A stretch of 64,000 nt of DNA from an uncultured Eubacterium sp. GTDB lineage: Bacteria; Bacillota; Clostridia; Lachnospirales; Lachnospiraceae. A model generated the notes under the pieces. It worked only from the letters and a program-made list of their open reading frames with translations. It was not told the origin of the DNA and made no database searches. The translations under genes and the position numbers were made by a program. Positions 1-64,000 of this stretch are shown here, in pieces. Positions within the stretch are counted from its first letter, which is position 1. Every line of letters begins with the position of its first letter. The stretch is from assembly GCA_947642745.1 (NCBI GenBank), contig CANRTU010000002.1, positions 1 through 64,000 on the forward strand. The letters run 5' to 3'.

Positions 1-296
1 GGTCCAGCACTCCGATTCTGGAATGGTATTTTTCAATCCGTTCCGCCACTTCCTGACTGTTACGGCCCGACGGGTCCGCCTCTTTCCCGCCTCCCTTTGC
101 TTCCGCTGCTTTCTGTTCCAGATAATCGTCCACCGGATATAACAGTTCTTCTTTTTCCTGATCTGTCAGCAGCTGGTCCCAGCTGATGTCCCGTCGCAGG
201 GATTTGATCTGGAGCTCTGAGAGACGGTCCAGCACTCCGATTCTGGAATGGTATTTTTCAATCCGTTCCGCCACTTCCTGGCTGTTACGGCCCGCA
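1..296 (-). repeat. In-frame direct repeat, about 70 bp with 225-bp period
   Basis: Bases 1-70 and 226-295 are nearly identical, differing at about one internal base. The offset of 225 bp is exactly 75 codons, so the repeat stays in frame within the partial gene. Near identity at DNA level suggests a recent duplication or ongoing homogenisation. Further copies may lie outside the window. Confidence 0.85.
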
Positions 297-883
297 GACG
301 CCGCAGAATCATGATCTGACTGTTGCGCAAAAGAACTGGCAGCGGCCGCCTGAGAAACAGGCGGCGTATCATTCTGGTCGTTGTAATATTCAAATTCCGG
401 CAGCTTCAGCCAGGCGTCCGGCAGTGCTTCCGATGTAACAGCTACCTCTATCACATCTTCATATGTAACAGGGATGCCGTCCTTATAAAACTGGATACTG
501 TCCTTATCAAAAGTAACTGTAAAATGATAGGCCGACAGAATATTATTAAACCGTTTATTTAACTCTGACACATCCTCTTTTATGTCCAGCCCATTGAGCA
601 GGCCCCAGGATTCAAAGGCATATACCGCAAGGGCAATCAGATCCGGGACGCCCGGATATGCGTCCATTTCCAGCTCATTGTCCTCGTCATCCGGCAGATC
701 AATCAGATCCACCTCCGCTTTTTGTATATCAAAATGAAATATAAGGGAACGTACGTATCCTTCCAGAATCAGCCGGTCGCCCATGATGACAAAATTACCG
801 TCCCAGACAACCTGTGATTCTGTGATTTTTAACAGTTCATTAAAAAATATTTCCTGTTCCCGGTTCGCATTCAGGACAAGCAT
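1..883 (-). CDS. Hypothetical protein with internal repeat, C-terminus beyond the window edge
   Basis: This open frame is missing from the ORF track because it runs off the left edge. It starts at ATG 883 (MLVLNANREQE) behind an AGAAAGAGG ribosome binding site and stays open to base 1, about 294 codons. The first 165 or so residues look like a folded, acidic domain (GDRLILEGY, LIDLPDDED). A low-complexity Ala/Ser/Gln linker follows, and then a helical motif, GRNSQEVAERIEKYHSRIG, which is repeated 75 codons later. The family is not recognised and no function is assigned. It lies downstream of the flippase gene on the same strand and may be co-transcribed with it. The true C-terminus and the number of repeats cannot be seen here. 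Confidence 0.75.
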   Translation of the reverse strand, partial: MLVLNANREQEIFFNELLKITESQVVWDGNFVIMGDRLILEGYVRSLIFHFDIQKAEVDLIDLPDDEDNELEMDAYPGVPDLIALAVYAFESWGLLNGLDIKEDVSELNKRFNNILSAYHFTVTFDKDSIQFYKDGIPVTYEDVIEVAVTSEALPDAWLKLPEFEYYNDQNDTPPVSQAAAASSFAQQSDHDSAASAGRNSQEVAERIEKYHSRIGVLDRLSELQIKSLRRDISWDQLLTDQEKEELLYPVDDYLEQKAAEAKGGGKEADPSGRNSQEVAERIEKYHSRIGVLD

Positions 884-987
884 TTCCAATACCTCTTTCT
901 TCTACTTTCATCTATTTTTTGTTTTGTATCACACTGCCGGCTCCCTTAACCCGGGCTGGCAGCAGGCGCCCGTTTTGCGGATATACC

Positions 988-2637
988 CTAATGATAACCG
1001 GCCCTGCGCATCAGACGCAGCATCCGCCGCCCTCCCGGGAACAGACACAGCTCTTTTGGCGTCACTGCCCGCATGGTCAGCAGCAGGATAAAATATATCA
1101 GTATGCCGGAAATCAGCGATACCGGTACTGTGATATATTTCGCCATAACCATCTGGCTTAAACCAAATTCAATGACCCAGCACGAAGACGCCATAATCAG
1201 CGCACAGACCGCAGGCAGCAGAATGGTACGGTAAAATTCCGGCGCCCAGAAACCGCTGCGGTATAACGCAACCTGGTTTAAAATCATTACACTAAGCCCA
1301 AACACAGCCATGGCGGCTGTTACCGCATATATTTTCAGATCCGTAAACTTTAACAGGCAGACCAGCGTAATAATATGCAGCAGCAGTCCGATACCACTGT
1401 GAATCACCGGCGCCCGCAGCCGGCCGATTCCCTGGAGAATACTGGCTGTCACAGTGGCAACGGAATAAAATATGACCGTAACGCCGCCGGCCAGCAGCAG
1501 CCCGCCGGCCAGCTTTCCTGTATCCTGGAATAAAAATTCCATTAAAGGCGCAGACAGGAGCATAAGCACAAAGGCGGAAGGCAGTGCGATTAACAGGGAA
1601 AAACGGACCGCCAGTTCTGTTTTTTCCGCCACACCGTTCCACTGTTTATTGCCATGGGATGCTGTAATGCTCGGAATACATGCGGCTCCGATAGCTGCCG
1701 CCACCGCCACCGGCAGATTTACCAGCGTCCGGAATTTTCCGGAAAACACTCCCCACCACAGGGCAATCTGCCCGTCTGGCGCCACGCCTGCCATCATATG
1801 TTTAAAAATTCCCTGTTCCACCACCACGTTGATGTTAAACAATGCGGAAGCAGCCAGCACCGGCACAATGGTAAGCATCATCCGGCGCATTAATACCTGC
1901 TGGGAAATCCGCCGTACCCGCTCACTGCGCATTTTTTTCTTAAACAGACGCAGATATCCTTTATAAAGAAAATATAAAAATAACAGGGAAAACAAAGCGC
2001 CCACGGTCGTTCCAAGAGAGGCGCCGGCAGCCCCGTAGGCGGCCCGGTAGCCCTCCTCGTTGGCCAGTACTTTTCCAATGCGCATGCCATAGGACGACAA
2101 AAAGTATGCCGCCAGCACGCTGACCACCGCATTGACCAGTTGTTCGATCACCTGCGACACCGCACTGGGCCGCATATTTTCCATACCCTGGAAAAAACCA
2201 CGGAACACGCCCATCACTGCCGTAATCAGCAGCGTAGGCGCCAGCACCCGCAGTGCGTAAATGCTTAACGGAGTCTGAAATACGGTATCTGTAATAAAGC
2301 CGGAGCATAAAAATACCAGAATGCAGACAGCCCCTCCTGCCAGCAGCGCAAAGGAAAACGCACAGCGCAGTACCCGGTAGGCATTACGCAGCTCCCCTTT
2401 GGTACGGTAATCAGACACCAGTCGGGAAACTGCCATAGGCAGACTGTAAGAAGAAATGAGCAGCAGAATATTATAAACATCAAAGGCACATCCATAGTAA
2501 TTATTGCCCAGATCCCCGATAATTACCGTCAGCGGTATCCGGTAGACCAGCCCGATCACCCTTCCCATAATTGTGGCAGTGGCCAGTATTGTGCCCTGCA
2601 GTAAAAAATCCTGGTTTTTATTTCTTTTCCCTCTCAT
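988..2637 (-). CDS. SpoVB/YtgP-type lipid-linked oligosaccharide flippase (MVF/MATE-like)
   Basis: This 549-residue polytopic membrane protein has about 14 hydrophobic segments. Its N-terminus (LLQGTILATATIMGRVIGL) and early motif YGCAFDVYNILLLISSYSLP are typical of the polysaccharide biosynthesis/SpoVB family in the MOP flippase superfamily. Members move lipid-linked cell wall or spore cortex precursors across the membrane; YtgP acts as a lipid II flippase in Bacillus and SpoVB is needed for cortex. Which role applies here cannot be decided from sequence. An AAAAGG ribosome binding site precedes ATG 2637. It lies between the YerB-like lipoprotein and the repeat-containing partial gene, all on the minus strand with short gaps. 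Confidence 0.85.
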   Translation of the reverse strand: MRGKRNKNQDFLLQGTILATATIMGRVIGLVYRIPLTVIIGDLGNNYYGCAFDVYNILLLISSYSLPMAVSRLVSDYRTKGELRNAYRVLRCAFSFALLAGGAVCILVFLCSGFITDTVFQTPLSIYALRVLAPTLLITAVMGVFRGFFQGMENMRPSAVSQVIEQLVNAVVSVLAAYFLSSYGMRIGKVLANEEGYRAAYGAAGASLGTTVGALFSLLFLYFLYKGYLRLFKKKMRSERVRRISQQVLMRRMMLTIVPVLAASALFNINVVVEQGIFKHMMAGVAPDGQIALWWGVFSGKFRTLVNLPVAVAAAIGAACIPSITASHGNKQWNGVAEKTELAVRFSLLIALPSAFVLMLLSAPLMEFLFQDTGKLAGGLLLAGGVTVIFYSVATVTASILQGIGRLRAPVIHSGIGLLLHIITLVCLLKFTDLKIYAVTAAMAVFGLSVMILNQVALYRSGFWAPEFYRTILLPAVCALIMASSCWVIEFGLSQMVMAKYITVPVSLISGILIYFILLLTMRAVTPKELCLFPGGRRMLRLMRRAGYH

Positions 2638-2679
2638 AACACGCCTTTTTATTACATGTTACTGCGCTGTGGCTGCTGT

Positions 2680-3801
2680 TTACTCAGACTGTACCCGTTC
2701 CGGGTGCGCCTGGTCCACAATACATACCCAGGTCTTTCCCTGATTTAATGTAATCTCATTGCCGTCGCCGTCGTAATAACGGGTTGGTGAGAAATCATCC
2801 ACACGCTTCCATGTAATGTCAATCATTTTTCCATTTGTGACATACCAGCCAGTGCCTTCCCCTGCCACAGCAATTTCCAGATAACCATTGTCATCCAGTG
2901 TGCGTACCTGGGAATTTTGCAGAATAACATTTTTTACAGCCAGCTGTCCGCCGGTATTTCCATCGGTCTGCGCTGCGCCGTACTGGTAACGATAGTATAA
3001 ACCATCTTTCGCATTATATTCAAAATAAGGCTGGTTTGCCAGATATCCGGCCCGGACGATGGCCGCTTTCTTACTGCTTTTACCATTTAGTTTTACCGGT
3101 TCGCCGTCCGCCGCAAATCTGAAATGGCCTTCGAACCCGTCCTCATACTCTGTCCGGTACTGTTTTAACGCCAGGCCGGCAGAAAGTCCTTCTCCTGTGG
3201 CATAAGCGTTGTGGGGCGCCTTCCTGGAAGTGTCCCTGTAAATAACCGCTTTGTCCACCTCATACTCCAGACCGTTTAAATCGTCGATCTGGCCGCTCTG
3301 TAAAAAGCTGGTAGCATAAGAAGCCTGTCCGTAATGCAGATAAACGGCGTCAAATCCCATGGAATAATAAGCATAGTAGAGCCGTCCGCTGCGGACAGAT
3401 CCTAATTTTTCGATTGTTTCATAATCCTGGAAAATACCCATCAGACGGGTCAGGCCGCCTTCCACCGGCGCCTCGTAAATAATTTCCGCCTGGCTGATGC
3501 CATACTGAGGCAGCGCAGACCCGGTATTGCCAAGCATACAGGACACCGGGCGTTTTTTTGCCAGTTTTTTACTGATCCATTCGCCAGTCAGAAGGCTTTT
3601 TGCCTCACCCTTATGGATGTCTTGCGGTTCCTTCTCCGGTTTTGGTTTTTTCACGGTTTTTTCATCTTCCGGTTCTGTTTTCGTAATCTCCGCCGGAGGA
3701 TTTTGCGGCGGCGCCTTTTCTTCATTCTTTTTGCCGCAGCCGGCTGAGAGCATACATATGCTCATGCCGGCAAGTAATCCTGTCAGTACTTTTTTATTCA
3801 T
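2680..3801 (-). CDS. DUF3048 (YerB-like) lipoprotein
   Basis: This 373-residue protein has a lipoprotein signal peptide: a short basic N-terminus, a hydrophobic stretch, and the lipobox LSAGC with the lipidated Cys at about residue 22. A Lys/Glu/Pro-rich spacer (residues 25-65) would lift the folded part off the membrane. The body carries motifs of the DUF3048/YerB family (RPVSCMLGNTGSALPQYG, GGLTRLMGIFQDYE, LGSVRSGRLYYA), and the C-terminal part matches the second YerB domain (GKTWVCIVDQ). The biochemical role of the family is not known to me; it is predicted to sit on the outer face of the membrane. A GGAGAAGAGGA ribosome binding site precedes ATG 3801. Confidence 0.85.
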   Translation of the reverse strand: MNKKVLTGLLAGMSICMLSAGCGKKNEEKAPPQNPPAEITKTEPEDEKTVKKPKPEKEPQDIHKGEAKSLLTGEWISKKLAKKRPVSCMLGNTGSALPQYGISQAEIIYEAPVEGGLTRLMGIFQDYETIEKLGSVRSGRLYYAYYSMGFDAVYLHYGQASYATSFLQSGQIDDLNGLEYEVDKAVIYRDTSRKAPHNAYATGEGLSAGLALKQYRTEYEDGFEGHFRFAADGEPVKLNGKSSKKAAIVRAGYLANQPYFEYNAKDGLYYRYQYGAAQTDGNTGGQLAVKNVILQNSQVRTLDDNGYLEIAVAGEGTGWYVTNGKMIDITWKRVDDFSPTRYYDGDGNEITLNQGKTWVCIVDQAHPERVQSE

Positions 3802-3845
3802 TCCTCTTCTCCTGTTTTGTTATGTAATTTTTATCCGAAGTTCTT

Positions 3846-4340
3846 TTATCTCGTGATCTGCATCTTTTCCAGTATCCGGCGCTGTTCAGCTTCCATTAAA
3901 GCCGCCTCTTTTTCCGTCATATGGTCGTACCCGAATAAATGCAGCATACTGTGTACGATCAGAAACGCAAATTCCCGGAGAACGCTGTGGCCGTATGCTT
4001 CCGCCTGCGCCGTTACTTTCTCCACGCTGATGATAATATCCCCCAGCAGCGCCTCTCCGGTATCCGGATTAAAATTATCCATATCCGCTTCCAATGTTAT
4101 AAAATCCAGGGGACGCTCCAGACTCAGCATCGGAAAAGAAAGCACATCCGTAGGTGCGTCAATCTGACGGTGCGTCCGGTTGCATTCATGGATGCCCGCA
4201 TTATCTGTCAGAGTCAGCGATACTTCCGCCTCATAGGGAAATTTTAAATCATCACATACAAAACAGATCACGTCCTTTGCGGTTTTCTCATAGGGAAAGG
4301 TAAACGGAACGTCTGTTTCCTCCTGAATATTGATCGTCAT
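3846..4340 (-). CDS. ybeY: Endoribonuclease YbeY, rRNA maturation factor
   Basis: This 164-residue protein has the zinc-binding signature HSMLHLFGYDH near residues 131-141, diagnostic of YbeY, a metal-dependent RNase involved in 16S rRNA 3' maturation and ribosome quality control. The motif THRQIDAPTDVLSFPM (residues 56-71) is also typical. ATG 4340 follows GAGGAGG with good spacing. The start overlaps the stop of the upstream yqfF-like gene by 4 bp, indicating translational coupling, and the order phoH - yqfF - ybeY is the same as in Bacillus. The usual downstream genes (dgkA, cdd, era) are absent here; cdd lies 57 kb away in the window. Confidence 0.95.
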   Translation of the reverse strand: MTINIQEETDVPFTFPYEKTAKDVICFVCDDLKFPYEAEVSLTLTDNAGIHECNRTHRQIDAPTDVLSFPMLSLERPLDFITLEADMDNFNPDTGEALLGDIIISVEKVTAQAEAYGHSVLREFAFLIVHSMLHLFGYDHMTEKEAALMEAEQRRILEKMQITR

Positions 4341-5653
4341 AATAATTCCTCCTCTTTTGCCAGAAATTCACGGATTTTTAAAAACTGGTTCATGGTCAGC
4401 CCGCTGTTGTCATAGATCCCGGAGGAAGAATTTTCATTTAATGTCTGGTAAATGACAATATCCCTGTTCCAGGAACTGGAAAGCGTATTATGGTCCAGCA
4501 GTTCAAATTTGGTTACGACAACATCCGTAATATGTACTATTGCGGATTCAATCGTAGAAATCGGATTCCGTTTTCCTCCGTATTCCCCAAGTATGGAGAT
4601 GACTTCATTTGGAAAGCAGTTATTCTGGGCGATTTTTACTCCGTTTTCTATAAACGGTTCCCCGCCCAGCCTGCCCAGCCGGTAATAAAAGCCGCCTACA
4701 GCGGATATTTTCACATCCGCCCCCACATTTGCAGCACAGTGGGCGGCTATTCTGGATACACGCATGGCATGGTTATAGTCTTTTGGGGAATAGTGCCTGA
4801 TCTCCCGTACCAGATGATAATTCTTATCTACAATCGTATCCAGGCTTACCGCCGCTGCCTGGGATTTTCGAAAATGCAGCAGTTCATACAGATAATGCAT
4901 ACCAAGCATACTGATGGCGCCGCTGATAAAAGCAAACAGCAGCAGCAGCATGTCCGGCACCCCGTCTTCCATATAGTGATACATCACCGGAATGGACATG
5001 CCAAGGGCCAGCGCAATCATTTCCGCGTATCTGCGGTATACTTTCTGCTCATACATGGCAGTCAGCATGACGCCAAGCAGCGTCAGCGTAAGGTAACAGG
5101 CGGACATGTATACGGAGGACGCACTTGCGGCGGCAAGCCTTGCGTCCAGAAACAGGGACAGCACCAGCGCCAGCTCCCGGTCCAGGCCCGCCGCCAGCAG
5201 AAATGACACGGCAAATACCGGAGCGGTAAACCCCGGAAAAAAAGAAGCTGCCAGCAGAACCACACAGGCGGCTGTATAATAAATACACACCAGCATATAA
5301 TCCTCGGAAGAATCCGGCCTGTCCTTACGGTGAATCCGGCCGCTTTCCAGATAAAAAACAAGCAGTACGCTAAACAGCACGTCCGTAAACAGAAGACTTA
5401 GTATATTGCCCAGGGAAAGCCTGTGGAAAAGACCTGTCAGAACGCCGGATAAAACCGTGACAAAAACAAGGTACAGCAGTTTGAGCACCCGCATGGCTAT
5501 AAAACGTTCTTCCGGCACGAACAGATCCATACCGGCCGTCCGGCCGTCCCCCGCACCTGCGTCTGTTTTTGTCTGCACAGCCGTTCCGCTTTCTGCTGCC
5601 ACACTGTTATTCTTATCTGTATTCCTCTCTCCGTCTGTCTGTATGTCTGTCAT
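4337..5653 (-). CDS. YqfF/PgpH-family membrane protein with degenerate HD domain
   Basis: Position and layout identify this as the yqfF (pgpH) homologue: it lies between phoH and ybeY and overlaps both by 4 bp. In Bacillus and Listeria, PgpH is a roughly 700-residue c-di-AMP phosphodiesterase with an extracellular domain, seven membrane helices and a cytosolic HD domain. Here the protein is only 438 residues. The extracellular part is missing, several membrane helices span residues 55-265, and the HD region begins near YNHAMRVSRIAAHCAA. The place of the catalytic His-Asp pair (normally YYHDIGK) reads FYYRLGRLGG, and the usual EQHHGT segment reads GEYGGKRN. It is therefore probably not an active phosphodiesterase, but the long open frame and coupling argue that it is expressed and has a structural or sensing role. 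Confidence 0.75.
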   Translation of the reverse strand: MTDIQTDGERNTDKNNSVAAESGTAVQTKTDAGAGDGRTAGMDLFVPEERFIAMRVLKLLYLVFVTVLSGVLTGLFHRLSLGNILSLLFTDVLFSVLLVFYLESGRIHRKDRPDSSEDYMLVCIYYTAACVVLLAASFFPGFTAPVFAVSFLLAAGLDRELALVLSLFLDARLAAASASSVYMSACYLTLTLLGVMLTAMYEQKVYRRYAEMIALALGMSIPVMYHYMEDGVPDMLLLLFAFISGAISMLGMHYLYELLHFRKSQAAAVSLDTIVDKNYHLVREIRHYSPKDYNHAMRVSRIAAHCAANVGADVKISAVGGFYYRLGRLGGEPFIENGVKIAQNNCFPNEVISILGEYGGKRNPISTIESAIVHITDVVVTKFELLDHNTLSSSWNRDIVIYQTLNENSSSGIYDNSGLTMNQFLKIREFLAKEEELL

Positions 5654-6645
5654 TTTGCCACCTGTTTTCTGCGTCTGTTACCCGCAGACTGTTTTTGTTC
5701 ATAATCTTCGTATGCGTTCACAATTTTTTGTACCAGCGGATGACGCACCACATCCCTGGAAGTCAGTTCACAAAACCCAATGTCCTCCACGTTTTTTAAT
5801 ACTTTCAGCGCCACGTCCAGCCCGGACTTTGTGTCTGGCGGCAGGTCCTTTTGCGTTGCGTCCCCGGTAACGACTACCTTGGAGCCAAAACCGATACGTG
5901 TCAGAAACATTTTCATCTGGGCGGGCGTGGTATTCTGGGCCTCGTCCAGAATAATAAAGGAGTTGTCCAGGGTCCGTCCACGCATATACGCAAGGGGCGC
6001 AACCTCGATCAGTCCCTTTTCCATATTTTTCATAAAGCTGTCCGCACCCATAATCTGGTGCAGCGCATCATACAGCGGCCGCAGATAAGGATCTACCTTG
6101 CTCTGCAGATCTCCCGGCAGAAATCCCAGCTTTTCCCCGGCCTCAATGGCAGGCCTGGTCAGGATGATGCGCCCCACATCCTCCTGTTTAAATGCGGTAA
6201 TGGCCATGGCCATGGCCAGATATGTCTTTCCGGTGCCGGCGGGCCCCACTCCGAAAACGATCATTTTATTGTGAATCTGGTCCACATAGTTTTTCTGGCC
6301 CAGCGTCTTTGGATGAATGGGCCTGCCGTTTACCGTGTGGCAGATCGTTTCCTCCCCGATGTCAGACAGTGTGGCTGTCTCATGGGAAGCTACCAGGGAA
6401 AGGGCGTAGGTTACATCCTGTTCGGTAATGGTATTTCCTTTTTCTGAAAAAGCCAGAAGCTGGCTGATTACCTGCCCGGCATGCTGGATCCTGGTCTGGT
6501 CTCCCAGTATCCGGATCTGGTCATCTCTGCAGATAATCGTAACATGCAGCTGCCGCTCAATTTTTTTTACATATGTGTCAAACTGCCCGAACACATTTGT
6601 CATATGTCCGGCGGGCAGTTCCATTGTGATATCATTCAGAGCCAT
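5650..6645 (-). CDS. phoH: PhoH family ATPase (PhoH-like protein)
   Basis: This P-loop ATPase of 331 residues has Walker A GPAGTGKTYLA (about residue 136) and Walker B FIILDEAQN (about residue 230), the hallmarks of PhoH/PhoL. An N-terminal KH-like segment precedes the ATPase domain. Proteins of this family are RNA-associated and lie next to ybeY in many bacteria, which suggests ribosome or RNA quality control, though the exact role is not settled. The track start is GTG 6654; ATG 6645 is chosen because GGGAG stands 8 bases before it, whereas the GTG lies directly against that site. The gene overlaps the 3' end of yqfD and its own stop overlaps the yqfF-like start. Confidence 0.92.
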   Translation of the reverse strand: MALNDITMELPAGHMTNVFGQFDTYVKKIERQLHVTIICRDDQIRILGDQTRIQHAGQVISQLLAFSEKGNTITEQDVTYALSLVASHETATLSDIGEETICHTVNGRPIHPKTLGQKNYVDQIHNKMIVFGVGPAGTGKTYLAMAMAITAFKQEDVGRIILTRPAIEAGEKLGFLPGDLQSKVDPYLRPLYDALHQIMGADSFMKNMEKGLIEVAPLAYMRGRTLDNSFIILDEAQNTTPAQMKMFLTRIGFGSKVVVTGDATQKDLPPDTKSGLDVALKVLKNVEDIGFCELTSRDVVRHPLVQKIVNAYEDYEQKQSAGNRRRKQVAK

Positions 6646-7918
6646 TTTCCGCACTCCCTTCGTCTTCCGTATCCGGCGCAGTATCCAGATGTTCCTGATT
6701 CAGTGTATATTCAAACGTATTTTCCAGTACCGTAATGCTGCCGGATACGGTGTACTTTTTTTTACCTTTCTTTATCATAACATTTTTTTCTAAAATGAGA
6801 ACACCTTTTTCAGTTAAATTTTTCAAATATGCGGTCAAATTTTCTTTTGCGTAATCCAGCGCTTCATTTCTGGTATAAGTCATCTGCCGGATTTCATACT
6901 CCCCGTATTCCCGTTTTACAAAATAGACCGGCAGATAAAACGAATCGCACAGCCGCAGCTGACTGCGCTCATCCAATACGGAATACTTTTCATAAGGCAC
7001 TTTTTTCCAGGGAATCTGCAGGTAATGGTCCCCGATACTGATGCCGTAGCGGTGCTGCTTTTTTTCACTGTATACCCGCTCCTGCCTGGAAACCGGAAAC
7101 TGATCTTTATATGTATAGTCAGTCTTGAGACGGATATCCGCATCCGCCGTAGCATACTGGTATGCGGATATCGTACCATTGTCGTCATACACCGGCAGGG
7201 CGCCTGATACAAGCACATCTCCCTTCTTCACCTGATCCCCCTGCGCCACCAGCGGCGTTCCTTTGCGCACATAGATGCTGTCAATCATTCCGTCATGCAG
7301 CGCCCGCAGATCATAGCCGCTCTGCTTCTGCTCTTTAAACTCTTCCGGCAGCTGTCCGGACGCCACCGTCTGCTTCCCGGCGGTAAGGTTTTCCTGCACG
7401 TCGATGGTCAGCGTCGTCCCTTCCCGCCGCACCGAAGTCCAGATAATATCCGTAAAGCTGCTGCGCAGCTCTTCTTCCAGTCTTTCGCAGTCAATATCTG
7501 AAATACAGGTCCCATAGGAACTGTTTTGTCCGGACAAAAACTGCAGAATGCTGTCATTGGTTACACTGTCGTTTCCATTGATATTAATTTTCCAGATAAA
7601 CCGGGACAGCGTAAACAGGACAGCCATGCATAAGAAAATGCTGGCAAACAGGATTTTCCGTTTCCGGTAGCGGAAAAAGAAGAATGGAACGCCGTTTTTC
7701 GTTCCGATCCGGACATGAGTCCCGGATTTTCGAAGCAGAGGTTTCAGACTGCGGAATCCCCGGACGGATATTTTAAAATGGCAGATATCCCCCTCTCTGG
7801 ATAAGTCCCATATCAGAATATCATGGTTGCTGCACAAATTAAAAAAACGCTCCGGCGCATAACCCCACAGGGTCACTTCTACATAGCCACGGAAATATTT
7901 TATCAGCGATAAGAGCAT
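6632..7918 (-). CDS. yqfD: Sporulation protein YqfD
   Basis: This 428-residue protein matches YqfD: the N-terminal segment LIKYFRGYVEVTLWGYAPERFFN, a single membrane span near residues 90-110 (ILFASIFLCMAVLFTLSRFIW), and a large extracytoplasmic part beginning with a FtsQ/POTRA-like stretch (INGNDSVTNDSILQFL). In Bacillus, yqfC and yqfD are part of the mother-cell sporulation programme; in Clostridioides the pair is linked to engulfment. The gene lies 8 bp downstream of yqfC and overlaps phoH, so the set is probably one transcript. GAGGTG precedes ATG 7918. Confidence 0.92.
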   Translation of the reverse strand: MLLSLIKYFRGYVEVTLWGYAPERFFNLCSNHDILIWDLSREGDICHFKISVRGFRSLKPLLRKSGTHVRIGTKNGVPFFFFRYRKRKILFASIFLCMAVLFTLSRFIWKININGNDSVTNDSILQFLSGQNSSYGTCISDIDCERLEEELRSSFTDIIWTSVRREGTTLTIDVQENLTAGKQTVASGQLPEEFKEQKQSGYDLRALHDGMIDSIYVRKGTPLVAQGDQVKKGDVLVSGALPVYDDNGTISAYQYATADADIRLKTDYTYKDQFPVSRQERVYSEKKQHRYGISIGDHYLQIPWKKVPYEKYSVLDERSQLRLCDSFYLPVYFVKREYGEYEIRQMTYTRNEALDYAKENLTAYLKNLTEKGVLILEKNVMIKKGKKKYTVSGSITVLENTFEYTLNQEHLDTAPDTEDEGSAENGSE

Positions 7919-7926
7919 GTCACACC

Positions 7927-8214
7927 TCAGTTTTCATATATAATCTGCTCAATGAAACCTTTGATTTTCATTTCATCACTGGTATAATATTCGATCTGCA
8001 GCCTTTTGCCTGTAATCAGGATGCGGCAGTCCTTTGCCTGGATGCGGATATGCCCGTCTTTATATTCCAGAATTCCCCGGTAATTTTCAATCAGGATTTC
8101 ATTCTGGCCCGTGACAGAGAGCAGCACGCTTCCATAAGCTAAATCCGCCGGCAGCTCAAAGGCACGTATCACGCTGTCTTTTATTTCACTGGAAAGGCTG
8201 TTTCGTTTTCTCAT
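7927..8214 (-). CDS. yqfC: Sporulation protein YqfC
   Basis: This small protein of 95 residues (MRKRNSLSSEIKDSVIRAFELPADLAYG...) fits the YqfC family (YabP/YqfC fold), sporulation proteins encoded just upstream of yqfD. The ORF track extends the frame to 8358, but ATG 8214 follows CCGGAG with 5-base spacing and gives the normal family length, and the added N-terminus would cross the inverted repeat at 8230-8264. The 8-bp gap to yqfD supports co-expression. Confidence 0.9.
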   Translation of the reverse strand: MRKRNSLSSEIKDSVIRAFELPADLAYGSVLLSVTGQNEILIENYRGILEYKDGHIRIQAKDCRILITGKRLQIEYYTSDEMKIKGFIEQIIYEN

Positions 8215-8229
8215 GGCAGCTCCGGTCTG

Positions 8230-8264
8230 TGCGGCATGTAATATTGATATTATTGTATGCCGCA
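8230..8264. other. Inverted repeat upstream of yqfC
   Basis: TGCGGCAT (8230-8237) and ATGCCGCA (8257-8264) are perfect inverted arms around an AT-rich loop, located 16 bp upstream of yqfC. No T-tract follows on the minus strand, so a simple terminator is unlikely. It may be an operator or an mRNA hairpin. A 12-bp palindrome, CCGGACGTCCGG, at 8319-8330 lies further upstream. Confidence 0.5.
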
Positions 8265-8366
8265 GGATACCTGTATATGTGTAAAATAAAAAATCACCTG
8301 CGGAAATGTCCGCCTTTTCCGGACGTCCGGGAAATACACAGCCGCCCGCCACCACCATCTGTAGTA

Positions 8367-8855
8367 TCAGTACCCAAAGGTTCCGTCCAGGGATTCATCG
8401 TTTTCGATCCAGTCGCTGACGCTGATTTCCCGGAAATCCGTATCAGTGTCACGGATAAACACGTTTCTGATTCCGGCGTTGATAATCAGCCGTTTGCACA
8501 TGGAACAGCTGCAGGAATTTTTTATATATTGCCCGGTATCCGCTTCCCGCCCGGACAGATACATGGTGGCGCCGATCATTTTCTCACGCTCTGCGCTGAT
8601 AATGGCATTGGCCTCGGCGTGGACCGCCCGGCACAATTCATACCGCTCGCCCCTTGGAATATTCATCTTCTGCCGCAGGCAGTAACCAAGGTCTGTACAG
8701 TTTTTCCTGCCTCTCGGCGCACCAGCGTAACCGGTGGAAATCACTTCGTCATTTTTTACAAGTACAGCGCCATAGTGGCGGCGCAGACAGGTACACCGTT
8801 TGGATACTACGTCTGCCAGATCCAGATAATAATTGATTTTGTCTCGTCTTGCCAT
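8367..8855 (-). CDS. Deoxycytidylate (dCMP) deaminase, ComEB-like
   Basis: This 162-residue zinc-dependent deaminase has the CDA signature HAEANAI with the catalytic Glu, followed by the second zinc ligand pair in CSCSMCKRL. Length and the N-terminal YYLDLADVVSKRCTCLRRHYGAVLV segment fit dCMP deaminase, which makes dUMP for thymidylate synthesis, rather than cytidine deaminase, which is present separately at 61.5 kb. The track start is a TTG at 8888; ATG 8855 is preferred because CAGGAGGAA lies inside that extension, 11 bases upstream of the ATG. Confidence 0.9.
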   Translation of the reverse strand: MARRDKINYYLDLADVVSKRCTCLRRHYGAVLVKNDEVISTGYAGAPRGRKNCTDLGYCLRQKMNIPRGERYELCRAVHAEANAIISAEREKMIGATMYLSGREADTGQYIKNSCSCSMCKRLIINAGIRNVFIRDTDTDFREISVSDWIENDESLDGTFGY

Positions 8856-8994
8856 GGGATATGGTTCCTCCTGGTTTATTTCTTTCAAATACTTTCAAAT
8901 ATCTTCGTCTTATGTAAACAGCTTCAAAAACCGGACATTTATTAAAATTTGTGTAAAGCGTTTGCCGCCAGTGAACACGCTGCGCCGGTCCTCC

Positions 8995-9474
8995 CTATTT
9001 ATGATAAGGTTCGTTGTTTATAATCCGGTAACTGCGGTAGATCTGTTCTAAAAGTATGACCCGCATCAGCTGATGGGGAAAAGTCATTTTTGAAAAGCTA
9101 AGCCGCATGACGGCCTGTTTTAAAATATCATCCGACAGCCCCAGAGACCCTCCGATGATAAATATTATATGGCTTATCCCGTCCACGCCACAACGGCGGA
9201 TCCGCTCCGCCAGCTGCAGGGAATCCGGCATGGTTCCTTCAATGGCCAGGGCAACGACGCAGGCATCCGGCTGGATATATTTTGCCAGGCGCATGCCCTC
9301 TTTTTCTTTTATCTGCCTCTCCTGCGCATGAGAGGCATGTTCCGGTATTTTTTCATCCGGGACTTCGATCATTTCCAGCCGCACATACCTGCCCAGCCGT
9401 TTTTTGTATTCCGCCACAGCTTCCCGGTAAAACGATTCCTTTATTTTTCCCACTGCCAGAATTGTAATTTTCAT
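8995..9474 (-). CDS. rlmH: 23S rRNA (pseudouridine1915-N3)-methyltransferase RlmH
   Basis: This 159-residue SPOUT methyltransferase is the normal length for RlmH when started at ATG 9474 (MKITILAVGKIKE). It has the S-adenosylmethionine knot motif IIGGSLGLSDDIL and the nearly invariant C-terminus YRIINNEPYHK. It methylates pseudouridine 1915 in helix 69 of 23S rRNA at the subunit interface. The 20-residue upstream extension in the track lacks family similarity and is rejected; AGAGG lies before the chosen start. It stands alone, with about 140 bp to the dCMP deaminase gene. Confidence 0.96.
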   Translation of the reverse strand: MKITILAVGKIKESFYREAVAEYKKRLGRYVRLEMIEVPDEKIPEHASHAQERQIKEKEGMRLAKYIQPDACVVALAIEGTMPDSLQLAERIRRCGVDGISHIIFIIGGSLGLSDDILKQAVMRLSFSKMTFPHQLMRVILLEQIYRSYRIINNEPYHK

Positions 9475-9598
9475 GAATTTTTGCCTCTGTCTGTAATTTC
9501 CCGTAGATTTTGCGGGAAAATGTGATATAATCATGTATTATACCTGAATTTTATCTGTTTGTACAGAACATCAGTGATACAAAGATAGGAGAAATAAT

Positions 9599-10252
9599 AT
9601 GTGGTGTCCAGAATGCAAATCAGAATTCCGTGACGGAGTTACCGTCTGCACAGAATGCAATACCCCGCTGGTAGAAACTCTTCCAAAGGAAGTAGACGCA
9701 TCCGGGGCTGTGGAAAAAGCCGGGCTTCTCAATACCATGAGCGGCCGGGAAAATCTGCACGCTTTAAGCGATGGCAGTCACGCATATGTGGAAAAAAGTA
9801 CAAAATACGAGGATATGAAATCCACCGCCGGTTCCTTTTTGCTGGTGGGCGCCGGGGGGCTGTTTGTACTTGCGCTTATTTTTGCCGGCGTGATTCCACT
9901 GCAGTTTGCGCCCTATATGAAGTATATGATGACGCTTGTGACCGGTGGCCTTTTCTTTGTCTTTCTTGTGATCGGTTTCCGCTCTTTTTCAAAGCTGGCG
10001 GATCTCCGGGTACAGATGACGGAGGAACAGCAAAACAGGCAGAAAGCAAAGGACTGGTTTTTTGACAATTACTCTGGCAGGGCTGTGGATGTATCTGCGG
10101 AGGTAAACGATTCAGATGAGATGCAGCAGAAATATTTTATGCGCAGTTCCTATATGAAACAGGCACTGCACCAGCAGTTTCCGGATTTTGAGGATTCCTT
10201 TTTAGATTACTTAATTGAACATTTTTATGAAGAACTATACCCACAAGACTAA
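9599..10252 (+). CDS. Zinc-ribbon membrane protein
   Basis: This 217-residue protein starts with a zinc ribbon of four cysteines (CPECKSEFRDGVTVCTECN). A polar linker follows, then two membrane helices (about residues 78-100, GSFLLVGAGGLFVLALIFAGV, and 109-128), and a cytoplasmic helical C-terminus ending in an acidic segment. No family-specific function is recognised. It may sense or scaffold at the membrane. It is 15 bp upstream of xpt, so the two are probably one operon. A TATAAT at 9526-9531 could be its -10 element, but no clear -35 was found. Confidence 0.8.
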   Translation: MWCPECKSEFRDGVTVCTECNTPLVETLPKEVDASGAVEKAGLLNTMSGRENLHALSDGSHAYVEKSTKYEDMKSTAGSFLLVGAGGLFVLALIFAGVIPLQFAPYMKYMMTLVTGGLFFVFLVIGFRSFSKLADLRVQMTEEQQNRQKAKDWFFDNYSGRAVDVSAEVNDSDEMQQKYFMRSSYMKQALHQQFPDFEDSFLDYLIEHFYEELYPQD

Positions 10253-10267
10253 CAGGAGGAAGAAAAA

Positions 10268-10849
10268 ATGAAATTACTTGAAGAAAAGGTCCTGGCGGAA
10301 GGAAAAGCCATCAATGAAAACATCCTGAAAGTGGATGGATTTATCAATCATCAGGTGGATCCGGAATTAATGAAAGCCATAGGCGAAGATTTTGCCAGAC
10401 ATTTTAAAGATGCCGGCATCACAAAAGTAGCCACCATTGAAAGCTCCGGCATTGCCCCGGCGCTGACCACTGCCGCAGCGCTGCGTATTCCGCTGCTCAT
10501 TCTGAAAAAATCGCCTTCAAAAGTACTAAACGATAATATGTACCAGACAGTTGTCACTTCTTATACAAAGGGAAACAGTTACGAATTAACCCTTGCGAAA
10601 CATCTGATCTCCGATGAAGATCATGTACTCATTATCGACGATTTTCTGGCAAACGGGGAAGCCGCTACAGGTGCGGTCCGGCTCATACGCAAAGCCCATG
10701 CCACCATTGCGGGAATCGGAATTCTCATCGAAAAATCTTTTCAGCCGGGCCGCAGTAAGCTGGAAGAACAGGGACTGAACGTCTATTCACAGGTACGCAT
10801 CGGACGCCTTGACGCAGGAGTCATTGAGCTGCTGGCTGCCGATGAATGA
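10268..10849 (+). CDS. xpt: Xanthine phosphoribosyltransferase
   Basis: This 193-residue type I phosphoribosyltransferase matches Xpt over its length. The PRPP-binding motif is VLIIDDFLANGEAATGA (about residues 119-135), and the N-terminus MKLLEEKVLAEGKAI and the segment GIAPALTTA are typical. It converts xanthine and PRPP to XMP in purine salvage. CAGGAGGAAG precedes the start. In Bacillus xpt is controlled by a guanine riboswitch; no such element is visible in the 15-bp gap or upstream of the zinc-ribbon gene. The stop codon lies within the arm of the downstream terminator. Confidence 0.95.
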   Translation: MKLLEEKVLAEGKAINENILKVDGFINHQVDPELMKAIGEDFARHFKDAGITKVATIESSGIAPALTTAAALRIPLLILKKSPSKVLNDNMYQTVVTSYTKGNSYELTLAKHLISDEDHVLIIDDFLANGEAATGAVRLIRKAHATIAGIGILIEKSFQPGRSKLEEQGLNVYSQVRIGRLDAGVIELLAADE

Positions 10850-10883
10850 AAACAGGGCGCCAGATGGCGCCCTGTTTTCATTC
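10844..10883 (+). terminator. Perfect 19-bp hairpin terminator of xpt
   Basis: Two perfect 19-base arms (10844-10862 and 10865-10883) surround a 2-base gap. The arms contain AAAACAGGGCGCC/GGCGCCCTGTTTT, so the T-run is part of the stem. The xpt stop codon lies within the left arm. Confidence 0.85.
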
Positions 10884-10886
10884 TAT

Positions 10887-10943
10887 AGGAAAGAGCGTCC
10901 TATAGCGTCCAATATAAAAAAGTATCCGGCAAAGCCGGATACT
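10887..10943 (-). terminator. Terminator of the zinc-ribbon/TPR gene, copy of a dispersed repeat
   Basis: On the minus strand the stem AGTATCCGGC/GCCGGATACT (10934-10943 and 10921-10930) is followed by a run of T, forming an intrinsic terminator for the gene ending at 11021. Next to it lies an ATAGGA/TCCTAT inverted repeat around AAGAGCG. Both parts recur near 59.3 kb with few changes, which marks this as one copy of a dispersed element. Confidence 0.8.
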
Positions 10944-11020
10944 CCGCCCGCTTTGCAAAAAACCATCTCCCGGAAATGAAGTATCTGTAAAATATCCCCG
11001 GCAATCCCTGAAACAAACGC

Positions 11021-12178
11021 TTACTGTGGGTCATATGTGTAGGCAGCCTGTGCCGCTTCACTGAAATTCCCGCTCTCATCCGCCAGTATAACCGTCAGTA
11101 CTGACTCTCCCTCCGGCATGGCGATTCCTCCGGTATATAATGTGCCGTTTTCTGGTGTCAGCAGTTTACCAAGCGTCCAGCTGTAATAGGCCTTCATACC
11201 AATCGGTACAGTAATCGTAATCAGCTGGGAAGAGGTATACGTACCTGCCTGCGGAACTATTTCTGGTGGTTCCAGCGCCGCTGGCGGCGCATAATCTTCC
11301 GCATTGATTCCCATCCGGTATTCTCCGGAAGCTTCGTCCCCGAAAGTACCGTTGTCATTTTTACACACGGCTGTCACCACATAATGGTAACCATGCTCCA
11401 GCGGAACCGGTTCTTCATACAGGATCCCGTTTTCCTTTGGGGAAGTACCGTCCAGCGTATAATAGATCTCATGATCCTGTTCGCTGGTAATTTCCAGCAG
11501 CTGGTTGGATTCATACACTCCGGAAGGCAGTTCAAAATAAGGCGCATCCACAATACACGCCCGGATCATGGATGAAATAACGGAGTTTGGAGGATTTTCC
11601 GCCAGCTTTGCGATTTCCGTCTGCTTCTGTTCCGTAAGATACAGCTGCAGCAGCTGCCCGTAAGCAGGATAATTATCCGGATCAGCTGCGATAATCTGCC
11701 GCAGCACTTTGATCTGCGCCTTTGTTGTTCCCGCTTTTGCGCAGATGGTATTTTTCAGGGAAAGATACTCCAGATTTTTTTTGTCGTCTTTTAACAGCAG
11801 CGCTACCGAATCCAGTGCTTTATCATAATCCTTTTGTGTCATCAGATACAGACAGTTCTGGTATTCCGCTTCTTTTTGTTCATATTCATAGACATCCGGA
11901 AACTGCCTGAGACTGAATACGGCGCCGGCAAATACTGCGGCGACTGCCAGCAGGGCGGCTGCCAGCATGCCCCATCTCTTTTTAAATTCAGGCTCCTCTT
12001 CCCCGTCCGCAAATTCATCCTCCGCAGCGTAAGCCGTCATATTTTCATCTTCCAGTACAGTATTCAATAGTTCATTCTCCATATTGTGGTAATTAAAATC
12101 TCTGGCGACAGCCCGGCCGCAATGGGCGCATCTTGGGCTGGAAGGTGTCAGCTCCATGCCACAGTTGGAACATTTCAT
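11021..12178 (-). CDS. Zinc-ribbon, TPR and chitobiase C-terminal (Fn3-like) repeat membrane protein
   Basis: This 385-residue protein has an N-terminal zinc ribbon (CSNCGMELTPSSPRCAHCG), an acidic linker, one membrane helix at about residues 68-88 (WGMLAAALLAVAAVFAGAV), helical TPR-like repeats (residues 100-200), and two chitobiase/beta-hexosaminidase C-terminal type beta domains. The first of these contains IYYTLDGTSPKENG, a classic CHB_HEX motif; the second is the last 90 residues or so. Predicted topology is ribbon inside and TPR plus beta domains outside. This architecture is frequent in Firmicutes but has no assigned function; wall or glycan binding is a guess. A terminator follows at 10.9 kb, and folD lies 16 bp upstream on the same strand. 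Confidence 0.8.
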   Translation of the reverse strand: MKCSNCGMELTPSSPRCAHCGRAVARDFNYHNMENELLNTVLEDENMTAYAAEDEFADGEEEPEFKKRWGMLAAALLAVAAVFAGAVFSLRQFPDVYEYEQKEAEYQNCLYLMTQKDYDKALDSVALLLKDDKKNLEYLSLKNTICAKAGTTKAQIKVLRQIIAADPDNYPAYGQLLQLYLTEQKQTEIAKLAENPPNSVISSMIRACIVDAPYFELPSGVYESNQLLEITSEQDHEIYYTLDGTSPKENGILYEEPVPLEHGYHYVVTAVCKNDNGTFGDEASGEYRMGINAEDYAPPAALEPPEIVPQAGTYTSSQLITITVPIGMKAYYSWTLGKLLTPENGTLYTGGIAMPEGESVLTVILADESGNFSEAAQAAYTYDPQ

Positions 12179-12194
12179 GCCTTACCTCCCCCTG

Positions 12195-13037
12195 TCATGC
12201 CCTGGTCATGGCTTCAACACAGTTATTCATCAGCATTGCGATGGTCATCGGGCCCACGCCGCCCGGTACCGGCGTAATTGCCTCTGTCAGTGGCATCACC
12301 TGGTCAAAATCCACATCCCCGCACAGACTGTTATCCGGGCTGCGGTGGATGCCCACATCTATGACCACCGCTCCCGATTTGACATAAGAAGCGTCGATAA
12401 ACCGGGGCTTTCCCATTGCCACGATTAAAATATCTGCCTTACGGCAGACATCCGCCAGATTTTTTGTCCTGGAATGGGTCACGGTCACCGTGGCATTTTC
12501 CCGCAGCATTAATAATGCCATTGGCTTGCCTACGATATTACTGCGCCCCACAATCACACACTGTTTACCACTGATAGAAACGCCAGAACGCTTCAGCAGC
12601 TGGATAATACCCGCGGGCGTACAGGACAGATACCCGGGCAGACCGCTTACCAGGGCGCCTGTATTATATGGATGAAAACCGTCCACATCTTTTGCCGGAT
12701 CAATGGCACAGATAATTTTATTTTCATCCATATGTTCCGGCAGTGGCAGCTGTACTAAAATCCCGTTTATATTTTTATCCCGGTTAAGCCGGTCAATCAG
12801 CTCCAGCAGCTGCGCTTCTGTTGTTTCTTCCGGAAGTTCGTGGGATACAGATCCGATTCCGATATATTCACAGGCACGTTTTTTATTTCTGACATAGACA
12901 CTGGAAGCCGGATCAGATCCAATCTGGACAACGGCAAGACAGCCGGTAATGCCCTTCTGGCCCAGTGCGGCCACTTTTTCTTTCAGTTCATCTTTGATTT
13001 CCCGGGAAATCTTTTTTCCATCAATTAATTTTGCCAT
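12195..13037 (-). CDS. folD: Bifunctional methylenetetrahydrofolate dehydrogenase/cyclohydrolase FolD
   Basis: At 280 residues this is full-length FolD. It has the catalytic segment SVYVRNKKRACEYIGI with the active Lys, the proline-rich PTN-type region (YNTGALVSGLPGYLSCTPAGI), and the NADP-binding motif VIVGRSNIVGKPMA. The C-terminus PVPGGVGPMTIAMLMNN is nearly invariant. It interconverts methylene-, methenyl- and formyl-tetrahydrofolate in one-carbon metabolism. AAGGAGAAAGCT precedes ATG 13037. The surrounding genes are not folate related. Confidence 0.97.
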   Translation of the reverse strand: MAKLIDGKKISREIKDELKEKVAALGQKGITGCLAVVQIGSDPASSVYVRNKKRACEYIGIGSVSHELPEETTEAQLLELIDRLNRDKNINGILVQLPLPEHMDENKIICAIDPAKDVDGFHPYNTGALVSGLPGYLSCTPAGIIQLLKRSGVSISGKQCVIVGRSNIVGKPMALLMLRENATVTVTHSRTKNLADVCRKADILIVAMGKPRFIDASYVKSGAVVIDVGIHRSPDNSLCGDVDFDQVMPLTEAITPVPGGVGPMTIAMLMNNCVEAMTRA

Positions 13038-13173
13038 AGCTTTCTCCTTACCATAAAAGTCTTACCGTCTTTTCCGGTTTCAGTCAGGGAATACCCCGCA
13101 AGGCAGGCTCCTGATCGCTTTTACTTTTGGTGAAACGCCAGAAGCGTATCCCTGAAATAATATCTGTATCACA

Positions 13174-16100
13174 CTATAAACATTCTTCTTCATATTGTGC
13201 AAACTGTTCCGGACTCATCAGAATCTTTCTCGGTTTTGTCCCTTCTTCCGGTCCTACGACGCCTGCTTCTTCCAGCTGGTCCATAATTCTGGCAGCACGG
13301 TTAAATCCTATTTTAAAATACCTCTGCAGCATGCTGACAGAAGCCTTTTCCTTATCCATCAGAAGCCTTGCCGCATCCGCGAAATAAGCGTCCCTGCTGT
13401 CTTCCGGCGCTGCGGCGGAACCGCCTGCGGCGCCAGAGGCCGCATTTGCCACTTTCTCTTCCAGTTCTTTGTTATATCCGGCCACACCGTTTTGCTCTGT
13501 CAGAAATTCTACCACATCTGACACTTCCCCGTCTGAAACAAATGCGCCCTGTACACGGACTGGTTTCTGCAGTCCCTGTGGATAAAACAGCATATCCCCT
13601 TTTCCCAGCAGCTTTTCAGCGCCGTTCATATCCAGAATAGTACGGGAATCAATTCCGGAAGTCACTGAAAAGGCAATCCTGGAAGGCATATTGGCTTTAA
13701 TAAGCCCTGTGATGACATTAACCGACGGACGCTGGGTCGCAATAATCAGATGAATGCCCGCCGCCCGGGCCAGCTGGGCCAGACGGCAGATGGCGTCCTC
13801 CACGTCTCCGGGCGCTACCATCATAAGATCCGCCAGCTCGTCCACAATGATGACAATATATGGCATTTTCTCCGGTTTACCCTCATCCGGCAGGTGTGAG
13901 ATCTGCCGGATTTTTGCGTTGTATCCTTTCATATCCCGGACCCCGTAACTGGCAAATTTCTGATACCGGTCCATCATCTCCGCTACGGCCCAGTGCAGGG
14001 AACCGGCTGCTTTTTTCGGATCGGTTACTACCGGAAGCAACAGGTGTGGAATGCCATTGTAAACACTCAGTTCCACTACCTTTGGATCAATCATGATCAG
14101 TTTCACATCGTCCGGATCGGCCTTATATATAATACTCATAATAATTGTATTGATACAGACCGATTTTCCAGCGCCTGTAGCGCCTGCGATTAACAGATGG
14201 GGCATTTTACATATATCCGTAACTACCACCTGTCCGGCAATATCCCTGCCCACGGCAAAGGCGCATGGCGAAGTGTGCCGCTGGAATTCTTCCGACTCAA
14301 TTAAATCACGGAACATAACTGTTACGTTTTCCTTATTCGGCACTTCAATGCCAATGGCCGCTTTCCCGGGAATCGGCGCTTCGATACGGATATCCGCGGC
14401 AGCCAGGTTCAGCTTGATATCATCTGCCAGATTTACGATTTTACTTACCTTTACACCCATTTCCGGCTGAATTTCATATCTGGTAACAGCCGGACCGCAG
14501 CTGACATTCAGAATCGTTACGTTTACCCCGAAATTTTTCAGCGTCTGCTGCAGCTTTAATGCCGTCTCCTGCAGATGCTGTCTGGAATCCCCGGTCTGAT
14601 CCGGATCTCCCTTTTTTAACAGACTCAGCAGCGGAAAGACATGCCTGCGTTTCACCAGCGGCCTGGCCTGCCGCATAGCGATTGCGGCGTCCGCCGCCCC
14701 GGCGGCAGCTTCCTGTGCGGACTGCTTTGGATTTGCGTGGGTAGTGTGTGTAACTGGCTGCGGCTTCTGCTCCCGGAGTGGCTGTGTCAGTTTCTGACTG
14801 CCTGTGTGCCGGTCTGCGGCCTGCATACCGGTACTGTCTGTCTCCTGCGCCTGTTTTGGATTATTTTCATATTCATATCCGGTTTCAGAGGCAGCGTCAC
14901 CAGCGTAATAATCGTCCTGTCCGGCCCATCCGTCAGACAGCGGCGCCTCTGGCTGTATATCCTGGACAGCGCCGGCATCAGATCCTGAACCGGCTGGCTC
15001 CCGCAGATCGTCCGGAGCTGAATTTCCTGATGATAAAACAGCTTCTGTATCCACAGGTTCATACGCTGGCTGCTCACTGACAGACTGGCTGGCATCTGGT
15101 TCTGTAAGGCCGGTTTCATCCAGTCCTGAAAACAGCTCCGGGGAAATACCGGCATCTGTTACATAAGACAGCCGGAGATCCTCAGGCGCTGTCCCGGACG
15201 CTGTTTGAGAAATATCACTGTCTGTTTCCTCATCAGACAGCTTTAACGGCGTGACCGCAATCCGGCCGGAAGAAACCACCGGAGGCGCTTCGTCCACCAT
15301 TTCCGGCCCGTCCGGAAACAGATCCTCAGGCGAGAGCCTGCCTGTATTCACTATTCCTCTGGTTATATCAGGGATATCGTCCGCCAGAGCCTGATTGCCT
15401 GAAACTTCTTCCCGCAGCGGTTCATCATCTGGCAGGAACACACTCTTACCAGCGTGTATTTCCTGATATGGATCTGCATCCTCAGTAAAAGTATCAGACT
15501 CTGCCATATCATCTCCGGAACTCTTTGTATCCGCTTCCGCCGGCGGATACAAAGACTCCGGCTCCACATCCGGCATACTGGAATCCACAGCTGCCGCCGG
15601 CCCGTATCCGTCGTTTAAAGAAAGATCCCCGGCCTGCCGCCCCATAGCGCCGGTATCCGGCAGCAGTTCTGAAAACAGATCACTGGTTCTGGCCAGAATA
15701 TCTTCCGCCCGTTCCACAGCGGGAGATACTTTTTTCTGCCGGGACTCCTGTACTGGCACGGTTTCAGAAAGATCCGGCGTCTGCCCCATCACCGGTATCT
15801 TTTCTGAAAAATCCGGCGTCTGCCCCATCACCGGTATCTTTTCTGAAAAATCCGGCGTCTGTCTCATCACCGGTATACTTTCTGAAAGATCCGGTGTCTG
15901 CGTCATTGTCTGACTGGCAATCGGAATAATGTTGTCATTCAGATCTGGCATTTTACGCTGCAGCGGCGGCAGACTGTCCTGAAAGTCCATGCCCACAGCC
16001 GCCTGTCCGGGCATTTTTACCGTTTCCGTATCCACGGATTTTTGCCCCATCACATGTATTGGAAAACTCTGGACAAATACCGGGTCCGGCCGTATCTCAC

Positions 16101-16791
16101 TGATAGCGTCGGACGGCTCCTGCTTTCTGGCGTTTTTAATACTGGTATCCAGACATACTCCGGACACCTTATTATCGATCCGTCTCTGGCGGCGTGCCAG
16201 ATGCTCTTCCCTCTGGCGTACCGTTTCCTTTCTGGCGGAAACATATACTTTTTTACCGCCGGACTGGATCCGTTTCCAGAGCGAACGCTCTGTGATAAGT
16301 ATCATGCAGATAATCAGTACAATAATATCAATAATATAGGCGCTGATTGTCCCCAGCGTGGAACGGATGACAAATACCAGCAGCCCGCCGGTAATCCCTC
16401 CCCCGTACCTGTGCTCTACCGCCCAGGCATAGGAATCAAACGGGGACTTTGCCATGCCGTCGCCCCCGATCAGCTCCAGAAACATACAGGTAAAGATCAC
16501 AAAGAACACCGAAGCGGTTATTTTGATCACCGCAATGGTATTATTTCTGTTTGCGATCATAAACGCTGTTCCCGCAAATAGTATAATAGGAAATATGTAA
16601 GCGATCATGCCAAACAGCCCGAAAAAAATATTACTGATAAAATTCCCGGCTTTTCCGGCAATACCGAAATTACTGATAAACAGAATCAGTGAAAAAGCAA
16701 GTACGCCCCAGAGAACTGCTTCATATTTTACAGAAGCAGAAGGTGACCTGCGGCCCGTATCCGTATTTGAAGAACGTTTCCTGGCAGCCAT
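13174..16791 (-). CDS. DNA translocase FtsK/SpoIIIE with very long linker
   Basis: This 1205-residue protein is much longer than the roughly 790 residues of Bacillus SpoIIIE. The N-terminal 180 residues hold four or five membrane helices. About 520 residues of acidic, disordered sequence follow, including four 13-residue repeats. The motor begins near residue 740 with the FtsK alpha/beta domains, Walker A GATGAGKS and Walker [16 protein letters not shown]-terminal gamma winged helix ([27 protein letters not shown]) reads DNA polarity sequences. It pumps chromosomes at the division or sporulation septum. ATG 16791 is chosen, with CGGGGGAAACAA in front, over the upstream GTG of the track. tepA nearby also matches the Bacillus neighbourhood. 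Confidence 0.93.
15761..15912 (-). repeat. Four tandem 39-bp repeats in the translocase linker
   Basis: The unit encodes 13 residues of the type [13 protein letters not shown]. Equivalent TCCGG positions fall at 15773, 15812, 15851 and 15890, exactly 39 bp apart. The two middle units are nearly identical at DNA level and the outer ones are diverged. Copy number is likely to vary between strains. Confidence 0.9.
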
Positions 16792-16839
16792 TTGTTTCCC
16801 CCGTTTTCTTTCTGCTAGTTCCACCAGGGAACTTTTTGT

Positions 16840-17727
16840 TTATAATAAATCCGAATCCATAATAAAGTAAGCGGCAATAGAAATAATACCCACAACCAGA
16901 CAGTATATGGAAAAAATCGTATATTTCTTTTTCCTGACCACATACAGCATGATCCTGATGCAGATATATCCCACGATCGCAGCCACCGCCGTCCCTGCCA
17001 GATAGTACATCCACTGGGTAACCGTAATGGCAGCCGCTTCTATTTTAAATATCTGCAGAACCAATGATCCGAGAATCGCCGGAATAGACATAATAAAAGA
17101 ATATTTCACCGCAAATTTCCGGTCGAACCCGCTTAACAGACATGCCGTAATCGTCGTTCCAGACCTTGAGATGCCCGGCAGCGTGGCAAATCCCTGACAG
17201 ATCCCGATAATCAGCGCATTTGTATAACTGACATGTTTTGGCGTTTTGCCGCCTTCCTTACACCGGTCAGCCACAAACAGCAGCACAGCCGTAATAATCA
17301 GACAGATCCCGGGCACCAGCAGTATGCCTGAGAGCACTTCGATTAGATCCGAAGCCGCCACACCAATGATCCCGGTTGGTATGGTAGATACGATTACAAG
17401 CATAACAAACTTCCGGTAACCGTTGCGGATGACTTTCCTGTAAGTTTTTTCCTTATTTCCAGTCAGACGTGAACAGGCGATGGCAGCATTTACAAAAAAA
17501 TCACCGATAATCGCAAAACCTTCGCAGATCATTTTCCAGATATCCCGGTGATACACGGCAAATACGGCAACCAGGGTGCCAAAGTGGAGCAGACAGTCAA
17601 ACAAAAGACCTGTCTCTTCAAGGTCAAAGGCAATCTGGAACAATGCAAGGTGTCCGGAACTGCTGACTGGCAGAAATTCAGTAATTCCCTGGATCAGCCC
17701 CATGAAAATTGCATCCAATAGTGACAT
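16840..17727 (-). CDS. uppP: Undecaprenyl-diphosphatase UppP (BacA)
   Basis: This 295-residue polytopic membrane protein carries both BacA/UppP signature motifs, GITEFLPVSSSGH near the N-terminus and GISRSGTTI near residue 170. It dephosphorylates undecaprenyl pyrophosphate to recycle the lipid carrier of peptidoglycan synthesis and gives bacitracin tolerance. ATG 17727 follows AGTAAGGAGG, so the 18-residue extension in the track is rejected. The gene lies 48 bp upstream of the translocase gene. Confidence 0.96.
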   Translation of the reverse strand: MSLLDAIFMGLIQGITEFLPVSSSGHLALFQIAFDLEETGLLFDCLLHFGTLVAVFAVYHRDIWKMICEGFAIIGDFFVNAAIACSRLTGNKEKTYRKVIRNGYRKFVMLVIVSTIPTGIIGVAASDLIEVLSGILLVPGICLIITAVLLFVADRCKEGGKTPKHVSYTNALIIGICQGFATLPGISRSGTTITACLLSGFDRKFAVKYSFIMSIPAILGSLVLQIFKIEAAAITVTQWMYYLAGTAVAAIVGYICIRIMLYVVRKKKYTIFSIYCLVVGIISIAAYFIMDSDLL

Positions 17728-17960
17728 AGTATGCCTCCTTACTGACAATAAAAACGAACCTGCAGCACATTTCGTTTTCAACTGTCAAAACATCATATGA
17801 AATCATAATACCATAATCTGGATGAAATGTCATTCTCTTTCGGACATATGTGAAAAAGTTTTTTATGTTATCGCATTTTCCGGGATATTCCGCAGCGGGA
17901 AAGCAGATGTTCCTCTGGATATCTGTTTTTTGTCACCTTAACATGGACCGGCGCTCTGAA

Positions 17961-18097
17961 GCGTGTTTGAAAAAACATTCCCGCCATCCGCATCCCACTT
18001 AGATGAGATTTGCACCAGACCCGGTCAACGCAGCCCGTCCGACTCCCTCATCTGGTACAAATCCCCCACTAAGTGGGGAATAGATTTTTAGATACGC
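17961..18097. repeat. Long imperfect inverted-repeat element (MITE-like or structured RNA)
   Basis: The 380-bp gap between uppP and tepA holds nested inverted repeats. CCCACTTAG...GATTTGCACCAGA on the left pairs with TCTGGTACAAATC...CTAAGTGGG on the right. The outer flanks (GCGTGTTTGAAAAA and its partner ending in GATACGC) are also partly complementary. The whole can fold as one hairpin of about 137 nt with a GC-rich loop. No coding frame is apparent. It could be a miniature inverted-repeat element, a structured RNA, or the terminator region of tepA. Confidence 0.6.
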
Positions 18098-18110
18098 TCC
18101 GGACCATACA

Positions 18111-18815
18111 TCACTTTGCTGTGCGTTCCCCAATCATTTCATGGAGCTTACACAGCGCTTCTTTCATGCCGCCTACTTCGCTGATAATTCCTTCTTTTAC
18201 CGCTTCTTCCCCTACCAGAATTGTCCCCAGATCTTTTGTGAGCATGGTCGTATTCATCATCAGCTTTTCCAGACGCTCTTCCTTTGCCTTGCAGTGGGAC
18301 GCAATGAATCCGATAATCCGGTCCTGCATCTGTTTGAAATATTCATAAGTAGGCGGAGCGCCGATGACCATTCCTGTCAGCCGTACCGGATGCACTACCA
18401 TTGTTCCGGTTGGCACGATAAAGGAGTAATCCGTGGAAACCGCCAGGGGCACGCCGATGGAATGGCTGCCTCCCAGTACCAGAGACACGGTAGGTTTGCT
18501 TAAGGACGCCACCATTTCCGCAATGGCCAGCCCGGATTCCACATCCCCGCCCACTGTGTTTAACAACAGCATTACCCCGTCAATATTGCTGGCGTCTTCA
18601 ATTTCCGCAAGCCTTGGCAGCACATGTTCATACTTTGTAGTCTTCGTATTTGAAGAAAGACATTCATGGCCCTCAATTTCCCCGATCACTGACAATAAAT
18701 AAATTTTGTGATTCTGGTAATTTTCTTCCAGGGTCACTTCCCCGTTATTTTTTATATTTTCATTATCCGAAATGCGTTCTTCCAGCTCTTCTTTTTTCTT
18801 TTCTGAATCACTCAT
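18111..18815 (-). CDS. tepA: ClpP-class serine protease, TepA-like
   Basis: This 234-residue protein has a ClpP/crotonase fold. It shows the substrate-strand motif NTVGGDVESGLAIAEM, the catalytic Ser region GGSHSIGVPLA and the catalytic His in MVVHPV. The first 45 residues are a charged, probably flexible extension. It resembles TepA (YmfB), which is encoded next to spoIIIE in Bacillus and is reported to affect protein translocation and sporulation; uppP separates the two genes here. AGAGAGG precedes ATG 18815. The substrate is unknown. Confidence 0.8.
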   Translation of the reverse strand: MSDSEKKKEELEERISDNENIKNNGEVTLEENYQNHKIYLLSVIGEIEGHECLSSNTKTTKYEHVLPRLAEIEDASNIDGVMLLLNTVGGDVESGLAIAEMVASLSKPTVSLVLGGSHSIGVPLAVSTDYSFIVPTGTMVVHPVRLTGMVIGAPPTYEYFKQMQDRIIGFIASHCKAKEERLEKLMMNTTMLTKDLGTILVGEEAVKEGIISEVGGMKEALCKLHEMIGERTAK

Positions 18816-18965
18816 GACATACCTCTCTTATATGCTTTCCTTGTTTTCAGAAGTATGTGCGGATTCCCGCTTATTTATTCAGACGGCGCTGCATGCGCCG
18901 GAAAATGTGTGAACCGGATATCCGGAAAAGCTGCGCCGCCCTGCCCGGAACATTTTTATGAAATC

Positions 18966-19020
18966 AAAAAATATTGTGAATCCTGCCGGGCGAAACAGCC
19001 TGCCGGCAAAATTCACAATA
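18966..19020 (-). terminator. Terminator downstream of glgA
   Basis: TATTGTGAAT (18972-18981) and ATTCACAATA (19011-19020) form a perfect outer stem. GCCGG/CCGGC forms an inner stem. On the minus strand the hairpin is followed by TTTTTT, about 60 bp past the glgA stop. Confidence 0.8.
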
Positions 19021-19083
19021 CTATTTATAGAATATACTCCTTACAGAACACGGACCTTTTCAGAATACGCTCCTTTGTAAATA

Positions 19084-20544
19084 TCAGGACTCTTTCTCAC
19101 CGATCAGGTAATTATACAGTCCTTCATATTTAAACTTCGACGCATTCCAGGAGAAATCTTTCTGCATTCCCCGGTCAATCATGCGGTTCCAGTCTTTTTT
19201 CATATCAAAGTATACTTTCTTCGCATAGTTAATTACTTTGAGCATTTCTTCCCCGTTGTAATTGGAGAAAGAGAAGCCGTCGCCGGTATTTTCATATTCA
19301 TTGAACGGAATCACAGTATCTTTCAGCCCGCCTGTTTCCCGTACAATCGGTGCGGTACCATACCGGAAGGAAATCAGCTGGGTCAGGCCGCACGGCTCAA
19401 ACTGGGAAGGCATTAAAAACGCATCCGCCGCCGCATACAGTTTATGGGCCAGATCGTCCGAATAGCAGATATTCGCTGAAATACGGTCGCCATATTTCCA
19501 TGCGTAATGACGGAACATATTTTCATATCCGGGATCGCCGGTTCCGATTACAACCAGCTGTGTATAATCGTCCACAATGCGGTCGATGACATAATTGATC
19601 AGATCCAGTCCCTTCTGGTCTGTCAGACGGGAAATAAGACCGATCATAAATTTCTTCCTGTCTACCGCCAGTCCCAGTTCTTCCTGCAGTCTTGTCTTAT
19701 TTACATATTTCTTCTTGCGCCAGTTGCTCACATCGTAATTATTGTAAATCTTCTGATCGGTAGCAGGATTATAAATGCCATAGTCAATACCATTTACAAT
19801 ACCCTGCATATCCATATGCCTTGCGGATAACAGTCCGTCCAGCCCTTCCCCGTAATACGGCGTCTGGATTTCCTGCGCATATGTATCGCTGACTGTCGTA
19901 ATATAGTCCGCATATACCAGGCCGCCTTTTAACATGCTGGCGTCTTTGTTAAATTCCAGTTTGTCCGGTACGAACAGATTGCTGGTCATGCCGCTTAATC
20001 CCTGGAATACTTTCTTATCCCAGATACCCTGGAATTTAAGGTTGTGGATCGTCATCACAGACTTCATGCCCCAGTAGAACATATCTCCCTGGAACTCATT
20101 TTTAAGATAGACCGGAATCAGGCCTGCCTGCCAGTCATGGCAGTGAATCAGATCCGGCTGGAAGTCAATGGCCTTTAACATGGACAGCACTGCTTTGTCA
20201 AAAAAGATAAATTTCTCAATGTCATAGCGGATATCGCCATATGGTACGGCACAGTTAAAGTATTCCTGGTTGTCGATAAAATAAAAAGTAACCCCGTCCA
20301 GTTCATACTTTAAAATTCCTACGTACTTTTCCGGAATCATTGGACCTGTCCCCATATAGAAATGGGTAACGTATTCAAACTCATTCCTGTACTTTTCCGG
20401 AATACAGGTATAGTTTGGAATAACTACACGCACATCCCAGTATTCCTTGTCAAATTCTTTTGGTAATGCTCCACATACATCTGCCAGTCCGCCAGTTTTA
20501 ATAAACGGTACACATTCAGATGCTGCGAATAATATTTTTTTCAT
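19084..20544 (-). CDS. glgA: Glycogen synthase (ADP-glucose type)
   Basis: This 486-residue GT5 glycosyltransferase starts MKKILFAASECVPFIKTGGLADVCGALPK; KTGGLAD is the ADP-glucose binding loop. The C-terminal GT-B half carries LMPSQFEPCGLTQ with the catalytic Glu and the RYGTAPIVRETGGLKDTV segment. It extends alpha-1,4-glucan chains. ATG 20544 follows AGGGAGGATTTTC, so the upstream 21-residue extension is dropped. No other glg gene is in the window, so this copy is separate from any glg operon. Confidence 0.96.
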   Translation of the reverse strand: MKKILFAASECVPFIKTGGLADVCGALPKEFDKEYWDVRVVIPNYTCIPEKYRNEFEYVTHFYMGTGPMIPEKYVGILKYELDGVTFYFIDNQEYFNCAVPYGDIRYDIEKFIFFDKAVLSMLKAIDFQPDLIHCHDWQAGLIPVYLKNEFQGDMFYWGMKSVMTIHNLKFQGIWDKKVFQGLSGMTSNLFVPDKLEFNKDASMLKGGLVYADYITTVSDTYAQEIQTPYYGEGLDGLLSARHMDMQGIVNGIDYGIYNPATDQKIYNNYDVSNWRKKKYVNKTRLQEELGLAVDRKKFMIGLISRLTDQKGLDLINYVIDRIVDDYTQLVVIGTGDPGYENMFRHYAWKYGDRISANICYSDDLAHKLYAAADAFLMPSQFEPCGLTQLISFRYGTAPIVRETGGLKDTVIPFNEYENTGDGFSFSNYNGEEMLKVINYAKKVYFDMKKDWNRMIDRGMQKDFSWNASKFKYEGLYNYLIGEKES

Positions 20545-20728
20545 GAAAATCCTCCCTGGTTTTATTACATATCCCCCGTCGGTACATGATACAGGTTTGC
20601 ATACCATGTCATGCGCAAGGCATTATGTTTCTTCTTTTTCCGGCTGCGTTAATACGGTGAATTCCGCACTCTGCCGCAGGTTCGTGATGCCCACGCCCAT
20701 ACGGCATGGATGCGCTGCACGGGCCAGT

Positions 20729-21457
20729 CTATTCTTCCCAGTTGTGGTACACCGTCTGGACGTCATCGTCTTCTTCCAGCAGGTCCAAAATCCGCTGGAT
20801 ATTTGTAATATCCGTTTCATTTTGCAGCGTCACGTAATTTTGCGGCAGCATGGTAACTTCCGCCTGGGTCATCACAATGCCTTCTGTGGCCAGCGCTTCC
20901 CGGACTGCCGGAAAATCAGCGGGAGCAGTTATAATTTCAAAACAGTCATCCTCTTCTGCAAAATCTTCCGCACCGGCGTCCAGGGCAGACATCATCAGAT
21001 CGTCCGCTTCCATTTCGCACTCCTCTTTGTCAATGATAATCTGGCCTTTTTCATCAAACATATAAGAAACGCATCCCTGGGTCCCGATACTGCCCTGCCC
21101 TTTGGTAAAGCAGTTACGTACATTTGCGGCGGTCCGGTTTTTATTATCTGTTAACGCATCAACGATAATCGCTGTTCCCCCCGGCCCGTAGCCTTCATAT
21201 GTAACAGCTTCATAATTGACGTTGCCTGAATCACCGGCAGCTTTTTTGATGCCCCGGTCGATGGTATCGTTTGGCATATTGTTTGCTTTTGCTTTTGCGA
21301 TTACATCTCTTAATTTACTATTATTGGCAGGATCTGGTCCGCCTTCTTTTACAGCGATAGCCAGTTCCCTTCCGATCATGGTAAACATTTTCCCTTTTGC
21401 AGCATCATTTTTTTCTTTCTTATGTTTGATATTTGCAAATTTGGAATGTCCTGACAT
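20729..21457 (-). CDS. yebC: YebC/PmpR family protein
   Basis: This 242-residue protein has the invariant N-terminus MSGHSKFANIKHKK and the NNMPNDTIDRGIKKA motif of YebC/TACO1. The family was long annotated as transcription regulators. More recent work places some members on the ribosome, relieving stalling at proline stretches; which applies here cannot be read from sequence. AGAGGATTAACAT precedes ATG 21457. It is transcribed in the same direction as glgA, with about 180 bp between them. Confidence 0.95.
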   Translation of the reverse strand: MSGHSKFANIKHKKEKNDAAKGKMFTMIGRELAIAVKEGGPDPANNSKLRDVIAKAKANNMPNDTIDRGIKKAAGDSGNVNYEAVTYEGYGPGGTAIIVDALTDNKNRTAANVRNCFTKGQGSIGTQGCVSYMFDEKGQIIIDKEECEMEADDLMMSALDAGAEDFAEEDDCFEIITAPADFPAVREALATEGIVMTQAEVTMLPQNYVTLQNETDITNIQRILDLLEEDDDVQTVYHNWEE

Positions 21458-21503
21458 ATGTTAATCCTCTTTTCTGTTTGTTCATCTAACGGTATTTTAT
21501 CAC

Positions 21504-22388
21504 TTAATCTTCACTATGACAAGCACTATCCTTGCTGATGCGTACATTTTGCACCATCTTATCCGCTACTCGTACCACGTCAAAGATCCATCCGCCGTAA
21601 CTGATGGAAAACGTCTCTCCATCCGATGGGATTTTGTCAATCCTGGAAATCAGAAATCCGTTTAACGTATCGTAGTCTTCTTCCTGGAATTTAATATCCA
21701 ATGCCTCCCCCACATCATCCAGGGATGCCATCCCCTGCACGAGAAAACACTGGCCGGAAAGTTTTTCAATCATCTGGCTTTCTTCATCGTGTTCGTCAAA
21801 AATATTGCCCACAATCTCTTCCAGAATATCCTCCATGGCAACCAGGCCGCAGGTCTGCCCGTATTCATCCACTACAATGACCATATGGGCTTTTTTTGCC
21901 TGCATGATCTGGAACAGGTCGCTGATCCTGCAGGTCTGCGGGATAAACTCACCTTTTGAAAAAAGTCCTTCAATCTTCTGTACCGGCATATCCATATACT
22001 CTTCCCGCCGGCTGAACGCCATGACTTCCTTGATGTGCATGATACCTATGATATTATCAATATCATCAAGAAAAACCGGAAACCTGGAATAAGGCTCCTC
22101 CAGTACCTGGTCCATAATCCGGCGCAGCGGCAATGTCCCGTCCAGGGCACAGATATGCCTGCGGTGGGTCATAATATCCTGCGCTTCTTTGTCCGTAAAT
22201 TCAAAGATATTGTGAATCATTTCCGCTTCCGAAGCCTCCAGGACCCCTTTTTCGTGACCTTCGTTGACCATGGAAATGATTTCTTCTTCCGTTACCTTTT
22301 CGGAATTTCTGCGGACCAGTCTTTTCAAAAATTCTCCAAACCAGTTATTTCTTTCTGCGTGTAACTTGGGACTCGCGCCATCGTCCAT
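21504..22388 (-). CDS. CBS-pair/CorC-HlyC domain protein
   Basis: This 294-residue soluble protein has two CBS motifs (DIMTHRRHICALDGTLPLRRIM and ISDLFQIMQAKKAHMVIVVDEYGQ) and a C-terminal CorC/HlyC transporter-associated domain (DYDTLNGFLISRIDKIPSDGE). Related proteins usually carry an N-terminal DUF21 membrane domain; here only the soluble part exists, as in CorC. A link to Mg2+/Co2+ efflux is inferred from the family, and the old name hemolysin is not supported. AAGGAGAGAATTTT precedes the start, and a promoter with a flanking inverted repeat lies upstream. Confidence 0.85.
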   Translation of the reverse strand: MDDGASPKLHAERNNWFGEFLKRLVRRNSEKVTEEEIISMVNEGHEKGVLEASEAEMIHNIFEFTDKEAQDIMTHRRHICALDGTLPLRRIMDQVLEEPYSRFPVFLDDIDNIIGIMHIKEVMAFSRREEYMDMPVQKIEGLFSKGEFIPQTCRISDLFQIMQAKKAHMVIVVDEYGQTCGLVAMEDILEEIVGNIFDEHDEESQMIEKLSGQCFLVQGMASLDDVGEALDIKFQEEDYDTLNGFLISRIDKIPSDGETFSISYGGWIFDVVRVADKMVQNVRISKDSACHSED

Positions 22389-22407
22389 AAAATTCTCTCC
22401 TTTTTGT

Positions 22408-22464
22408 ATGCGTAAACTATAGTTCTGCTTTTAATAAAATATCATTTCTTACGCATTACGTCAA
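22408..22464 (-). promoter_or_regulatory. Promoter of the CBS/CorC gene with flanking inverted repeat
   Basis: TTGACG (-35, 22459-22464) and TATTTT (-10, 22436-22441) are separated by 17 bp. The -10 is bracketed by perfect 8-bp inverted arms, ATGCGTAA at 22408-22415 and TTACGCAT at 22449-22456. This arrangement could be an operator or an early mRNA hairpin. The rest of the gap up to mazF shows nothing else clear. Confidence 0.65.
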
Positions 22465-22597
22465 GACAATTGGATGTGAACACTTTTCATGAATGATCCA
22501 TGCGCAGCCCGCCCCCCGGGCCAGCCGCCGTCATTGTCCCATGTCCCTGAAAATGCCGGTGCGGGCTTACGCCGCAAAGTCCCTGACCAGACGGTAA

Positions 22598-22948
22598 CTA
22601 TGTAAGCACTAACTGCAGACTGATGCATAACGCCCGGTCGATTTTTTTCATAATCCCGCCGTCCAGATGGCACACCTTATCCTTGAGCCGTTTCTTGTCA
22701 ATCGTACGCAGCTGCTCCAGTAAAATAACAGAGTCCTTGACCAGTGCGTAACGGCTGCTGGAAAGTTCCACATGGGTCGGGAGCTTTGCCTTGTTCATCT
22801 GGGAAGTAATGGCCGCACAGATCACCGTCGGACTGTGCAGGTTGCCCACATCGTTCTGTATAATCAGCACCGGCCGCACACCGCCCTGTTCCGAGCCTAC
22901 CACCGGTCTTAAATCCGCATAATAAATATCTCCACGTCTGATGATCAT
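22598..22948 (-). CDS. mazF: MazF/NdoA (PemK) endoribonuclease, type II toxin
   Basis: At 116 residues from ATG 22948 this is exactly the length of Bacillus NdoA (EndoA) and shares its features: [13 protein letters not shown] at the start, [16 protein letters not shown], and the basic [10 protein letters not shown] segment. It is an mRNA interferase that cuts single-stranded RNA at short sites. GTGGAG precedes the chosen start; the GTG at 22957 in the track is too close to it. As in Bacillus it follows alr, but the antitoxin gene (ndoAI) normally between them is missing: the 82-bp gap has no usable ORF. Confidence 0.93.
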
Positions 22949-23030
22949 TTTTCTCACTCCACAAAATAGGTTATACGGTGAGTATTACCAGTTTTATCGA
23001 GTGTATACATACATACCGCAATTTTTATTT

Positions 23031-24203
23031 TTAACTGTCCGTTTCAGATACCCGCACGCCGTCTTTATAATAAATCCTTGGAATCCGCTTTCCAAGACAG
23101 CAGGCAAATTCATAATTGAATCTGCCGGATAATGCGCCCAGTTCTTCCAGGGACAGATTCTTTGCGCCGTCCACGCCTGCCAGGGTGACCTCATCCCCTT
23201 CCCGCACATCTCCCGCATCCGTAACATCCACCATAAACTGGTCCATACAGATTCTGCCAAGAATGGGCGCCCGCCGTCCATGTATCAGCACATATCCTTT
23301 GTCTGAAAGACTCCTTGGATAGCCGTCCCCGTATCCCACCGGAATCGTGGCTATTTTTGACGGCCGTGCGGTCGTATATGTACCGCCATAGGAAATCCGC
23401 CTGCCCGCCTCCAGATCTTTCACATATGCCACATGGCTTTTTAATTCCAGCGCCGCCCACAGCCGGATCCGTCTTTCTGCCGCCCGCGCCTTTATTTCAT
23501 CAGACGGCCAGAGACCGTACAGAATAATGCCCGCCCTGACCAGATCCATATGGGCGTCCGGGCAGCTGATAACCGCTGCGCTGTTGGAACAGTGACGATA
23601 AGGAATGTGGATGCCATCCGCCTCCAGCTGTTCCACAAACTGTTCAAACTGTGCCAGCTGCGCCTTTGTAAATGTCTCATCCGCTTCGTCCGCACAGGCA
23701 AAATGGGTAAAGATACCTTCTATTATTATATGCGGCAGTGCCTGTATCCGCGCTATCATCCGGGTGCTTTCTTTTGCCGCCCGCATACCGATCCGGCTCA
23801 TGCCGGTATCCACCTTGATGTGTATCACAGCGTCCCTGCCTGCCAGCACAGCGGCGTCTGAAAGTTTCTTCGCCGCTTCCAGTGTGAATATGGCGGGCCG
23901 TATCTCTTCCTGTACCAGTTTCTCATAGTGTTCCGCAAAGACATGCCCCAGTATAAGCACCGGTTTACGGATACCGCTGCGGCGCAGCTTCAACGCTTCC
24001 TCCGCAGTGGCAGTGGCAAAACCCGCTATACACTGTTCTTTTTCAATGGCAGTGGCGATTTCAACTGCTCCGTGGCCATAACCGTCTGTTTTTACAACGG
24101 CGATAATCCTGGTATCCGGCCGCAGCAGCCGGCGGATCACCCCCAGGTTATGACAGACGGCGTCCAGATCAATTTTCGCATAAACCCGGCTGTAAGTATT
24201 CAT
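23031..24203 (-). CDS. alr: Alanine racemase
   Basis: This 390-residue fold III PLP enzyme begins YSRVYAKIDLDAVCHNL and has the PLP-lysine motif AVVKTDGYGHGA; the usual AVVKADAYGHG is slightly altered but the Lys and Tyr are kept. The C-terminal beta domain contains RRISYGGTYTT with the catalytic Tyr and GRICMDQFMVD. It makes D-alanine for peptidoglycan. ATG 24203 lies 9 bases after AGAGG and is preferred to the TTG used in the track. It lies upstream of mazF and downstream of the NAD(P)HX repair gene. Confidence 0.96.
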   Translation of the reverse strand: MNTYSRVYAKIDLDAVCHNLGVIRRLLRPDTRIIAVVKTDGYGHGAVEIATAIEKEQCIAGFATATAEEALKLRRSGIRKPVLILGHVFAEHYEKLVQEEIRPAIFTLEAAKKLSDAAVLAGRDAVIHIKVDTGMSRIGMRAAKESTRMIARIQALPHIIIEGIFTHFACADEADETFTKAQLAQFEQFVEQLEADGIHIPYRHCSNSAAVISCPDAHMDLVRAGIILYGLWPSDEIKARAAERRIRLWAALELKSHVAYVKDLEAGRRISYGGTYTTARPSKIATIPVGYGDGYPRSLSDKGYVLIHGRRAPILGRICMDQFMVDVTDAGDVREGDEVTLAGVDGAKNLSLEELGALSGRFNYEFACCLGKRIPRIYYKDGVRVSETDS

Positions 24204-24298
24204 ATGAATCAACCTCTGTTTTATGATAAATTCATCGTACTTAATTCATAACATTTTACTTATTATTATATTTTACTTCGTATATTTTATTTCTAAAT

Positions 24299-25795
24299 TT
24301 ATGATATTCTGCCCATAACGGTACCAACTGCTTTAACAATATCCCCGGCCAGCACGCTGTAGACGCCTGCTGAGCCCGCTGCCGTTTCCCCGGCCAGACC
24401 GTGCAGAAATACTCCCAGCGCCGCCGCTTTTTCACAGCTCATTCCCTGCGCCAGCAGCCCTGCGATAATCCCGGTCAGCACATCCCCGCTGCCGCCTTTT
24501 GCCATGGCGCTGCAGCCGGAAGTATTGATATAGAACGTACCGTCCGCACAGGCAGTCACAGTGGCCGCATCTTTAAGCACACAGGTCAGTTTATGGCAGA
24601 TGGCAAATTCCAGGGCTGTGTCCGCCAGGTGATCCAGTATTTCCGGTACGGTTTTTCCAGTCAGCCCGGCCATTTCCCCGGGATGAGGAGTAATAATAAT
24701 TTCTCCGCCGGTCTTCAGCAGCTTTGGATGCTTCGCAATAATATTCAGCCCGTCCGCGTCTATGACCACAGGAACTTTTGCCTGCTCCAGAATAAGTCCG
24801 GTAAGCCGGCAGGCCACATCGCCCGTTCCGATGCCGGGGCCCAGTGCGATCACATCCGCCCACCGGACAGCCTGCGCCACATCCTCCGGCGCAAAGCCCG
24901 CTTCCCCGGGCGTAAGCAGTACCGCCTCCGCAAGCGTGCCCTGGATCACCTCCCGGTTTTCCTCTGGCGTAATGATTTTTACAAGCCCGCAGCCTGCCAT
25001 ATAAGCCGCCTTTGCGCAAAAAACCGCCGCCCCTGCCATATCTTTACTGCCCGCAAATACAAGCAGCCTGCCAAAGGTGCCCTTATGGGAACGGGCAGGA
25101 CGCACCGGAAGCATCTGTCCGGGATCCGCAGGCTCCAGCGCATAACAGGATGGCCTGCGCCCCTGCCAGCTCTCGTCCGTAATGCCAATATCCGCCACGG
25201 TAAGCATTCCGCACATTTCACGTCCCGGATACAGCAGCTGTCCGGCTTTTGGATAGGCAAAGGTTACTGTCGCATCCGCACAAAAGGCCGGTTCGTATAC
25301 AGCGCCATGATCGGCGGACACCCCGCAGGGCATATCCACAGCGATTTTATATCCTTCCATCTGGTTCATCTGCCGGATCCACCCGGCCGTCTTCCCGGTC
25401 ACAGGCCTTGTAAGTCCGATTCCATGGAGCGCTTCGATCACGCACTGGTACGTCCCGTTTTCCGGCATCTCTTCCAGCACCGGTATACCGTATGCTTTCA
25501 GGATATTACGCTGCGTGATATTTTCTTCTGTACGTTTTCCATTATCTTCTGTCTGGACCACACATACCCGCATCCCCTTTTGATACAGCAGCCTTGCCAC
25601 AGCCAGTCCGTCAGCCCCGTTATTGCCGTTGCCGCATACGATAAGCACACTGCCGGCACAGGATATGTTTCCGGCGGCGCAGCCGGCTACGCTTAATGCG
25701 GCCCGTTCCATCAGTACCAGGGACGGGACGCCAAAACGCTTAATGGTACTTTCGTCGCACTGTTTCATTTCTTTACTGTTTACGACCCGTTTCAT
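24299..25795 (-). CDS. nnr: Bifunctional NAD(P)H-hydrate epimerase / ADP-dependent NAD(P)H-hydrate dehydratase
   Basis: This 498-residue fusion joins a YjeF N-terminal epimerase domain (residues 1-205; GNGNNGADGLAVARLL) to a C-terminal ribokinase-like dehydratase domain (residues 220-498; KGTFGRLLVFAGSKDMAGA, VVIDADGLN, TPHPGEMAGLTG, GGSGDVLTGIIAGLL). It repairs hydrated NADH and NADPH. Its ATG overlaps the rex stop codon by 4 bp (ATGA), so the redox sensor and the NADH repair enzyme are translationally coupled. alr follows at about 95 bp. Confidence 0.95.
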   Translation of the reverse strand: MKRVVNSKEMKQCDESTIKRFGVPSLVLMERAALSVAGCAAGNISCAGSVLIVCGNGNNGADGLAVARLLYQKGMRVCVVQTEDNGKRTEENITQRNILKAYGIPVLEEMPENGTYQCVIEALHGIGLTRPVTGKTAGWIRQMNQMEGYKIAVDMPCGVSADHGAVYEPAFCADATVTFAYPKAGQLLYPGREMCGMLTVADIGITDESWQGRRPSCYALEPADPGQMLPVRPARSHKGTFGRLLVFAGSKDMAGAAVFCAKAAYMAGCGLVKIITPEENREVIQGTLAEAVLLTPGEAGFAPEDVAQAVRWADVIALGPGIGTGDVACRLTGLILEQAKVPVVIDADGLNIIAKHPKLLKTGGEIIITPHPGEMAGLTGKTVPEILDHLADTALEFAICHKLTCVLKDAATVTACADGTFYINTSGCSAMAKGGSGDVLTGIIAGLLAQGMSCEKAAALGVFLHGLAGETAAGSAGVYSVLAGDIVKAVGTVMGRIS

Positions 25796-26463
25796 CTGTT
25801 TTCTGTATCTCCTTTTTCCTGTCTTTCCTTTTTTTTCCCATTGCGGAGCATATTATAAGATAACTGCATCAGACTGTCTGATAAATGAACATTTTCCACC
25901 ACCACATCCTGATCCATCAGTTCCAGATCCACATGGGCAAAATTCCAGATCGCCCGGATGCCAAGATTTACCAGTCTCCTTGCAAGCTTATCCGCCGTAT
26001 GTTTTGGCATGGTAAGCGCCGCTATGTCGATTTTGTGTCCGGCAGCGAATTCTTCCAGTTCTGAGAGCATCCGCACCGGCACTCCACGGACCATATGCCC
26101 GTCAAGCGCCGGATTAATGTCAAACAGTCCGGTAATCATAAATCCCATTTTTTCAAAACTGCCGTAATTAGCCAGCGCCTGCCCCAGATTGCCCACACCG
26201 ATAATAATAATATTATGCTGCTGCTCCAGTCCCAGAATCCTTCCGATTTCTTCATACAGATACTGGACATTATATCCATAGCCCTGCTGCCCGAATCCGC
26301 CAAAATTATTCAGATCCTGGCGGATCTGCGACGCAGTGACATTCATTTTCAGACTCAGCTCATTGGAGGATATCCGTTCCACCCCTTCATCCAGTAATTC
26401 GCCCAGATAACGGTAATAGCGTGGCATTCTGCGGATCACCGCCTGTGAAATGTCTTTATTCAA
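25792..26463 (-). CDS. rex: Redox-sensing transcriptional repressor Rex
   Basis: This 223-residue protein has an N-terminal winged helix (SQAVIRRMPRYYRYLGELLDEG, RQDLNNFGGFGQQGYGY) and a Rossmann domain (IIIIGVGNLGQALANYG) that senses NADH/NAD+. Rex represses fermentation and respiration genes at low NADH. The start is a TTG at 26463 (MNKDISQAV) behind GAGGGG; no ATG fits the conserved N-terminus. A consensus promoter and a 9-bp inverted repeat precede it. The ABC-F gene upstream is also next to rex (ydiH) in Bacillus as ydiF. Confidence 0.95.
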   Translation of the reverse strand: MNKDISQAVIRRMPRYYRYLGELLDEGVERISSNELSLKMNVTASQIRQDLNNFGGFGQQGYGYNVQYLYEEIGRILGLEQQHNIIIIGVGNLGQALANYGSFEKMGFMITGLFDINPALDGHMVRGVPVRMLSELEEFAAGHKIDIAALTMPKHTADKLARRLVNLGIRAIWNFAHVDLELMDQDVVVENVHLSDSLMQLSYNMLRNGKKKERQEKGDTENR

Positions 26464-26481
26464 TGTTCGTTTCCCCTCTTA

Positions 26482-26540
26482 AATTTATGTAAAATAGTTT
26501 CAGCCACATAAATTATAATAATCCGGGTCCGGTTTGTCAA
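26482..26540 (-). promoter_or_regulatory. rex promoter with inverted repeat in the early leader
   Basis: TTGACA (26535-26540) and TATAAT (26512-26517) with 17-bp spacing make a near-consensus promoter. Perfect 9-bp arms ACATAAATT (26506-26514) and AATTTATGT (26482-26490) follow, the first overlapping the -10. This could be an operator for autoregulation, although it differs from the usual Rex box (TTGTTAAN4TTAACAA). Confidence 0.75.
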
Positions 26541-26581
26541 TTCTGCGGTCAGGCCCAAAAAGCGGCTGGTATAATAGTGAT

Positions 26582-28519
26582 TCAGACTTCTTCCAGCTGC
26601 GCGGACAGTTCCTCCCAGCGTGTATAGAGTATTTCCAGCTCCTCTTCATGCCGTTGTATTTTAGTATGCAGTTCCATTACCCGGGCGGATATAACCGCTA
26701 CTTCCGGTCTGGCCATTTCCTCTTCCGCCTCCGCTTTTTCCGCTTCCAGCCGGCTGATTCCCGCTTCTGTTTTTTCCAGTTCATTTTCCAGTCTGCGCTT
26801 TGCGGACTGTTGCATCTTTTTTTGTTTCCAGTCGTTTCTGCCACCATCCGTCCGCTCTGCGGACTTTTGTGCAGCCGGCGGCGTCTGTCCGCCTTTTACG
26901 GCTGTATCCCGCAGCGTATCCTTTTTTTCCAGATAATAATCGTAATTTCCAATATAATTAATCAGCGTCCCGTTATGCAGTTCCAGAATTCTGGTGGCCG
27001 TCTTATTGATAAAATACCGGTCATGGGATACAAACAAAACGGTTCCGGCATAGTGCGACAGAGCGTTTTCCAGTATCTCCTTTGAAGTAATATCCAGATG
27101 GTTGGTAGGCTCATCCAGAATCAGAAAATTGGCTTCCGAAAGCATCAGTTTCGCCAAAGATACCCGTCCCCGCTCGCCTCCGCTTAAATCCCCGATTTTC
27201 TTAAACACATCGTCATTAGTAAACAAAAATGCCGCCAGCACATTGCGTATTCTGGTATTGGTAAGTTCCGGATACTCGTCTGATATTTCCTCAAACAGCG
27301 TCTTTTCCATATGCAGTACATGATGCTCCTGGTCGTAATAGCCAATATGCACATTGGTCCCCGTAGTAATAGTACCCTCGTCCGCCTTCAGCGCATCGTT
27401 AAGTATTTTTAATATCGTCGTCTTGCCAGTGCCGTTATTGCCAATCAGCGCTACCCGCTCCCCCCTGTAAATGGAAAAATCCACCTCTTTAAACAACCGG
27501 ATACTGCCAAAAGATTTTGCCAGCCGTTCCACCTGTAACACATCGTTGCCGCTGGTAATGCATGGTTCCAGGGCGATATGGATATCGGTATTGTCATCCA
27601 CCGGTTTTTCCAGCCGTTCGATTTTATCCAGCATTTTTTCCCGGCTCTCCGCCCGCCGGATGGACTTTTCCCGGTTAAAGGACTTAAGCTTTGCGATCAC
27701 TTCTTCCTGGTGGCGGATTTCCTGCTGCTGGTTATACCAGGCCCGCATCTGCGCCTCCCGCAGTTCGGCTTTTTTTGCGGCATAAACCGTATAATTTCCC
27801 CGGTAGCTGTACACCCGGCGCTGGAATACCTCAATCACCTTTGTAACGATTTTGTCCAGAAAATACCGGTCATGGGACACAATCAGCACCGTCCCTTTAT
27901 AATTCAGCAGATAATTTTCCAGCCACTGGATAGACGCCATGTCCAGATGGTTGGTCGGCTCGTCCAGAAGCAGGATATCCGGCTTTGTGACCAGCAGGCG
28001 TCCAAGCGCTACCCTGGTCTTCTGTCCGCCGGAAAGTTCAGAGCTTTTTTTATCAAATTCCCGCTCCTCAAATCCAAGGCCGTATAAAACGCCTGTCACT
28101 TCGCTTTTATACGAATAGCCGTCCGCCAGTTCAAACTGGTGCGTCAGCCGTTCATATTTTTCCATAAACGCTCCCAGATCGTTTTGCTCCACCTGATCCA
28201 TCCGCTCTTCCATCCGGCGAATCTCTTCTTCCATGTCAATCACCGGCTGTTTTGCCGCAAGGACTTCCTCATAGACGGTAAGCCCCTGGTCCATATCCTG
28301 GTTCTGGGCCAGATATCCGATCGTTTTATCCTTTGCCACAGTCACCGTACCCTCGTCCGGTGTGAGCTGGCGGATTATAATTTTTAACAGGGTGGATTTT
28401 CCGGCCCCGTTGATTCCCACAATTGCGGCTTTTTCATGTTCTTCGATATGGAACGAGGCATCTTTTAAAATCTCGTCCACACCAAAAGATTTTGTTATAT
28501 TCTGACAGGAAAGTATCAT
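26582..28519 (-). CDS. ABC-F family ATPase (YdiF-like)
   Basis: This 645-residue protein has two ATP-binding cassettes and no membrane segment. The first has GINGAGKSTLLK and LSGGQKTRVALGRLL, and the second GNNGTGKTTILK and LSGGERGRVSLAKLM. A linker of about 80 residues (PtIM region) lies between, and a charged coiled coil (ENELEKTEAGISRLEAEKAEAEEE) ends the protein. ABC-F proteins act on the ribosome, some giving antibiotic resistance; position next to rex suggests the housekeeping YdiF type. ATG 28519 follows AGAGGAGA, so the TTG two codons upstream is not used. Confidence 0.93.
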   Translation of the reverse strand: MILSCQNITKSFGVDEILKDASFHIEEHEKAAIVGINGAGKSTLLKIIIRQLTPDEGTVTVAKDKTIGYLAQNQDMDQGLTVYEEVLAAKQPVIDMEEEIRRMEERMDQVEQNDLGAFMEKYERLTHQFELADGYSYKSEVTGVLYGLGFEEREFDKKSSELSGGQKTRVALGRLLVTKPDILLLDEPTNHLDMASIQWLENYLLNYKGTVLIVSHDRYFLDKIVTKVIEVFQRRVYSYRGNYTVYAAKKAELREAQMRAWYNQQQEIRHQEEVIAKLKSFNREKSIRRAESREKMLDKIERLEKPVDDNTDIHIALEPCITSGNDVLQVERLAKSFGSIRLFKEVDFSIYRGERVALIGNNGTGKTTILKILNDALKADEGTITTGTNVHIGYYDQEHHVLHMEKTLFEEISDEYPELTNTRIRNVLAAFLFTNDDVFKKIGDLSGGERGRVSLAKLMLSEANFLILDEPTNHLDITSKEILENALSHYAGTVLFVSHDRYFINKTATRILELHNGTLINYIGNYDYYLEKKDTLRDTAVKGGQTPPAAQKSAERTDGGRNDWKQKKMQQSAKRRLENELEKTEAGISRLEAEKAEAEEEMARPEVAVISARVMELHTKIQRHEEELEILYTRWEELSAQLEEV

Positions 28520-28976
28520 GTCCAATCTCCTCTGTATCAGTTTTATTCTGAATGTTTTTCTTTCATTATTTTAAATATTTTGCGGAATATTCTTTCTGAA
28601 ATCTGTATTGCCAGCTAATCCACCTCACATCATCAGCTGGTTTTTTGTAAACGGCACACGCAATGCTATTATAATCAATTATCCGCCGCCCGTCAAATTA
28701 ATACATGGTTATCTTTCATTTTGCGCAACGGATCAGCTGCGGATGGATGTATATTTCCCGGACACCGGGGAAAGGCAGCCGTTCTCTGCCGGCGTTTCCC
28801 GGATCGGATACGGTTTACCGTGGACCGTCGCACTACATGTATCAGCAGCGTGGCCTCCTGTATTATCCTGCCATATAAATAACCGGAATGATACATAATT
28901 TTCCGGGCACATCCTCCGGTGAGAATCAGAACGTAAAAACCAGCCTCCGGTTTGTAAAATATCCATAAAGAAATAG
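28520..28976. other. Intergenic region between the ABC-F gene and the chemoreceptor gene
   Basis: No convincing ORF is present. The region holds the diverged hairpin repeat listed separately at 28702-28857 and the divergent upstream sequences of both genes. The ORFs 28608-28898 and 28693-29097 in the track run through this hairpin sequence and lack ribosome binding sites. Confidence 0.6.
28702..28857. repeat. Diverged dispersed hairpin repeat, copy A
   Basis: ATACATGGTTATCTTTCATTTT, the hairpin CCGGGGAAAGGCAG...CTGCC...TTTCCCGG, and ACATGTAT followed by AGCGTGGC occur in this order. The same blocks in the same order and orientation recur at 54.79-54.95 kb. Both copies lie in regions between divergent genes. 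Confidence 0.6.
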
Positions 28977-29004
28977 TTGTATCTTTTGTCAAAAATGGTA
29001 TAAT
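28977..29004 (+). promoter_or_regulatory. Promoter of the chemoreceptor gene
   Basis: TTGTAT (28977-28982) and TATAAT (28999-29004) with 16-bp spacing. It leaves a leader of about 258 nt before the start codon, in which no known riboswitch was recognised. Confidence 0.6.
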
Positions 29005-29268
29005 AAATATGGAGATAACGGCATCCCCCACCTGATACCTGCCGTATGCGAAAACAGGACCAGTCTGAGGAGATAAGATTCCAACGGACATTGACAACCG
29101 AATATTGTATTGTATCTAAGCTGTTTGAAAATAAAGACAAATCTGTATGTTTCCAATCTGCCAGACGCCTTACAAAGGCAGACCCGTATCAGGCAGATAT
29201 ACAGTAAAAGAGCCGCATTCCATGGCCACCCATATATCAAATAAAAAAGATAGAAGGAAGAGTGAACA

Positions 29269-30957
29269 ATGGTTAACAAATTAAAAAATATGAAAGTCGC
29301 ACAAAAGCTGCGGTACGGATTTACGCTGGTCGTGATTCTTGGCAGCATTTCAGGTATTTTAGGATTACTGATTATTGAATACTGTAATATCAGTTATAAC
29401 AACGCACTGATCACCACCGGGTTTTCCCAGGGTGAGATTGGTATATTCAGTACACGTCTGGGTAAGGAACCCACGGTCATCCGGGAAATGATTCTGGTAA
29501 AAGATATAGATGAAGTGAAAAAGTCAGATGAAGAACTGACTGAACTCAAACAGAAAACTGATGAAGCGTACGTCGCTATGAAAAAACACTGCAAAACAGC
29601 AAAAGAACTGGCATACATAGATCTGATTGAAGAGCAGCTGCCGGCGTATCGTGAGATATTTGACGAAGTAAAAAACCTGGCCCTGGCCAGCAAAGACGAA
29701 GAAGCCCTGGATCTTCTGCTTCAGGAAGGAAAGCCGATCTATAAAGAATTAACAGATACCATTACAGCCCTGATCCAGCTGAATGTGGATTACGGCAACC
29801 AGGCTTCCAGCCGTCTGACCATTCAGACTTATATCATGATGGGACTAATGCTTGCGTTTATTATCATCGCCATACTGATTTCATCAAAAGTATCCAAAAC
29901 TATCGCAAAACTATTTGTAGAACCTATTCTCAACATCCAGTCTTCCACTGCGGAACTGGCGGAAGGGCATCTGGATGTCCATGTGGAAAAACTGTGTCCG
30001 GATGAAATCGGCGAGATGACAGATTCCTTCAACTCCGCCATCTCCACGCTCCGGACTTATATTACAGAATTAAGCCGTGTCATGAATGAAATGGCCAGCG
30101 GAAATTTCGCAGTAACAGCTAAAATGGAATTCAAAGGTGAATTTAGTGAACTGAACACCGCTATTATCAAGATTACAGATTCTCTGAGCGAAACACTTGG
30201 TAATATTTACGACGCCTCCAACCAGGTTTCCATGGGCGCCAGCCAGATGTCAGAAAGCGCCCAGGCCCTGGCGGAAGGAGCCACTGACCAGGCAGCTTCC
30301 GTGGAAGAGCTGACAGCCACTATCCAGGATATTACAGAAGCGGTTATCAACAGTTCCGAACGGGCAAACGAATCTTACCGCAATGCGGAGCTGTTCAAAC
30401 AGAACGCAGAAGAAAGCAACGAAGATATCAGACACTTAAATCATGCCATGGAGCGTATTAACGCAACATCCAAAGAAATCGCCAATATTATTACCGCCAT
30501 TGAAGATATCGCTTCCCAGACGAACCTTCTTTCCCTGAACGCTTCCATTGAGGCGGCCAGAGCCGGTGAAGCCGGAAAAGGATTTGCGGTGGTGGCTGAC
30601 CAGATTGGCAAACTGGCGTCAGACAGCGCCAATTCAGCCAATGATACCAAAAAACTCATTGAGAATTCCCTTCGGGAAATCGAACATGGCAATGAGATTA
30701 CTATCAAAGCCACAAATGCCATTGAATCTGTTATTCAGGGAATTGCCACCCTGGCGGATTCTACAAGTGAGATCAGCAGCCTGTCCGGTACACAGGCAGA
30801 GTCCATGAAACAACTGGAAGCAGGTGTGGAACAGATCTCAGAAGTAATCCAGAATAATTCAGCCGCTGCGGAACAGACCTCTGCTACCAGCCAGGAGTTA
30901 TCCGCACAGTCTGAAAGCCTGGAACAGTTAGTCGGACAATTTACTTTAAAGAAATAA
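29269..30957 (+). CDS. Methyl-accepting chemotaxis protein
   Basis: This 562-residue receptor has a membrane helix at residues 17-38, an extracytoplasmic four-helix-bundle sensor (residues 40-185), a second helix ([18 protein letters not shown]), a HAMP domain (residues 212-268), and a long cytoplasmic coiled coil. The signalling hairpin tip is [24 protein letters not shown], the most conserved part of the family. It would pass ligand signals to CheA/CheW. No che or flagellar gene is nearby, so it is an orphan receptor here and its ligand is unknown. GGAAGAG lies before ATG 29269, and a terminator shared with icd follows. Confidence 0.93.
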
Positions 30958-31014
30958 ACTTATTCTTAAACAACTTATATACAATGCATACTGGTTCAGA
31001 TTTTTCAACCGTAA

Positions 31015-31061
31015 AAAACAGCTGCGGGACCGCATCGTCATGCGATCCACGCAGCTGTTTT
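31015..31061. terminator. Bidirectional terminator between the chemoreceptor gene and icd
   Basis: AAAACAGCTGCG (31015-31026) and CGCAGCTGTTTT (31050-31061) are perfect arms, with an inner CGCAT/ATGCG stem. A/T runs on both sides allow use by both convergent genes. Confidence 0.8.
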
Positions 31062-31095
31062 CGTCTATAGCGTCCGGAACATGCCCGAAACATCT

Positions 31096-32307
31096 TCAGG
31101 CATATTTTTTCTGCAGCTGTTCCCGGACTGCCCGGATAAATCCTTCACTGCTAAGTACAACCGGATCTTTCAGTTCCGTAATCAGTGCCAGATCTTTTGT
31201 CATTTTTCCGGATTCGATGGTTTCCACACATGCCGCTTCCAGATTGTCCGCAAAATCCTGCAGCTCTTTCAGATGATCCAGCTCTCCCCTCTTTCGCAGC
31301 GCACCGGTCCAGGCAAAGATCGTCGCTACGGAATTTGTAGAAGTCTCCTCCCCTTTCAGATGATTATAATAGTGGCGCTGAACCGTACCGTGAGCCGCTT
31401 CATACTCATATACGCCTTCCGGGGATACAAGCACGGAAGTCATCATTGCCAGAGATCCACATGCGGAAGAGATCATGTCGCTCATTACATCCCCGTCATA
31501 ATTTTTACATGCCCAGATAAAACCGCCAGAAGATTTCATCACACGGGCCACCGCATCGTCAATCAGCGTATAAAAATAAGTAATGCCCGCCTGTTCAAAC
31601 CGTTCTTTGTATTCCTTATCAAAAACTTCCTGGAAAATATCTTTAAATGTATGATCGTATTTCTTTGAAATCGTATCCTTAGTGGCAAACCACAGATCCT
31701 GCCGGATATCCAGGGCGTAATTAAAACAGCTTCTCGCAAAACTCTCAATGGACGTTTTTACATTATGCTGTCCCTGAATAATGCCCGGACCGTCAAATTC
31801 AAAAATCGTCTCCTTCGTCTGCGTACCGTCCGCTGCTGTAAATACCAGCTCCGCTTTTCCGGCTCCGGGTATTTTCATTTCCACATTTTTATATACATCC
31901 CCATAAGCGTGTCTGGCAATGGTAATCGGTTTTTCCCAGTTTTTCACACATGGTTCTATTCCTTTTACTTTTATCGGCGTACGGAACACCGTACCGTCCA
32001 GAATCGCCCGGATTGTACCGTTGGGACTTTTCCACATCTCTTTTAAGTCATATTCTTCCACCCTTGCCGCATTTGGCGTGATCGTGGCACACTTTACAGC
32101 GACCCCGTATTTTCTTGTGGCATTGGCGGAATCAATGGTCACCTGATCGTTCGTCTCATTTCTGCATCCCAGTCCCAGATCATAATATTCCGTCTTTAAT
32201 TCAATAAATGGAAGCAGCAGTTCGTCTTTGATCATCTTCCAGAGAATTCTGGTCATTTCATCGCCGTCCATTTCCACCAGCGGCGTGTTCATCTTAATCT
32301 TTTCCAT
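31096..32307 (-). CDS. icd: Isocitrate dehydrogenase (NADP-type)
   Basis: This 403-residue protein begins MEKIKMNTPLVEMDGDEMTRILWKMI and shows YYDLGLGCRNETNDQVT and SPNGTIRAILDGTVFR, marking the subfamily of eukaryote-like homodimeric NADP-dependent enzymes. The metal and substrate region is DDAVARVMKSSGGFIWACKNYDGD and the cofactor loop EAAHGTVQRHYY. It makes 2-oxoglutarate, mainly for glutamate synthesis in fermenters. gltA is also in this window at 62 kb, though not in the same operon. GACAGGAGG precedes the start. Confidence 0.95.
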   Translation of the reverse strand: MEKIKMNTPLVEMDGDEMTRILWKMIKDELLLPFIELKTEYYDLGLGCRNETNDQVTIDSANATRKYGVAVKCATITPNAARVEEYDLKEMWKSPNGTIRAILDGTVFRTPIKVKGIEPCVKNWEKPITIARHAYGDVYKNVEMKIPGAGKAELVFTAADGTQTKETIFEFDGPGIIQGQHNVKTSIESFARSCFNYALDIRQDLWFATKDTISKKYDHTFKDIFQEVFDKEYKERFEQAGITYFYTLIDDAVARVMKSSGGFIWACKNYDGDVMSDMISSACGSLAMMTSVLVSPEGVYEYEAAHGTVQRHYYNHLKGEETSTNSVATIFAWTGALRKRGELDHLKELQDFADNLEAACVETIESGKMTKDLALITELKDPVVLSSEGFIRAVREQLQKKYA

Positions 32308-32375
32308 GGATACTTTTCCTCCTGTCCTTTCACAACTGCACTGTATATAGATGTCTGTTCGTCTGCACGTGTTTC

Positions 32376-32405
32376 ATTGTATACAGATTCCGGCATATTT
32401 GTCAA
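32376..32405 (-). promoter_or_regulatory. icd promoter
   Basis: TTGACA (32400-32405) and TACAAT (32376-32381) with 18-bp spacing, about 70 bp upstream of the icd start. TATACA overlapping the -10 would give a 16-bp spacer. Confidence 0.65.
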
Positions 32406-32523
32406 TGCATGTCCTGGAATAAATGCGATTAAAATTTCACGGAACTGGAAAAATATCTGGAAACCTATACAAGCTGCCTACATATGATGAATCATAAACA
32501 AAATAAAACATGGAGGCAATCAT

Positions 32524-32778
32524 ATGAGTGATTTAGCTGCTACAAACTGTGGATGTGGAGAAAGCAATGGATGTTCCAACGGATCTTTTATCTGGATTAT
32601 CCTGTTACTGTTCTGCTGCTGTGGTAACGGCGGTGGTATCATTGGCGGCGGTGGCAGCTGCGGCGGCGGCTGCGGCAGCGGTGGCAATGACTGCGGATGT
32701 ATCTGGCTGATCCTGCTGCTTCTGTGCTGCTGTGGTAATGGCAGCAGCGGCGGCTGTGGCGGTGGATTCTTCTGCTAA
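32524..32778 (+). CDS. Small Cys/Gly-rich protein with duplicated hydrophobic-CCCG segment
   Basis: This 84-residue protein consists of two copies of a unit: a CGCG/NDCGC start, a hydrophobic stretch (FIWIILLLFCCCGNG, then CIWLILLLLCCCGNG), and a Gly/Cys-rich tail (GGGGSCGGGCGSGG). It holds about 20 cysteines. Databases often label such clostridial proteins as chorion class high-cysteine HCB protein 13, a name based on composition only. A spore surface or membrane-associated cross-linking role is my inference. ATGGAGG gives a strong ribosome binding site, and a bidirectional terminator follows. Confidence 0.85.
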   Translation: MSDLAATNCGCGESNGCSNGSFIWIILLLFCCCGNGGGIIGGGGSCGGGCGSGGNDCGCIWLILLLLCCCGNGSSGGCGGGFFC

Positions 32779-32878
32779 TTCCACAGGCAAAAATTCCGGG
32801 AAGACCGTCTGCTGTTTTCCCGGAACACACAAAAAGGATAAATAAAAAATAGTTTAATGGCTCACGCCATTGGAAAAT

Positions 32879-32912
32879 AAAACGGCTGCCGGAAATTCCG
32901 GCAGCCGTTTTT
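32879..32912. terminator. Bidirectional terminator
   Basis: The 14-bp perfect stem AAAACGGCTGCCGG/CCGGCAGCCGTTTT (32879-32892 and 32898-32911) with loop AAATT ends the Cys-rich gene on the plus strand and the small ORFs at 33.0-33.2 kb on the minus strand. Confidence 0.85.
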
Positions 32913-33040
32913 ACATGACTGGCAACAGAGCGCCAGAAACAGCCGCATATACCAGACACTGATTCCAGACGTCTGGTATATGCGGTCAGTGAAAAGTTCC
33001 AGCATTCCCCGGACGTCCGGGAAATCATAAACAGACCTCT

Positions 33041-33190
33041 TTATGATTCTTCCTGTCCCTGCTCCTGCTCCTTTTGTCTGTTATGAACGGCTTCCATCTG
33101 CCGGATCTGCTCCAGGGAGAGGTTTTTGCGCCTCATGCACGCTTCATCCACACTATATACTTTATTTCCTTCAATAATCAGTTTTCCCAT
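33041..33190 (-). CDS. Hypothetical small protein, 49 residues
   Basis: This ORF is too short for the track. It reads MGKLIIEGNKVYSVDEACM and ends in a Gln/Glu-rich tail (KEQEQGQEES). Its ATG overlaps the TGA of the 18-codon ORF upstream (TGATG), a classic arrangement for coupled translation; an in-frame GTG at 33193 is an alternative start. Composition looks protein-like: a short beta-type start, then a basic amphipathic helix (MRRKNLSLEQIRQMEAVHN). The family is not recognised. The shared terminator at 32.88 kb lies downstream. Confidence 0.65.
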   Translation of the reverse strand: MGKLIIEGNKVYSVDEACMRRKNLSLEQIRQMEAVHNRQKEQEQGQEES

Positions 33191-33246
33191 CACATTTTTC
33201 TTTTCCCCGTTTTTCTTTTTCTGTCTTTTTGACCTGTATTTTTCAT
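33190..33246 (-). CDS. Basic 18-residue leader ORF
   Basis: ATG 33246 follows an excellent AAGGAGG site with 9-base spacing and encodes MKNTGQKDRKRKTGKRKM, then TGA. It is extremely basic. Because its stop overlaps the next start, it probably serves as a translational leader for the 49-residue protein, or it is a functional micropeptide. A TATAAT-like sequence lies about 25 bp upstream. Confidence 0.5.
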   Translation of the reverse strand: MKNTGQKDRKRKTGKRKM

Positions 33247-33365
33247 GACTAAATACCTCCTTATCTTATATTATATATCCAGACATGAATTTGGTCACGA
33301 AATTCTGTGCAGACAGTCATATCTTCCATCAGAAATACATACATTAAATAAAAAAAGGAACATTT

Positions 33366-33698
33366 ATGGACAACAACTACATACCAACCGCCTATGACGA
33401 AAAAATCCAGAGCAGGGATCTGAATATTTTAAAAACCGCCCTGCCGTATATGAACGGATCACACCAGAAAGAAATACTGATGCTGATTAAATCCCTGGAA
33501 CTGAAAAAGTCCCTGGAACTGGTTAACAACAGTGAATCCTCTCTTTCGATTATGTCTGCGGAAAGCCCGATGGAAAACACCCTGAACATGCTCAATGACA
33601 TCCGTCAGTTCTGTAATGAACGGGAACAGGAACACATTGACCTGATGATCAACCTGTTTTCCATGTTTTCCACCTGTGGAACGATGTTTTCATCCTGA
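33366..33698 (+). CDS. Hypothetical helical protein, 110 residues
   Basis: This soluble, mostly helical protein has the core segment SRDLNILKTALPYMNGSHQKEILMLIKSLELKK and a C-terminal amphipathic helix (EREQEHIDLMINLFSMFSTCG). AAAAGGAAC lies before ATG 33366. No name is known to me, but the core has the look of a conserved clostridial family found in small-gene pairs. It is followed at 100 bp by another small helical protein in the same direction, which suggests a joint role. Confidence 0.75.
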   Translation: MDNNYIPTAYDEKIQSRDLNILKTALPYMNGSHQKEILMLIKSLELKKSLELVNNSESSLSIMSAESPMENTLNMLNDIRQFCNEREQEHIDLMINLFSMFSTCGTMFSS

Positions 33699-33797
33699 TC
33701 CCTGCACTTTTGTGGGTGCGAACCATATATTATAAGTATCATATAATATATTATCCTGTCTTTTCTAATCTGATAAATCAAATAAAATGGAGGGCTT

Positions 33798-34076
33798 ATG
33801 AACTTTGACGATGTATTCAATGCGCAAAATACGAAGGGGATTTCCCCGGAAAAACTGGCGTTTCTAAAAGCCATGTCCAGCCGGCAGGCAGGCGGTAATG
33901 CGCAGGAAATGATGGCAGCGCTTATGTCTGCCCAGGGAAACGCAAAAAAACAGGGCGTATCCTTCAGTGAACAGGAACGTGATCTTATGCTGGAGCTTCT
34001 GCTGAATAACCTCTCGCCGGAAGAAGGAAAAAAGGCCCGCAGTATGATACAGATGATGAAAAAAATGAAACGGTAG
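33798..34076 (+). CDS. Hypothetical helical protein, 92 residues
   Basis: This 92-residue protein begins MNFDDVFNAQNTKGISPEKLAFLKAM. It has a Met/Ala/Gln-rich middle (AQEMMAALMSAQGN) and a basic, Met-rich C-terminus (SMIQMMKKMKR). ATGGAGGGCTT gives a strong ribosome binding site. The AT-rich gap upstream contains inverted AT repeats (ATATATTAT...ATAATATAT). No domain is recognised. It may act with the preceding 110-residue protein. A terminator follows immediately. Confidence 0.75.
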   Translation: MNFDDVFNAQNTKGISPEKLAFLKAMSSRQAGGNAQEMMAALMSAQGNAKKQGVSFSEQERDLMLELLLNNLSPEEGKKARSMIQMMKKMKR

Positions 34077-34123
34077 CCGGTTCTTCCGGCCGGAAATACT
34101 TCCGGCTGGAAAGACCGTTTTTA
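34077..34123 (+). terminator. Terminator after the small helical gene pair
   Basis: CGGTTCTTCCGG and its imperfect partner CCGGCTGGAAAGACCG form a hairpin followed by TTTTT. It may also serve leuS from the other side. Confidence 0.65.
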
Positions 34124-34170
34124 TGACTCATAAACAATCCGCACCGGATGCCCTGCTTTTTGCGGATCAG

Positions 34171-36588
34171 TTATTTCTGCACCAGGTTTACGATTCTGCC
34201 GGGCACATAGATTTCTTTTACAAGCGTACCGGTGAGCCTGTCTGCCACTGCTTCTTTTCCAAGGGCGATGGCTTCTTCTTTCGGTGTGTCTTTCGCAATC
34301 TTAATGGTGGCTTTCACCCGGCCATTAATCTGCACGGCGATTTCTATCGTATTTTCTACCGTTTTAGCCTCGTCGTATTCCGGCCAGGATGTCTGGTAGA
34401 GCCGTCCGCCGTATCCAAGCGTTTCCCATAATTCTTCGGTCAGATGTGGCGCCACCGGATTTAACAGGGTCAGAAGCGTCTTATATTCATCCCCGGTCAC
34501 ACTGCCTTTTTTATAGAAGTCATTAATGAGCGCCATCATTGCCGCAATGGCTGTATTGTATTTCAGGTTTTCAAAATCGCCGCTTACTTTCTTAATGGTC
34601 TGGTGCATGACTGTCTCAAGCTCTTTGGAGTAGCCGCTTTCTTTTGTTACCAGATCCTGCAGCTTCCATACCCGCTCCAGAAACCGGCGGCATCCCTTTA
34701 CCCCGTCTTCAGACCAGGAAGCAGACAGCTCAAAGGCTCCGATAAACATCTCATACGTACGTAGCGTATCCGCCCCATAATCCCGGACAATATCATCCGG
34801 ATTGACAACATTTCCCCTGGACTTGGACATCTTTTCCCCGTTTTCACCCAGAATCATTCCATGGGACGTCCGCTTCTGGTACGGCTCTTTACATGGTACG
34901 ACTCCCTGGTCATAAAGAAATCTGTGCCAGAATCTGGAATACAGCAAATGCAGCGTGGTATGCTCCATCCCTCCGTTGTACCAGTCAACCGGCATCCAGT
35001 AGTCCAGCGCTTCTTTACCGGCCAGCGCCGTTTCATTCAATGGATCTGTATAACGCAGAAAATACCAGGAAGATCCAGCCCACTGGGGCATGGTGTCTGT
35101 CTCCCGTTTTGCCGGTCCGCCGCAGCACGGGCACGTCGTATTCACCCAGTCTGTCATGGCAGCCAGCGGGGACTCCCCGTTATCCGACGGCATATAGCTG
35201 TCTACTTCCGGCAGCTCCAGCGGCAGCTGTGACTCATCCACCGGTACAAATCCGCATGTTTCACATTCCACCACCGGAACCGGCTCTCCCCAGTACCGCT
35301 GGCGGGAAAATACCCAGTCTCTTAATTTATAATTTACTTTTGCCGTACCAAGCTGGCGTTCTTCCAGCCAGGCGATCATTTTCTTCTGGGCGTCCGCCAC
35401 TTCCATGCCGTTTATAAAATCAGAATTAATCAGTACTCCGGTAGCCGTATCTGTAAAGGCTCCTGTGGAAATATCCGTTTCCCGGTCTTTTTTTGTCACT
35501 ACCTGTACCATTGGAATGCCGAATTTATGGGCAAATTCCCAGTCTCTTTCATCATGGGCCGGCACTGCCATAATTGCCCCGGTACCGTAAGACATCAGTA
35601 CATAATCGGAAATCCATACCGGAATTTCCCTCTGGTTCACCGGATTGATGGCGGTTAAGCCGTCTATGCGCACGCCTGTCTTGTCTTTAGCCAGTTCCGC
35701 CCGTTCAAAGTCGGATTTACGTGCTGCCTGCTCCCTGTATGCCTGAATTTCGTCCCAGTTATTTAATTCAGATTTATATTTATCAATTAACGGGTGTTCC
35801 GGAGATAATACCATATAGGTGGCCCCAAAGAGCGTATCGCATCTGGTAGTATAAATACGCAGTTTGTCTTCTTTTCCTTTAATGGCAAAATCCACTTCCG
35901 CTCCCGTAGATTTTCCAATCCAGTTCTTCTGCTGGACTTTTACCCGTTCAATATAATCTACATCTTTTAAGCCTTCAATTAATTTTTCCGCATAGTCTGT
36001 TATCTTTAACATCCATTCGCTTTTAACCTTGCGTACAACCGGAGAGCCACACCGCTCGCAGGCGCCGTTTACCACTTCTTCGTTGGCCAGTCCCACTTTA
36101 CAGCTGGTACACCAGTTAATTGGCATTTCTTTTTTATAAGCAAGTCCGGCTTTGAATAATTTCAAAAAGATCCACTGGGTCCATTTATAATAAGCCGGGT
36201 CTGTCGTATTCACTTCCCTCTCCCAGTCGAACGAATATCCTAAAGAATGGAGCTGGTTTTTAAAATGCGCTATGTTATTTTTTGTCACGATTTTTGGATG
36301 TATTTTATTTTTGATGGCGTAGTTTTCTGTAGGCAGCCCGAACGCATCCCAGCCCATGGGATATAAGACATTGTACCCCTGCATCCGGCGTTTACGTGCC
36401 ACGATATCCAGCGCCGTATACGGCCTTGGATGTCCTACATGCAGGCCCTGTCCGGATGGATATGGAAACTCCACCAGCGCATAATATTTCGGCCTGGAAT
36501 AATCGTCTGTCGCAGCAAATGCTTTTTCATTATCCCAGATTTCCTGCCATTTTTTTTCGACCACTTTGTGATTATATATTTCTGACAT
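34171..36588 (-). CDS. leuS: Leucyl-tRNA synthetase
   Basis: This 805-residue class I synthetase has the HIGH motif as GLHVGH within [18 protein letters not shown], a CP1 editing insertion ([18 protein letters not shown]), the KMSKS loop ([10 protein letters not shown]), and a C-terminal anticodon-binding and tail domain. It charges tRNA-Leu. ATG 36588 follows ATGGAGGAAAAT; the 20-residue extension of the track is rejected. No T-box is visible upstream, unlike pheST, but the promoter carries a palindrome near the start site. Confidence 0.97.
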
Positions 36589-36624
36589 ATTTTCCTCCAT
36601 CTGCTGACAAACAGCAAAAAATAA

Positions 36625-36680
36625 AAGTGCTTTGCGCCATAAAAGCACTTAAATTCTACCATATTGTACCTGTTTGTCAA
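36625..36680 (-). promoter_or_regulatory. leuS promoter with palindrome at the start point
   Basis: TTGACA (36675-36680) and TAGAAT (36653-36658) are 16 bp apart. Directly after the -10, AAGTGCTTT (36650-36642) and AAAGCACTT (36633-36625) form perfect 9-bp arms followed by TTATTTTTT. The palindrome covers the expected +1, so it could be an operator. For transcripts entering from upstream it would work as a terminator. Confidence 0.65.
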
Positions 36681-36784
36681 TAAAAAATGCGGTATTCGCC
36701 ATTTTTTCAGTTACAGTTTACAATTCAGCCGCAGACTGAATGACAACCGACATCCGGCCATACTGGATGCCGGTTCCTGTAAAG

Positions 36785-38086
36785 TTAAAAAGATCCCAGC
36801 CGGATAGCCACCAGATGGTCCAGGGGAGCCAGCGCCTTTCCCATACCATCGGTTCCTTCCATATATTTCTGCGCCCCGGACTCAAACAGCACCAGCAGCT
36901 CGTCATCCGCAATGGCTACCTCTTCCGAGCAGGGAGGCATCTCCACACATTCCGCCGGTTTTTCCGGATGACGTCCAAGGGCATAAGCAGATTCATACAC
37001 CTTTATATAAGAAGACTTTTCCCGTCCAAATGAAGTGCTTAAATAGACATGTCCTTCCCCGTCAAACGCAATCCCCTGTACTTTATCCGGTATGGAAAAC
37101 TCTTCGCATTCCGTCAGTACCCCGTCTTTATAGCGGTAGGATTTCATGATGGATTTAAAAAACTTCGTATGGGTGGCAATCCACAATTTTCCATTAAAAT
37201 ATGTGATGCAGGATGGAGAGTTGGACACCCGGTATTCCTCATGGGACTGCCCCAGATCCACCGTCCGCCCCGGCTGGCAGGCGGCGATCTGCTTTACCAG
37301 GGAGTAATCCAGCCGTTCGATGGACTGGTAATTGGAGTGACAGATCCAAAGACTCGTGCCGTCGTACGTGATACCGCCCAGATGACTGCCCTCCCGCATG
37401 GAAAGTGTAACCAGATAGTTGCCGCTGACACGGTCAAAAACGTACAGGCATCCGCTGGCACTGCTTCCGGTACTGTATGACGTGATCATGATAAAATCTT
37501 CCGATACGCACAGTCCCTGGGGACACTGATCAACGCTGAAGTTTTTTTTATCAATAAAATCATAAAATCTGGTACCGGGCATTCCCGGGATGTCGATATG
37601 CTCCAGAATCCGGTAATTCATATTGGATAACTTTTTTTCCGGCGCCCCGGTCAGACTTCTGGATGCATAAGAATACAGCTGGATATTATTAGAACTGGAT
37701 ATCTGTTTCGTCCATTTGGCAAAGAGCACCCGGTTGCCTCCGCTGCAGTCTGTAATCTCAGATACCGGATGTTTATAGCGGCTGTCGCTGTACCAGCCCG
37801 CAAAATTATAACCTTCCCGTACCGGCGGCATCAGCTGTAAGGGCAGCAGCTGCTCGTAATACACAGAAGGGTTTAAAAAATGATTTTCTCCCATATTCAG
37901 ATTATAAACAATGTCATATACCCGGATGCTGCTATTGACGTTTTGTTTTTCATTTAAAATACGGGCCTGGTCAAAAGACGGAAAAGAAAGAGTTTCCATA
38001 ATACCGCATCCTTTCGTCAGCTGCGGCTGTTCTATGAAAAGAGCCATTGCCAGCAGTATGCAAAGCATTATGCGTGCCATTTTCAT
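36785..38086 (-). CDS. Secreted protein with InlB B-repeat and beta-propeller-like domain
   Basis: This 433-residue protein has an N-terminal signal peptide (MKMARIMLCILLAMALFIEQ). Residues 75-135 form one Listeria-Bacteroides (InlB B) repeat, with REGYNFAGWYSDSRYKHPVSEI and VLFAKWTKQ. The rest, about 270 residues, has repeated strand patterns (GGITYDGTSLWICHSNYQSIERLDYSL, GIAFDGEGHVYLSTSFG) that suggest a beta-propeller. It is expected outside the cell, possibly as an adhesin or ligand-binding protein; no catalytic site is recognised. It is followed by leuS with about 200 bp between and may have its own terminator. Confidence 0.75.
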   Translation of the reverse strand: MKMARIMLCILLAMALFIEQPQLTKGCGIMETLSFPSFDQARILNEKQNVNSSIRVYDIVYNLNMGENHFLNPSVYYEQLLPLQLMPPVREGYNFAGWYSDSRYKHPVSEITDCSGGNRVLFAKWTKQISSSNNIQLYSYASRSLTGAPEKKLSNMNYRILEHIDIPGMPGTRFYDFIDKKNFSVDQCPQGLCVSEDFIMITSYSTGSSASGCLYVFDRVSGNYLVTLSMREGSHLGGITYDGTSLWICHSNYQSIERLDYSLVKQIAACQPGRTVDLGQSHEEYRVSNSPSCITYFNGKLWIATHTKFFKSIMKSYRYKDGVLTECEEFSIPDKVQGIAFDGEGHVYLSTSFGREKSSYIKVYESAYALGRHPEKPAECVEMPPCSEEVAIADDELLVLFESGAQKYMEGTDGMGKALAPLDHLVAIRLGSF

Positions 38087-38181
38087 CCGTCTCCTCCCTT
38101 CTGGCGTATCCAGAGTATGTTACCGTCACATGTATGGACCGCACAGTATCTGATATCTGTGCGGTCCTGTTGTTATCTGTA

Positions 38182-40272
38182 TTATGCGTCGATATCTACC
38201 AGTTTATTCTTTCTGGCATCAATCTCATGATTCTGAACATCTTCCGGCGCCTGTTCATAACGGGCAAATTCATATTTATAAACACCTTCACCACCAGTGA
38301 TGGAACGTAGTACTGTCGTATAGCCGTCCAGTTCTGTATATGGAATATCCGCAACAACTTCCTGTTTGCCGCCTTCCACCGGATTCATGCCAAGCACTCT
38401 GGCACGACGCTTGTTCAGATCGCCCATAATATCTCCGGTATACCTGTCTGATGCGGTTACAGTCATGGATGCGATCGGCTCAAGCAATACCGGGGAAGCT
38501 TCCATAAATCCTTTTTTGAAAGCCTGTGCCGCCGCTACCTTAAAGGCAAGCTCGGAAGAATCCACTGGATGATAGGAACCATCGTAAAGATTCGCTTTGA
38601 TGCCTACGACCGGATAAGCTGCCAGAGGTCCGGATTTTACCGCTTCCTGAATACCCTTTTCCACTGCTGGGAAGTAATTCTTCGGTACAGCGCCGCCTAC
38701 GACCGTCTGCGAAAATTCATAAGACTCTTCCAGGTTTCCGGACGGTTCAAAGGTCATCTTTACATGTCCATATTGTCCGTGCCCGCCGGACTGTTTTTTA
38801 TATTTATATTCCACATCCGCTTTTTTGCGAACTGTTTCCCGGAATGCTACTTTCGCCCTGCCAAGTTCCACTTCTACTTTATATTTATTTAACAGTTTGC
38901 TGACTACAATATCCAGCTGCTGATCGCCAATACCGTACAGCAGTGTCTGGGAGTTTTCACTGTCATTGACTACTTTCAGCGTCAAATCTTCGTGGGTCAG
39001 TTTGGACAATGCCTGGGAAGCTTTATCCACATCCGCCTTATTTTTTACTTTGTACCGTTTACATGTATATGGTGTGGAGATGGTCGCACGGATATACAGA
39101 ATCGGATTTGCCTTTGTGGACAGGGAATCGGTGGTACGTGCCTTTGTCAGTTTTGCCAGGGCTCCGATGTCTCCGGCATGAAGTTCTTTGACTTCTTCCG
39201 CCTTTGCGCCTCTTAATACATATAATTTACCGATTTTTTCCTCCACATCCCTGTGATAATTAAGTAGTACGTCGTCGGTTTTCAGTACGCCGGAGTTTAC
39301 TTTAATCAGCGAGTATTTTCCGATAAACGGATCCTGGATGGTCTTGAAAATATACGCTGACTTAGGTTTCGCAAAATCGTAATCCGCCTGATATACCTCG
39401 TTGGTTGTAGCGTTGATTCCGGCACAGGTACGTTTATCCGGTCCCGGAAAATATTTCACAATGTCATCCAGCAGCGTATAGACGCCCTGGGCCAGTATGC
39501 ATGAACCCATGGACACCGGAATGGTACTTCCGTCCGATACGTTGACACGCAGCGCCTGGCGGATCTCATTATCAGAAAATTCCTCACCGGCAAAGTACCG
39601 GTCCATAAATTCCTCGCTTGTCTCTGCCACTGCTTCCAGCAGCGCTTCCCGGCACAGTTCCAGATTCGGCTTTGAATAATCCGGAATATCCATATCTTCC
39701 ACCTGGCCCTTATCGTTCCAGCGGTGTGCGGACTGGGCTACCACATTGACATAACCTACGAATTTCTCATTTTCCCGGACTGGCAGATGGAACGGTGCGA
39801 TCTTCTTACCATACAGTTCCTGTAAATCTTCCACTACCTGACGGAAGCTTGCATTGTCAATATCCATATCCGTTACAAAAAACATACGTGGAAGTTTATA
39901 CCGTTCACAAATCTCCCAGGCTTTTCTCGTACCCACTTCAATACCTGCTTTTCCGCTGACCACGATAATGGCTGCGTCCGCCACGCTGACCGCTTCTTCC
40001 ACTTCTCCTACGAAATCAAAAAATCCCGGTGTATCCAGAATATTGATCTTGGTATTGTCCCATATAACCGGAACTACCGAAGTCTGTATCGAAAAGGAAC
40101 GTTTTGCCTCTTCTTTGTCATAATCGCTGATTGTATTTCCGTCACTGATCTTTCCCATGCGGCTGATCTGTCCGGAAAGATATGCCATCGCTTCTACCAG
40201 GCTTGTCTTTCCCGCTCCCCCATGTCCCAAAAGCGCCACGTTCCGTATCCTGTCTGTTGTGAAAACATCCAT
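38182..40272 (-). CDS. Elongation factor G-like GTPase (paralogue)
   Basis: This 696-residue protein has the five-domain EF-G layout, but the G-domain is altered: G1 is GHGGAGKTS (usually AHIDAGKTT), the switch I RGITI motif is replaced by RSFSI, G3 is LDTPGFFDF, and G4 reads VTDMD where NKMD is normal. The G'-insert and domains III-V are present, with GGHGQYGHVKMTFEP in domain IV. It belongs to the EF-G-like paralogues of Firmicutes rather than the main fusA, which usually lies in the str operon. Its role in translation is not established. AGGAGG precedes the start. It is divergent from tyrA. Confidence 0.88.
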   Translation of the reverse strand: MDVFTTDRIRNVALLGHGGAGKTSLVEAMAYLSGQISRMGKISDGNTISDYDKEEAKRSFSIQTSVVPVIWDNTKINILDTPGFFDFVGEVEEAVSVADAAIIVVSGKAGIEVGTRKAWEICERYKLPRMFFVTDMDIDNASFRQVVEDLQELYGKKIAPFHLPVRENEKFVGYVNVVAQSAHRWNDKGQVEDMDIPDYSKPNLELCREALLEAVAETSEEFMDRYFAGEEFSDNEIRQALRVNVSDGSTIPVSMGSCILAQGVYTLLDDIVKYFPGPDKRTCAGINATTNEVYQADYDFAKPKSAYIFKTIQDPFIGKYSLIKVNSGVLKTDDVLLNYHRDVEEKIGKLYVLRGAKAEEVKELHAGDIGALAKLTKARTTDSLSTKANPILYIRATISTPYTCKRYKVKNKADVDKASQALSKLTHEDLTLKVVNDSENSQTLLYGIGDQQLDIVVSKLLNKYKVEVELGRAKVAFRETVRKKADVEYKYKKQSGGHGQYGHVKMTFEPSGNLEESYEFSQTVVGGAVPKNYFPAVEKGIQEAVKSGPLAAYPVVGIKANLYDGSYHPVDSSELAFKVAAAQAFKKGFMEASPVLLEPIASMTVTASDRYTGDIMGDLNKRRARVLGMNPVEGGKQEVVADIPYTELDGYTTVLRSITGGEGVYKYEFARYEQAPEDVQNHEIDARKNKLVDIDA

Positions 40273-40427
40273 ACTATACTATACCTCCTGCTGTATTATT
40301 GTAGTATTTATACATCATTGTACAAAACTCTGTTTTAATTTTACCAAAAGTTGTGACTAATTACAACAATTATCTTCTGGTTTCAGTTCTTTATTTGTGA
40401 CTGTATTACTATTTCAATGAAAAAAGA

Positions 40428-40456
40428 TTGACTTTATGACAGGGAATCATTAAAAT
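40428..40456 (+). promoter_or_regulatory. tyrA promoter
   Basis: TTGACT (40428-40433) and TAAAAT (40451-40456) with 17-bp spacing, about 60 bp before the start codon. No T-box or attenuator was seen in the short leader. Confidence 0.7.
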
Positions 40457-40514
40457 AAAATTTGCATTTGCGACACTGCTCGTACAACCATTTTAGAAAA
40501 CGGGGGAAACCAAT

Positions 40515-41618
40515 ATGGATACAGACATCCGCAGCATCGGTTTTATCGGCCTGGGCCTGATTGGCGGGTCCATCGCGAAAACAATCCGGCGCGTTCATCC
40601 GCACATCAGACTTTCCGCCACTTCCGGCCATCTGTCCACTATTACGCAGGCATACGAAGCCGGCGTCATTGACAACGACTATCTGCCAGAGCTGGAGGAA
40701 CTGGCCGGCATGGATTATATTTTTCTGTGTACTCCGGTACAGCAGAACATTCATTACCTCAGACAGTTAAAAGACATCCTTTCGCCCCACACCATCATTA
40801 CAGACGTGGGAAGTGTCAAAGGCGATATACACCGGGCCGTCATATCCCTGGGGCTGGAGCGGCAGTTTATCGGCGGACATCCCATGGCAGGCTCGGAAAA
40901 AACCGGCTTTGCCGCATCCACGGCATATCTTCTGGAAAACGCCTACTATGTCATCACACCTTCCGCAAAAACAGAGCCGGCACAGACAGAACGCTATCGC
41001 AGTTTCGTGTCCACCCTGGGTGCGATACCCCTTGTATCAGGCTATGACCAGCATGATTTTGCCACGGCTTCCATCAGTCATCTGCCCCATGTGCTGGCCT
41101 ATAGCCTGGTAAATATGGTACAGGAAATTGATGATTCCAAAAATACAATGAAAACCATCGCCGCCGGCGGGTTTCGTGACATGACCCGTATTGCGGCCTC
41201 TTCGCCGCTTATGTGGCAGGAAATCTGCGTATCAAACCAGAGACAGCTGCTGCGCCTGATGGATCTATATGAAAAACAGCTGCGAAAAATCCGTGGGTTC
41301 ATCGAACAAAACGCAAAAGAAGAAATGATTTCCTATTTTACGGAAGCAAAAAATTACCGGGATTCACTTACGATACGACAGACAGGTCCCCTGCAGCCGG
41401 TTTACGAATTATACTGCGACCTGATCGATGAAGTAGGCGGTATCGCCACACTGGCCACGCTGCTGGCCAGCAACGGCATCAACATCAAAAATATCGGAAT
41501 CGTACACAACAGGGAATATGAAGACGGCGTACTACATATCGAACTCTACGATCTGAAATCTCTGGATGAAGCCCAGGCATTACTGACCAGATACCATTAT
41601 ACGGTATATCGCAGATGA
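40515..41618 (+). CDS. tyrA: Prephenate dehydrogenase with ACT domain
   Basis: This 367-residue enzyme has a Rossmann NAD site (IGFIGLGLIGGSIAKTI), the catalytic region GGHPMAGSEKTG, and a helical dimer domain. A C-terminal ACT domain (about residues 295-367; DEVGGIATLATLLASNGINIKNIG) probably gives feedback inhibition by tyrosine. It converts prephenate to 4-hydroxyphenylpyruvate. ACGGGGGAAACC precedes ATG 40515. aroA follows in the same direction after a 550-bp AT-rich gap, which forms a small aromatic amino acid block. Confidence 0.95.
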   Translation: MDTDIRSIGFIGLGLIGGSIAKTIRRVHPHIRLSATSGHLSTITQAYEAGVIDNDYLPELEELAGMDYIFLCTPVQQNIHYLRQLKDILSPHTIITDVGSVKGDIHRAVISLGLERQFIGGHPMAGSEKTGFAASTAYLLENAYYVITPSAKTEPAQTERYRSFVSTLGAIPLVSGYDQHDFATASISHLPHVLAYSLVNMVQEIDDSKNTMKTIAAGGFRDMTRIAASSPLMWQEICVSNQRQLLRLMDLYEKQLRKIRGFIEQNAKEEMISYFTEAKNYRDSLTIRQTGPLQPVYELYCDLIDEVGGIATLATLLASNGINIKNIGIVHNREYEDGVLHIELYDLKSLDEAQALLTRYHYTVYRR

Positions 41619-42167
41619 TAGCGGGTACTCCGGACTGTGCCAGATCCGGTTTTCATATATTTTAATAACCGGCATATCTGATCCTGCGCCGGATATTATT
41701 AAAAATTCATTTAAATTATATACATCTGCTTTATATTCGGATGATAAGTACCCAGAGTTTACAGACGACCGGGGACCCGGAAAATTATATCTGATCCGGA
41801 CGAAATAAAATAAATTAAAAAATAATATTTTATAGATACAATGTTATTTTATATATTTAAATTAATTCTCAAATAATTTTATTTAGTTTTTAATTATGAT
41901 TTTTAATTAATTTATCATATAATTATAAGTTCTGTGTATTTGCATAGAAACAGGACGGTTTTCAAAAACAACAAACAGAATAAATAAAATCCTTCTATAA
42001 ATACCGTGTCCCGCTCACGGAACAACTATTTATTAACACTGGTATTTATAAAATATTACACTTGCGCAAAAAATAATTCCAGAATATATAAATTTTTCAT
42101 TCTGCGAAGCGCCGGAACCTGATTTTCCATACATATGAATTTTATCCATGGCAAGGAGAACACCTTT
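41619..42167 (+). other. AT-rich gap between tyrA and aroA
   Basis: No coding frame is supported. The first 80 bases hold weak inverted repeats (AGATCCGGTT...AACCGGCATATCT) that may end tyrA. From about 41800 to 41930 the sequence is almost pure A/T, unlike anything else in the window. An aroA promoter probably lies near 41920-41945 but could not be fixed. The ORFs 42033-42236 and 42056-42343 on the minus strand are not supported. Confidence 0.5.
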
Positions 42168-43454
42168 ATGCATATCAGACCTGTAAAATCCCTGAGAGGA
42201 GAAGTCCGTATACCGGGCGATAAATCCATATCCCACCGCAGTATCATGTTTGGCGCCCTTTCAGAGGGAATCACCGAAGTGACCCATTTTCTGCGGGGAG
42301 CTGACTGTCTGTCTACCATCGACTGCTTCCGCAGGCTTGGCATTGATATCGAAGATACGACAGACCGTATACTGATTCACGGAAAGGGCCTGCACGGCCT
42401 GCACGCACCGGAGTCTGTCCTGGATACCGGAAACAGCGGTACTACTACCCGCCTGATCGCCGGTATACTTGCGGGACAGCCCTTTACCAGTACCCTTACC
42501 GGCGATGCCTCCATTCAAAAACGCCCCATGGAACGTATTATGTCGCCCCTTATGGAAATGGGCGCAGACATTACCAGCTTAAACGGAAACGGCTGCGCAC
42601 CTTTGCGTATTAACGGCGGCAGATTAAAAGGTATCCATTACCATTCCCCGGTGGCATCCGCACAGGTAAAATCCTGCGTTCTGCTGGCGGGACTGTATGC
42701 GGACAGCACAGTTACTGTCACAGAACCGGCGCTGTCCAGAAACCATACCGAACTTATGCTGGCTTCGTTTGGCGCTGAGGTAACCAGCCGGGAGACCACC
42801 GTATCCATCCAGCCGCATCCCCGCCTGATGGGACAAAAAACAGAGGTACCAGGAGACATCTCCTCCGCCGCTTACTTTATTGCCGCCGGACTTTTAGTGC
42901 CACACAGTGAGATTCTTATTCACAATACAGGTATCAACCCTACCAGGGACGGCATTCTGCGGGCGGCAAAAGCGATGGGAGCGGATATCCGGCAGTTAAA
43001 TATCCGTGAAGTATCTGGTGAACCAGTGTGTGACCTGCTCGTAACTTCCAGCGCACTGACCGGCACCATAATTGAAGGCAGCCTCATCCCCGCCCTGATT
43101 GATGAGATACCGGTACTTGCCGTAATGGCCGCCTTCGCAAAAGGCACCACCATTATCCGGGACGCCGCTGAATTAAAGGTAAAAGAATCTGACCGGATCG
43201 AGACGATTGTCACCAGTTTAAAAGCCATGGGCGCAGACATTACCGCCACCCCGGACGGCATGATCATTCATGGCGGCAGACAACTCCACCAGGCAGAAAT
43301 TGACGCCCGTGGCGACCACCGGATCGCCATGGCATCTGCCATTGCCGGTTTATGCGCCCAGGGCGGCATGATACTGCCAGACACCGGCTGCATTGCAGTC
43401 TCTTACCCGGACTTTCTAAAAGATCTGGAGGATCTGTGTGTCCGTGACAGTTAA
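42168..43454 (+). CDS. aroA: 3-phosphoshikimate 1-carboxyvinyltransferase (EPSP synthase)
   Basis: This 428-residue protein has the classic AroA signatures: IPGDKSISHRSIMFGAL near the N-terminus, LDTGNSGTTTRL around residue 90, KESDRIE in the C-terminal half and RGDHRIAMA near residue 385. It joins PEP and shikimate-3-phosphate in the chorismate pathway. ATG 42168 follows AAGGAGA at 9 bases, so the 11-residue upstream extension is dropped. Confidence 0.97.
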   Translation: MHIRPVKSLRGEVRIPGDKSISHRSIMFGALSEGITEVTHFLRGADCLSTIDCFRRLGIDIEDTTDRILIHGKGLHGLHAPESVLDTGNSGTTTRLIAGILAGQPFTSTLTGDASIQKRPMERIMSPLMEMGADITSLNGNGCAPLRINGGRLKGIHYHSPVASAQVKSCVLLAGLYADSTVTVTEPALSRNHTELMLASFGAEVTSRETTVSIQPHPRLMGQKTEVPGDISSAAYFIAAGLLVPHSEILIHNTGINPTRDGILRAAKAMGADIRQLNIREVSGEPVCDLLVTSSALTGTIIEGSLIPALIDEIPVLAVMAAFAKGTTIIRDAAELKVKESDRIETIVTSLKAMGADITATPDGMIIHGGRQLHQAEIDARGDHRIAMASAIAGLCAQGGMILPDTGCIAVSYPDFLKDLEDLCVRDS

Positions 43455-43500
43455 TCGCACCCGCAAAACAGATCTGCCGGATCTTTCCATCATATAACAG

Positions 43501-43553
43501 TGCGGACAGCCGCTACCGGATTTTTCCAGATATACCGGCAGCGGCTGTCCGCA
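43501..43553 (+). terminator. Strong hairpin downstream of aroA
   Basis: TGCGGACAGCCGCTACCGG (43501-43519) pairs with CCGGCAGCGGCTGTCCGCA (43535-43553) with one mismatch. No good T-run follows, so termination may be Rho-aided or the hairpin may protect the mRNA end. Confidence 0.6.
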
Positions 43554-43748
43554 TTCCTGTCTGATTGTATTCCTGACCTGTTCCTCAGAGCCTCTCTTCC
43601 TGTGAAATCATTCTCTGTCTTTTTATTTTATCCGGGAATCAGTAATTATGAAATCCATAATTATTTATTATTTTATTTTCCAGTTCAGACCACAAGCTGC
43701 CTTCATCTTCCAGTCTGAACCAGTTTCATTTTCGTTACAGCGTTCCAG

Positions 43749-43822
43749 CCGTATTACAGGCATGGCATCCCGGCACTAAAAAACTTCTGCTTTTTACTGC
43801 CGCATGACAGGCATATACTACT
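43749..43822 (-). pseudogene. Decayed duplicate of the queA 3' end
   Basis: On the minus strand this stretch aligns with the last 80 bases or so of queA just upstream. Shared blocks include GTTTTTTAGT, GGGATGCCATGC and TGTAAT, in the same order and direction. The copy is not a continuous match and would not extend queA, whose own stop is at 43835. It appears to be an old tandem duplication of the gene end. Confidence 0.65.
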
Positions 43823-43834
43823 TGTGCGTTCCGG

Positions 43835-44860
43835 TCAGATTACAAGCATGGCATCCCCAAAACTAAAAAACCGGTACTTTTCTTTTACCGCCACATCATA
43901 GGCACGCAGTACCTCTTCCCTGCCTGCCAGGGCGGATACCAGCATAATCAGCGTGGATTCTGGCAGATGAAAATTCGTAATCAGTCCATCAATACACTTA
44001 AAATGATATCCCGGATAAATAAAAATCTGCGTCTGTCCTGTCGCCGCCCGCACATGGCCGGTTTCATCCGCCACAGATTCCAGTGTTCTGGTACTGGTCG
44101 TTCCTACAGCGATAATCCGGTGTCCACGGTCTTTTGCCCGGTTGATCTTATCTGCTTCTGTCTGTTCCAGGGAATAATATTCCGAATGCATATGGTGTTC
44201 CCTGATATCCGTTACTTTCACAGGACGAAATGTCCCTAACCCCACATGCAGGGTCAGCCACGCAATCTCCACGCCCATGGCGGAAATCCGCTCCAGCAGC
44301 TTCGGCGTAAAATGCAGTCCCGCCGTAGGCGCCGCCGCAGATCCTTCCTGTCTGGCATACACTGTCTGGTAACGGGACTGGTCCGCCAGTTCATGGGTAA
44401 TATAAGGAGGAAGCGGCATCCGGCCCAGCCGGTCCAGAATCTCCTCAAAGACGCCTTCATAAGAAAACCGGATCAGCCGGTTGCCATCCTCCACCACTCC
44501 GGTTACTTCCCCAGTCAGAAGACCGTCGCCAAATACGATCTTATCGCCCGGTCTGGCCTTTCTGCCCGGTTTTACAAGCGTCTCCCATACATCCATCTCC
44601 AGACGCTTTAACAGTAAGACCTCAATCCCGGCGCCGGTATGTTCCCTGACGCCCCGCAGCCTTGCCGGTATGACTTTGGTATTATTAATGACCAGACAGT
44701 CTCCGGGCTGAAAGTATCCGGTAATATCCTTAAAAATACGGTGGCTGATACTGCCGTCCTGCCGTCCCAGCACCATCAGTCTGGAAGCGGAACGCTCCGC
44801 CAAAGGATCCTGTGCGATCAGATCATCTGGCAATTCGTAATAAAAATCTTTTACATTCAT
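43835..44860 (-). CDS. queA: S-adenosylmethionine:tRNA ribosyltransferase-isomerase
   Basis: This 341-residue enzyme is the usual length for QueA and has [18 protein letters not shown] at the N-terminus, [15 protein letters not shown] in the middle, and [19 protein letters not shown] near the end. It builds epoxyqueuosine from preQ1 in tRNA. ATG 44860 gives [11 protein letters not shown] with AGGA before it; the TTG start of the track overlaps the pheT end and is unlikely. It starts 10 bp after pheT, so it may be read through from the pheST transcript. No other queuosine genes are in the window. Confidence 0.96.
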
Positions 44861-44870
44861 ATCCGTCCTG

Positions 44871-47291
44871 CTATTTTCTAAGCTCAATGCCCATGTCTTC
44901 CAGCCGTTTTACGATGCCATCCATGGCTGCGTTTACCGTTTCATCATCCAGTGTACGGTCTTTGGCCCTGAATACAATGGAATATGCCAGGGATTTATAT
45001 CCTAATTTAATCTGACTGCCTTCATAAATATCAAACAGATGATAGCTTTCCAAAAAGTTGCCCGCACTCTCTTCAATCGCCTCTTCGATCTGGCCTGCCA
45101 GAATCTGTTTCGGACACACCATACTGATATCCCTGGTTACCGCCGGGAATCTGGCCAGTCCGGTATATTTCCGGTCAAAAGAAGCCAGCTCCACTATATG
45201 AGGCATGTCAATGACGGCCACAACGACCCGGTCTTTCATGGAATAATTCGCCGCCACCGACGGATGCACTTCGCCCAGAAATCCAATGACCCTGCCGTCA
45301 TATATAATATCCGCCTGTCTGCCGGGATGAAGGAAAGATTTACCCGCCTGTGGATCATACTTCGGTTTTTTGTGCATACCGGTCTGTTCCAGAAACTCTT
45401 CCACCACACCTTTCATGAAGAAAAAGTCTCCATCCCCGTACATGCCCAGAGTAAACTGCATCCGCTCCTGTGGCAGTTCTTCCAGCGGAAGCCGCAGGGG
45501 CAGGTAAATATTACCCAGCTCATAAAGACGCACATCCTTATTACGCCGGTTATAATTTGTAGCCAGTGATGTGAGCATACCGTTTAACGGGGTTGTGCGC
45601 ATAATACTGTAATCTTCTCCCAGCGGATTAGATATGACAACTGCTTTTCGAAGCGGCGAGTCTTCTGGCAGCAGCAGCCGGTCAAATACTTTCGGACTTT
45701 CAAATGAATATACCATTCCCTGGCTGAATCCACAGTACTCCGCCACATCCCTGGCCACCGCCTCAATACGCAGTTTCCAGGATATCTTTCCGGTAGTGGC
45801 TTCTCCCGATGGCAGTGTGGTGCCGATTTTGTCGTATCCGTAAAACCGGGCCACCTCTTCCGCCAGATCCGCACCGCATTCCAGATCCTGTCTCCAGGAC
45901 GGAATCACCACTTCCTGATTCTTTTCGTCATATCCTAATTCAATTTTCTCAAAATAACCGAGCATAGTCTCTGGTGAAATCTCTGTCCCCAGCAGCCGGT
46001 TATATTTTTCCGGTTCGAAAGGAAGGCGTCTGCCTGTGCGGACCACAGGATACACATCCACCACGCCGCTGACTACTTCCCCGGCGCCCAGTTCTTCCAC
46101 CAGCTGGCAGGCCCGGTTCATGGCCTCAATGGCATTGGACGGATCAAGTCCTTTTTCAAATTTGGCGGAAGCGTCTGTACGCATACCGATCTTTTTACCG
46201 GACAGGCGGATATTGGTACCGTCAAAGCAGGCCGCTTCAAAAAGCATCGTGGTCACCTGGTCTGTAATCATGGAATTTTCCCCGCCCATAATACCGCCGA
46301 TACCAATCGCCTTTTCGGCGTCACAGATCATTACCACAGAATCGTCCAGGGTACGTTCCTGCCCGTCCAGGGTAATAAATGTTTCATTTTTTTGGGCCCG
46401 GCGTACAATAATCTGGCGGCCCGCAATCGTATCCAGATCATAGGCATGCATGGGCTGTCCATATTCTTCCATGACGTAATTGGTAATATCCACAATATTA
46501 TTTATGGGTCTTATACCCTGGGCAGCCAGCCTGCGCTGCATCCAGCGGGGCGACGGGGCGATTTTTACATTTTTTACCACCCTGGCCGTATAGCGTGGGC
46601 ACAGACTTGTGTCTTCTACTTTTACTTTAATATACTGGTTTACATCTTCGTGGTTTCCCACCGGCGTTACAACCGGCGGCCGGAACGGCAGTCCAAATGT
46701 GGCGGCGGCTTCCCTGGCAATGCCGGTCACACTGAAACAGTCCACCCGGTTGGACGTGACCTCGTATTCTACAGATACATCATCCAGTCCCAGTGCACTG
46801 ACCGCATCCGCTCCCACTACCGCATCATCGTCAAAAATATAAATACCCTCCTGTGGAGCTTCCGGATACAGTTCCCTGTTTGTGCCCAGCTCTTCAATGG
46901 AGCACATCATGCCTTCTGATTCAACGCCCCTCAGCTTTCCTTTCCGGATCCGGATGCCGCCTTCCGCCTTTGCGCCGTCATGGGTGCCTGCCACACGCCC
47001 GCCGTCCAGAACTACCGGAATTTTCTGTCCCTGAGCCACATTTGGCGCCCCGGTTACAATCTGCAGCGGTTTTTCCTGTCCGGTATCCACCCGGCAGATC
47101 ACAAGTTTATCCGCATCCGGATGTGGTTCGATGGATAAGATCTGCCCGATCACAATGCGTTCCAGATCTTTGTCAAATGCTTCATACCCTTCCACCTTGG
47201 TTCCGGAAAGCGTCATTTTATCCATGTATTCCTGAGGCGTAACATCAAGGCCCGGAACCATGGACTTTATCCATTTCAATGAAGTATTCAT
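44871..47291 (-). CDS. pheT: Phenylalanyl-tRNA synthetase beta subunit
   Basis: At 806 residues this is full-length PheT. It has an N-terminal tRNA-binding OB domain ([24 protein letters not shown]), B3/B4 editing domain ([22 protein letters not shown]), B5, catalytic-like core, and a C-terminal FDX-ACB anticodon domain ([13 protein letters not shown]). It forms an alpha2beta2 enzyme with PheS and clears Tyr-tRNA-Phe. CGGAGGAAATAAA precedes ATG 47291. It lies 94 bp after pheS and is governed by the T-box upstream of pheS. Confidence 0.97.
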
Positions 47292-47385
47292 TTTATTTCC
47301 TCCGCTTTTCTGACCAGATCACAGCCAGCACTGGTCACTATAATTGATTCACGATTTATTTTTATTAATTTTGCGCTGACAAGTA

Positions 47386-48411
47386 CTAAAACTGTGACAG
47401 AAACCGGTCGTCATTTTCGTACAACAACCGCATATCGTCTATTTCATATTTCAGTAACGCAATACGCTCCAGTCCCATGCCAAAGGCAAAGCCCGAATAT
47501 TCCTCCGGATCAATGCCGCTCATTTTCAATACTTTCGGATGAATCATACCACAGCCCAGAATTTCAATCCATCCGCTTCCCTTACAGAACCGGCAGCCCT
47601 TTCCGCCGCATTTAAAACAGGTCACGTCCACTTCCGCACTTGGCTCTGTAAACGGGAAATGATGGGGACGGAATTTTACCCTGGTCTGCTGGCCAAACAG
47701 TTCTTTTGCGAATGCGGCCAGCGTACCTTTTAAATCCGCAAAAGTAATATTTTTATCAATGACCATACCTTCGATCTGGTGGAAAGACGGAGAATGGGTG
47801 GCATCCACTTCATCTGAGCGGAAAACCCGTCCCGGTGCGATCATACGGATCGGCAGCGGCCTGGTCTCCATGGTACGCACCTGTACCGGTGAAGTCTGCG
47901 TCCGCAGCAGGATCTTGTCTGTAATATAAAACGTATCCTGCTCATCTTTGGCCGGATGATCCGCCGGAATATTCAGCGCCTCAAAATTATAATAATCATA
48001 CTCTATTTCAGGTCCTTCCACCACTTCATAGCCCATGCCCACAAAAATACGTTCCACTTCTTCCAGGGCAATGGTATTCGGATGGCGGTGTCCCACCCGG
48101 CTGCGCTTTGCGGGCAGCGTGACGTCAATCACTTCCTGCTTTAACCGCATATTCAGCCCGGCCTCTTCCAGACGTTTTTTCGTCTCTTCCAGCATTTCTT
48201 CAATGGCCGCCCTGGTTTCATTGACCAGCTGTCCCACTGCCGGACGGTCCGCTGGCAGCACATCTTTCATTCCTTTTAATACTGCCGTCAGTTCTCCCTT
48301 CTTTCCAAGAAATGCGATCCGGACGTCATTTAACCCGGAAAGTTCCCTGGAATCCTGAATCTGACGTAACGCTTCTTCTTTAATCTGTTGCAGTTTTTCC
48401 TTCATAACCAT
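47386..48411 (-). CDS. pheS: Phenylalanyl-tRNA synthetase alpha subunit
   Basis: This 341-residue class II synthetase subunit has an N-terminal coiled coil, motif 2 region RVFRSDEVDATHSPSFHQIEG, the phenylalanine pocket (HHFPFTEPSAEVDV), and motif 3 FGMGLERIALLKY. It holds the aminoacylation site. TTAAGGAGAATTC precedes ATG 48411. A Cys-rich segment (CFKCGGKGCRFCKGSG) may bind zinc, as in many Firmicutes PheS. About 270 nt separate the T-box terminator from the start, and this spacer holds a copy of the dispersed repeat. Confidence 0.97.
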   Translation of the reverse strand: MVMKEKLQQIKEEALRQIQDSRELSGLNDVRIAFLGKKGELTAVLKGMKDVLPADRPAVGQLVNETRAAIEEMLEETKKRLEEAGLNMRLKQEVIDVTLPAKRSRVGHRHPNTIALEEVERIFVGMGYEVVEGPEIEYDYYNFEALNIPADHPAKDEQDTFYITDKILLRTQTSPVQVRTMETRPLPIRMIAPGRVFRSDEVDATHSPSFHQIEGMVIDKNITFADLKGTLAAFAKELFGQQTRVKFRPHHFPFTEPSAEVDVTCFKCGGKGCRFCKGSGWIEILGCGMIHPKVLKMSGIDPEEYSGFAFGMGLERIALLKYEIDDMRLLYENDDRFLSQF

Positions 48412-48540
48412 GAATTCTCCTTAACCTTTTACCTGAACTTCATCCTGATACCCTGCGGAAAGCTCTTCCTGTGCGTACAATGCGGATGCGCTTCTTAAAA
48501 TAAAATGTTTCCGGCATAGACAGATTCTGCGCCCGGGGCG

Positions 48541-48676
48541 GAGCCGCCGCAGGCGGCATCTCCCTCTTGAGCGCAGTATCCCCGCCCGGACCGCAGAGAT
48601 CAGACAGGGTGCAGGAAGACCCTGCGATCCTGCCAGAAGGGCTTTTTTACTTTACAGGACGGGATTTCCCATAAAA
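48541..48676 (-). repeat. Dispersed intergenic repeat, copy inside the pheST leader
   Basis: The stretch from GCCGCAGGCGGCATCTCC to TTTACAGGACGGGATTTCCCATAA matches the repeat units at 59225-59323 and 59352-59451 in order (GCAGC/GGCGGC block, GCGATCCT, GGGCTTTTTTA, TTACAGGACG, TTTCC-ATAA), with an extra insertion in the middle. It lies between the T-box terminator and pheS. Confidence 0.65.
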
Positions 48677-48989
48677 CAAAAAACTCCCTCCCTGCAATAG
48701 GGACGAAGTTAATCCGCGGTACCACCCTGTTTCTTAAACTGGCGCCGGCATAGAATATATGCGCACGCTCTCTTAAGCACTCAGTATACGTAACGTGTAC
48801 AGACGTTCCGGACTACACAGATACACAATTGTACCCTTCACCCGGACTGCTCCGGTGCGAAATTCAAAAACCGTCTGTCCTGAAAAGGGCTCTCAGCGCA
48901 CCACCCCTTCTCTCTGTCAGCATTTCCGGCTTTCTACTCCGCATATCTTATCATATGCGGCACCTTCCTCGCATTTATATTTTGAAATG
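48677..48989 (-). promoter_or_regulatory. Phe T-box leader of pheST
   Basis: The conserved T-box AGGGTGGTACCGCGG lies at 48714-48728 (minus). The terminator AACTTCGTCCCT...AGGGAGGGAGTT followed by TTTTTT covers about 48678-48710. Upstream, a stem I with AGAGAGAAGGGG and a specifier segment GAATTTCGCACC places the Phe codon TTC at 48861-48859. Uncharged tRNA-Phe would bind and stabilise the antiterminator, allowing pheST expression. Confidence 0.93.
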
Positions 48990-48996
48990 ATTTTAC

Positions 48997-49025
48997 ATTA
49001 TAGCGCAGTCCGGCTCCATACGCAA
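48997..49025 (-). promoter_or_regulatory. pheST promoter
   Basis: TTGCGT (49020-49025) and a perfect TATAAT (48997-49002) with 17-bp spacing, just upstream of T-box stem I and 16 bp from the end of the yihY-like gene. Confidence 0.8.
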
Positions 49026-49040
49026 GAAAAAAAACAGTAA

Positions 49041-49940
49041 TTACTTTTTTTTGTGCTTTTTGCGCAATTTTGTCCAGTAAAACTCAATATCTTCATAAAA
49101 AAATTTATTAATTTCCGCACATAGCAGCAGAATATATACGCAAAAGTAGATCCAGAACATCATCAGCATAATAGTGGCCAGGGAACCATACATGGAAAAT
49201 CCGTTAAAATATCCCACATAAACAGATATGCCAATAGAAAGTAAATACCATGCCACCGTACAGATCACGGCGCCCGGCAGCTGGTTATGAAAATTAATTT
49301 TATAATTTACAATTGCTTTACGGTCTGTAAGCGTATAAAAGGCCGTCATAATTGTGAGAATCATAATCGGTGTAATGATCAGGATTCTGTAATCCAGAAT
49401 CCTGGATACCACATTTCCGATCACCGGCACATAATAAATAATCAGCCCTTCCAGCGAACGGCCAAACACAAGCATCACCATAAAAATAATAATCGAAACT
49501 AAAAAAATAAACGTATAGAACACTGCCTTTAACCGTAGCACAAACCAGCTGTCCCGCCTGGTCACTTCATTGACTTCATCCAGTCCGTTGGATAGATAAT
49601 AAATACCTTTGGCTGCCGACCAGATAGCCACAATCGCCGTGGTGGACAGTATTTCCATGGATTCGGAGAACACTTCATCCAGTATGGTAATAATAATCGG
49701 CTCCACATAATCCGGCAGATATTCATGTACCCAATGAATGAGCATGGCTTCTGAAATAGGCGTATACTGTATCAATGTAATAAAAAACATCAGCTGCGGC
49801 ACAATGGACATCATAATAAAAAACGCTGTCTGTGCCGCATAGGCCGCAATGTTATCCTTTTTGCATTTATCTGCCAGCCGCAGTCCGTTTAAAAACATTC
49901 TTTTCATCTTCTCCGCCCCACTCTTTTCTATTTCCTCCAT
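49041..49940 (-). CDS. YihY/BrkB family membrane protein
   Basis: This 299-residue protein has six predicted membrane helices and the YihY/BrkB pattern: an N-terminal amphipathic segment, AAYAAQTAFFIMMSIVPQLMF in the first helix, TAIVAIWSAAKGIYYLSNGLDEVN, and PGAVICTVAWYLLSIGISVYVGYF near the end. The family was once called RNase BN in error; its function is unknown, with transport suggested. Start choice is uncertain: ATG 49940 has only GGAAAT upstream, and internal Met codons at residues 12 and 15 follow a GGAG. Confidence 0.88.
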   Translation of the reverse strand: MEEIEKSGAEKMKRMFLNGLRLADKCKKDNIAAYAAQTAFFIMMSIVPQLMFFITLIQYTPISEAMLIHWVHEYLPDYVEPIIITILDEVFSESMEILSTTAIVAIWSAAKGIYYLSNGLDEVNEVTRRDSWFVLRLKAVFYTFIFLVSIIIFMVMLVFGRSLEGLIIYYVPVIGNVVSRILDYRILIITPIMILTIMTAFYTLTDRKAIVNYKINFHNQLPGAVICTVAWYLLSIGISVYVGYFNGFSMYGSLATIMLMMFWIYFCVYILLLCAEINKFFYEDIEFYWTKLRKKHKKK

Positions 49941-50041
49941 CCGGATTTCCGGTTCCCGCCTGTCCGCTTCAGCAGACCTTGCCTGGTCCGTGCCTGTTCA
50001 CAGGCATGCCGCCGGTTCCGCCTGCGGCTGATTCTTTCTGA

Positions 50042-52279
50042 TTATCCCACTTTCTTTATCTGTATCCCGTCATAAAAAAATGCCAGTATTTTCTTATAAT
50101 CCCAGCCTCTCTCCCCCATTCCGTCCGCAGCATACTGGCTCATGCCCATGCCGTGTCCATTGCCGCCGCCTGTGAGTATATAGCGTCCGCTTTTTTTATC
50201 GAAAGAGATGGAGACATACGCACTTGGCAAAAACCTGGTGCCGGTATCTTCCCTGCCGTCTGCGTATCTGACCTGTTCCAGCGCACATCCCAGGATAGAC
50301 CGGATATTATATTCAGATCTTATTTCCACCCTTCCGTATTCAAAACAGATGACCAGATTTAATACAGCCCCGCTTTTACTCCGTTTTCCGCAGTACATTT
50401 TTTTCACACCGCCAAATCCCCGCAGGGAAGAAACTATCTTTTCCTTCTTTCCTACAGTGGCATAATATGTAATATTATCCGGATTCATGGTCTGTCTGGA
50501 CTGGATGCATTGTTTTAATTCTTCCAGCCGGCTGCTAAATTCCGCCCTGGCAGTCCACCGGAAATACGGACTGTCACTGTCAAATACTTCCTTATCCATA
50601 GAAGTAATATATTTACGAAACGCCTCTTCTTTTGACAGATCCGCCGTTTTTCCTTTTTCTTTTAAAACTTTTGCTTTCAGATACGGGCAGGCATCTTTCT
50701 GGTTCCAGATTTCCATACCGGAAGTATACCCGCAGGAAGCTGAAAAGTAATAAGCGTTTACTATTTCGTTGCCAGCGTACATCACTTCCCCGGCTGTCTG
50801 TGTAACCGCTTCCACGTCTTCTTTTGTATATGCGCCGCGATTATATACCTGGTAATTGGTACTGTCATCGATCTGGGCATGATAACTGTTGTAGTCACCG
50901 GAAGCCATCTGCCGGTATACATAGCTGCGGGCGCAGACTGCCTGCGCCTTTAACGCTTCCGGCGCAAAGGAAGAGGGCATTTCACTGGCTACCACAGAAT
51001 ACAGGTACTTTTCTACATCTACTTCATTTACCACATAATATCCGTCTGCGTCTTTGTATATTTCCATCTTTCCATAATATCCGTTTGAAATCTTACCGCC
51101 GCCGGCATCCGCGAAAAACAGCCGGCTGTCTTCCTTTTGCGGAACCGCTGTAATATATGTTCCATTTTTTATTTTCAGCTGTTTCGTACTAATGAAATCG
51201 TCTTTTTTACAGCTCTTTTTCTTTTTGTTCTGTTTTATTTCCCAGTTTCCATTACAGGTCAGATATAACTGGTCGTAATGGACCGCCCCCTGGTTTAAAA
51301 GCAGCACCCGCACCGGCCCTTTCACCGCAGGGGCTGCGGCTGCTTCTGTCTTAACGGCCGGTTTGGACTCGCTGCTCTCTGGCTGACTGATATCCCGTAT
51401 ACTTACCGCTTTTTTATTCTTAATCCGCAGTGTACAATTCGTATTTTCGGACAGTCCGTCTGTATCTTTACAGGAGAGCTGATACCCTTTCCCTTTATAT
51501 TCAAAATAAATCTGCCCGTCTGTGACAGAATCTATCATTACATCCTTTAAGACAGCTGCCTGGTCTGAAATCCCGTGAATCCCAAGCAGGGTTTTATCCA
51601 TAATATAAGCCTCATAGACCTGAAAAGATTCCAGTTCCAGAAAATCCGCCTTTACTGCCAGCGTTCCTTTATCCGTTTCGCAGCTTCGGGCTGACTGTTC
51701 CAGTAACAAAATATTTTTTTTACGCACCGCTCCATCCAGATCCAGATAATCCAGAATCTGGCTGTAATAGTCCATAATATTTTCCCGGCTTACCTTCCCG
51801 CTGCCTCCTGTCACTGGCAAAAGCTGGGACAAACCGATCTGCTGGATGCATTGTTTCAGCTTTCCTCTTGTCACCGGCCTGGCGGCTGTCTCCTCCTGCC
51901 AGAGTCCCTCCGGTTTCCGGCTGCTTTGCGCTTCGTCCGCTCCGCCGGAAGATGTTTCTGTATCTTTATCAGAAGTGTTTCCAGAAGAGTTAGCAGAACC
52001 TTTACCCGCATCTTTGACCGCTTTCCCGGATGTTTCTTTTACGTCCTGAACCAGAAAGGACAGTAAGGAGGCAAATTCATCCTCGGATACGTATTCCAGG
52101 CCATTTTCCTGTTTTTTATGATGAAATGTAACGAATAACACGGCTAAAAAGCATATGACTGAAAGCCCCGTCGCGCCTAAACGGATCCACCAGCCCTGCC
52201 GGTCTTTCAGATACAGTATCTGCCTGCTGTTTCCCTGTTTAATTTTCCGGTATCGTTTTACTTTTTCTGCTCTATCCAT
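50042..52279 (-). CDS. SpoIID/LytB domain protein
   Basis: This 745-residue protein has a short basic cytoplasmic tail, one membrane helix at about residues 33-52 (LGATGLSVICFLAVLFV), a Ser/Lys/Glu-rich spacer, an N-terminal extracytoplasmic part of unknown fold, and a SpoIID domain from about residue 430 (VEKYLYSVVASEMPSSFAPEALKAQAV with the catalytic Glu, then SCGYTSGMEIW). SpoIID is a lytic transglycosylase acting on denuded peptidoglycan during engulfment. The long extra domain suggests a vegetative or specialised paralogue rather than the roughly 340-residue spoIID. The protein ends with GNGHGMGMSQYAADGMGERG, typical of the family. Confidence 0.88.
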   Translation of the reverse strand: MDRAEKVKRYRKIKQGNSRQILYLKDRQGWWIRLGATGLSVICFLAVLFVTFHHKKQENGLEYVSEDEFASLLSFLVQDVKETSGKAVKDAGKGSANSSGNTSDKDTETSSGGADEAQSSRKPEGLWQEETAARPVTRGKLKQCIQQIGLSQLLPVTGGSGKVSRENIMDYYSQILDYLDLDGAVRKKNILLLEQSARSCETDKGTLAVKADFLELESFQVYEAYIMDKTLLGIHGISDQAAVLKDVMIDSVTDGQIYFEYKGKGYQLSCKDTDGLSENTNCTLRIKNKKAVSIRDISQPESSESKPAVKTEAAAAPAVKGPVRVLLLNQGAVHYDQLYLTCNGNWEIKQNKKKKSCKKDDFISTKQLKIKNGTYITAVPQKEDSRLFFADAGGGKISNGYYGKMEIYKDADGYYVVNEVDVEKYLYSVVASEMPSSFAPEALKAQAVCARSYVYRQMASGDYNSYHAQIDDSTNYQVYNRGAYTKEDVEAVTQTAGEVMYAGNEIVNAYYFSASCGYTSGMEIWNQKDACPYLKAKVLKEKGKTADLSKEEAFRKYITSMDKEVFDSDSPYFRWTARAEFSSRLEELKQCIQSRQTMNPDNITYYATVGKKEKIVSSLRGFGGVKKMYCGKRSKSGAVLNLVICFEYGRVEIRSEYNIRSILGCALEQVRYADGREDTGTRFLPSAYVSISFDKKSGRYILTGGGNGHGMGMSQYAADGMGERGWDYKKILAFFYDGIQIKKVG

Positions 52280-52474
52280 TTCCCTACTCCCAAAGTACCA
52301 CAGGAGCGTATCTGAAAATCACTTTCCCGGTGTGCACACCCCCATTGTCAGTATTTCCTCTGTACAGGCTGCGTTATTGCAGAAAGCATTTTTCAGGCAC
52401 GCTCTGGTACATGTATGTAATACCTTATGATTTCCATCTGGATTTATAACGGCATTTCCAGTCTATATACTATG
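52280..52474. other. Upstream region of the SpoIID-domain gene
   Basis: About 195 bp without a gene. No clear promoter for the SpoIID-domain gene was fixed. The plus-strand ORF 52155-52430 in the track overlaps the coding region and has no support. Confidence 0.4.
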
Positions 52475-52506
52475 AAAAGAAGCTGCAAACCAATGCAGCT
52501 TCTTTT
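52475..52506 (-). terminator. Terminator at the end of the 6S/array transcript
   Basis: AAAAGAAGCTGC (52475-52486) and GCAGCTTCTTTT (52495-52506) are perfect 12-bp arms around an 8-base loop. On the minus strand it follows the ACRRAAGATA array. T/A runs are present on both sides, so it may work in both directions. Confidence 0.75.
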
Positions 52507-52696
52507 TCTTTCGTATCTTTGGAATTCTTCTGCCGTATATTCAGAATTCTTTTGTATATTTCCGAAAGGCTTTCTCTTCTGGTACTATCTTTTGTATTTC
52601 CAGAAAGACCTTATCTTCCGTAGGTTCAGGATCTTATCTTTTGTTAAAATCCGGCCGCTATCTTTCGTGTTTATAAATCTTATCTTTTGTAGAAGT
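52507..52696 (-). repeat. Array of about eight ACRRAAGATA motifs downstream of 6S RNA
   Basis: On the minus strand, degenerate copies of ACAAAAGATAAG appear about every 20-26 bp, with one or two wider gaps: ACAAAAGATAAG, ACGAAAGATAGC, ACAAAAGATAAG, ACGGAAGATAAG, ACAAAAGATAGT, ACAAAAGAATTC, ACGGCAGAAGAA, ACGAAAGAAAAA. Several lie in the loop of a small stem: GGAT/ATCC, ACCT/AGGT, TTCTGG/CCAGAA, GAATTCTG/CAGAAGAATTC. The first copy starts at the 3' end of the 6S RNA and the last runs into the terminator. Confidence 0.7.
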
Positions 52697-52883
52697 ATCC
52701 CCAGAGTGCCGGTCCCACAATTTTGACGCCTAGCAAAGCCAGGTTGGGTAACCTCAATGGAGCTTCTGTCTTCCACTGCGTAATGATGGCCTGACATCGA
52801 CCCCAAGATATTGGAATCCCGTGAAAAAAAATGTAGGTTCAAAATAGCAGGTTATCGAACACCCCAGGTTAATACTCTTGCTA
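52690..52883 (-). ncRNA. ssrS: 6S RNA (SsrS)
   Basis: The minus-strand transcript expected from the promoter at 52.9 kb can form the long closing stem of 6S RNA: CTGGGGTGTT near the 5' end pairs over ten positions (with G-U pairs) with GGCACTCTGG near the 3' end, and AGAGTAT pairs with ATACTTCT outside it. The pieces CTGGGGTGTTCG and CGGCACTCTGGGGAT resemble E. coli 6S CTGAGATGTTCG and CGGCATCTCGGAGAT. Inside, ATTTTGA pairs with TCAAAAT, and the small hairpin CCTGGCTTTGCTAGG lies on the 3' side of the central bubble region. Length of about 190 nt fits. 6S RNA binds housekeeping RNA polymerase by mimicking an open promoter. The ORF 52585-52842 of the track is a false gene over it. Ends are estimated. 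Confidence 0.75.
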
Positions 52884-52889
52884 AAAATG

Positions 52890-52918
52890 ATTATACTCTA
52901 CTATGTGCAGTATTGCAA
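52890..52918 (-). promoter_or_regulatory. Promoter of 6S RNA
   Basis: TTGCAA (52913-52918) and a perfect TATAAT (52890-52895) with 17-bp spacing. The start point is expected near 52883. Confidence 0.8.
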
Positions 52919-53030
52919 CAAATATTTACATACAAGATGATGTATTTTATGGTATTTTTTCTGCCTGTAACTCCCTTAACGTTAAGTGGATAAAAAAGTC
53001 TTCATTTAACTTCTTAAAGTTTACATAATA

Positions 53031-54278
53031 TTAATTATGTTTCTGTTCTGGTATATGATCCGGTACCTGTTCTGTTTCCGGCATTTCCAGCTGTAGGTCT
53101 TCTTCGTTCAAAAGCGCGGTCTTTCCGTGTTTTTGCAGCCCCATAATGACAAGCCGTTTTACAAAACTGTAAATGACCGCAAATACCGGCACGCCAACCA
53201 GTATACCGGTAAACCCGAAAAATCCCTGAAACAGCGTAATTGAAAACAGCACCCAGAAACCGGACAGCCCCACACTGTCCGCCAGCAGTTTTGGCCCCAG
53301 GATATTTCCGTCAAACTGCTGTAAAATAATAATAAATATCACAAAAATCACGCAATTAAGCGGACTGGAAATCAGTACCAGCAGCGCTGACGGCACGGCC
53401 CCGATATAAGGTCCGAAATAAGGAATCACATTTGTGACGCCGATAATTACACTGATGAGCACCGCATTTGGAAAATCCATGGTGAACGTCATAATCATGC
53501 AGAACACATAGCAGATCACTCCCACAATGGCGCTGTCCAGTATTTTTCCGCCAAAAAAGCCTACGAACGTTTTATCTATAAATGATACTTCTTTCAGGAT
53601 TTTATCCGCCCGATCCCCTTTAAACATGGCGTACAGCACAGCTTTTCCCTGTCTGGCAAAGGTCCTGCGGCCAAGAAGCAAATAAATGCAGATGATTACG
53701 CCGATCAAAAGATTACTGAACATGCTGACCACAGATGTGACCGTACTGGCCACACCGCCCATCATCCCCTGCAGGGCAGGCAGCAGATCTGACTGCGCCC
53801 AGTCTTCCAGTTTCATTTCCAGACTGGCGATAGTAGTATTCACATATCTTTGCGCCACTGCGTTGCCGTCCAGCTGCCCGGTCAGCCATCCGGCAAATTC
53901 GTCCACTTTTTGCGGCAATGCGTTAATCAGAATCAGAATGCTTTCAACCATTTCCGGAATTACCATGCTAAGCAGCAGGTAAATAATTAAAAATGTCAGA
54001 ATAATTACCAGCGTTACCGTAATCCCGCATGCCCGTTTTTTATGTTTTGGCGCAAGAAACGATTCGATTCTTTTTTCCAGAAAGTTGCATGGTGTCTTTA
54101 GTAAATATGCCAGAACCGCCCCGTATATTACCGGTGTCAATACACCTAAAAGCCAGTGAAAAGACTGGCGGATCTGCCCGATTTCCTTAATGGCAAAAAA
54201 CAGCAGAATCGCCAGCGCCAGAGACAAAAATCCGGACAGTGACTGATAAAATATTCTCTTTAAATCTTCTTTTTTCAC
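53031..54278 (-). CDS. AI-2E family transporter (PerM/YtvI-like)
   Basis: This 415-residue membrane protein has seven or eight predicted helices and AI-2E/UPF0118 motifs (LTPVIYGAVLAYLLKTPCNFLEKRI, VIPYFGPYIGAVPSALLVLISSP, LQQFDGNILGPKLLADSVGLSGFWVL). Members export small molecules or ions; AI-2 transport is proven only for some. The GTG at 54278 is chosen because GAGGGAGG stands 9 bases before it, which removes ten residues from the track start. A promoter with a palindrome in its spacer lies upstream. Confidence 0.88.
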   Translation of the reverse strand: MKKEDLKRIFYQSLSGFLSLALAILLFFAIKEIGQIRQSFHWLLGVLTPVIYGAVLAYLLKTPCNFLEKRIESFLAPKHKKRACGITVTLVIILTFLIIYLLLSMVIPEMVESILILINALPQKVDEFAGWLTGQLDGNAVAQRYVNTTIASLEMKLEDWAQSDLLPALQGMMGGVASTVTSVVSMFSNLLIGVIICIYLLLGRRTFARQGKAVLYAMFKGDRADKILKEVSFIDKTFVGFFGGKILDSAIVGVICYVFCMIMTFTMDFPNAVLISVIIGVTNVIPYFGPYIGAVPSALLVLISSPLNCVIFVIFIIILQQFDGNILGPKLLADSVGLSGFWVLFSITLFQGFFGFTGILVGVPVFAVIYSFVKRLVIMGLQKHGKTALLNEEDLQLEMPETEQVPDHIPEQKHN

Positions 54279-54346
54279 TAATAATTTCCTCCCTCGTATC
54301 ATTGACATACATCCGTCTGTCGTCTTTTTTAACGATAACTAAACCT

Positions 54347-54374
54347 ATCATAACAAATAAGCATTATTTGTCAA
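54347..54374 (-). promoter_or_regulatory. AI-2E transporter promoter with palindromic spacer
   Basis: TTGACA (54369-54374) and TATGAT (54347-54352) are 16 bp apart. ACAAATAA-TGC-TTATTTGT (minus strand, 54371-54353) is a perfect palindrome that fills the spacer. This is the classic geometry of a repressor site. Confidence 0.8.
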
Positions 54375-54427
54375 TATGCGCTGTGTCCACAATTCCCGTT
54401 TCTGTCCGAAGAGCCGGTTCTCTACGT

Positions 54428-54543
54428 TCTGCCATAGCAAAGTCTTTTTATAAAACGTATTACCATCAGAAACCGGGGATTGCAGCGCCCTGCGCCTCAT
54501 GCCACAGCAAAACCTTTATCATAAAACCCGGTACCAGTATGAA
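54428..54543. repeat. Diverged direct repeat pair, 70-bp offset
   Basis: TCTGCCATAGCAAAGTCTTT...TACCATCAG (54428-54470) and CATGCCACAGCAAAACCTTT...TACCAGTAT (54498-54540) align with one small indel. A GCAGCGCCCTGCGC block at about 54.48 kb also resembles one at about 54.68 kb (GCAGCTGCCCTGCGC). The gap from 54.4 to 54.75 kb seems to be built from decayed repeats. Confidence 0.5.
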
Positions 54544-54793
54544 TATTGTGATAACATCATGGAAAATTGTGGTAGTAAACGCAAATAAATTGTTATAAAA
54601 TACTACTGTACTGACCGGCTGCTTCATGGCAATGCCACTACCCTGCTTTGCTATCCGCCGCACTGGATTTTCTAACCGCAGCTGCCCTGCGCTGTTGAAA
54701 ATGCCTTGCAGGGCGGGTAAAAAATGCGGCACGCTTACCGTACAAAGCAGGCGGTGCGTACGCCGGTACTACAGTGAATCTTATACGGTCATA

Positions 54794-54950
54794 CCTGGTT
54801 ATCTGTCATTTTTGTATATTATCAGCCGGAAAATAACCGCATATTCCGGATGCCGGGGAAACAGACAGCCATCCCCGGCTGATCTGGTGTTTAACAGCAG
54901 ATAAACATGTATGTTCCGGCATTGTTCACTGTAGTACCAGAGCGTGGCTT
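54794..54950. repeat. Diverged dispersed hairpin repeat, copy B
   Basis: Contains ACCTGGTTATCTGTCATTTT, ATATTCCGGATGCCGGGGAA, CAGCC, the stem GCCGGGG/CCCCGGC, ACATGTAT and AGCGTGGC in the same order as copy A at 28.7 kb. The sequence from here to the glucosidase gene has no supported ORF. Confidence 0.6.
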
Positions 54951-55131
54951 AAAAATGTTTTCTGTCAGATGTGCCCGGAGGACACGAGATACCAGAAAGG
55001 GCATGATATATTCCACAATCTGTGCCCCCGGATGGCATACTATGGAAGATTTACATCCGGTAAGCGGATGATAACAACTGACACTTTGCAACAACTGGAA
55101 CCGCCCCACAGGCGGTGGATTGGAGAAAATT

Positions 55132-56796
55132 ATGGAAAAAAAATGGTGGCATGACAAAATAGCGTATCAGATCTATCCAAAAAGCTTCTGCGATTCCAAT
55201 GGAGACGGCATCGGGGATATTCCAGGCATTATTTCCAAACTGGATTATCTGCATGATCTGGGTGTTGATATTATCTGGCTCTCTCCATGCTATGCGTCCC
55301 CGCTGGCGGATGAAGGTTATGATATTTCGGATTACTATGCCATTGATCCCCGTTTTGGAACAATGGAAGATATGGACCGCCTGATTCTGGAGACAAAGAA
55401 ACGGAATATGTACCTGCTGATGGATCTGGTAGTCAATCACTGTTCTGATGAACATGAATGGTTTCAAAAAGCCTGTGAGGACCCGGAAGGCCCTTATGGA
55501 AACTTTTTCTATCTCCGGGATAAAAAGGATGACCGCCTGCCTACAAACTGGCGTTCTTATTTTGGCGGTCCGGTATGGGACGACCTTCCAGGCACCGGAA
55601 AACAGTATCTGCATGTATTTCATAAAAAACAGCCGGATCTGAACTGGGAAAATCCGGCGCTGCGGGAGGAAATATATAAAAATATAAACTGGTGGCTGGA
55701 TAAAGGGCTGGGCGGTTTTCGCATTGACGCCATAATAAATATCAAAAAAGCGCTCCCTTTCAGAGACTATACGCCAGACCGGGCGGACGGGCTGTGCTCT
55801 GTAAACGCCATGTTAAAAGAAGCGGATGGCATCGGTGAATTTCTGGGAGAAATGAGAGACCGTACATTCAAAAAATACGATGCCTTTTCTGTCGGAGAAG
55901 TCTTTAACGAAAAACCAGAAGAAATACCGGATTTTATCGGCCAGAACGGCTATTTCTCCAGTATGTTTGATTTCAATGCGGCCATGGCCGGCAGCAGTGA
56001 AAAAGGCTGGTACGACGCAGCCATGGTAACGCCGGAAGATTATAAACGCTGCTGTTTCGAATCACAGGCAAAAACGGGAGATACCGGATTTTTATCCAAT
56101 ATTATTGAAAACCACGACGAACCAAGAGGCGTGAGCCGTTATATTCCACAGGGCGACTGTTGTCCGGAAAGCAAAAAAATGCTGGCTGCCCTTAGTTTTA
56201 TGCTGCGGGGTATACCGTTTATCTACCAGGGGCAGGAAATCGGCATGGAAAACAAACCTTTTACTTCCATGGATGAGGTGGACGACATTTCCACGCTGGA
56301 CGAATACCAGGTAGCCCTGGATGCCGGCCTCTCCCCGGAAGAAGCTTTAAAAGCCGTTGCCAGACTCAGCCGGGACAACGCCAGAACACCCATGCAGTGG
56401 TCCGATAAACTAAATGCAGGTTTTACAACCGGGACTCCCTGGATGAAAGTAAATCCAAATTATAAACAGATAAATGCCGAAGCCCAGATGAATGATCCGG
56501 GATCAGTCTTAAGTTTTTATAAACAACTGGCGGCGCTGCGTAAACATCCGGATTATACACAGACAATTGTCTATGGCTCCCTGGAGCCGGTATGGGAAAA
56601 CCAGCGCAATCTGATGGCTTATTACCGTAAAGGAGACAAGACACTGCTGGTCATTGGTAATTTCCAGAAAGAAGAACAGCAGGTGACACTTCCTGACGGA
56701 TACCAGAATGTACTGTTAAATAATTATGACACAATCAGAATCCGGGACAACTGTATCAGCCTTTATGGCTACCAGATACTGATTCTTAATATCTGA
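55132..56796 (+). CDS. GH13 alpha-glucosidase (oligo-1,6-glucosidase type)
   Basis: This 554-residue cytoplasmic enzyme has the four GH13 regions: DLVVNHCSDEH, GFRIDAII with the nucleophile Asp, VGEVFNE with the acid/base Glu, and IIENHDEPRGVSRY with the third acidic residue. SNGDGIGDIPGI near the start and ARTPMQWS match the oligo-1,6-glucosidase/alpha-glucosidase group (MalL-like), which cuts isomaltose-type or other short alpha-glucosides. Exact specificity is not clear. ATG 55132 follows TTGGAG; the TTG of the track is not needed. No sugar transporter is adjacent. Confidence 0.92.
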   Translation: MEKKWWHDKIAYQIYPKSFCDSNGDGIGDIPGIISKLDYLHDLGVDIIWLSPCYASPLADEGYDISDYYAIDPRFGTMEDMDRLILETKKRNMYLLMDLVVNHCSDEHEWFQKACEDPEGPYGNFFYLRDKKDDRLPTNWRSYFGGPVWDDLPGTGKQYLHVFHKKQPDLNWENPALREEIYKNINWWLDKGLGGFRIDAIINIKKALPFRDYTPDRADGLCSVNAMLKEADGIGEFLGEMRDRTFKKYDAFSVGEVFNEKPEEIPDFIGQNGYFSSMFDFNAAMAGSSEKGWYDAAMVTPEDYKRCCFESQAKTGDTGFLSNIIENHDEPRGVSRYIPQGDCCPESKKMLAALSFMLRGIPFIYQGQEIGMENKPFTSMDEVDDISTLDEYQVALDAGLSPEEALKAVARLSRDNARTPMQWSDKLNAGFTTGTPWMKVNPNYKQINAEAQMNDPGSVLSFYKQLAALRKHPDYTQTIVYGSLEPVWENQRNLMAYYRKGDKTLLVIGNFQKEEQQVTLPDGYQNVLLNNYDTIRIRDNCISLYGYQILILNI

Positions 56797-56818
56797 CAAA
56801 CGATATAACAAACGCATG

Positions 56819-56857
56819 GAAAATGCCGGCTGTCTGTCAGACAAAACCGGCATTTTC
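56819..56857 (+). terminator. Terminator of the glucosidase gene
   Basis: GAAAATGCCGG and CCGGCATTTTC are perfect 11-bp arms (56819-56829 and 56847-56857) ending in the T-run. It can also serve the histidine kinase gene from the other side. Confidence 0.75.
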
Positions 56858-57014
56858 ATTTCCAGAGCATATTTCTCTGACATAAACTTTCCTGACAGGG
56901 TCAGAGGGTCTTTTACACTCCGTTCCGGTCGCTGTAAGCGCCTGGCGGCCTCCTGGAAAAAGAACGTCCCGCAAAGTAAAAACCCGCTGCTTCCATCTGT
57001 TTTTATATACAGAC

Positions 57015-58337
57015 TCAGAATACAGGCAGTCCCTGTTCCAGGGCGCATACTGGCAGCAGCAGCATAAAGGTGCTTCCCTCTCCCGGTACGCTGTCTACTG
57101 TCACCGTGCCCCCATGTTTCTGCGCTATTTTCATGGTCAGCGGAAGTCCCAGTCCGAATCCTTCTGAATTTCTGGATTTATCTGCTTTATAAAACCGCTT
57201 GAATATATGTTCCATGTCTTCTTCACGGATACCCTCCCCATAATCTCTTACCGAAACAAAAACCATCTCCTGCGTCGTACCGGTAGCTACTTCAATGACG
57301 CTTCCTGCCGGACTGTATTTCAGGGCATTGGTTAAAAGATTCTGCACACCGATCATAATCAGTCCGATATCCCCCACCGTACGGGCTTCTGCCAGTTCCA
57401 GCCGCAGACTGAGTGTATCGTTTGCCTTCTGCTGCATATCCTCACAGACAGACTGTACGATTTCCGGCAGGTCAATCTCTTCCCGTTGTATCTGGCGGCG
57501 GTGGGAATCCAGCCTGGAAAGCTCCAGCAGTCTGGATATAATCATGTTTATTTTGCCGGAATGGCGGTCAATGACTTCAAAAGCCTCCTGGTAGTCTTCC
57601 ATACTTTCTGATTTTGCACGGGCATACTGGCACTCCGCTGTAATGACCGCCACCGGTGTACGCAGTTCATGGGCCACATCTGACGTAAACTGTTCCTGCT
57701 GGCAGAACATCTCCTCCAGACGGTCCAGCATACGGTTATTTGCCTGCGTCAGTACCATCAGTTCATAGATTCTGCCATGATACTCCATCCGTTTGGACAT
57801 ATTCGTATCCATCCCGATCTTACCGGCTAACCGGCACATACCCTTTAAAGAATTGGATATGCGTCTGGCAAACACAATGCCGGACAGTATGGCGGCGCCG
57901 GATACGAGCAGGATACTCAGACACGCCAGATATTCCAGCGTACGATAACGGCTGTAAATATCAGATTTACGCACAATGCCCCGCACGCAGACCGTACGAT
58001 TATTATCCAGCCGCTTGCGGATATCCCGGATAAAAAAGGTTTCCCACCCCTGTGTCACTTCCTGAAACTCCCGGCCGCCGATACTGATATCTGTAGGACA
58101 CCCCTTCGGATACTCTCCGGCCAGTACCTCCCCGGTAGAACAGTTAAGCACCAGAAAATAAATTTCCTCCTCCTGCCATACAAAAGCAATCTGGTCTTCT
58201 TCATCCACATACATGCTTTTTGAATTTTTATATAATTTATGTTCCAGATTTTGCCTGATATCATAACTGACCGCTACATTCGCCAGAATATGTACAAACA
58301 CCAGCATGGTCACTGCCATCATGGACAGTGCGGCCAA
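57015..58337 (-). CDS. Sensor histidine kinase
   Basis: This kinase of about 440 residues has an N-terminal membrane helix, an extracytoplasmic sensor of about 120 residues, a second helix (LACLSILLVSGAAILSGIVFA), a HAMP-like linker, HisKA with the H-box FTSDVAHELRTPVAV, and HATPase_c with N-box NLLTNALKYSP and G boxes DYGEGIREED and GFGLGLPLTMKIAQKHGG. It pairs with the response regulator upstream, whose 3' end it nearly abuts. The start is uncertain: 58337 is a TTG inside the first helix. The frame is open further upstream (VKQLSISRYILLLLL) but without ATG, GTG or TTG in a good place after the AGAAGGG site. Confidence 0.88.
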   Translation of the reverse strand: MAALSMMAVTMLVFVHILANVAVSYDIRQNLEHKLYKNSKSMYVDEEDQIAFVWQEEEIYFLVLNCSTGEVLAGEYPKGCPTDISIGGREFQEVTQGWETFFIRDIRKRLDNNRTVCVRGIVRKSDIYSRYRTLEYLACLSILLVSGAAILSGIVFARRISNSLKGMCRLAGKIGMDTNMSKRMEYHGRIYELMVLTQANNRMLDRLEEMFCQQEQFTSDVAHELRTPVAVITAECQYARAKSESMEDYQEAFEVIDRHSGKINMIISRLLELSRLDSHRRQIQREEIDLPEIVQSVCEDMQQKANDTLSLRLELAEARTVGDIGLIMIGVQNLLTNALKYSPAGSVIEVATGTTQEMVFVSVRDYGEGIREEDMEHIFKRFYKADKSRNSEGFGLGLPLTMKIAQKHGGTVTVDSVPGEGSTFMLLLPVCALEQGLPVF

Positions 58338-58375
58338 AAGCAGAAGCAGAATGTAGCGGCTGATGGATAGCTGTT

Positions 58376-59050
58376 TTACCCTTCTGCCCTTAATACGTAT
58401 CCCACCCCTCTGATTGTCTGAATCATTTTAAATGTAAACGGATCGTCTATTTTTTTTCTCAGATAACGGATATAGACGTCTATAACATTGGAATAGCTGT
58501 CATGATCCAGATCCCATATGTTAGCTTCAATCTGTTCCCTTGATACGACGATGTTCTGATTGCGTATGAGATAAAGCAGAATAGAAAACTCTTTTGGCGA
58601 TAAATAAATCTCCTGTTCTTTGCGTTTTACAATATGCTCATTACAGTCCACCATCAGATCCCCGCAGCGGTAAATATTTTCCCGGACGCCGGCTTTTTTA
58701 CGGGTCATGGCCCTTACCCTCGCAGACAGCTCCTGAAAAACAAATGGTTTAACCATATAATCATCGGCGCCGATATCCAGTCCTTCCACAATATCATCCA
58801 CCCGGCTGCGGGCGGTAAGAAATAAGACCGGCGTCTGTACCCCTCTGCTTCTGGCCTTTTTCAATACTTCAAATCCGTCTGTCCTGGGCAGCATCACATC
58901 CAGGATTACCCCGTCATATTCTTCCATCTGTAAATAATCATAGGCGCTTTCACCATCAAAACAGGTATCCACCAGATACCCTTCCGATTCAAGTTCCCTG
59001 GTAATGATACGGTTTAAGTCCTTTTCATCTTCTACGACCAGTATCTTCAT
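58376..59050 (-). CDS. OmpR-family response regulator
   Basis: This 224-residue protein has a receiver domain (MKILVVEDEKDLNRII; phosphorylated Asp in GVILDVMLPRTDGFEVL; Lys in GADDYMVKPF) and a winged-helix DNA-binding domain (LSPKEFSILLYLIRNQNIVVSREQI, VDVYIRYLRKKID). ATG 59050 follows AAAAGGAGAC; the 52-residue extension in the track is rejected. It forms a two-component system with the kinase immediately downstream. Target genes are not evident; the glucosidase and pckA are its neighbours. Confidence 0.95.
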   Translation of the reverse strand: MKILVVEDEKDLNRIITRELESEGYLVDTCFDGESAYDYLQMEEYDGVILDVMLPRTDGFEVLKKARSRGVQTPVLFLTARSRVDDIVEGLDIGADDYMVKPFVFQELSARVRAMTRKKAGVRENIYRCGDLMVDCNEHIVKRKEQEIYLSPKEFSILLYLIRNQNIVVSREQIEANIWDLDHDSYSNVIDVYIRYLRKKIDDPFTFKMIQTIRGVGYVLRAEG

Positions 59051-59184
59051 GATATGTCTCCTTTTCCTGTTTCCAGAATATCTCCTTTTCCAGTATTCTC
59101 CAAAAATATACAACAGAATAATTAAAACTGCATGAAAAGTCTGGTACTGGCTCATATCAGACAGACCGGACACAATTTCCTGTA

Positions 59185-59227
59185 CAGTATGCATAAAATC
59201 CCGCAAAGCGGGATTTTATGCATACTG
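59185..59227. other. Perfect 20-bp hairpin
   Basis: CAGTATGCATAAAATCCCGC and its exact reverse complement flank AAA (59205-59207). It is the leftmost hairpin of the repeat cluster between the response regulator and pckA genes. Confidence 0.8.
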
Positions 59228-59451
59228 CGGGCTGCCTCTGGCAGCATTTTCCTCTCCGACGCAGGGCGATCCTCCCGGAGGGTTTTTATCTTACAGGACG
59301 CTCTTTCCTATAAGATTAAAAAGTATCCGGCACAGCCGGATACTCCGCCTGCTGCGGGCTGCCTCTGGCAGCATTTTCCTCTCCGACGCAGGGCGATCCT
59401 CCCGGAAGGTTTTTAATCTTACAGGACGCTCTTTCCTATAAGATTAAAAAG
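59225..59451 (-). repeat. Two direct copies of the dispersed repeat, each beside a terminator hairpin
   Basis: Copies at 59225-59323 and 59352-59451 are about 98 percent identical over 99 bp, with one substitution and one indel seen. On the minus strand each begins right after a different hairpin with TTTTTAATCTTATAGGAAAG, and runs through GGATCGCC and a GCTGCCAGAGGCAGC stem. Related copies are at 48.6 kb and, in part, at 10.9 kb. Confidence 0.9.
59319..59343 (-). terminator. Second terminator in series downstream of pckA
   Basis: Stem AGTATCCGGC/GCCGGATACT with T-run on the minus strand. It is identical except in the loop to the terminator at 10.92 kb. Confidence 0.75.
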
Positions 59452-59479
59452 GACAACGGCCATATATCCGCCGTTGTCC
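59446..59479 (-). terminator. First terminator downstream of pckA
   Basis: GGACAACGGC/GCCGTTGTCC stem (59451-59460 and 59470-59479) followed on the minus strand by TTTTTAATC. It lies about 160 bp past the pckA stop. Confidence 0.8.
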
Positions 59480-59636
59480 TCCATATTTTATAGCAGGCAA
59501 TATTTATTAAGATTTATCCATATATACTGCCGCATCTGCCAGAAAAAGCTGCATGGCGCAGATCTGGCGCCGTTCTTTCAGAGGTTCGTATCGCCTGTAT
59601 CACCGGGAAACGATGCTTTTGCGGCCGCTTACGGAT

Positions 59637-61343
59637 TTAGAGCGTATTTGCTTCATCCACTACTTTCTGGATGGCAGCTGCCGCGTCTGCCGGAAGCTTG
59701 TTATAGCCGCCTTCTTTTGTATCCAGTTCTTTGACATTGTTCAGACGGTCAGTCATACGTGCTTTCATCTGAGCCACATAGTCTTTGTCATTTAAATCCG
59801 GAACGAAGCCTTCCCATTCCAGAATCTCAATGTCTTCAAACGGTCCCCACTGTTTGAAATCCGCTTTCTTCTCTACAATAGCTTCCAGAATGCCAAGCGT
59901 ATCTTTTGGCTGTACTTTTTTGCCCATAAAATCACCGGTATTGATAATGTAGCAGTCTACGTTCTTTTCTTCTACCAGTTTTTTAAATTTCTCATAGTCA
60001 TTCACCAGCGGATAAGTACGGAACGGATTTGCGTACGGCTCAATTACCAGTGCGTTCGGATCCACGCCAGGAGCAAGCCTTTCCGCTGTGGAACGTTTTG
60101 TAGCAAGTGTGGCTCCCATTACAGATGCCAGGGAAGCGCCTTTTAATTTTACAACCGGCGGCAGCGTCTGGTCTTTCATGATCCAGAAAATAGCGTTTAC
60201 CGGACTGTCGATTTTGTCTACCCTGTTTGGAGACCATAATTTGGATTTGATGGCACGTCCGTTTCCGTTACGGATATCTTCCGTTACAAGCACAATCTTT
60301 CCTTCATCATCCAGTGTAGCGGAACAGTTCTGGGCTGTTAATAAGAACTTGTTGTCCTCACAGGCAGTCGGATAATCTGCGGTCTTGTCAAAATAAGTCG
60401 GCTCCAGGGCAATGGAGGCACATGTGTCTGTATTAATAATAAACGCATCGTCGTGCAGCACTTTGATAGAAGGATATTTATCATTGTGTTTTGCGTGGGT
60501 CAGTGTGGATTTGCCGGATCCGGATAAACCAAATACAGCTGCCACATATTTGGAACCATCGTCCAGTGTATATTCTTTCTGTCCGCCATGGCAGGACGCA
60601 TAACCATTACGGTTGGCAATTGCCCAGGCCAGGGTCAGGGTACCTTTTTTGTGTTCGCCAAAATATCTCATACCAAGGATAGCCGCACAGTTTGTCTCTG
60701 TATTAAAATAGCACAGGCATTTACCGTCGCATACATCTGTCTGGTCTGTACCCTTCCACTGCGGATCAGAGAAAATATATACATCCGGCTCGCTGCCATT
60801 TCCTACCGGCAGGGACTGGCCGTACATCTTTGTATACGTATCGTTCATATACTGGAAGTTCAGCATCCAGTTATACAGAATGTTTTCTTCTCCCTGTGGA
60901 ATCAGCAGATGCGCCTTCACCATAAATTCCGGATCAAGTCCGATATATACCTGGGCATGGTACATCTTTTTCCAGCGTGAATCATAAACCGCATCCATCA
61001 GAATCTTGTCCAGTTTCGCACAATCCGTACCCTCTTTACCTGTAATTCTTCTGGCAGCAGCATAACGTCCTGTAATTGAACCGTCATTAAATAATAATAC
61101 TTTTGCTTCCGGCTCCAGTCCGATTTCTTCCGCTTTATAGACCGGCATATCTGTGACAACTGTTCCCGGAGAATTTTTAGCCAGTTCATAAGCTTCCCGC
61201 AGCGTGTTTACTTTTACCACATTATTGCCATAGAAAGGCGCTTCTATGATCGCACGGGTATTGGTAACCGGAGACGCCGCTTTTGGAAACCCGACTTTGT
61301 CTGGTCCGATCTCAGTTCTTGCATAAAATGCTTTTGTTGACAT
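59637..61343 (-). CDS. pckA: Phosphoenolpyruvate carboxykinase (ATP)
   Basis: This 568-residue enzyme has the kinase-1a P-loop GLSGSGKSTLTHAKHND, the metal and oxaloacetate segment VLHDDAFIINTDTC, and the adenine-side region FRTYPLVNDY of ATP-type PEPCK. It interconverts oxaloacetate and PEP; in anaerobes it often runs toward oxaloacetate to save ATP from PEP. It is longer than the E. coli enzyme (540) and has an N-terminus typical of clostridial forms. ATG 61343 follows GAAGGAGGAAC. A consensus promoter precedes it, and two terminators in series follow. Confidence 0.95.
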   Translation of the reverse strand: MSTKAFYARTEIGPDKVGFPKAASPVTNTRAIIEAPFYGNNVVKVNTLREAYELAKNSPGTVVTDMPVYKAEEIGLEPEAKVLLFNDGSITGRYAAARRITGKEGTDCAKLDKILMDAVYDSRWKKMYHAQVYIGLDPEFMVKAHLLIPQGEENILYNWMLNFQYMNDTYTKMYGQSLPVGNGSEPDVYIFSDPQWKGTDQTDVCDGKCLCYFNTETNCAAILGMRYFGEHKKGTLTLAWAIANRNGYASCHGGQKEYTLDDGSKYVAAVFGLSGSGKSTLTHAKHNDKYPSIKVLHDDAFIINTDTCASIALEPTYFDKTADYPTACEDNKFLLTAQNCSATLDDEGKIVLVTEDIRNGNGRAIKSKLWSPNRVDKIDSPVNAIFWIMKDQTLPPVVKLKGASLASVMGATLATKRSTAERLAPGVDPNALVIEPYANPFRTYPLVNDYEKFKKLVEEKNVDCYIINTGDFMGKKVQPKDTLGILEAIVEKKADFKQWGPFEDIEILEWEGFVPDLNDKDYVAQMKARMTDRLNNVKELDTKEGGYNKLPADAAAAIQKVVDEANTL

Positions 61344-61426
61344 GAATAGTTCCTCCTTCAAAAAAATAAATACTATTTTAATAAATTTCCATTATAAATC
61401 ATGATGGAAAATGAGTAACTAAAAAT

Positions 61427-61454
61427 ACTATACACTATGTTATTTTTTTGTCAA
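61427..61454 (-). promoter_or_regulatory. pckA promoter
   Basis: TTGACA (61449-61454) and TATAGT (61427-61432) with 16-bp spacing. Just upstream is GTAAATGTTTAC, a short palindrome, and in the leader TTTCCAT/ATGGAAA form a small stem. Confidence 0.75.
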
Positions 61455-61487
61455 TAAAATATTGTAAACATTTACCTGAAAATTATT

Positions 61488-61940
61488 TCAGATGTGACCC
61501 GGCGACCCTGCCTGCCCGGATTCTTCTGCCAGATCCTCCCTGGAAAATGCAAAAGGCAGCAGTTCATGCAGATACAGACACTTGTAATCCTGCTCATTTT
61601 TTGCAAGTATCACTATAAATTCATATGGATCGCAAAATTCCATCAGAACCTGCCGGCAGACGCCGCAGGGTGAAAGATATTCCTGTCCCTTTCCCGCAAT
61701 GGCGACAGCCTCAAAATCCCGTTTTCCTTCTGATACCGCTTTAAACAGCGCCGTGCGCTCCGCACAGTTTGAGGGCGAATACGCAGCGTTTTCCACATTG
61801 CAGCCGGTATAAATGGTACCGTCTTTACATAACAGCGCCGCCCCTACCTGAAAATGGGAATACGGCGCATAAGCGTATGATCCTGCTTCATATGCTTTGC
61901 ATATCAGTTCTGGTATGTACCTGTTTTTATCTTCCTTCAT
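61488..61940 (-). CDS. cdd: Cytidine deaminase
   Basis: This 150-residue zinc enzyme has the motif CNVENAAYSPSNCAERTALFKA, with the catalytic Glu in CAE, and the second zinc site SPCGVCRQVLMEF. The N-terminal AYAPYSHFQVGAALL is typical of tetrameric Cdd. It deaminates cytidine and deoxycytidine in pyrimidine salvage. The C-terminal tail (REDLAEESGQAGSPGHI) is slightly longer than usual. In Bacillus cdd follows ybeY and dgkA; here it is in front of pckA. Confidence 0.95.
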   Translation of the reverse strand: MKEDKNRYIPELICKAYEAGSYAYAPYSHFQVGAALLCKDGTIYTGCNVENAAYSPSNCAERTALFKAVSEGKRDFEAVAIAGKGQEYLSPCGVCRQVLMEFCDPYEFIVILAKNEQDYKCLYLHELLPFAFSREDLAEESGQAGSPGHI

Positions 61941-61999
61941 AGAATACCTTCTTTCTTTTCATATTTTAATATATAAACAGTAAAAAAGCTATCCTGTAT

Positions 62000-62089
62000 T
62001 TCATTAAAATTTTGTGAATAACCGCTGGCAGAATGCGGTCAGGGGCACTGTCCGCACGCCCGGCATATTCATTAAGATTTTATGAATAA
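62000..62089 (+). promoter_or_regulatory. Paired 22-bp sites upstream of gltA
   Basis: TTCATTAAAATTTTGTGAATAA (62000-62021) and TTCATTAAGATTTTATGAATAA (62068-62089) differ at two positions and are 68 bp apart. Each contains TTCA(T)-N9-(A)TGAA symmetry. They lie 87-176 bp before the gltA start, as expected for a regulator that binds two sites. Confidence 0.55.
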
Positions 62090-62175
62090 TGTTAAAAGTT
62101 ATTGAATATTTGCTTTTTTTCTTGTTTTCCGCTTTTATCCTATGGTAAGATATGGGGCAGACAGGAGGTATGTTA

Positions 62176-63552
62176 ATGATAGAAAATGAATATTCCAAAA
62201 TCACGCCTGAGATTCAAAGTCTCGCTGATCTAAGCAGCAGGCACTTCGCCATCGACCCATCCCTGTATTCCAGATACGATGTAAAACGTGGACTGCGTGA
62301 CGTCAATGGTAAAGGTGTACTGGTAGGCCTGACTGAGATTTCTGAGGTATGTGCTACCAAAAGAGACGGCGACCAGATCATTCCAGCCGACGGTGAACTG
62401 TATTACCGTGGTTACAATGTAAAGGACATTATTGCCGGAATTCCGCCGGAAAGCCATTTCGGATTTGAAGAAAGCGCTTTTCTGCTGATCTTCGGAAAGC
62501 TTCCCACACAGGAGGAATTAAAGACATTTACCAGTCAGCTCTCCCATTACCGCACCCTGCCAACGAGTTTTGTACGTGATATAATTATGAAAGCTCCCAG
62601 CCAGGATATGATGAATACACTTGCCAGAAGTGTTCTTACGCTATATTCTTATGATAACAAGGCAGATGATATCTCCATTCCTAACGTACTCCGTCAGTGT
62701 ATGCAGATGATCAGTCTGTTTCCATTACTTTCCGTTTATGGTTACCAGGCCTACCGTCATTATCATGATGGTGACAGTTTATTTATCCACAAACCGCTGC
62801 CAGAATTATCCACGGCGGAAACCATTCTGCATATACTGCGCCCGGACAGCAAATATACGCCTCTGGAAGCAAGATTGTTAGACATCGCCCTGATTCTTCA
62901 TATGGAGCACGGCGGCGGTAACAACTCTACGTTCACAACCCACCTGGTATCTTCTTCCGGAACCGATACATATTCGGTCATCGCGGCTTCCATCGGTTCT
63001 TTGAAAGGTCCAAAACATGGCGGCGCCAATATCAAAGTCGTTAAAATGGTGGAAGATATTAAAGCGCACCTGACAGACTGGACCGACGAAGACGCCATGC
63101 GCACTTACCTGAAGGCTATTCTGAATAAAGAAGCCTTTGACCGGGCAGGTCTTATTTATGGTATGGGACATGCTGTCTATTCCCTTTCTGACCCACGTGC
63201 CAGAATTTTCCGTACCTATGTGGAACGGCTGGCCATTGAAAAAGGATTCCAGGAAGAATATGCCCTCTACTCCCTGATCGAACGGCTGGCGCCGCAGGTC
63301 ATTGCTGACGAACGTAAAATTTACAAAGGCGTCAGCCCGAATGTAGACTTTTTCAGCGGTTTTGTATACCGTATGCTGGACCTTCCACTGGAATTATATA
63401 CGCCTATTTTCGCAATTGCCAGAATTGCCGGCTGGAGCGCCCACCGGCTGGAAGAAATTTCCTATAACGGCAAAATCATGCGTCCGGCCTATATGAGTGT
63501 ATCCAGCCGCAGAGAATACCTCCCGGTGGACAAACGCACACCGGAACTGTAG
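62176..63552 (+). CDS. gltA: Citrate synthase
   Basis: This 458-residue protein carries the citrate synthase active site: the His of MEHGGGNNSTFTTH, GPKHGGANIKVV, and the C-terminal YGMGHAVYSLSDPRA with the second catalytic His, followed by the Asp in SPNVDFFSGFVY. The N-terminal 40 residues are extended compared with short Gram-positive enzymes. ATG 62176 stands 7 bases after AGGAGG; the ATGs at 62152 and 62170 are misplaced relative to it. Together with icd it would make 2-oxoglutarate. Confidence 0.95.
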   Translation: MIENEYSKITPEIQSLADLSSRHFAIDPSLYSRYDVKRGLRDVNGKGVLVGLTEISEVCATKRDGDQIIPADGELYYRGYNVKDIIAGIPPESHFGFEESAFLLIFGKLPTQEELKTFTSQLSHYRTLPTSFVRDIIMKAPSQDMMNTLARSVLTLYSYDNKADDISIPNVLRQCMQMISLFPLLSVYGYQAYRHYHDGDSLFIHKPLPELSTAETILHILRPDSKYTPLEARLLDIALILHMEHGGGNNSTFTTHLVSSSGTDTYSVIAASIGSLKGPKHGGANIKVVKMVEDIKAHLTDWTDEDAMRTYLKAILNKEAFDRAGLIYGMGHAVYSLSDPRARIFRTYVERLAIEKGFQEEYALYSLIERLAPQVIADERKIYKGVSPNVDFFSGFVYRMLDLPLELYTPIFAIARIAGWSAHRLEEISYNGKIMRPAYMSVSSRREYLPVDKRTPEL

Positions 63553-63565
63553 GACGCATTTACCG

Positions 63566-63591
63566 GGGTTATTTCTATAACAGAATAACCC
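63566..63591 (+). terminator. Possible terminator of gltA
   Basis: GGGTTATT (63566-63573) and AATAACCC (63584-63591) form a stem 14 bp after the gltA stop. There is no T-run, so support is weak. Confidence 0.4.
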
Positions 63592-63673
63592 TGCCTGTAC
63601 CGGATGGGGAAACATACGCCGCACTTTTCATAAACCACACATGGAAGACGGCATCCTCCCGGCATCCGGCAGG

Positions 63674-64000
63674 TTATGACATGTACGCTTCTTTGATACT
63701 CTGCAGTTTCCTTACATACCACAGACAAACCGCCAGAAAACAGATCCCGGCCGTAACTTTCGCCAGATGCTGTCTGACCAGATACTGGATGCAGCACATC
63801 AGGATACTATATACACAGGCCGCTATTCCAAGTATAAGTGTAGGCAGATAAAGTCTGTAGCAAAATCCGGGAACATCCTCAATCCGTTCCGCTTCTTCTT
63901 CCGATATGAGAAACGATGGCGGTTTTCCGCTCTTTTTCATGCGGACGGCCAGTATCACCCCATAGGTCCCAAAAATAAAAATAATCAGATTAAATAACAT
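63674..64000 (-). CDS. Small membrane protein, start at or beyond the window edge
   Basis: The frame has 108 residues with three predicted membrane helices (LFNLIIFIFGTYGVILAV, LYLPTLILGIAACVYSILMCC, TAGICFLAVCLWYV) and a short polar loop (SEEEAERIEDVP). An ATG lies exactly at the right edge (64000), so the true start may be this one or further right. No family is recognised. It converges with gltA. Confidence 0.6.
   Translation of the reverse strand: MLFNLIIFIFGTYGVILAVRMKKSGKPPSFLISEEEAERIEDVPGFCYRLYLPTLILGIAACVYSILMCCIQYLVRQHLAKVTAGICFLAVCLWYVRKLQSIKEAYMS

Follow-up and report, generated by a model that had tools for sequence, protein, structure and literature searches.

The 6S RNA gene of an uncultured Eubacterium sp. 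is followed directly on its 3′ side, before the first terminator, by an array of eight copies of a short word of the form (U/C/A)AC(R)(R)AAGA, seven strict and one degenerate. 6S RNA with an array immediately 3′ of it was found in 13 of 13 genomes of the same genus, and sequence comparison indicates that in each of them the array belongs to the 6S transcription unit. Within the limits of such comparison, the analysis demonstrated a transcript-bound location, strand bias, conservation, purifying selection and an absence of conserved stems. We propose that the tail may be a linear, single-stranded multi-site platform or sponge for a putative sequence-specific RNA-binding protein, a reading to which we give close to an even chance.

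The window (the whole 64,000-nucleotide stretch of DNA analysed) carries 6S RNA (SsrS, RF00013) at 52694..52873 on the minus strand, with an Infernal score of 64.8 bits against a gathering score of 46.4 (E 1.6e-10). A predicted sigma-A type promoter of the 6S unit (TTGCAA, 17 nt, TATAAT) lies at 52890..52918 (−) and is near-invariant across 13 loci of the genus. The motif copies follow on the same strand, with start-to-start spacings of 22, 24, 23, 26, 40, 19 and 22 nt. Copies 1, 5 and 6 (52683..52691, 52588..52596 and 52548..52556) read UACAAAAGA; copies 2 and 3 read CACGAAAGA (52661..52669) and AACAAAAGA (52637..52645); copy 4, UACGGAAGA (52614..52622), is the sole GGA-bearing copy of the window; and copy 7, UACGGCAGA (= TACGGCAGA; 52529..52537), is degenerate. 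Four nucleotides beyond copy 8, UACGAAAGA (52507..52515), begins the core stem of a bidirectional intrinsic terminator, AAAAGAAGCUGCA-loop-UGCAGCUUCUUUU (52475..52506, minus strand), which is kept in 12 of 13 genus loci. This was the only terminator-like hairpin detected by a pattern scan of 52200-53100, which placed it at 52474-52507, and it adjoins the last motif copy. On the same strand, the gene upstream encodes a transporter of the AI-2E family and the one downstream a protein with a SpoIID domain.

About 70 nt upstream of 6S RNA (52890-52960 (−) in the window; L002-L013 elsewhere in the genus) are almost invariant, including an AT-rich stretch past the −35 element. This invariance exceeds what a simple promoter needs.

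Strict ACRRAAGA occurs 22 times on both strands of the whole 64 kb, compared with 7.6 ± 3.1 times in shuffled sequences, and none of 100 shuffles reached 22. This corresponds to about 0.01 copies expected on one strand of the array stretch, where seven fall inside 184 nt, and the window array is far above chance. Tandem Repeats Finder reported no tandem array at the locus, and a satellite-like head-to-tail organization was not found there.

Conservation across the genus ties the array to the 6S transcript. In the 12 loci whose terminator could be recognised, where arrays are 189 to 1,205 nt long, ACRRAAGA is present between the 6S end and the terminator in 102 sense copies and no antisense copy; past the terminator it is absent from both strands over 6.9 kb. 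The first terminator-like hairpin after 6S RNA is a conserved AAGAAGCUGC...GCAGCUUCUUUU located behind the array in 10 of 13 genus loci. That the copies keep to one strand and to the transcribed stretch points to a role in RNA rather than in DNA. A sequence-only reading of this locus had described repeats downstream of 6S RNA on the same strand, attached to it and co-transcribed with it, and followed by a single terminator. The eight copies and the lone hairpin agree with the first and last of these statements, while conservation, strand bias and confinement before the terminator bear out the second; the motif conservation in close relatives on which that reading had been made to depend is seen as an array in all 13 genus genomes.

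Several features of the genus arrays were noted in passing. In L007 the conserved terminator hairpin after the array has been lost, and no good terminator follows for about 1 kb. A G+C-rich GCGGCC/GGCC element occupies the spacer before the third copy in L001, L003, L004, L006, L007, L010, L012 and L013, and in other clades UGCGCA(U)AAG is found at a comparable position. In the long arrays (L005, L008, L009, L010 and L011), GGUUCAUG / GAACUUCAU words recur in either orientation and could possibly form long-range stems in the tail.

Elsewhere in the window's own genome the motif shows no comparable clustering: all five matches to a triple-motif pattern lie inside the 6S array, the remaining 26 single matches are nearly all within open reading frames, and no mRNA of this genome was recognised as a target with the same motif. 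Triple-motif clusters elsewhere in the genomes of relatives resemble tandem-repeat, probably coding, stretches, and a scan of viral contigs returned 117 stretches with a pattern that also matches coding repeats.

De novo expectation-maximisation from random seeds defined the motif as U(0.8) A C(0.99) R R A A G(0.99) A, and UACRRAAGA gained no strong extension on either side. The sequence-only reading had given the word as ACRRAAGATA ('ACAAAAGATAAG'); its repeated core stands, but the core is UACRRAAGA, and the trailing UAAG lies outside the conserved word. The motif does not occur in 6S RNA itself. Selection on the copies was assessed in eight close array pairs, within each of which copy number is identical. 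With each pair compared in both directions, so that counts are doubled, and a copy required to match in at least one partner, motif differences were found at 20 of 792 sites, as opposed to 103.9 expected from base-matched spacer rates, so that motif bases change five times less than spacers; indels affected 0 of 792 motif positions and 90 of 2208 spacer positions. Low divergence, lack of indels and equal copy number together indicate that both the individual copies and their number are under purifying selection. The spacers between copies are unrelated and drift while the copies stay. Because selection keeps copies and not spacers, a putative partner would read the copies, and would probably be an RNA-binding protein or an RNA-cutting enzyme.

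We asked whether the copies are displayed in hairpins, as had been suggested from the short stems that frame several of them. These stems are present in this genome and surpass swapped flanks (local hairpin energy −3.6 vs. −1.7 ± 0.8 kcal/mol, n=5), but they are not conserved, being gone in the nearest relative, L003, whose array is 79% identical. Enclosure of copies by stems showed no excess over spacer shuffles in 43 arrays (z −0.19 ± 0.16), and local hairpins were equal to flank-swapped controls for 106 genus copies (z −0.67) and for 249 copies elsewhere (z −0.22). The idea that a loop motif is kept while its stems vary therefore fails at the level of 43 arrays and 355 copies, where stems are at chance, and together with the L003 comparison these results rule out hairpin display as a general feature. 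A tetraloop closed by a C-G pair, C[RRAA]G, was also rejected, as the C and G positions lack compensatory changes, as was base-pairing between the tail and the 5′ leader of 6S RNA, since the U-rich leader seen in the genus does not occur in other genera that keep the motif. With stems at chance level, recognition would be of a linear word, and the comparisons indicate that UACRRAAGA acts as a linear, mostly unpaired sequence.

The element extends beyond the genus. 6S RNA was found in 325 of 348 sampled genomes of Lachnospiraceae. A scan of 85,462 species, represented by one genome each, with a query consisting of the 6S 3′ end followed by two motif copies, returned 74 stretches; 8 without 6S features were dropped, leaving 66 with 2-21 copies, a few of which come from the same species as genus genomes already counted. 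Nearly all 66 are from Lachnospiraceae by record title, and seven of the scan loci (L300, L304, L311, L257, L309, L253 and L293) were confirmed as 6S by Rfam. Carriers of arrays include the cultured Roseburia inulinivorans DSM 16841, Eubacterium ramulus, Lachnotalea glycerini, Konateibacter and Galacturonibacter. Among 103 tails taken from the best-scoring 6S matches in other Lachnospiraceae genera, one or more relaxed copies lie no further than 50 nt from the 6S end in 45 (2.7 expected), and the strict motif lies in that interval in 25 (0.2 expected). The last or single copy in 6S tails of the family usually ends 0-5 nt before the terminator stem, with a mode of 2 nt. A general tail signal of stable RNAs was ruled out, since only 1 of 30 tmRNA tails of Lachnospiraceae has the motif, and so was a general feature of Clostridia, with the motif in 2 of 30 6S tails from other families. 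Copy number differs widely between species, and the arrays look like amplifications of a single terminator-side element. They are clustered on a 6S gene tree that forces at least two changes and whose resolution is too poor for gains to be counted.

These features suggest the following model. The 6S gene of the genus would give rise to a bipartite transcript, composed of a normal 6S domain, a long A-rich and largely unstructured tail, and a terminator, with each UACRRAAGA copy serving as a site for a putative sequence-specific single-stranded RNA-binding protein. One terminator-side copy, the common state elsewhere in the family, may recruit this protein to 6S RNA, and amplified copies would turn an abundant RNA into a multi-site platform or sponge resembling CsrB/CsrC, with a different protein and a different word; copy number would then tune the capacity for bound protein. 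A protein binding site is the best fit for a selected linear 9-nt word that has two near-invariant bases and occurs in many copies on an abundant RNA. Many kept copies on an abundant RNA are also the usual layout of protein-titrating RNAs, which supports a platform or sponge; CsrB, for example, binds about 18 CsrA subunits per RNA (PMC7652899). Single-copy tails are poor sponges, which argues against the sponge reading. More tentatively, it is possible that Lachnospiraceae 6S RNA has two functions, with one domain sequestering RNA polymerase and the amplified UACRRAAGA tail sequestering or recruiting a second global RNA-binding regulator. If this is the case, one abundant RNA would couple transcriptional with post-transcriptional control.

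The main rival overall, which we regard as rather unlikely, is that the motif is an endonuclease processing site, with RNase Y-like G/A cleavage or a UAC-specific MazF/EndoA-type enzyme freeing mature 6S RNA from its terminator, and that arrays are repeated cutting sites. The terminator-side copy could equally be a cleavage site: the last copy usually lies 0-5 nt before the terminator stem, and the position of single copies would suit 6S trimming. The cuts that RNase Y prefers fall 3′ of a G in poorly structured, AU-rich RNA (PMC4608709) and inside a G/A dinucleotide (PMC11780869); the motif, with its AAG-A step in an AU-rich open context, is compatible with this preference. The RNase Y consensus is nevertheless weak and dispersed, whereas the motif is a 9-nt word with near-invariant C and G, and the EndoA word UACAUA, which has UAC in common with the motif, is unmatched beyond UACA, with the R at the fourth position permitting G. 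One site would also suffice for processing, yet every copy and copy number are kept.

Pairing with other RNAs is an improbable explanation. Here the copies would be repeated antisense seeds for target RNAs bearing UCUUYYGUA, and it is plausible for an abundant RNA to carry a repeated seed; whether A or G stands at positions 4 and 5, it would still pair with U. Variants with C or U at these positions exist, however, conservation between copies is far above the need of wobble-tolerant pairing, and a target set was not seen. It appears just as improbable that the array works co-transcriptionally, for instance as transcription-factor sites on nascent RNA that control whether transcription terminates or pauses on reaching the end of the 6S unit. 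Copies located strictly between 6S RNA and the terminator, with one typically abutting the latter, would be expected on this basis, but tails can be as long as about 1.2 kb and include copies distant from the terminator, and the motif is not seen in the tmRNA tails, which likewise end in intrinsic terminators.

A CsrA sponge of the CsrB type, the comparison originally drawn from the sequence, is very improbable, even though a sponge-like multi-site layout is supported. The UAC of the motif resembles the SELEX word RUACARGGAUGU, and 11 of 13 genus genomes have csrA. Of the other genera sampled, it was found in 7 of 7 with three or more copies and in 8 of 19 with fewer, an association that is confounded by ancestry and may mirror the shared descent of motile lineages. 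GGA, on the other hand, is rarer in the arrays than in shuffles (182 vs. 262) and occurs in one window copy only, as had been observed at the outset in noting that most copies lack the GGA core, and the sites are not in hairpin loops in the 43 arrays, the 355 copies or L003. Flagellin leaders of the genus and of other array-bearing genera have AAGGA hairpins and a Shine-Dalgarno sequence, matching the known CsrA consensus (PMC7652899), so that CsrA specificity looks normal; taken with the depletion of GGA, this makes CsrA unlikely as the partner. The window's 88%-complete assembly lacks csrA as well as the FlgL-like gene that adjoins it in relatives, which makes an assembly gap likely; three other flagellin-type genes are present.

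With regard to the Csr system itself, the flagellin leaders of L324, L336, L345 and others have an AAGGA-loop hairpin (e.g. GUCGCAAGGAUGCGAC) and, between it and the start codon, AAGGAGG, the textbook arrangement of a two-site leader of the CsrA type; a conserved GGAGCGUACGGC element lies upstream. Genomes have up to six csrA-domain genes. Further CsrA-domain open reading frames, separate from the main csrA and 106-175 aa long (54-65 bits), were located at G002:C32:32374, G004:C74:12305, G004 C175:5332, G006:C9:12461 and G320:C61:22461, none of them more than about 1 kb from a flagellin gene.

It is hardly credible that the array arose without function, by tandem slippage or by duplication of the 3′ end of 6S RNA, the latter also raised from the sequence alone: copy number does vary widely between species, but the motif is missing from 6S RNA itself, no tandem array is present, the spacers are unrelated and purifying selection is strong.

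Few bacterial RNAs have been studied as much as 6S RNA, which is generally viewed as a compact decoy for RNA polymerase. A selected, copy-amplified and family-wide 6S tail element, in a family that is dominant in the human gut, would mean a further layer of 6S biology, in the form of a partner protein, processing or a sponge function. The motif is sharp enough for a pull-down bait, and with Roseburia inulinivorans, Eubacterium ramulus and Lachnotalea glycerini as cultured carriers the protein platform proposed here is directly testable. In the literature searched, no description of a 6S RNA tail array was found, an absence that is no proof, nor was any paper linking 6S RNA with Roseburia; only one named both 6S RNA and Lachnospiraceae.

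The window transcript begins with an ordinary 6S RNA that has a promoter of its own. The 6S RNAs described so far have lengths of about 180-200 nt, and the Rfam model (RF00013), of 187 positions, lacks the repeat-bearing 3′ tail that the window 6S RNA has. When Rfam 15 models were run on the tail, only 6S reached its cut-off, and sub-threshold matches centred on the terminator. Type III toxin-antitoxin RNAs (ToxI, CptI) also have tandem RNA repeats before a terminator, whereas the copies in the window tail are 9 nt long and separated by unrelated spacers, and no toxN-like gene lies beside the array, whose neighbours are the SpoIID and AI-2E transporter genes. CrcZ sites are A-rich, and Hfq sponges of this type have loose A-rich repeats, unlike the tail motif, a set word of 9 nt whose C and G hardly vary. 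Titration of the RNA-binding protein Hfq by a CrcZ-type RNA is described in PMC5501646. RNase Y and EndoA sites share with the tail motif an AU-rich unstructured context, a G-A step and a UAC start, but the motif is much longer and stricter, repeated, conserved copy by copy and confined to 6S tails. The closest parallel in layout is with CsrB, CsrC and RsmZ, which likewise carry many degenerate short protein-type words on one non-coding RNA with an intrinsic terminator; their GGA lies in hairpin loops, while the tail has UACRRAAGA, no conserved stems and a fusion to 6S RNA. We rate the window transcript as a 6S RNA bearing a multi-site tail, similar to the CsrB class in the way it would work but outside that class.

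Follow-up and report, generated by a model that had tools for sequence, protein, structure and literature searches.

The DNA analyzed here, a stretch of 64,000 nucleotides that we call the window, raises the question of how a block of three perfect hairpins alternating with two nearly identical repeats came to lie downstream of pckA. A preliminary description of this block had offered two possible origins: recent duplication of a 99-bp repeat around terminators, or insertion of the repeat targeted to terminators. On the minus strand, the order of parts is the pckA stop codon (59637), hairpin A, TTTTTAATC and a repeat, hairpin B, TTTTTAATC and a repeat, and hairpin C, beyond which lies the promoter side of a gene for a response regulator. 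All of these parts were found where that description had placed them, and TTTTTAATC does directly follow both hairpin A and hairpin B. The gene upstream of the array, pckA (59637..61361, minus strand, from the ORF list), encodes an ATP-type PEP carboxykinase. The response-regulator gene (58376..59050, minus strand, from the ORF list with its ATG start codon read by eye) is the next gene downstream and has the same direction.

The repeat copies (approximately 59225-59323 and 59352-59450) share 98% identity over 99 bp by BLAST, which bears out their reported near identity, and a search within the window recovered the repeat in these two copies only. For the 43-nt and 33-nt repeat blocks, zero matches are expected in shuffled sequences. 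Folding of the 301-nt block gave a z score of about -12 relative to shuffles for either strand, and seven terminator-like sites were identified at the block compared to 0.7 expected.

Hairpin A (59451..59479, minus strand), composed of GGACAACGGC and GCCGTTGTCC separated by 9 nt and followed by TTTTTAATC, is the terminator-like hairpin of pckA. It has a 10-bp stem, a 9-nt loop, and an abutting-hairpin energy of -18.4 kcal/mol. Directly behind it lies unit 1, the upstream copy (59318..59450, minus strand, including the shared T-runs at both ends), which was identified by BLAST and by a profile match of 141 bits spanning positions 1-132 of 132. Unit 1 opens with a hairpin termed hp1 (59410..59450, minus strand; arms TTTTTAATCTTATAGGA and TCCTGTAAGATTAAAAA), recognized by inverted-repeat search and folding, whose left arm includes the T-run of hairpin A. 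Next comes a structured core (59344..59409, minus strand), delimited by covariation in an alignment and consisting of GGAGGATCGC, a P2 stem, the inner hairpin GCTGCC-AGA-GGCAGC, and GGCGGAG. Hairpin B (59323..59343, minus strand), which reads GTATCCGGC-TGT-GCCGGATAC and is conserved in other units, is unit 1's own intrinsic terminator, with a 9-bp stem, a 3-nt loop, and a T-run at 59318-59322.

Unit 2, the downstream copy (59228..59322, minus strand; profile match of 114.6 bits), retains hp1 (59283..59322, minus strand), a long hairpin whose left arm is the T-run, as well as the core, and its 3' end is rearranged. Its normal terminator is replaced by hairpin C (59185..59227, minus strand), which was located by inverted-repeat search and compared with other units by eye. 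This hairpin has a perfect 20-bp stem and a 3-nt loop, with no T-run after it on the minus strand. The 99-bp repeat is therefore real, but the full unit is about 127 bp long and includes a terminator hairpin of its own. Likewise, the claim that each repeat sits right behind a working terminator holds with respect to abutment, but hairpin B is the end of the upstream unit rather than an independent target, and both hairpins are working terminators only presumptively.

The window's genome (G000; 4.1 Mb in 111 contigs, 88% complete) holds many further copies of the unit, as the preliminary description had anticipated. BLAST located at least 62 places, and a full-unit profile gave at least 89 matches when fragments and some opposite-strand self-matches are counted. 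Comparison of copies side by side gave the unit length of about 127 bp and the layout T6-ATCTTATAGGAAAGAGCGTCCTATAAGATAAAA-CCCTCCGGGAGGATCGCCATGCGGCGGAAGGGAAAATGCTGCCAGAGGCAGCCCGCCGCAGGCGGA-GTATCCGGCnnnGCCGGATAC-T6A. Read on the minus strand of the window, the unit consists of hp1, which starts in the preceding T-run, the covarying structured core, and its own terminator GTATCCGGC-nnn-GCCGGATAC-T6, and dozens of copies carry this hairpin B-type 3' terminator. Unit boundaries are sharp, with information falling to background just outside the left T-run and just after TTTTTTA on the right. The ends read T6ATCTTATAGG on the left and GCCGGATACT6A on the right and are not inverted copies of each other, so terminal inverted repeats are absent. 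Both junctions read T5-6 and then A, but the T-run itself belongs to the target as well, and a target duplication is not clearly visible. Contigs of this genome often break within units, as expected for dispersed repeats.

Copies also vary in ways that bear on the makeup of the unit. In this genome, the 3-nt terminator loops are AAA (16), TTT (13), GAA (10), TGT (7), and others, with some copies counted twice, whereas the stem is constant; reverse-complement pairs among these loops could reflect loop inversion. An older subfamily occurs beside the young one (L263, the third unit of L004, and the upstream unit of L037, all in G000), with the core TATATCGCTAAAGCGATCC and the terminator GAATCCTGC-AAA-GCAGGATTC. 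Chimeras of the old and young subfamilies mix the hp1, core, or terminator of either, and from these the unit looks modular. Extra G+C-rich hairpins (e.g., GGGGTCTGCCCC...GGGGGCAC) are inserted in the core at a single site immediately ahead of the P2 stem in L034 and L041 (contigs C33 and C32 of G000), L148, and L047.

With few exceptions, the copies in this genome sit right behind another terminator. Units that come first in an array start at a T-run behind a hairpin that is different at every site, whereas an inner unit takes as its start the T-run that closes the terminator of the unit before it. Both situations are present in the window, where unit 1 lies behind the terminator-like hairpin of pckA and unit 2 lies behind the terminator of unit 1. 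Among array-first units that do not follow a terminator of the unit's own type, 24 of 35 abut a hairpin of -10 kcal/mol or lower; the figure for control T-runs (at least five T residues, from the same loci, true terminators among them) is 31 of 150 (Fisher P = 1.2e-7). Several array-first units are not preceded by a good hairpin. For other genomes and subfamilies, a stable hairpin is abutted in 54 of 63 cases. By a rough reading of ORFs, 27 of 37 arrays share their strand with the gene upstream. The expected tie between copies and terminators thus takes the form of a precise abutment to hairpin and T-run at unrelated loci of this and other genomes. This insertion-like placement, immediately behind intrinsic terminators and in fixed orientation, resembles the target choice of group IIC introns.

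A bias toward terminators might also be produced by random insertion followed by purifying selection, such that the only surviving copies are those behind terminators, where no transcript is disturbed. Enrichment downstream of genes is a general feature of small repeats, and this has been argued for the pneumococcal repeat SPRITE from its placement between convergent genes (PMC3049150). However, selection against harm would permit any spot in a gene-free interval, whereas the units start at the T-run itself, have a sharp left boundary, and take up that same position when nested behind terminators of their own. We consider this explanation unlikely.

The relatedness of neighboring units provides information on how the arrays grew. 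Seven of 25 neighbor pairs resemble local tandem duplications. In the other 18 the neighbors are not mutual best matches, and for those 18 pairs an origin of arrays by tandem duplication alone was rejected. These 18 pairs often join a fresh unit to a decayed one. The median identity is 0.84 for neighboring units versus 0.86 for all pairs, and the two units of the window, although 92% alike over the compared length, are not a mutual best pair. Because the closest relative of a unit is usually not its neighbor, the sequences suggest that arrays arose mainly by repeated insertion, through independent arrivals beside existing units. Between the two origins first proposed, insertion targeted to terminators therefore fits better, given also that same-genus species lack the unit, and duplication around a terminator fits less well.

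The unit is almost absent from 12 genomes of the same genus. Nevertheless, of 200 genomes sampled from its family (Lachnospiraceae), 59 contain matches to a covariance model of the core, and about a third of the sampled genera in that family hold related versions. Carrier genomes have from 1 to more than 23 copies, and each copy-rich genome has a distinct subfamily. In a class-wide sample of 291 genomes, matches were found only in two, both of the same family. Named carriers are a plasmid of Roseburia sp. 831b and a metagenome-assembled contig labeled Lachnospiraceae bacterium. On the Roseburia plasmid, the annotation of a "hypothetical protein" (WP_075681193.1) spans a unit (L235:2078-2425, corresponding to NZ_CP135163.1:13-360) and probably reflects a spurious ORF. 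Rfam contains no family that matches the unit above its gathering threshold and gave no relevant match at an E-value of 5; the only Rfam match in the whole window is a 6S RNA (RF00013, 64.8 bits) at 52694-52873 on the minus strand. The literature searched holds no description of this repeat family.

Units are also present in about 33 human stool scaffolds labeled "Bacteriophage sp." (including MT835472, MT835487, and MT835478). Their units are numerous, belong to one subfamily, and follow many different terminators, a pattern suggesting that these scaffolds are fragments of Lachnospiraceae chromosomes. They may be bacterial rather than phage, also because IMG/VR lacks the unit: a 19-mer from the core gave one unrelated match there and a 22-mer gave none. 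A phage origin of the unit was rejected because these core sequences are essentially absent from that collection.

We looked for empty sites of the unit. In pckA orthologs of the same genus (81-84% DNA identity), the sequence downstream differs, the terminators are unrelated, and divergence is too great for a base-level comparison. Flanks of the copies in the phage-labeled records had no near-identical counterpart in the phage collection, and the genus of another genome (G047) offered for this comparison only one further genome, which is incomplete. With no empty site found, insertion (transposition) of the unit is what we infer from its sequence and placement. The lineage-specific copy sets and the spread within one bacterial family count in favor of a mobile repeat.

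The fold of the core is conserved. Three helices, namely P2, the inner hairpin, and the terminator, have support in an alignment of 31 cores that come from several genomes. Overall, 96.1% of cells in this alignment are paired, 10 pairs are changed on both sides, and 68 cells show such two-sided changes compared to 24.7 in shuffles; 0 of 500 shuffles were equal to the alignment, and slid controls were near zero. An alternative pairing, CCGCC-GCA-GGCGG, was rejected since it has no covariation of its own. The arms of hp1 differ strongly among loci of one genome, yet they complement each other. In genome G015, arms form 12.67 of 14 pairs with their own partner versus 7.69 with other arms (0 of 2,000 permutations), a contrast that is somewhat inflated because only hairpins of at least 9 pairs were used and some palindromes were counted from both strands. 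In some copies from this genome, the right arm is even complementary to the stem end of the host terminator, as in L093, where ATCCC-T6 faces A5-GGGAT. We read the matching of hp1 arms as either template-switch correction and extension of an inverted repeat or selection for pairing, and the data fit both. The 20-bp perfect stem that stands in for the terminator of unit 2 (hairpin C) fits the same process.

The strong covariation of the core and the complementarity of locus-specific hp1 arms in G015 are also what would be expected if the unit were not selfish but a functional RNA family of 3' ends that was duplicated and that selection has retained, serving as a regulator or as a reinforcing or bidirectional terminator. 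A weak terminator-like site also lies on the opposite strand of the pckA block. However, arm complementarity could also be generated by template-switch correction of imperfect palindromes, and the copies occur patchily from one related species to the next, decay within arrays, and follow unrelated genes. We judge this explanation to be improbable.

Instead, the unit is probably a nonautonomous, structured mobile repeat, similar to MITEs or REP sequences, that inserts at the T-tract of a terminator and rebuilds a terminator in doing so. In the proposed process, which is the simplest account, a copy would enter at the T-tract directly behind the terminator hairpin in one fixed orientation, with the insertion machinery recognizing the hairpin and T-tract in the manner of class C group II introns (PMC4424553). 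The incoming copy would bring hp1, whose right-arm A-run could pair with the T-tract, followed by the folded core and then the unit's own terminator hairpin and T6. The host gene would keep its own terminator and gain a second one further on. Because the unit ends in a terminator of its own, it would recreate its target, and this fresh site could receive the next copy to yield tandem arrays with a period near 127 bp. The effect on transcription may be a second termination event or protection of the 3' end, and is probably near neutral to the host.

How such a repeat would move can be considered in light of the candidates available. The copy-rich genomes have no candidate transposase in common, and neither Y1 transposases nor reverse transcriptases are consistently associated with the unit. 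Elements mobilized by Y1 enzymes have end hairpins, lack terminal inverted repeats and target duplications, and are strand specific. Mobilization of the unit by an IS200/IS605-type (Y1) transposase, as with REP or PATE, would fit its geometry, in which hairpins form both ends and the 3' end is fixed a few nucleotides past the last stem. Furthermore, in two other genomes of the family, G015 (L100) and G017 (L099), IS200 copies appear by eye to follow terminator-like hairpins and their T-runs immediately; that IS200 group may prefer such targets. However, the end hairpins of the G015 IS200 are unlike the unit ends, and no Pfam Y1_Tnp match was found in four copy-rich genomes, namely G117 and the 98-99% complete G209, G203, and G095. 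The window's genome has only a broken Y1 fragment, whereas the unit-free genomes G052 and G053 have 17 and 6 Y1 matches. A role for Y1 enzymes is accordingly doubtful in our estimation. At one locus of the window's genome (L035:1-60, contig C107), an apparent IS200 right end (CCACCGGCTAAGCCGGTGGTTCTGACT) is joined to the hp1 of a unit, and IS200 seems to have landed inside the unit.

Another candidate is the reverse transcriptase of a group IIC intron, acting in trans to carry the unit RNA to terminators in a SINE-like manner. The window's genome contains a group II intron (L121:605-2894, contig C44) with Rfam matches to D1D4-3 and domain V and a 472-aa reverse transcriptase without an obvious endonuclease domain. 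This intron starts (GTGCGCCC) directly behind the T-run of a unit's terminator, with a decayed unit about 130 bp past it, and its position indicates that it took the unit's terminator as target. Group IIC introns use the same class of target, intrinsic terminators (Robart 2007, as cited in PMC4424553). However, the window's units have no group II domains by Rfam, whereas the true intron at L121 does match. Likewise, the reverse transcriptases of copy-rich genomes are of mixed kinds, with no obvious intron-type enzyme in G209 and G117, only a fragment in G095, and none in G201 (76% complete). We give this route a very slim chance.

A related and also speculative idea, to which we assign a low probability, is that the unit is a terminator-homing SINE-like element whose transcript ends at its own terminator and whose hp1 A-run arm pairs with the T-tract, and sometimes with the host stem end, to pick the site. 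If so, termination itself would supply both the end of the mobile RNA and its target.

Regardless of the enzyme involved, this would be a repeat family that is widespread in gut Lachnospiraceae, has apparently escaped description, and has gene ends as its safe harbors. If insertion is confirmed, it would to our knowledge be the second known class of element with terminator-specific targeting, after group IIC introns. The reading of 3' ends, double terminators, and assembly breaks changes in carrier genomes, where many contigs end in units.

Among known systems, small structured intergenic repeats come closest, namely REP/BIME, BOX, RUP, and above all SPRITE. REP/BIME and PATE are Y1-mobilized elements, and BOX and RUP are pneumococcal repeats. 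Like REP/BIME and PATE, the unit is palindromic and noncoding, clusters behind genes, and has end hairpins without terminal inverted repeats, but no guide tetranucleotide was identified for it and several copy-rich genomes have no partner Y1 gene. BOX and RUP resemble it in being structured, modular, intergenic, about 100 bp long, and high in copy number, whereas they have terminal inverted repeats and target duplications and are not anchored to terminators. Unlike MITEs derived from DDE transposons, the unit lacks terminal inverted repeats at its two ends. Group IIC introns insert directly after intrinsic terminator hairpins in fixed orientation (PMC4424553), but these are ribozymes of about 2 kb with a reverse transcriptase, and the unit is 127 bp, noncoding, and without intron domains. 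SPRITE is a small dispersed pneumococcal repeat with a terminator-like hairpin and T tract, intergenic near gene 3' ends, for which an empty site could not be found either (PMC3049150). It is AT-rich, with a single 18-bp duplex, AAAA/TTTT ends, and about 30 copies, and was reported to act like a terminator rather than to lie behind one (PMC3049150). The unit likewise holds a hairpin and T tract resembling a Rho-independent terminator, but by description of structure it differs in being G+C-rich, having at least three conserved helices, abutting an existing terminator, nesting in tandem, and occurring in many genera. Its strict placement behind a terminator, nesting, and multi-helix core set this family apart from the small intergenic repeats.
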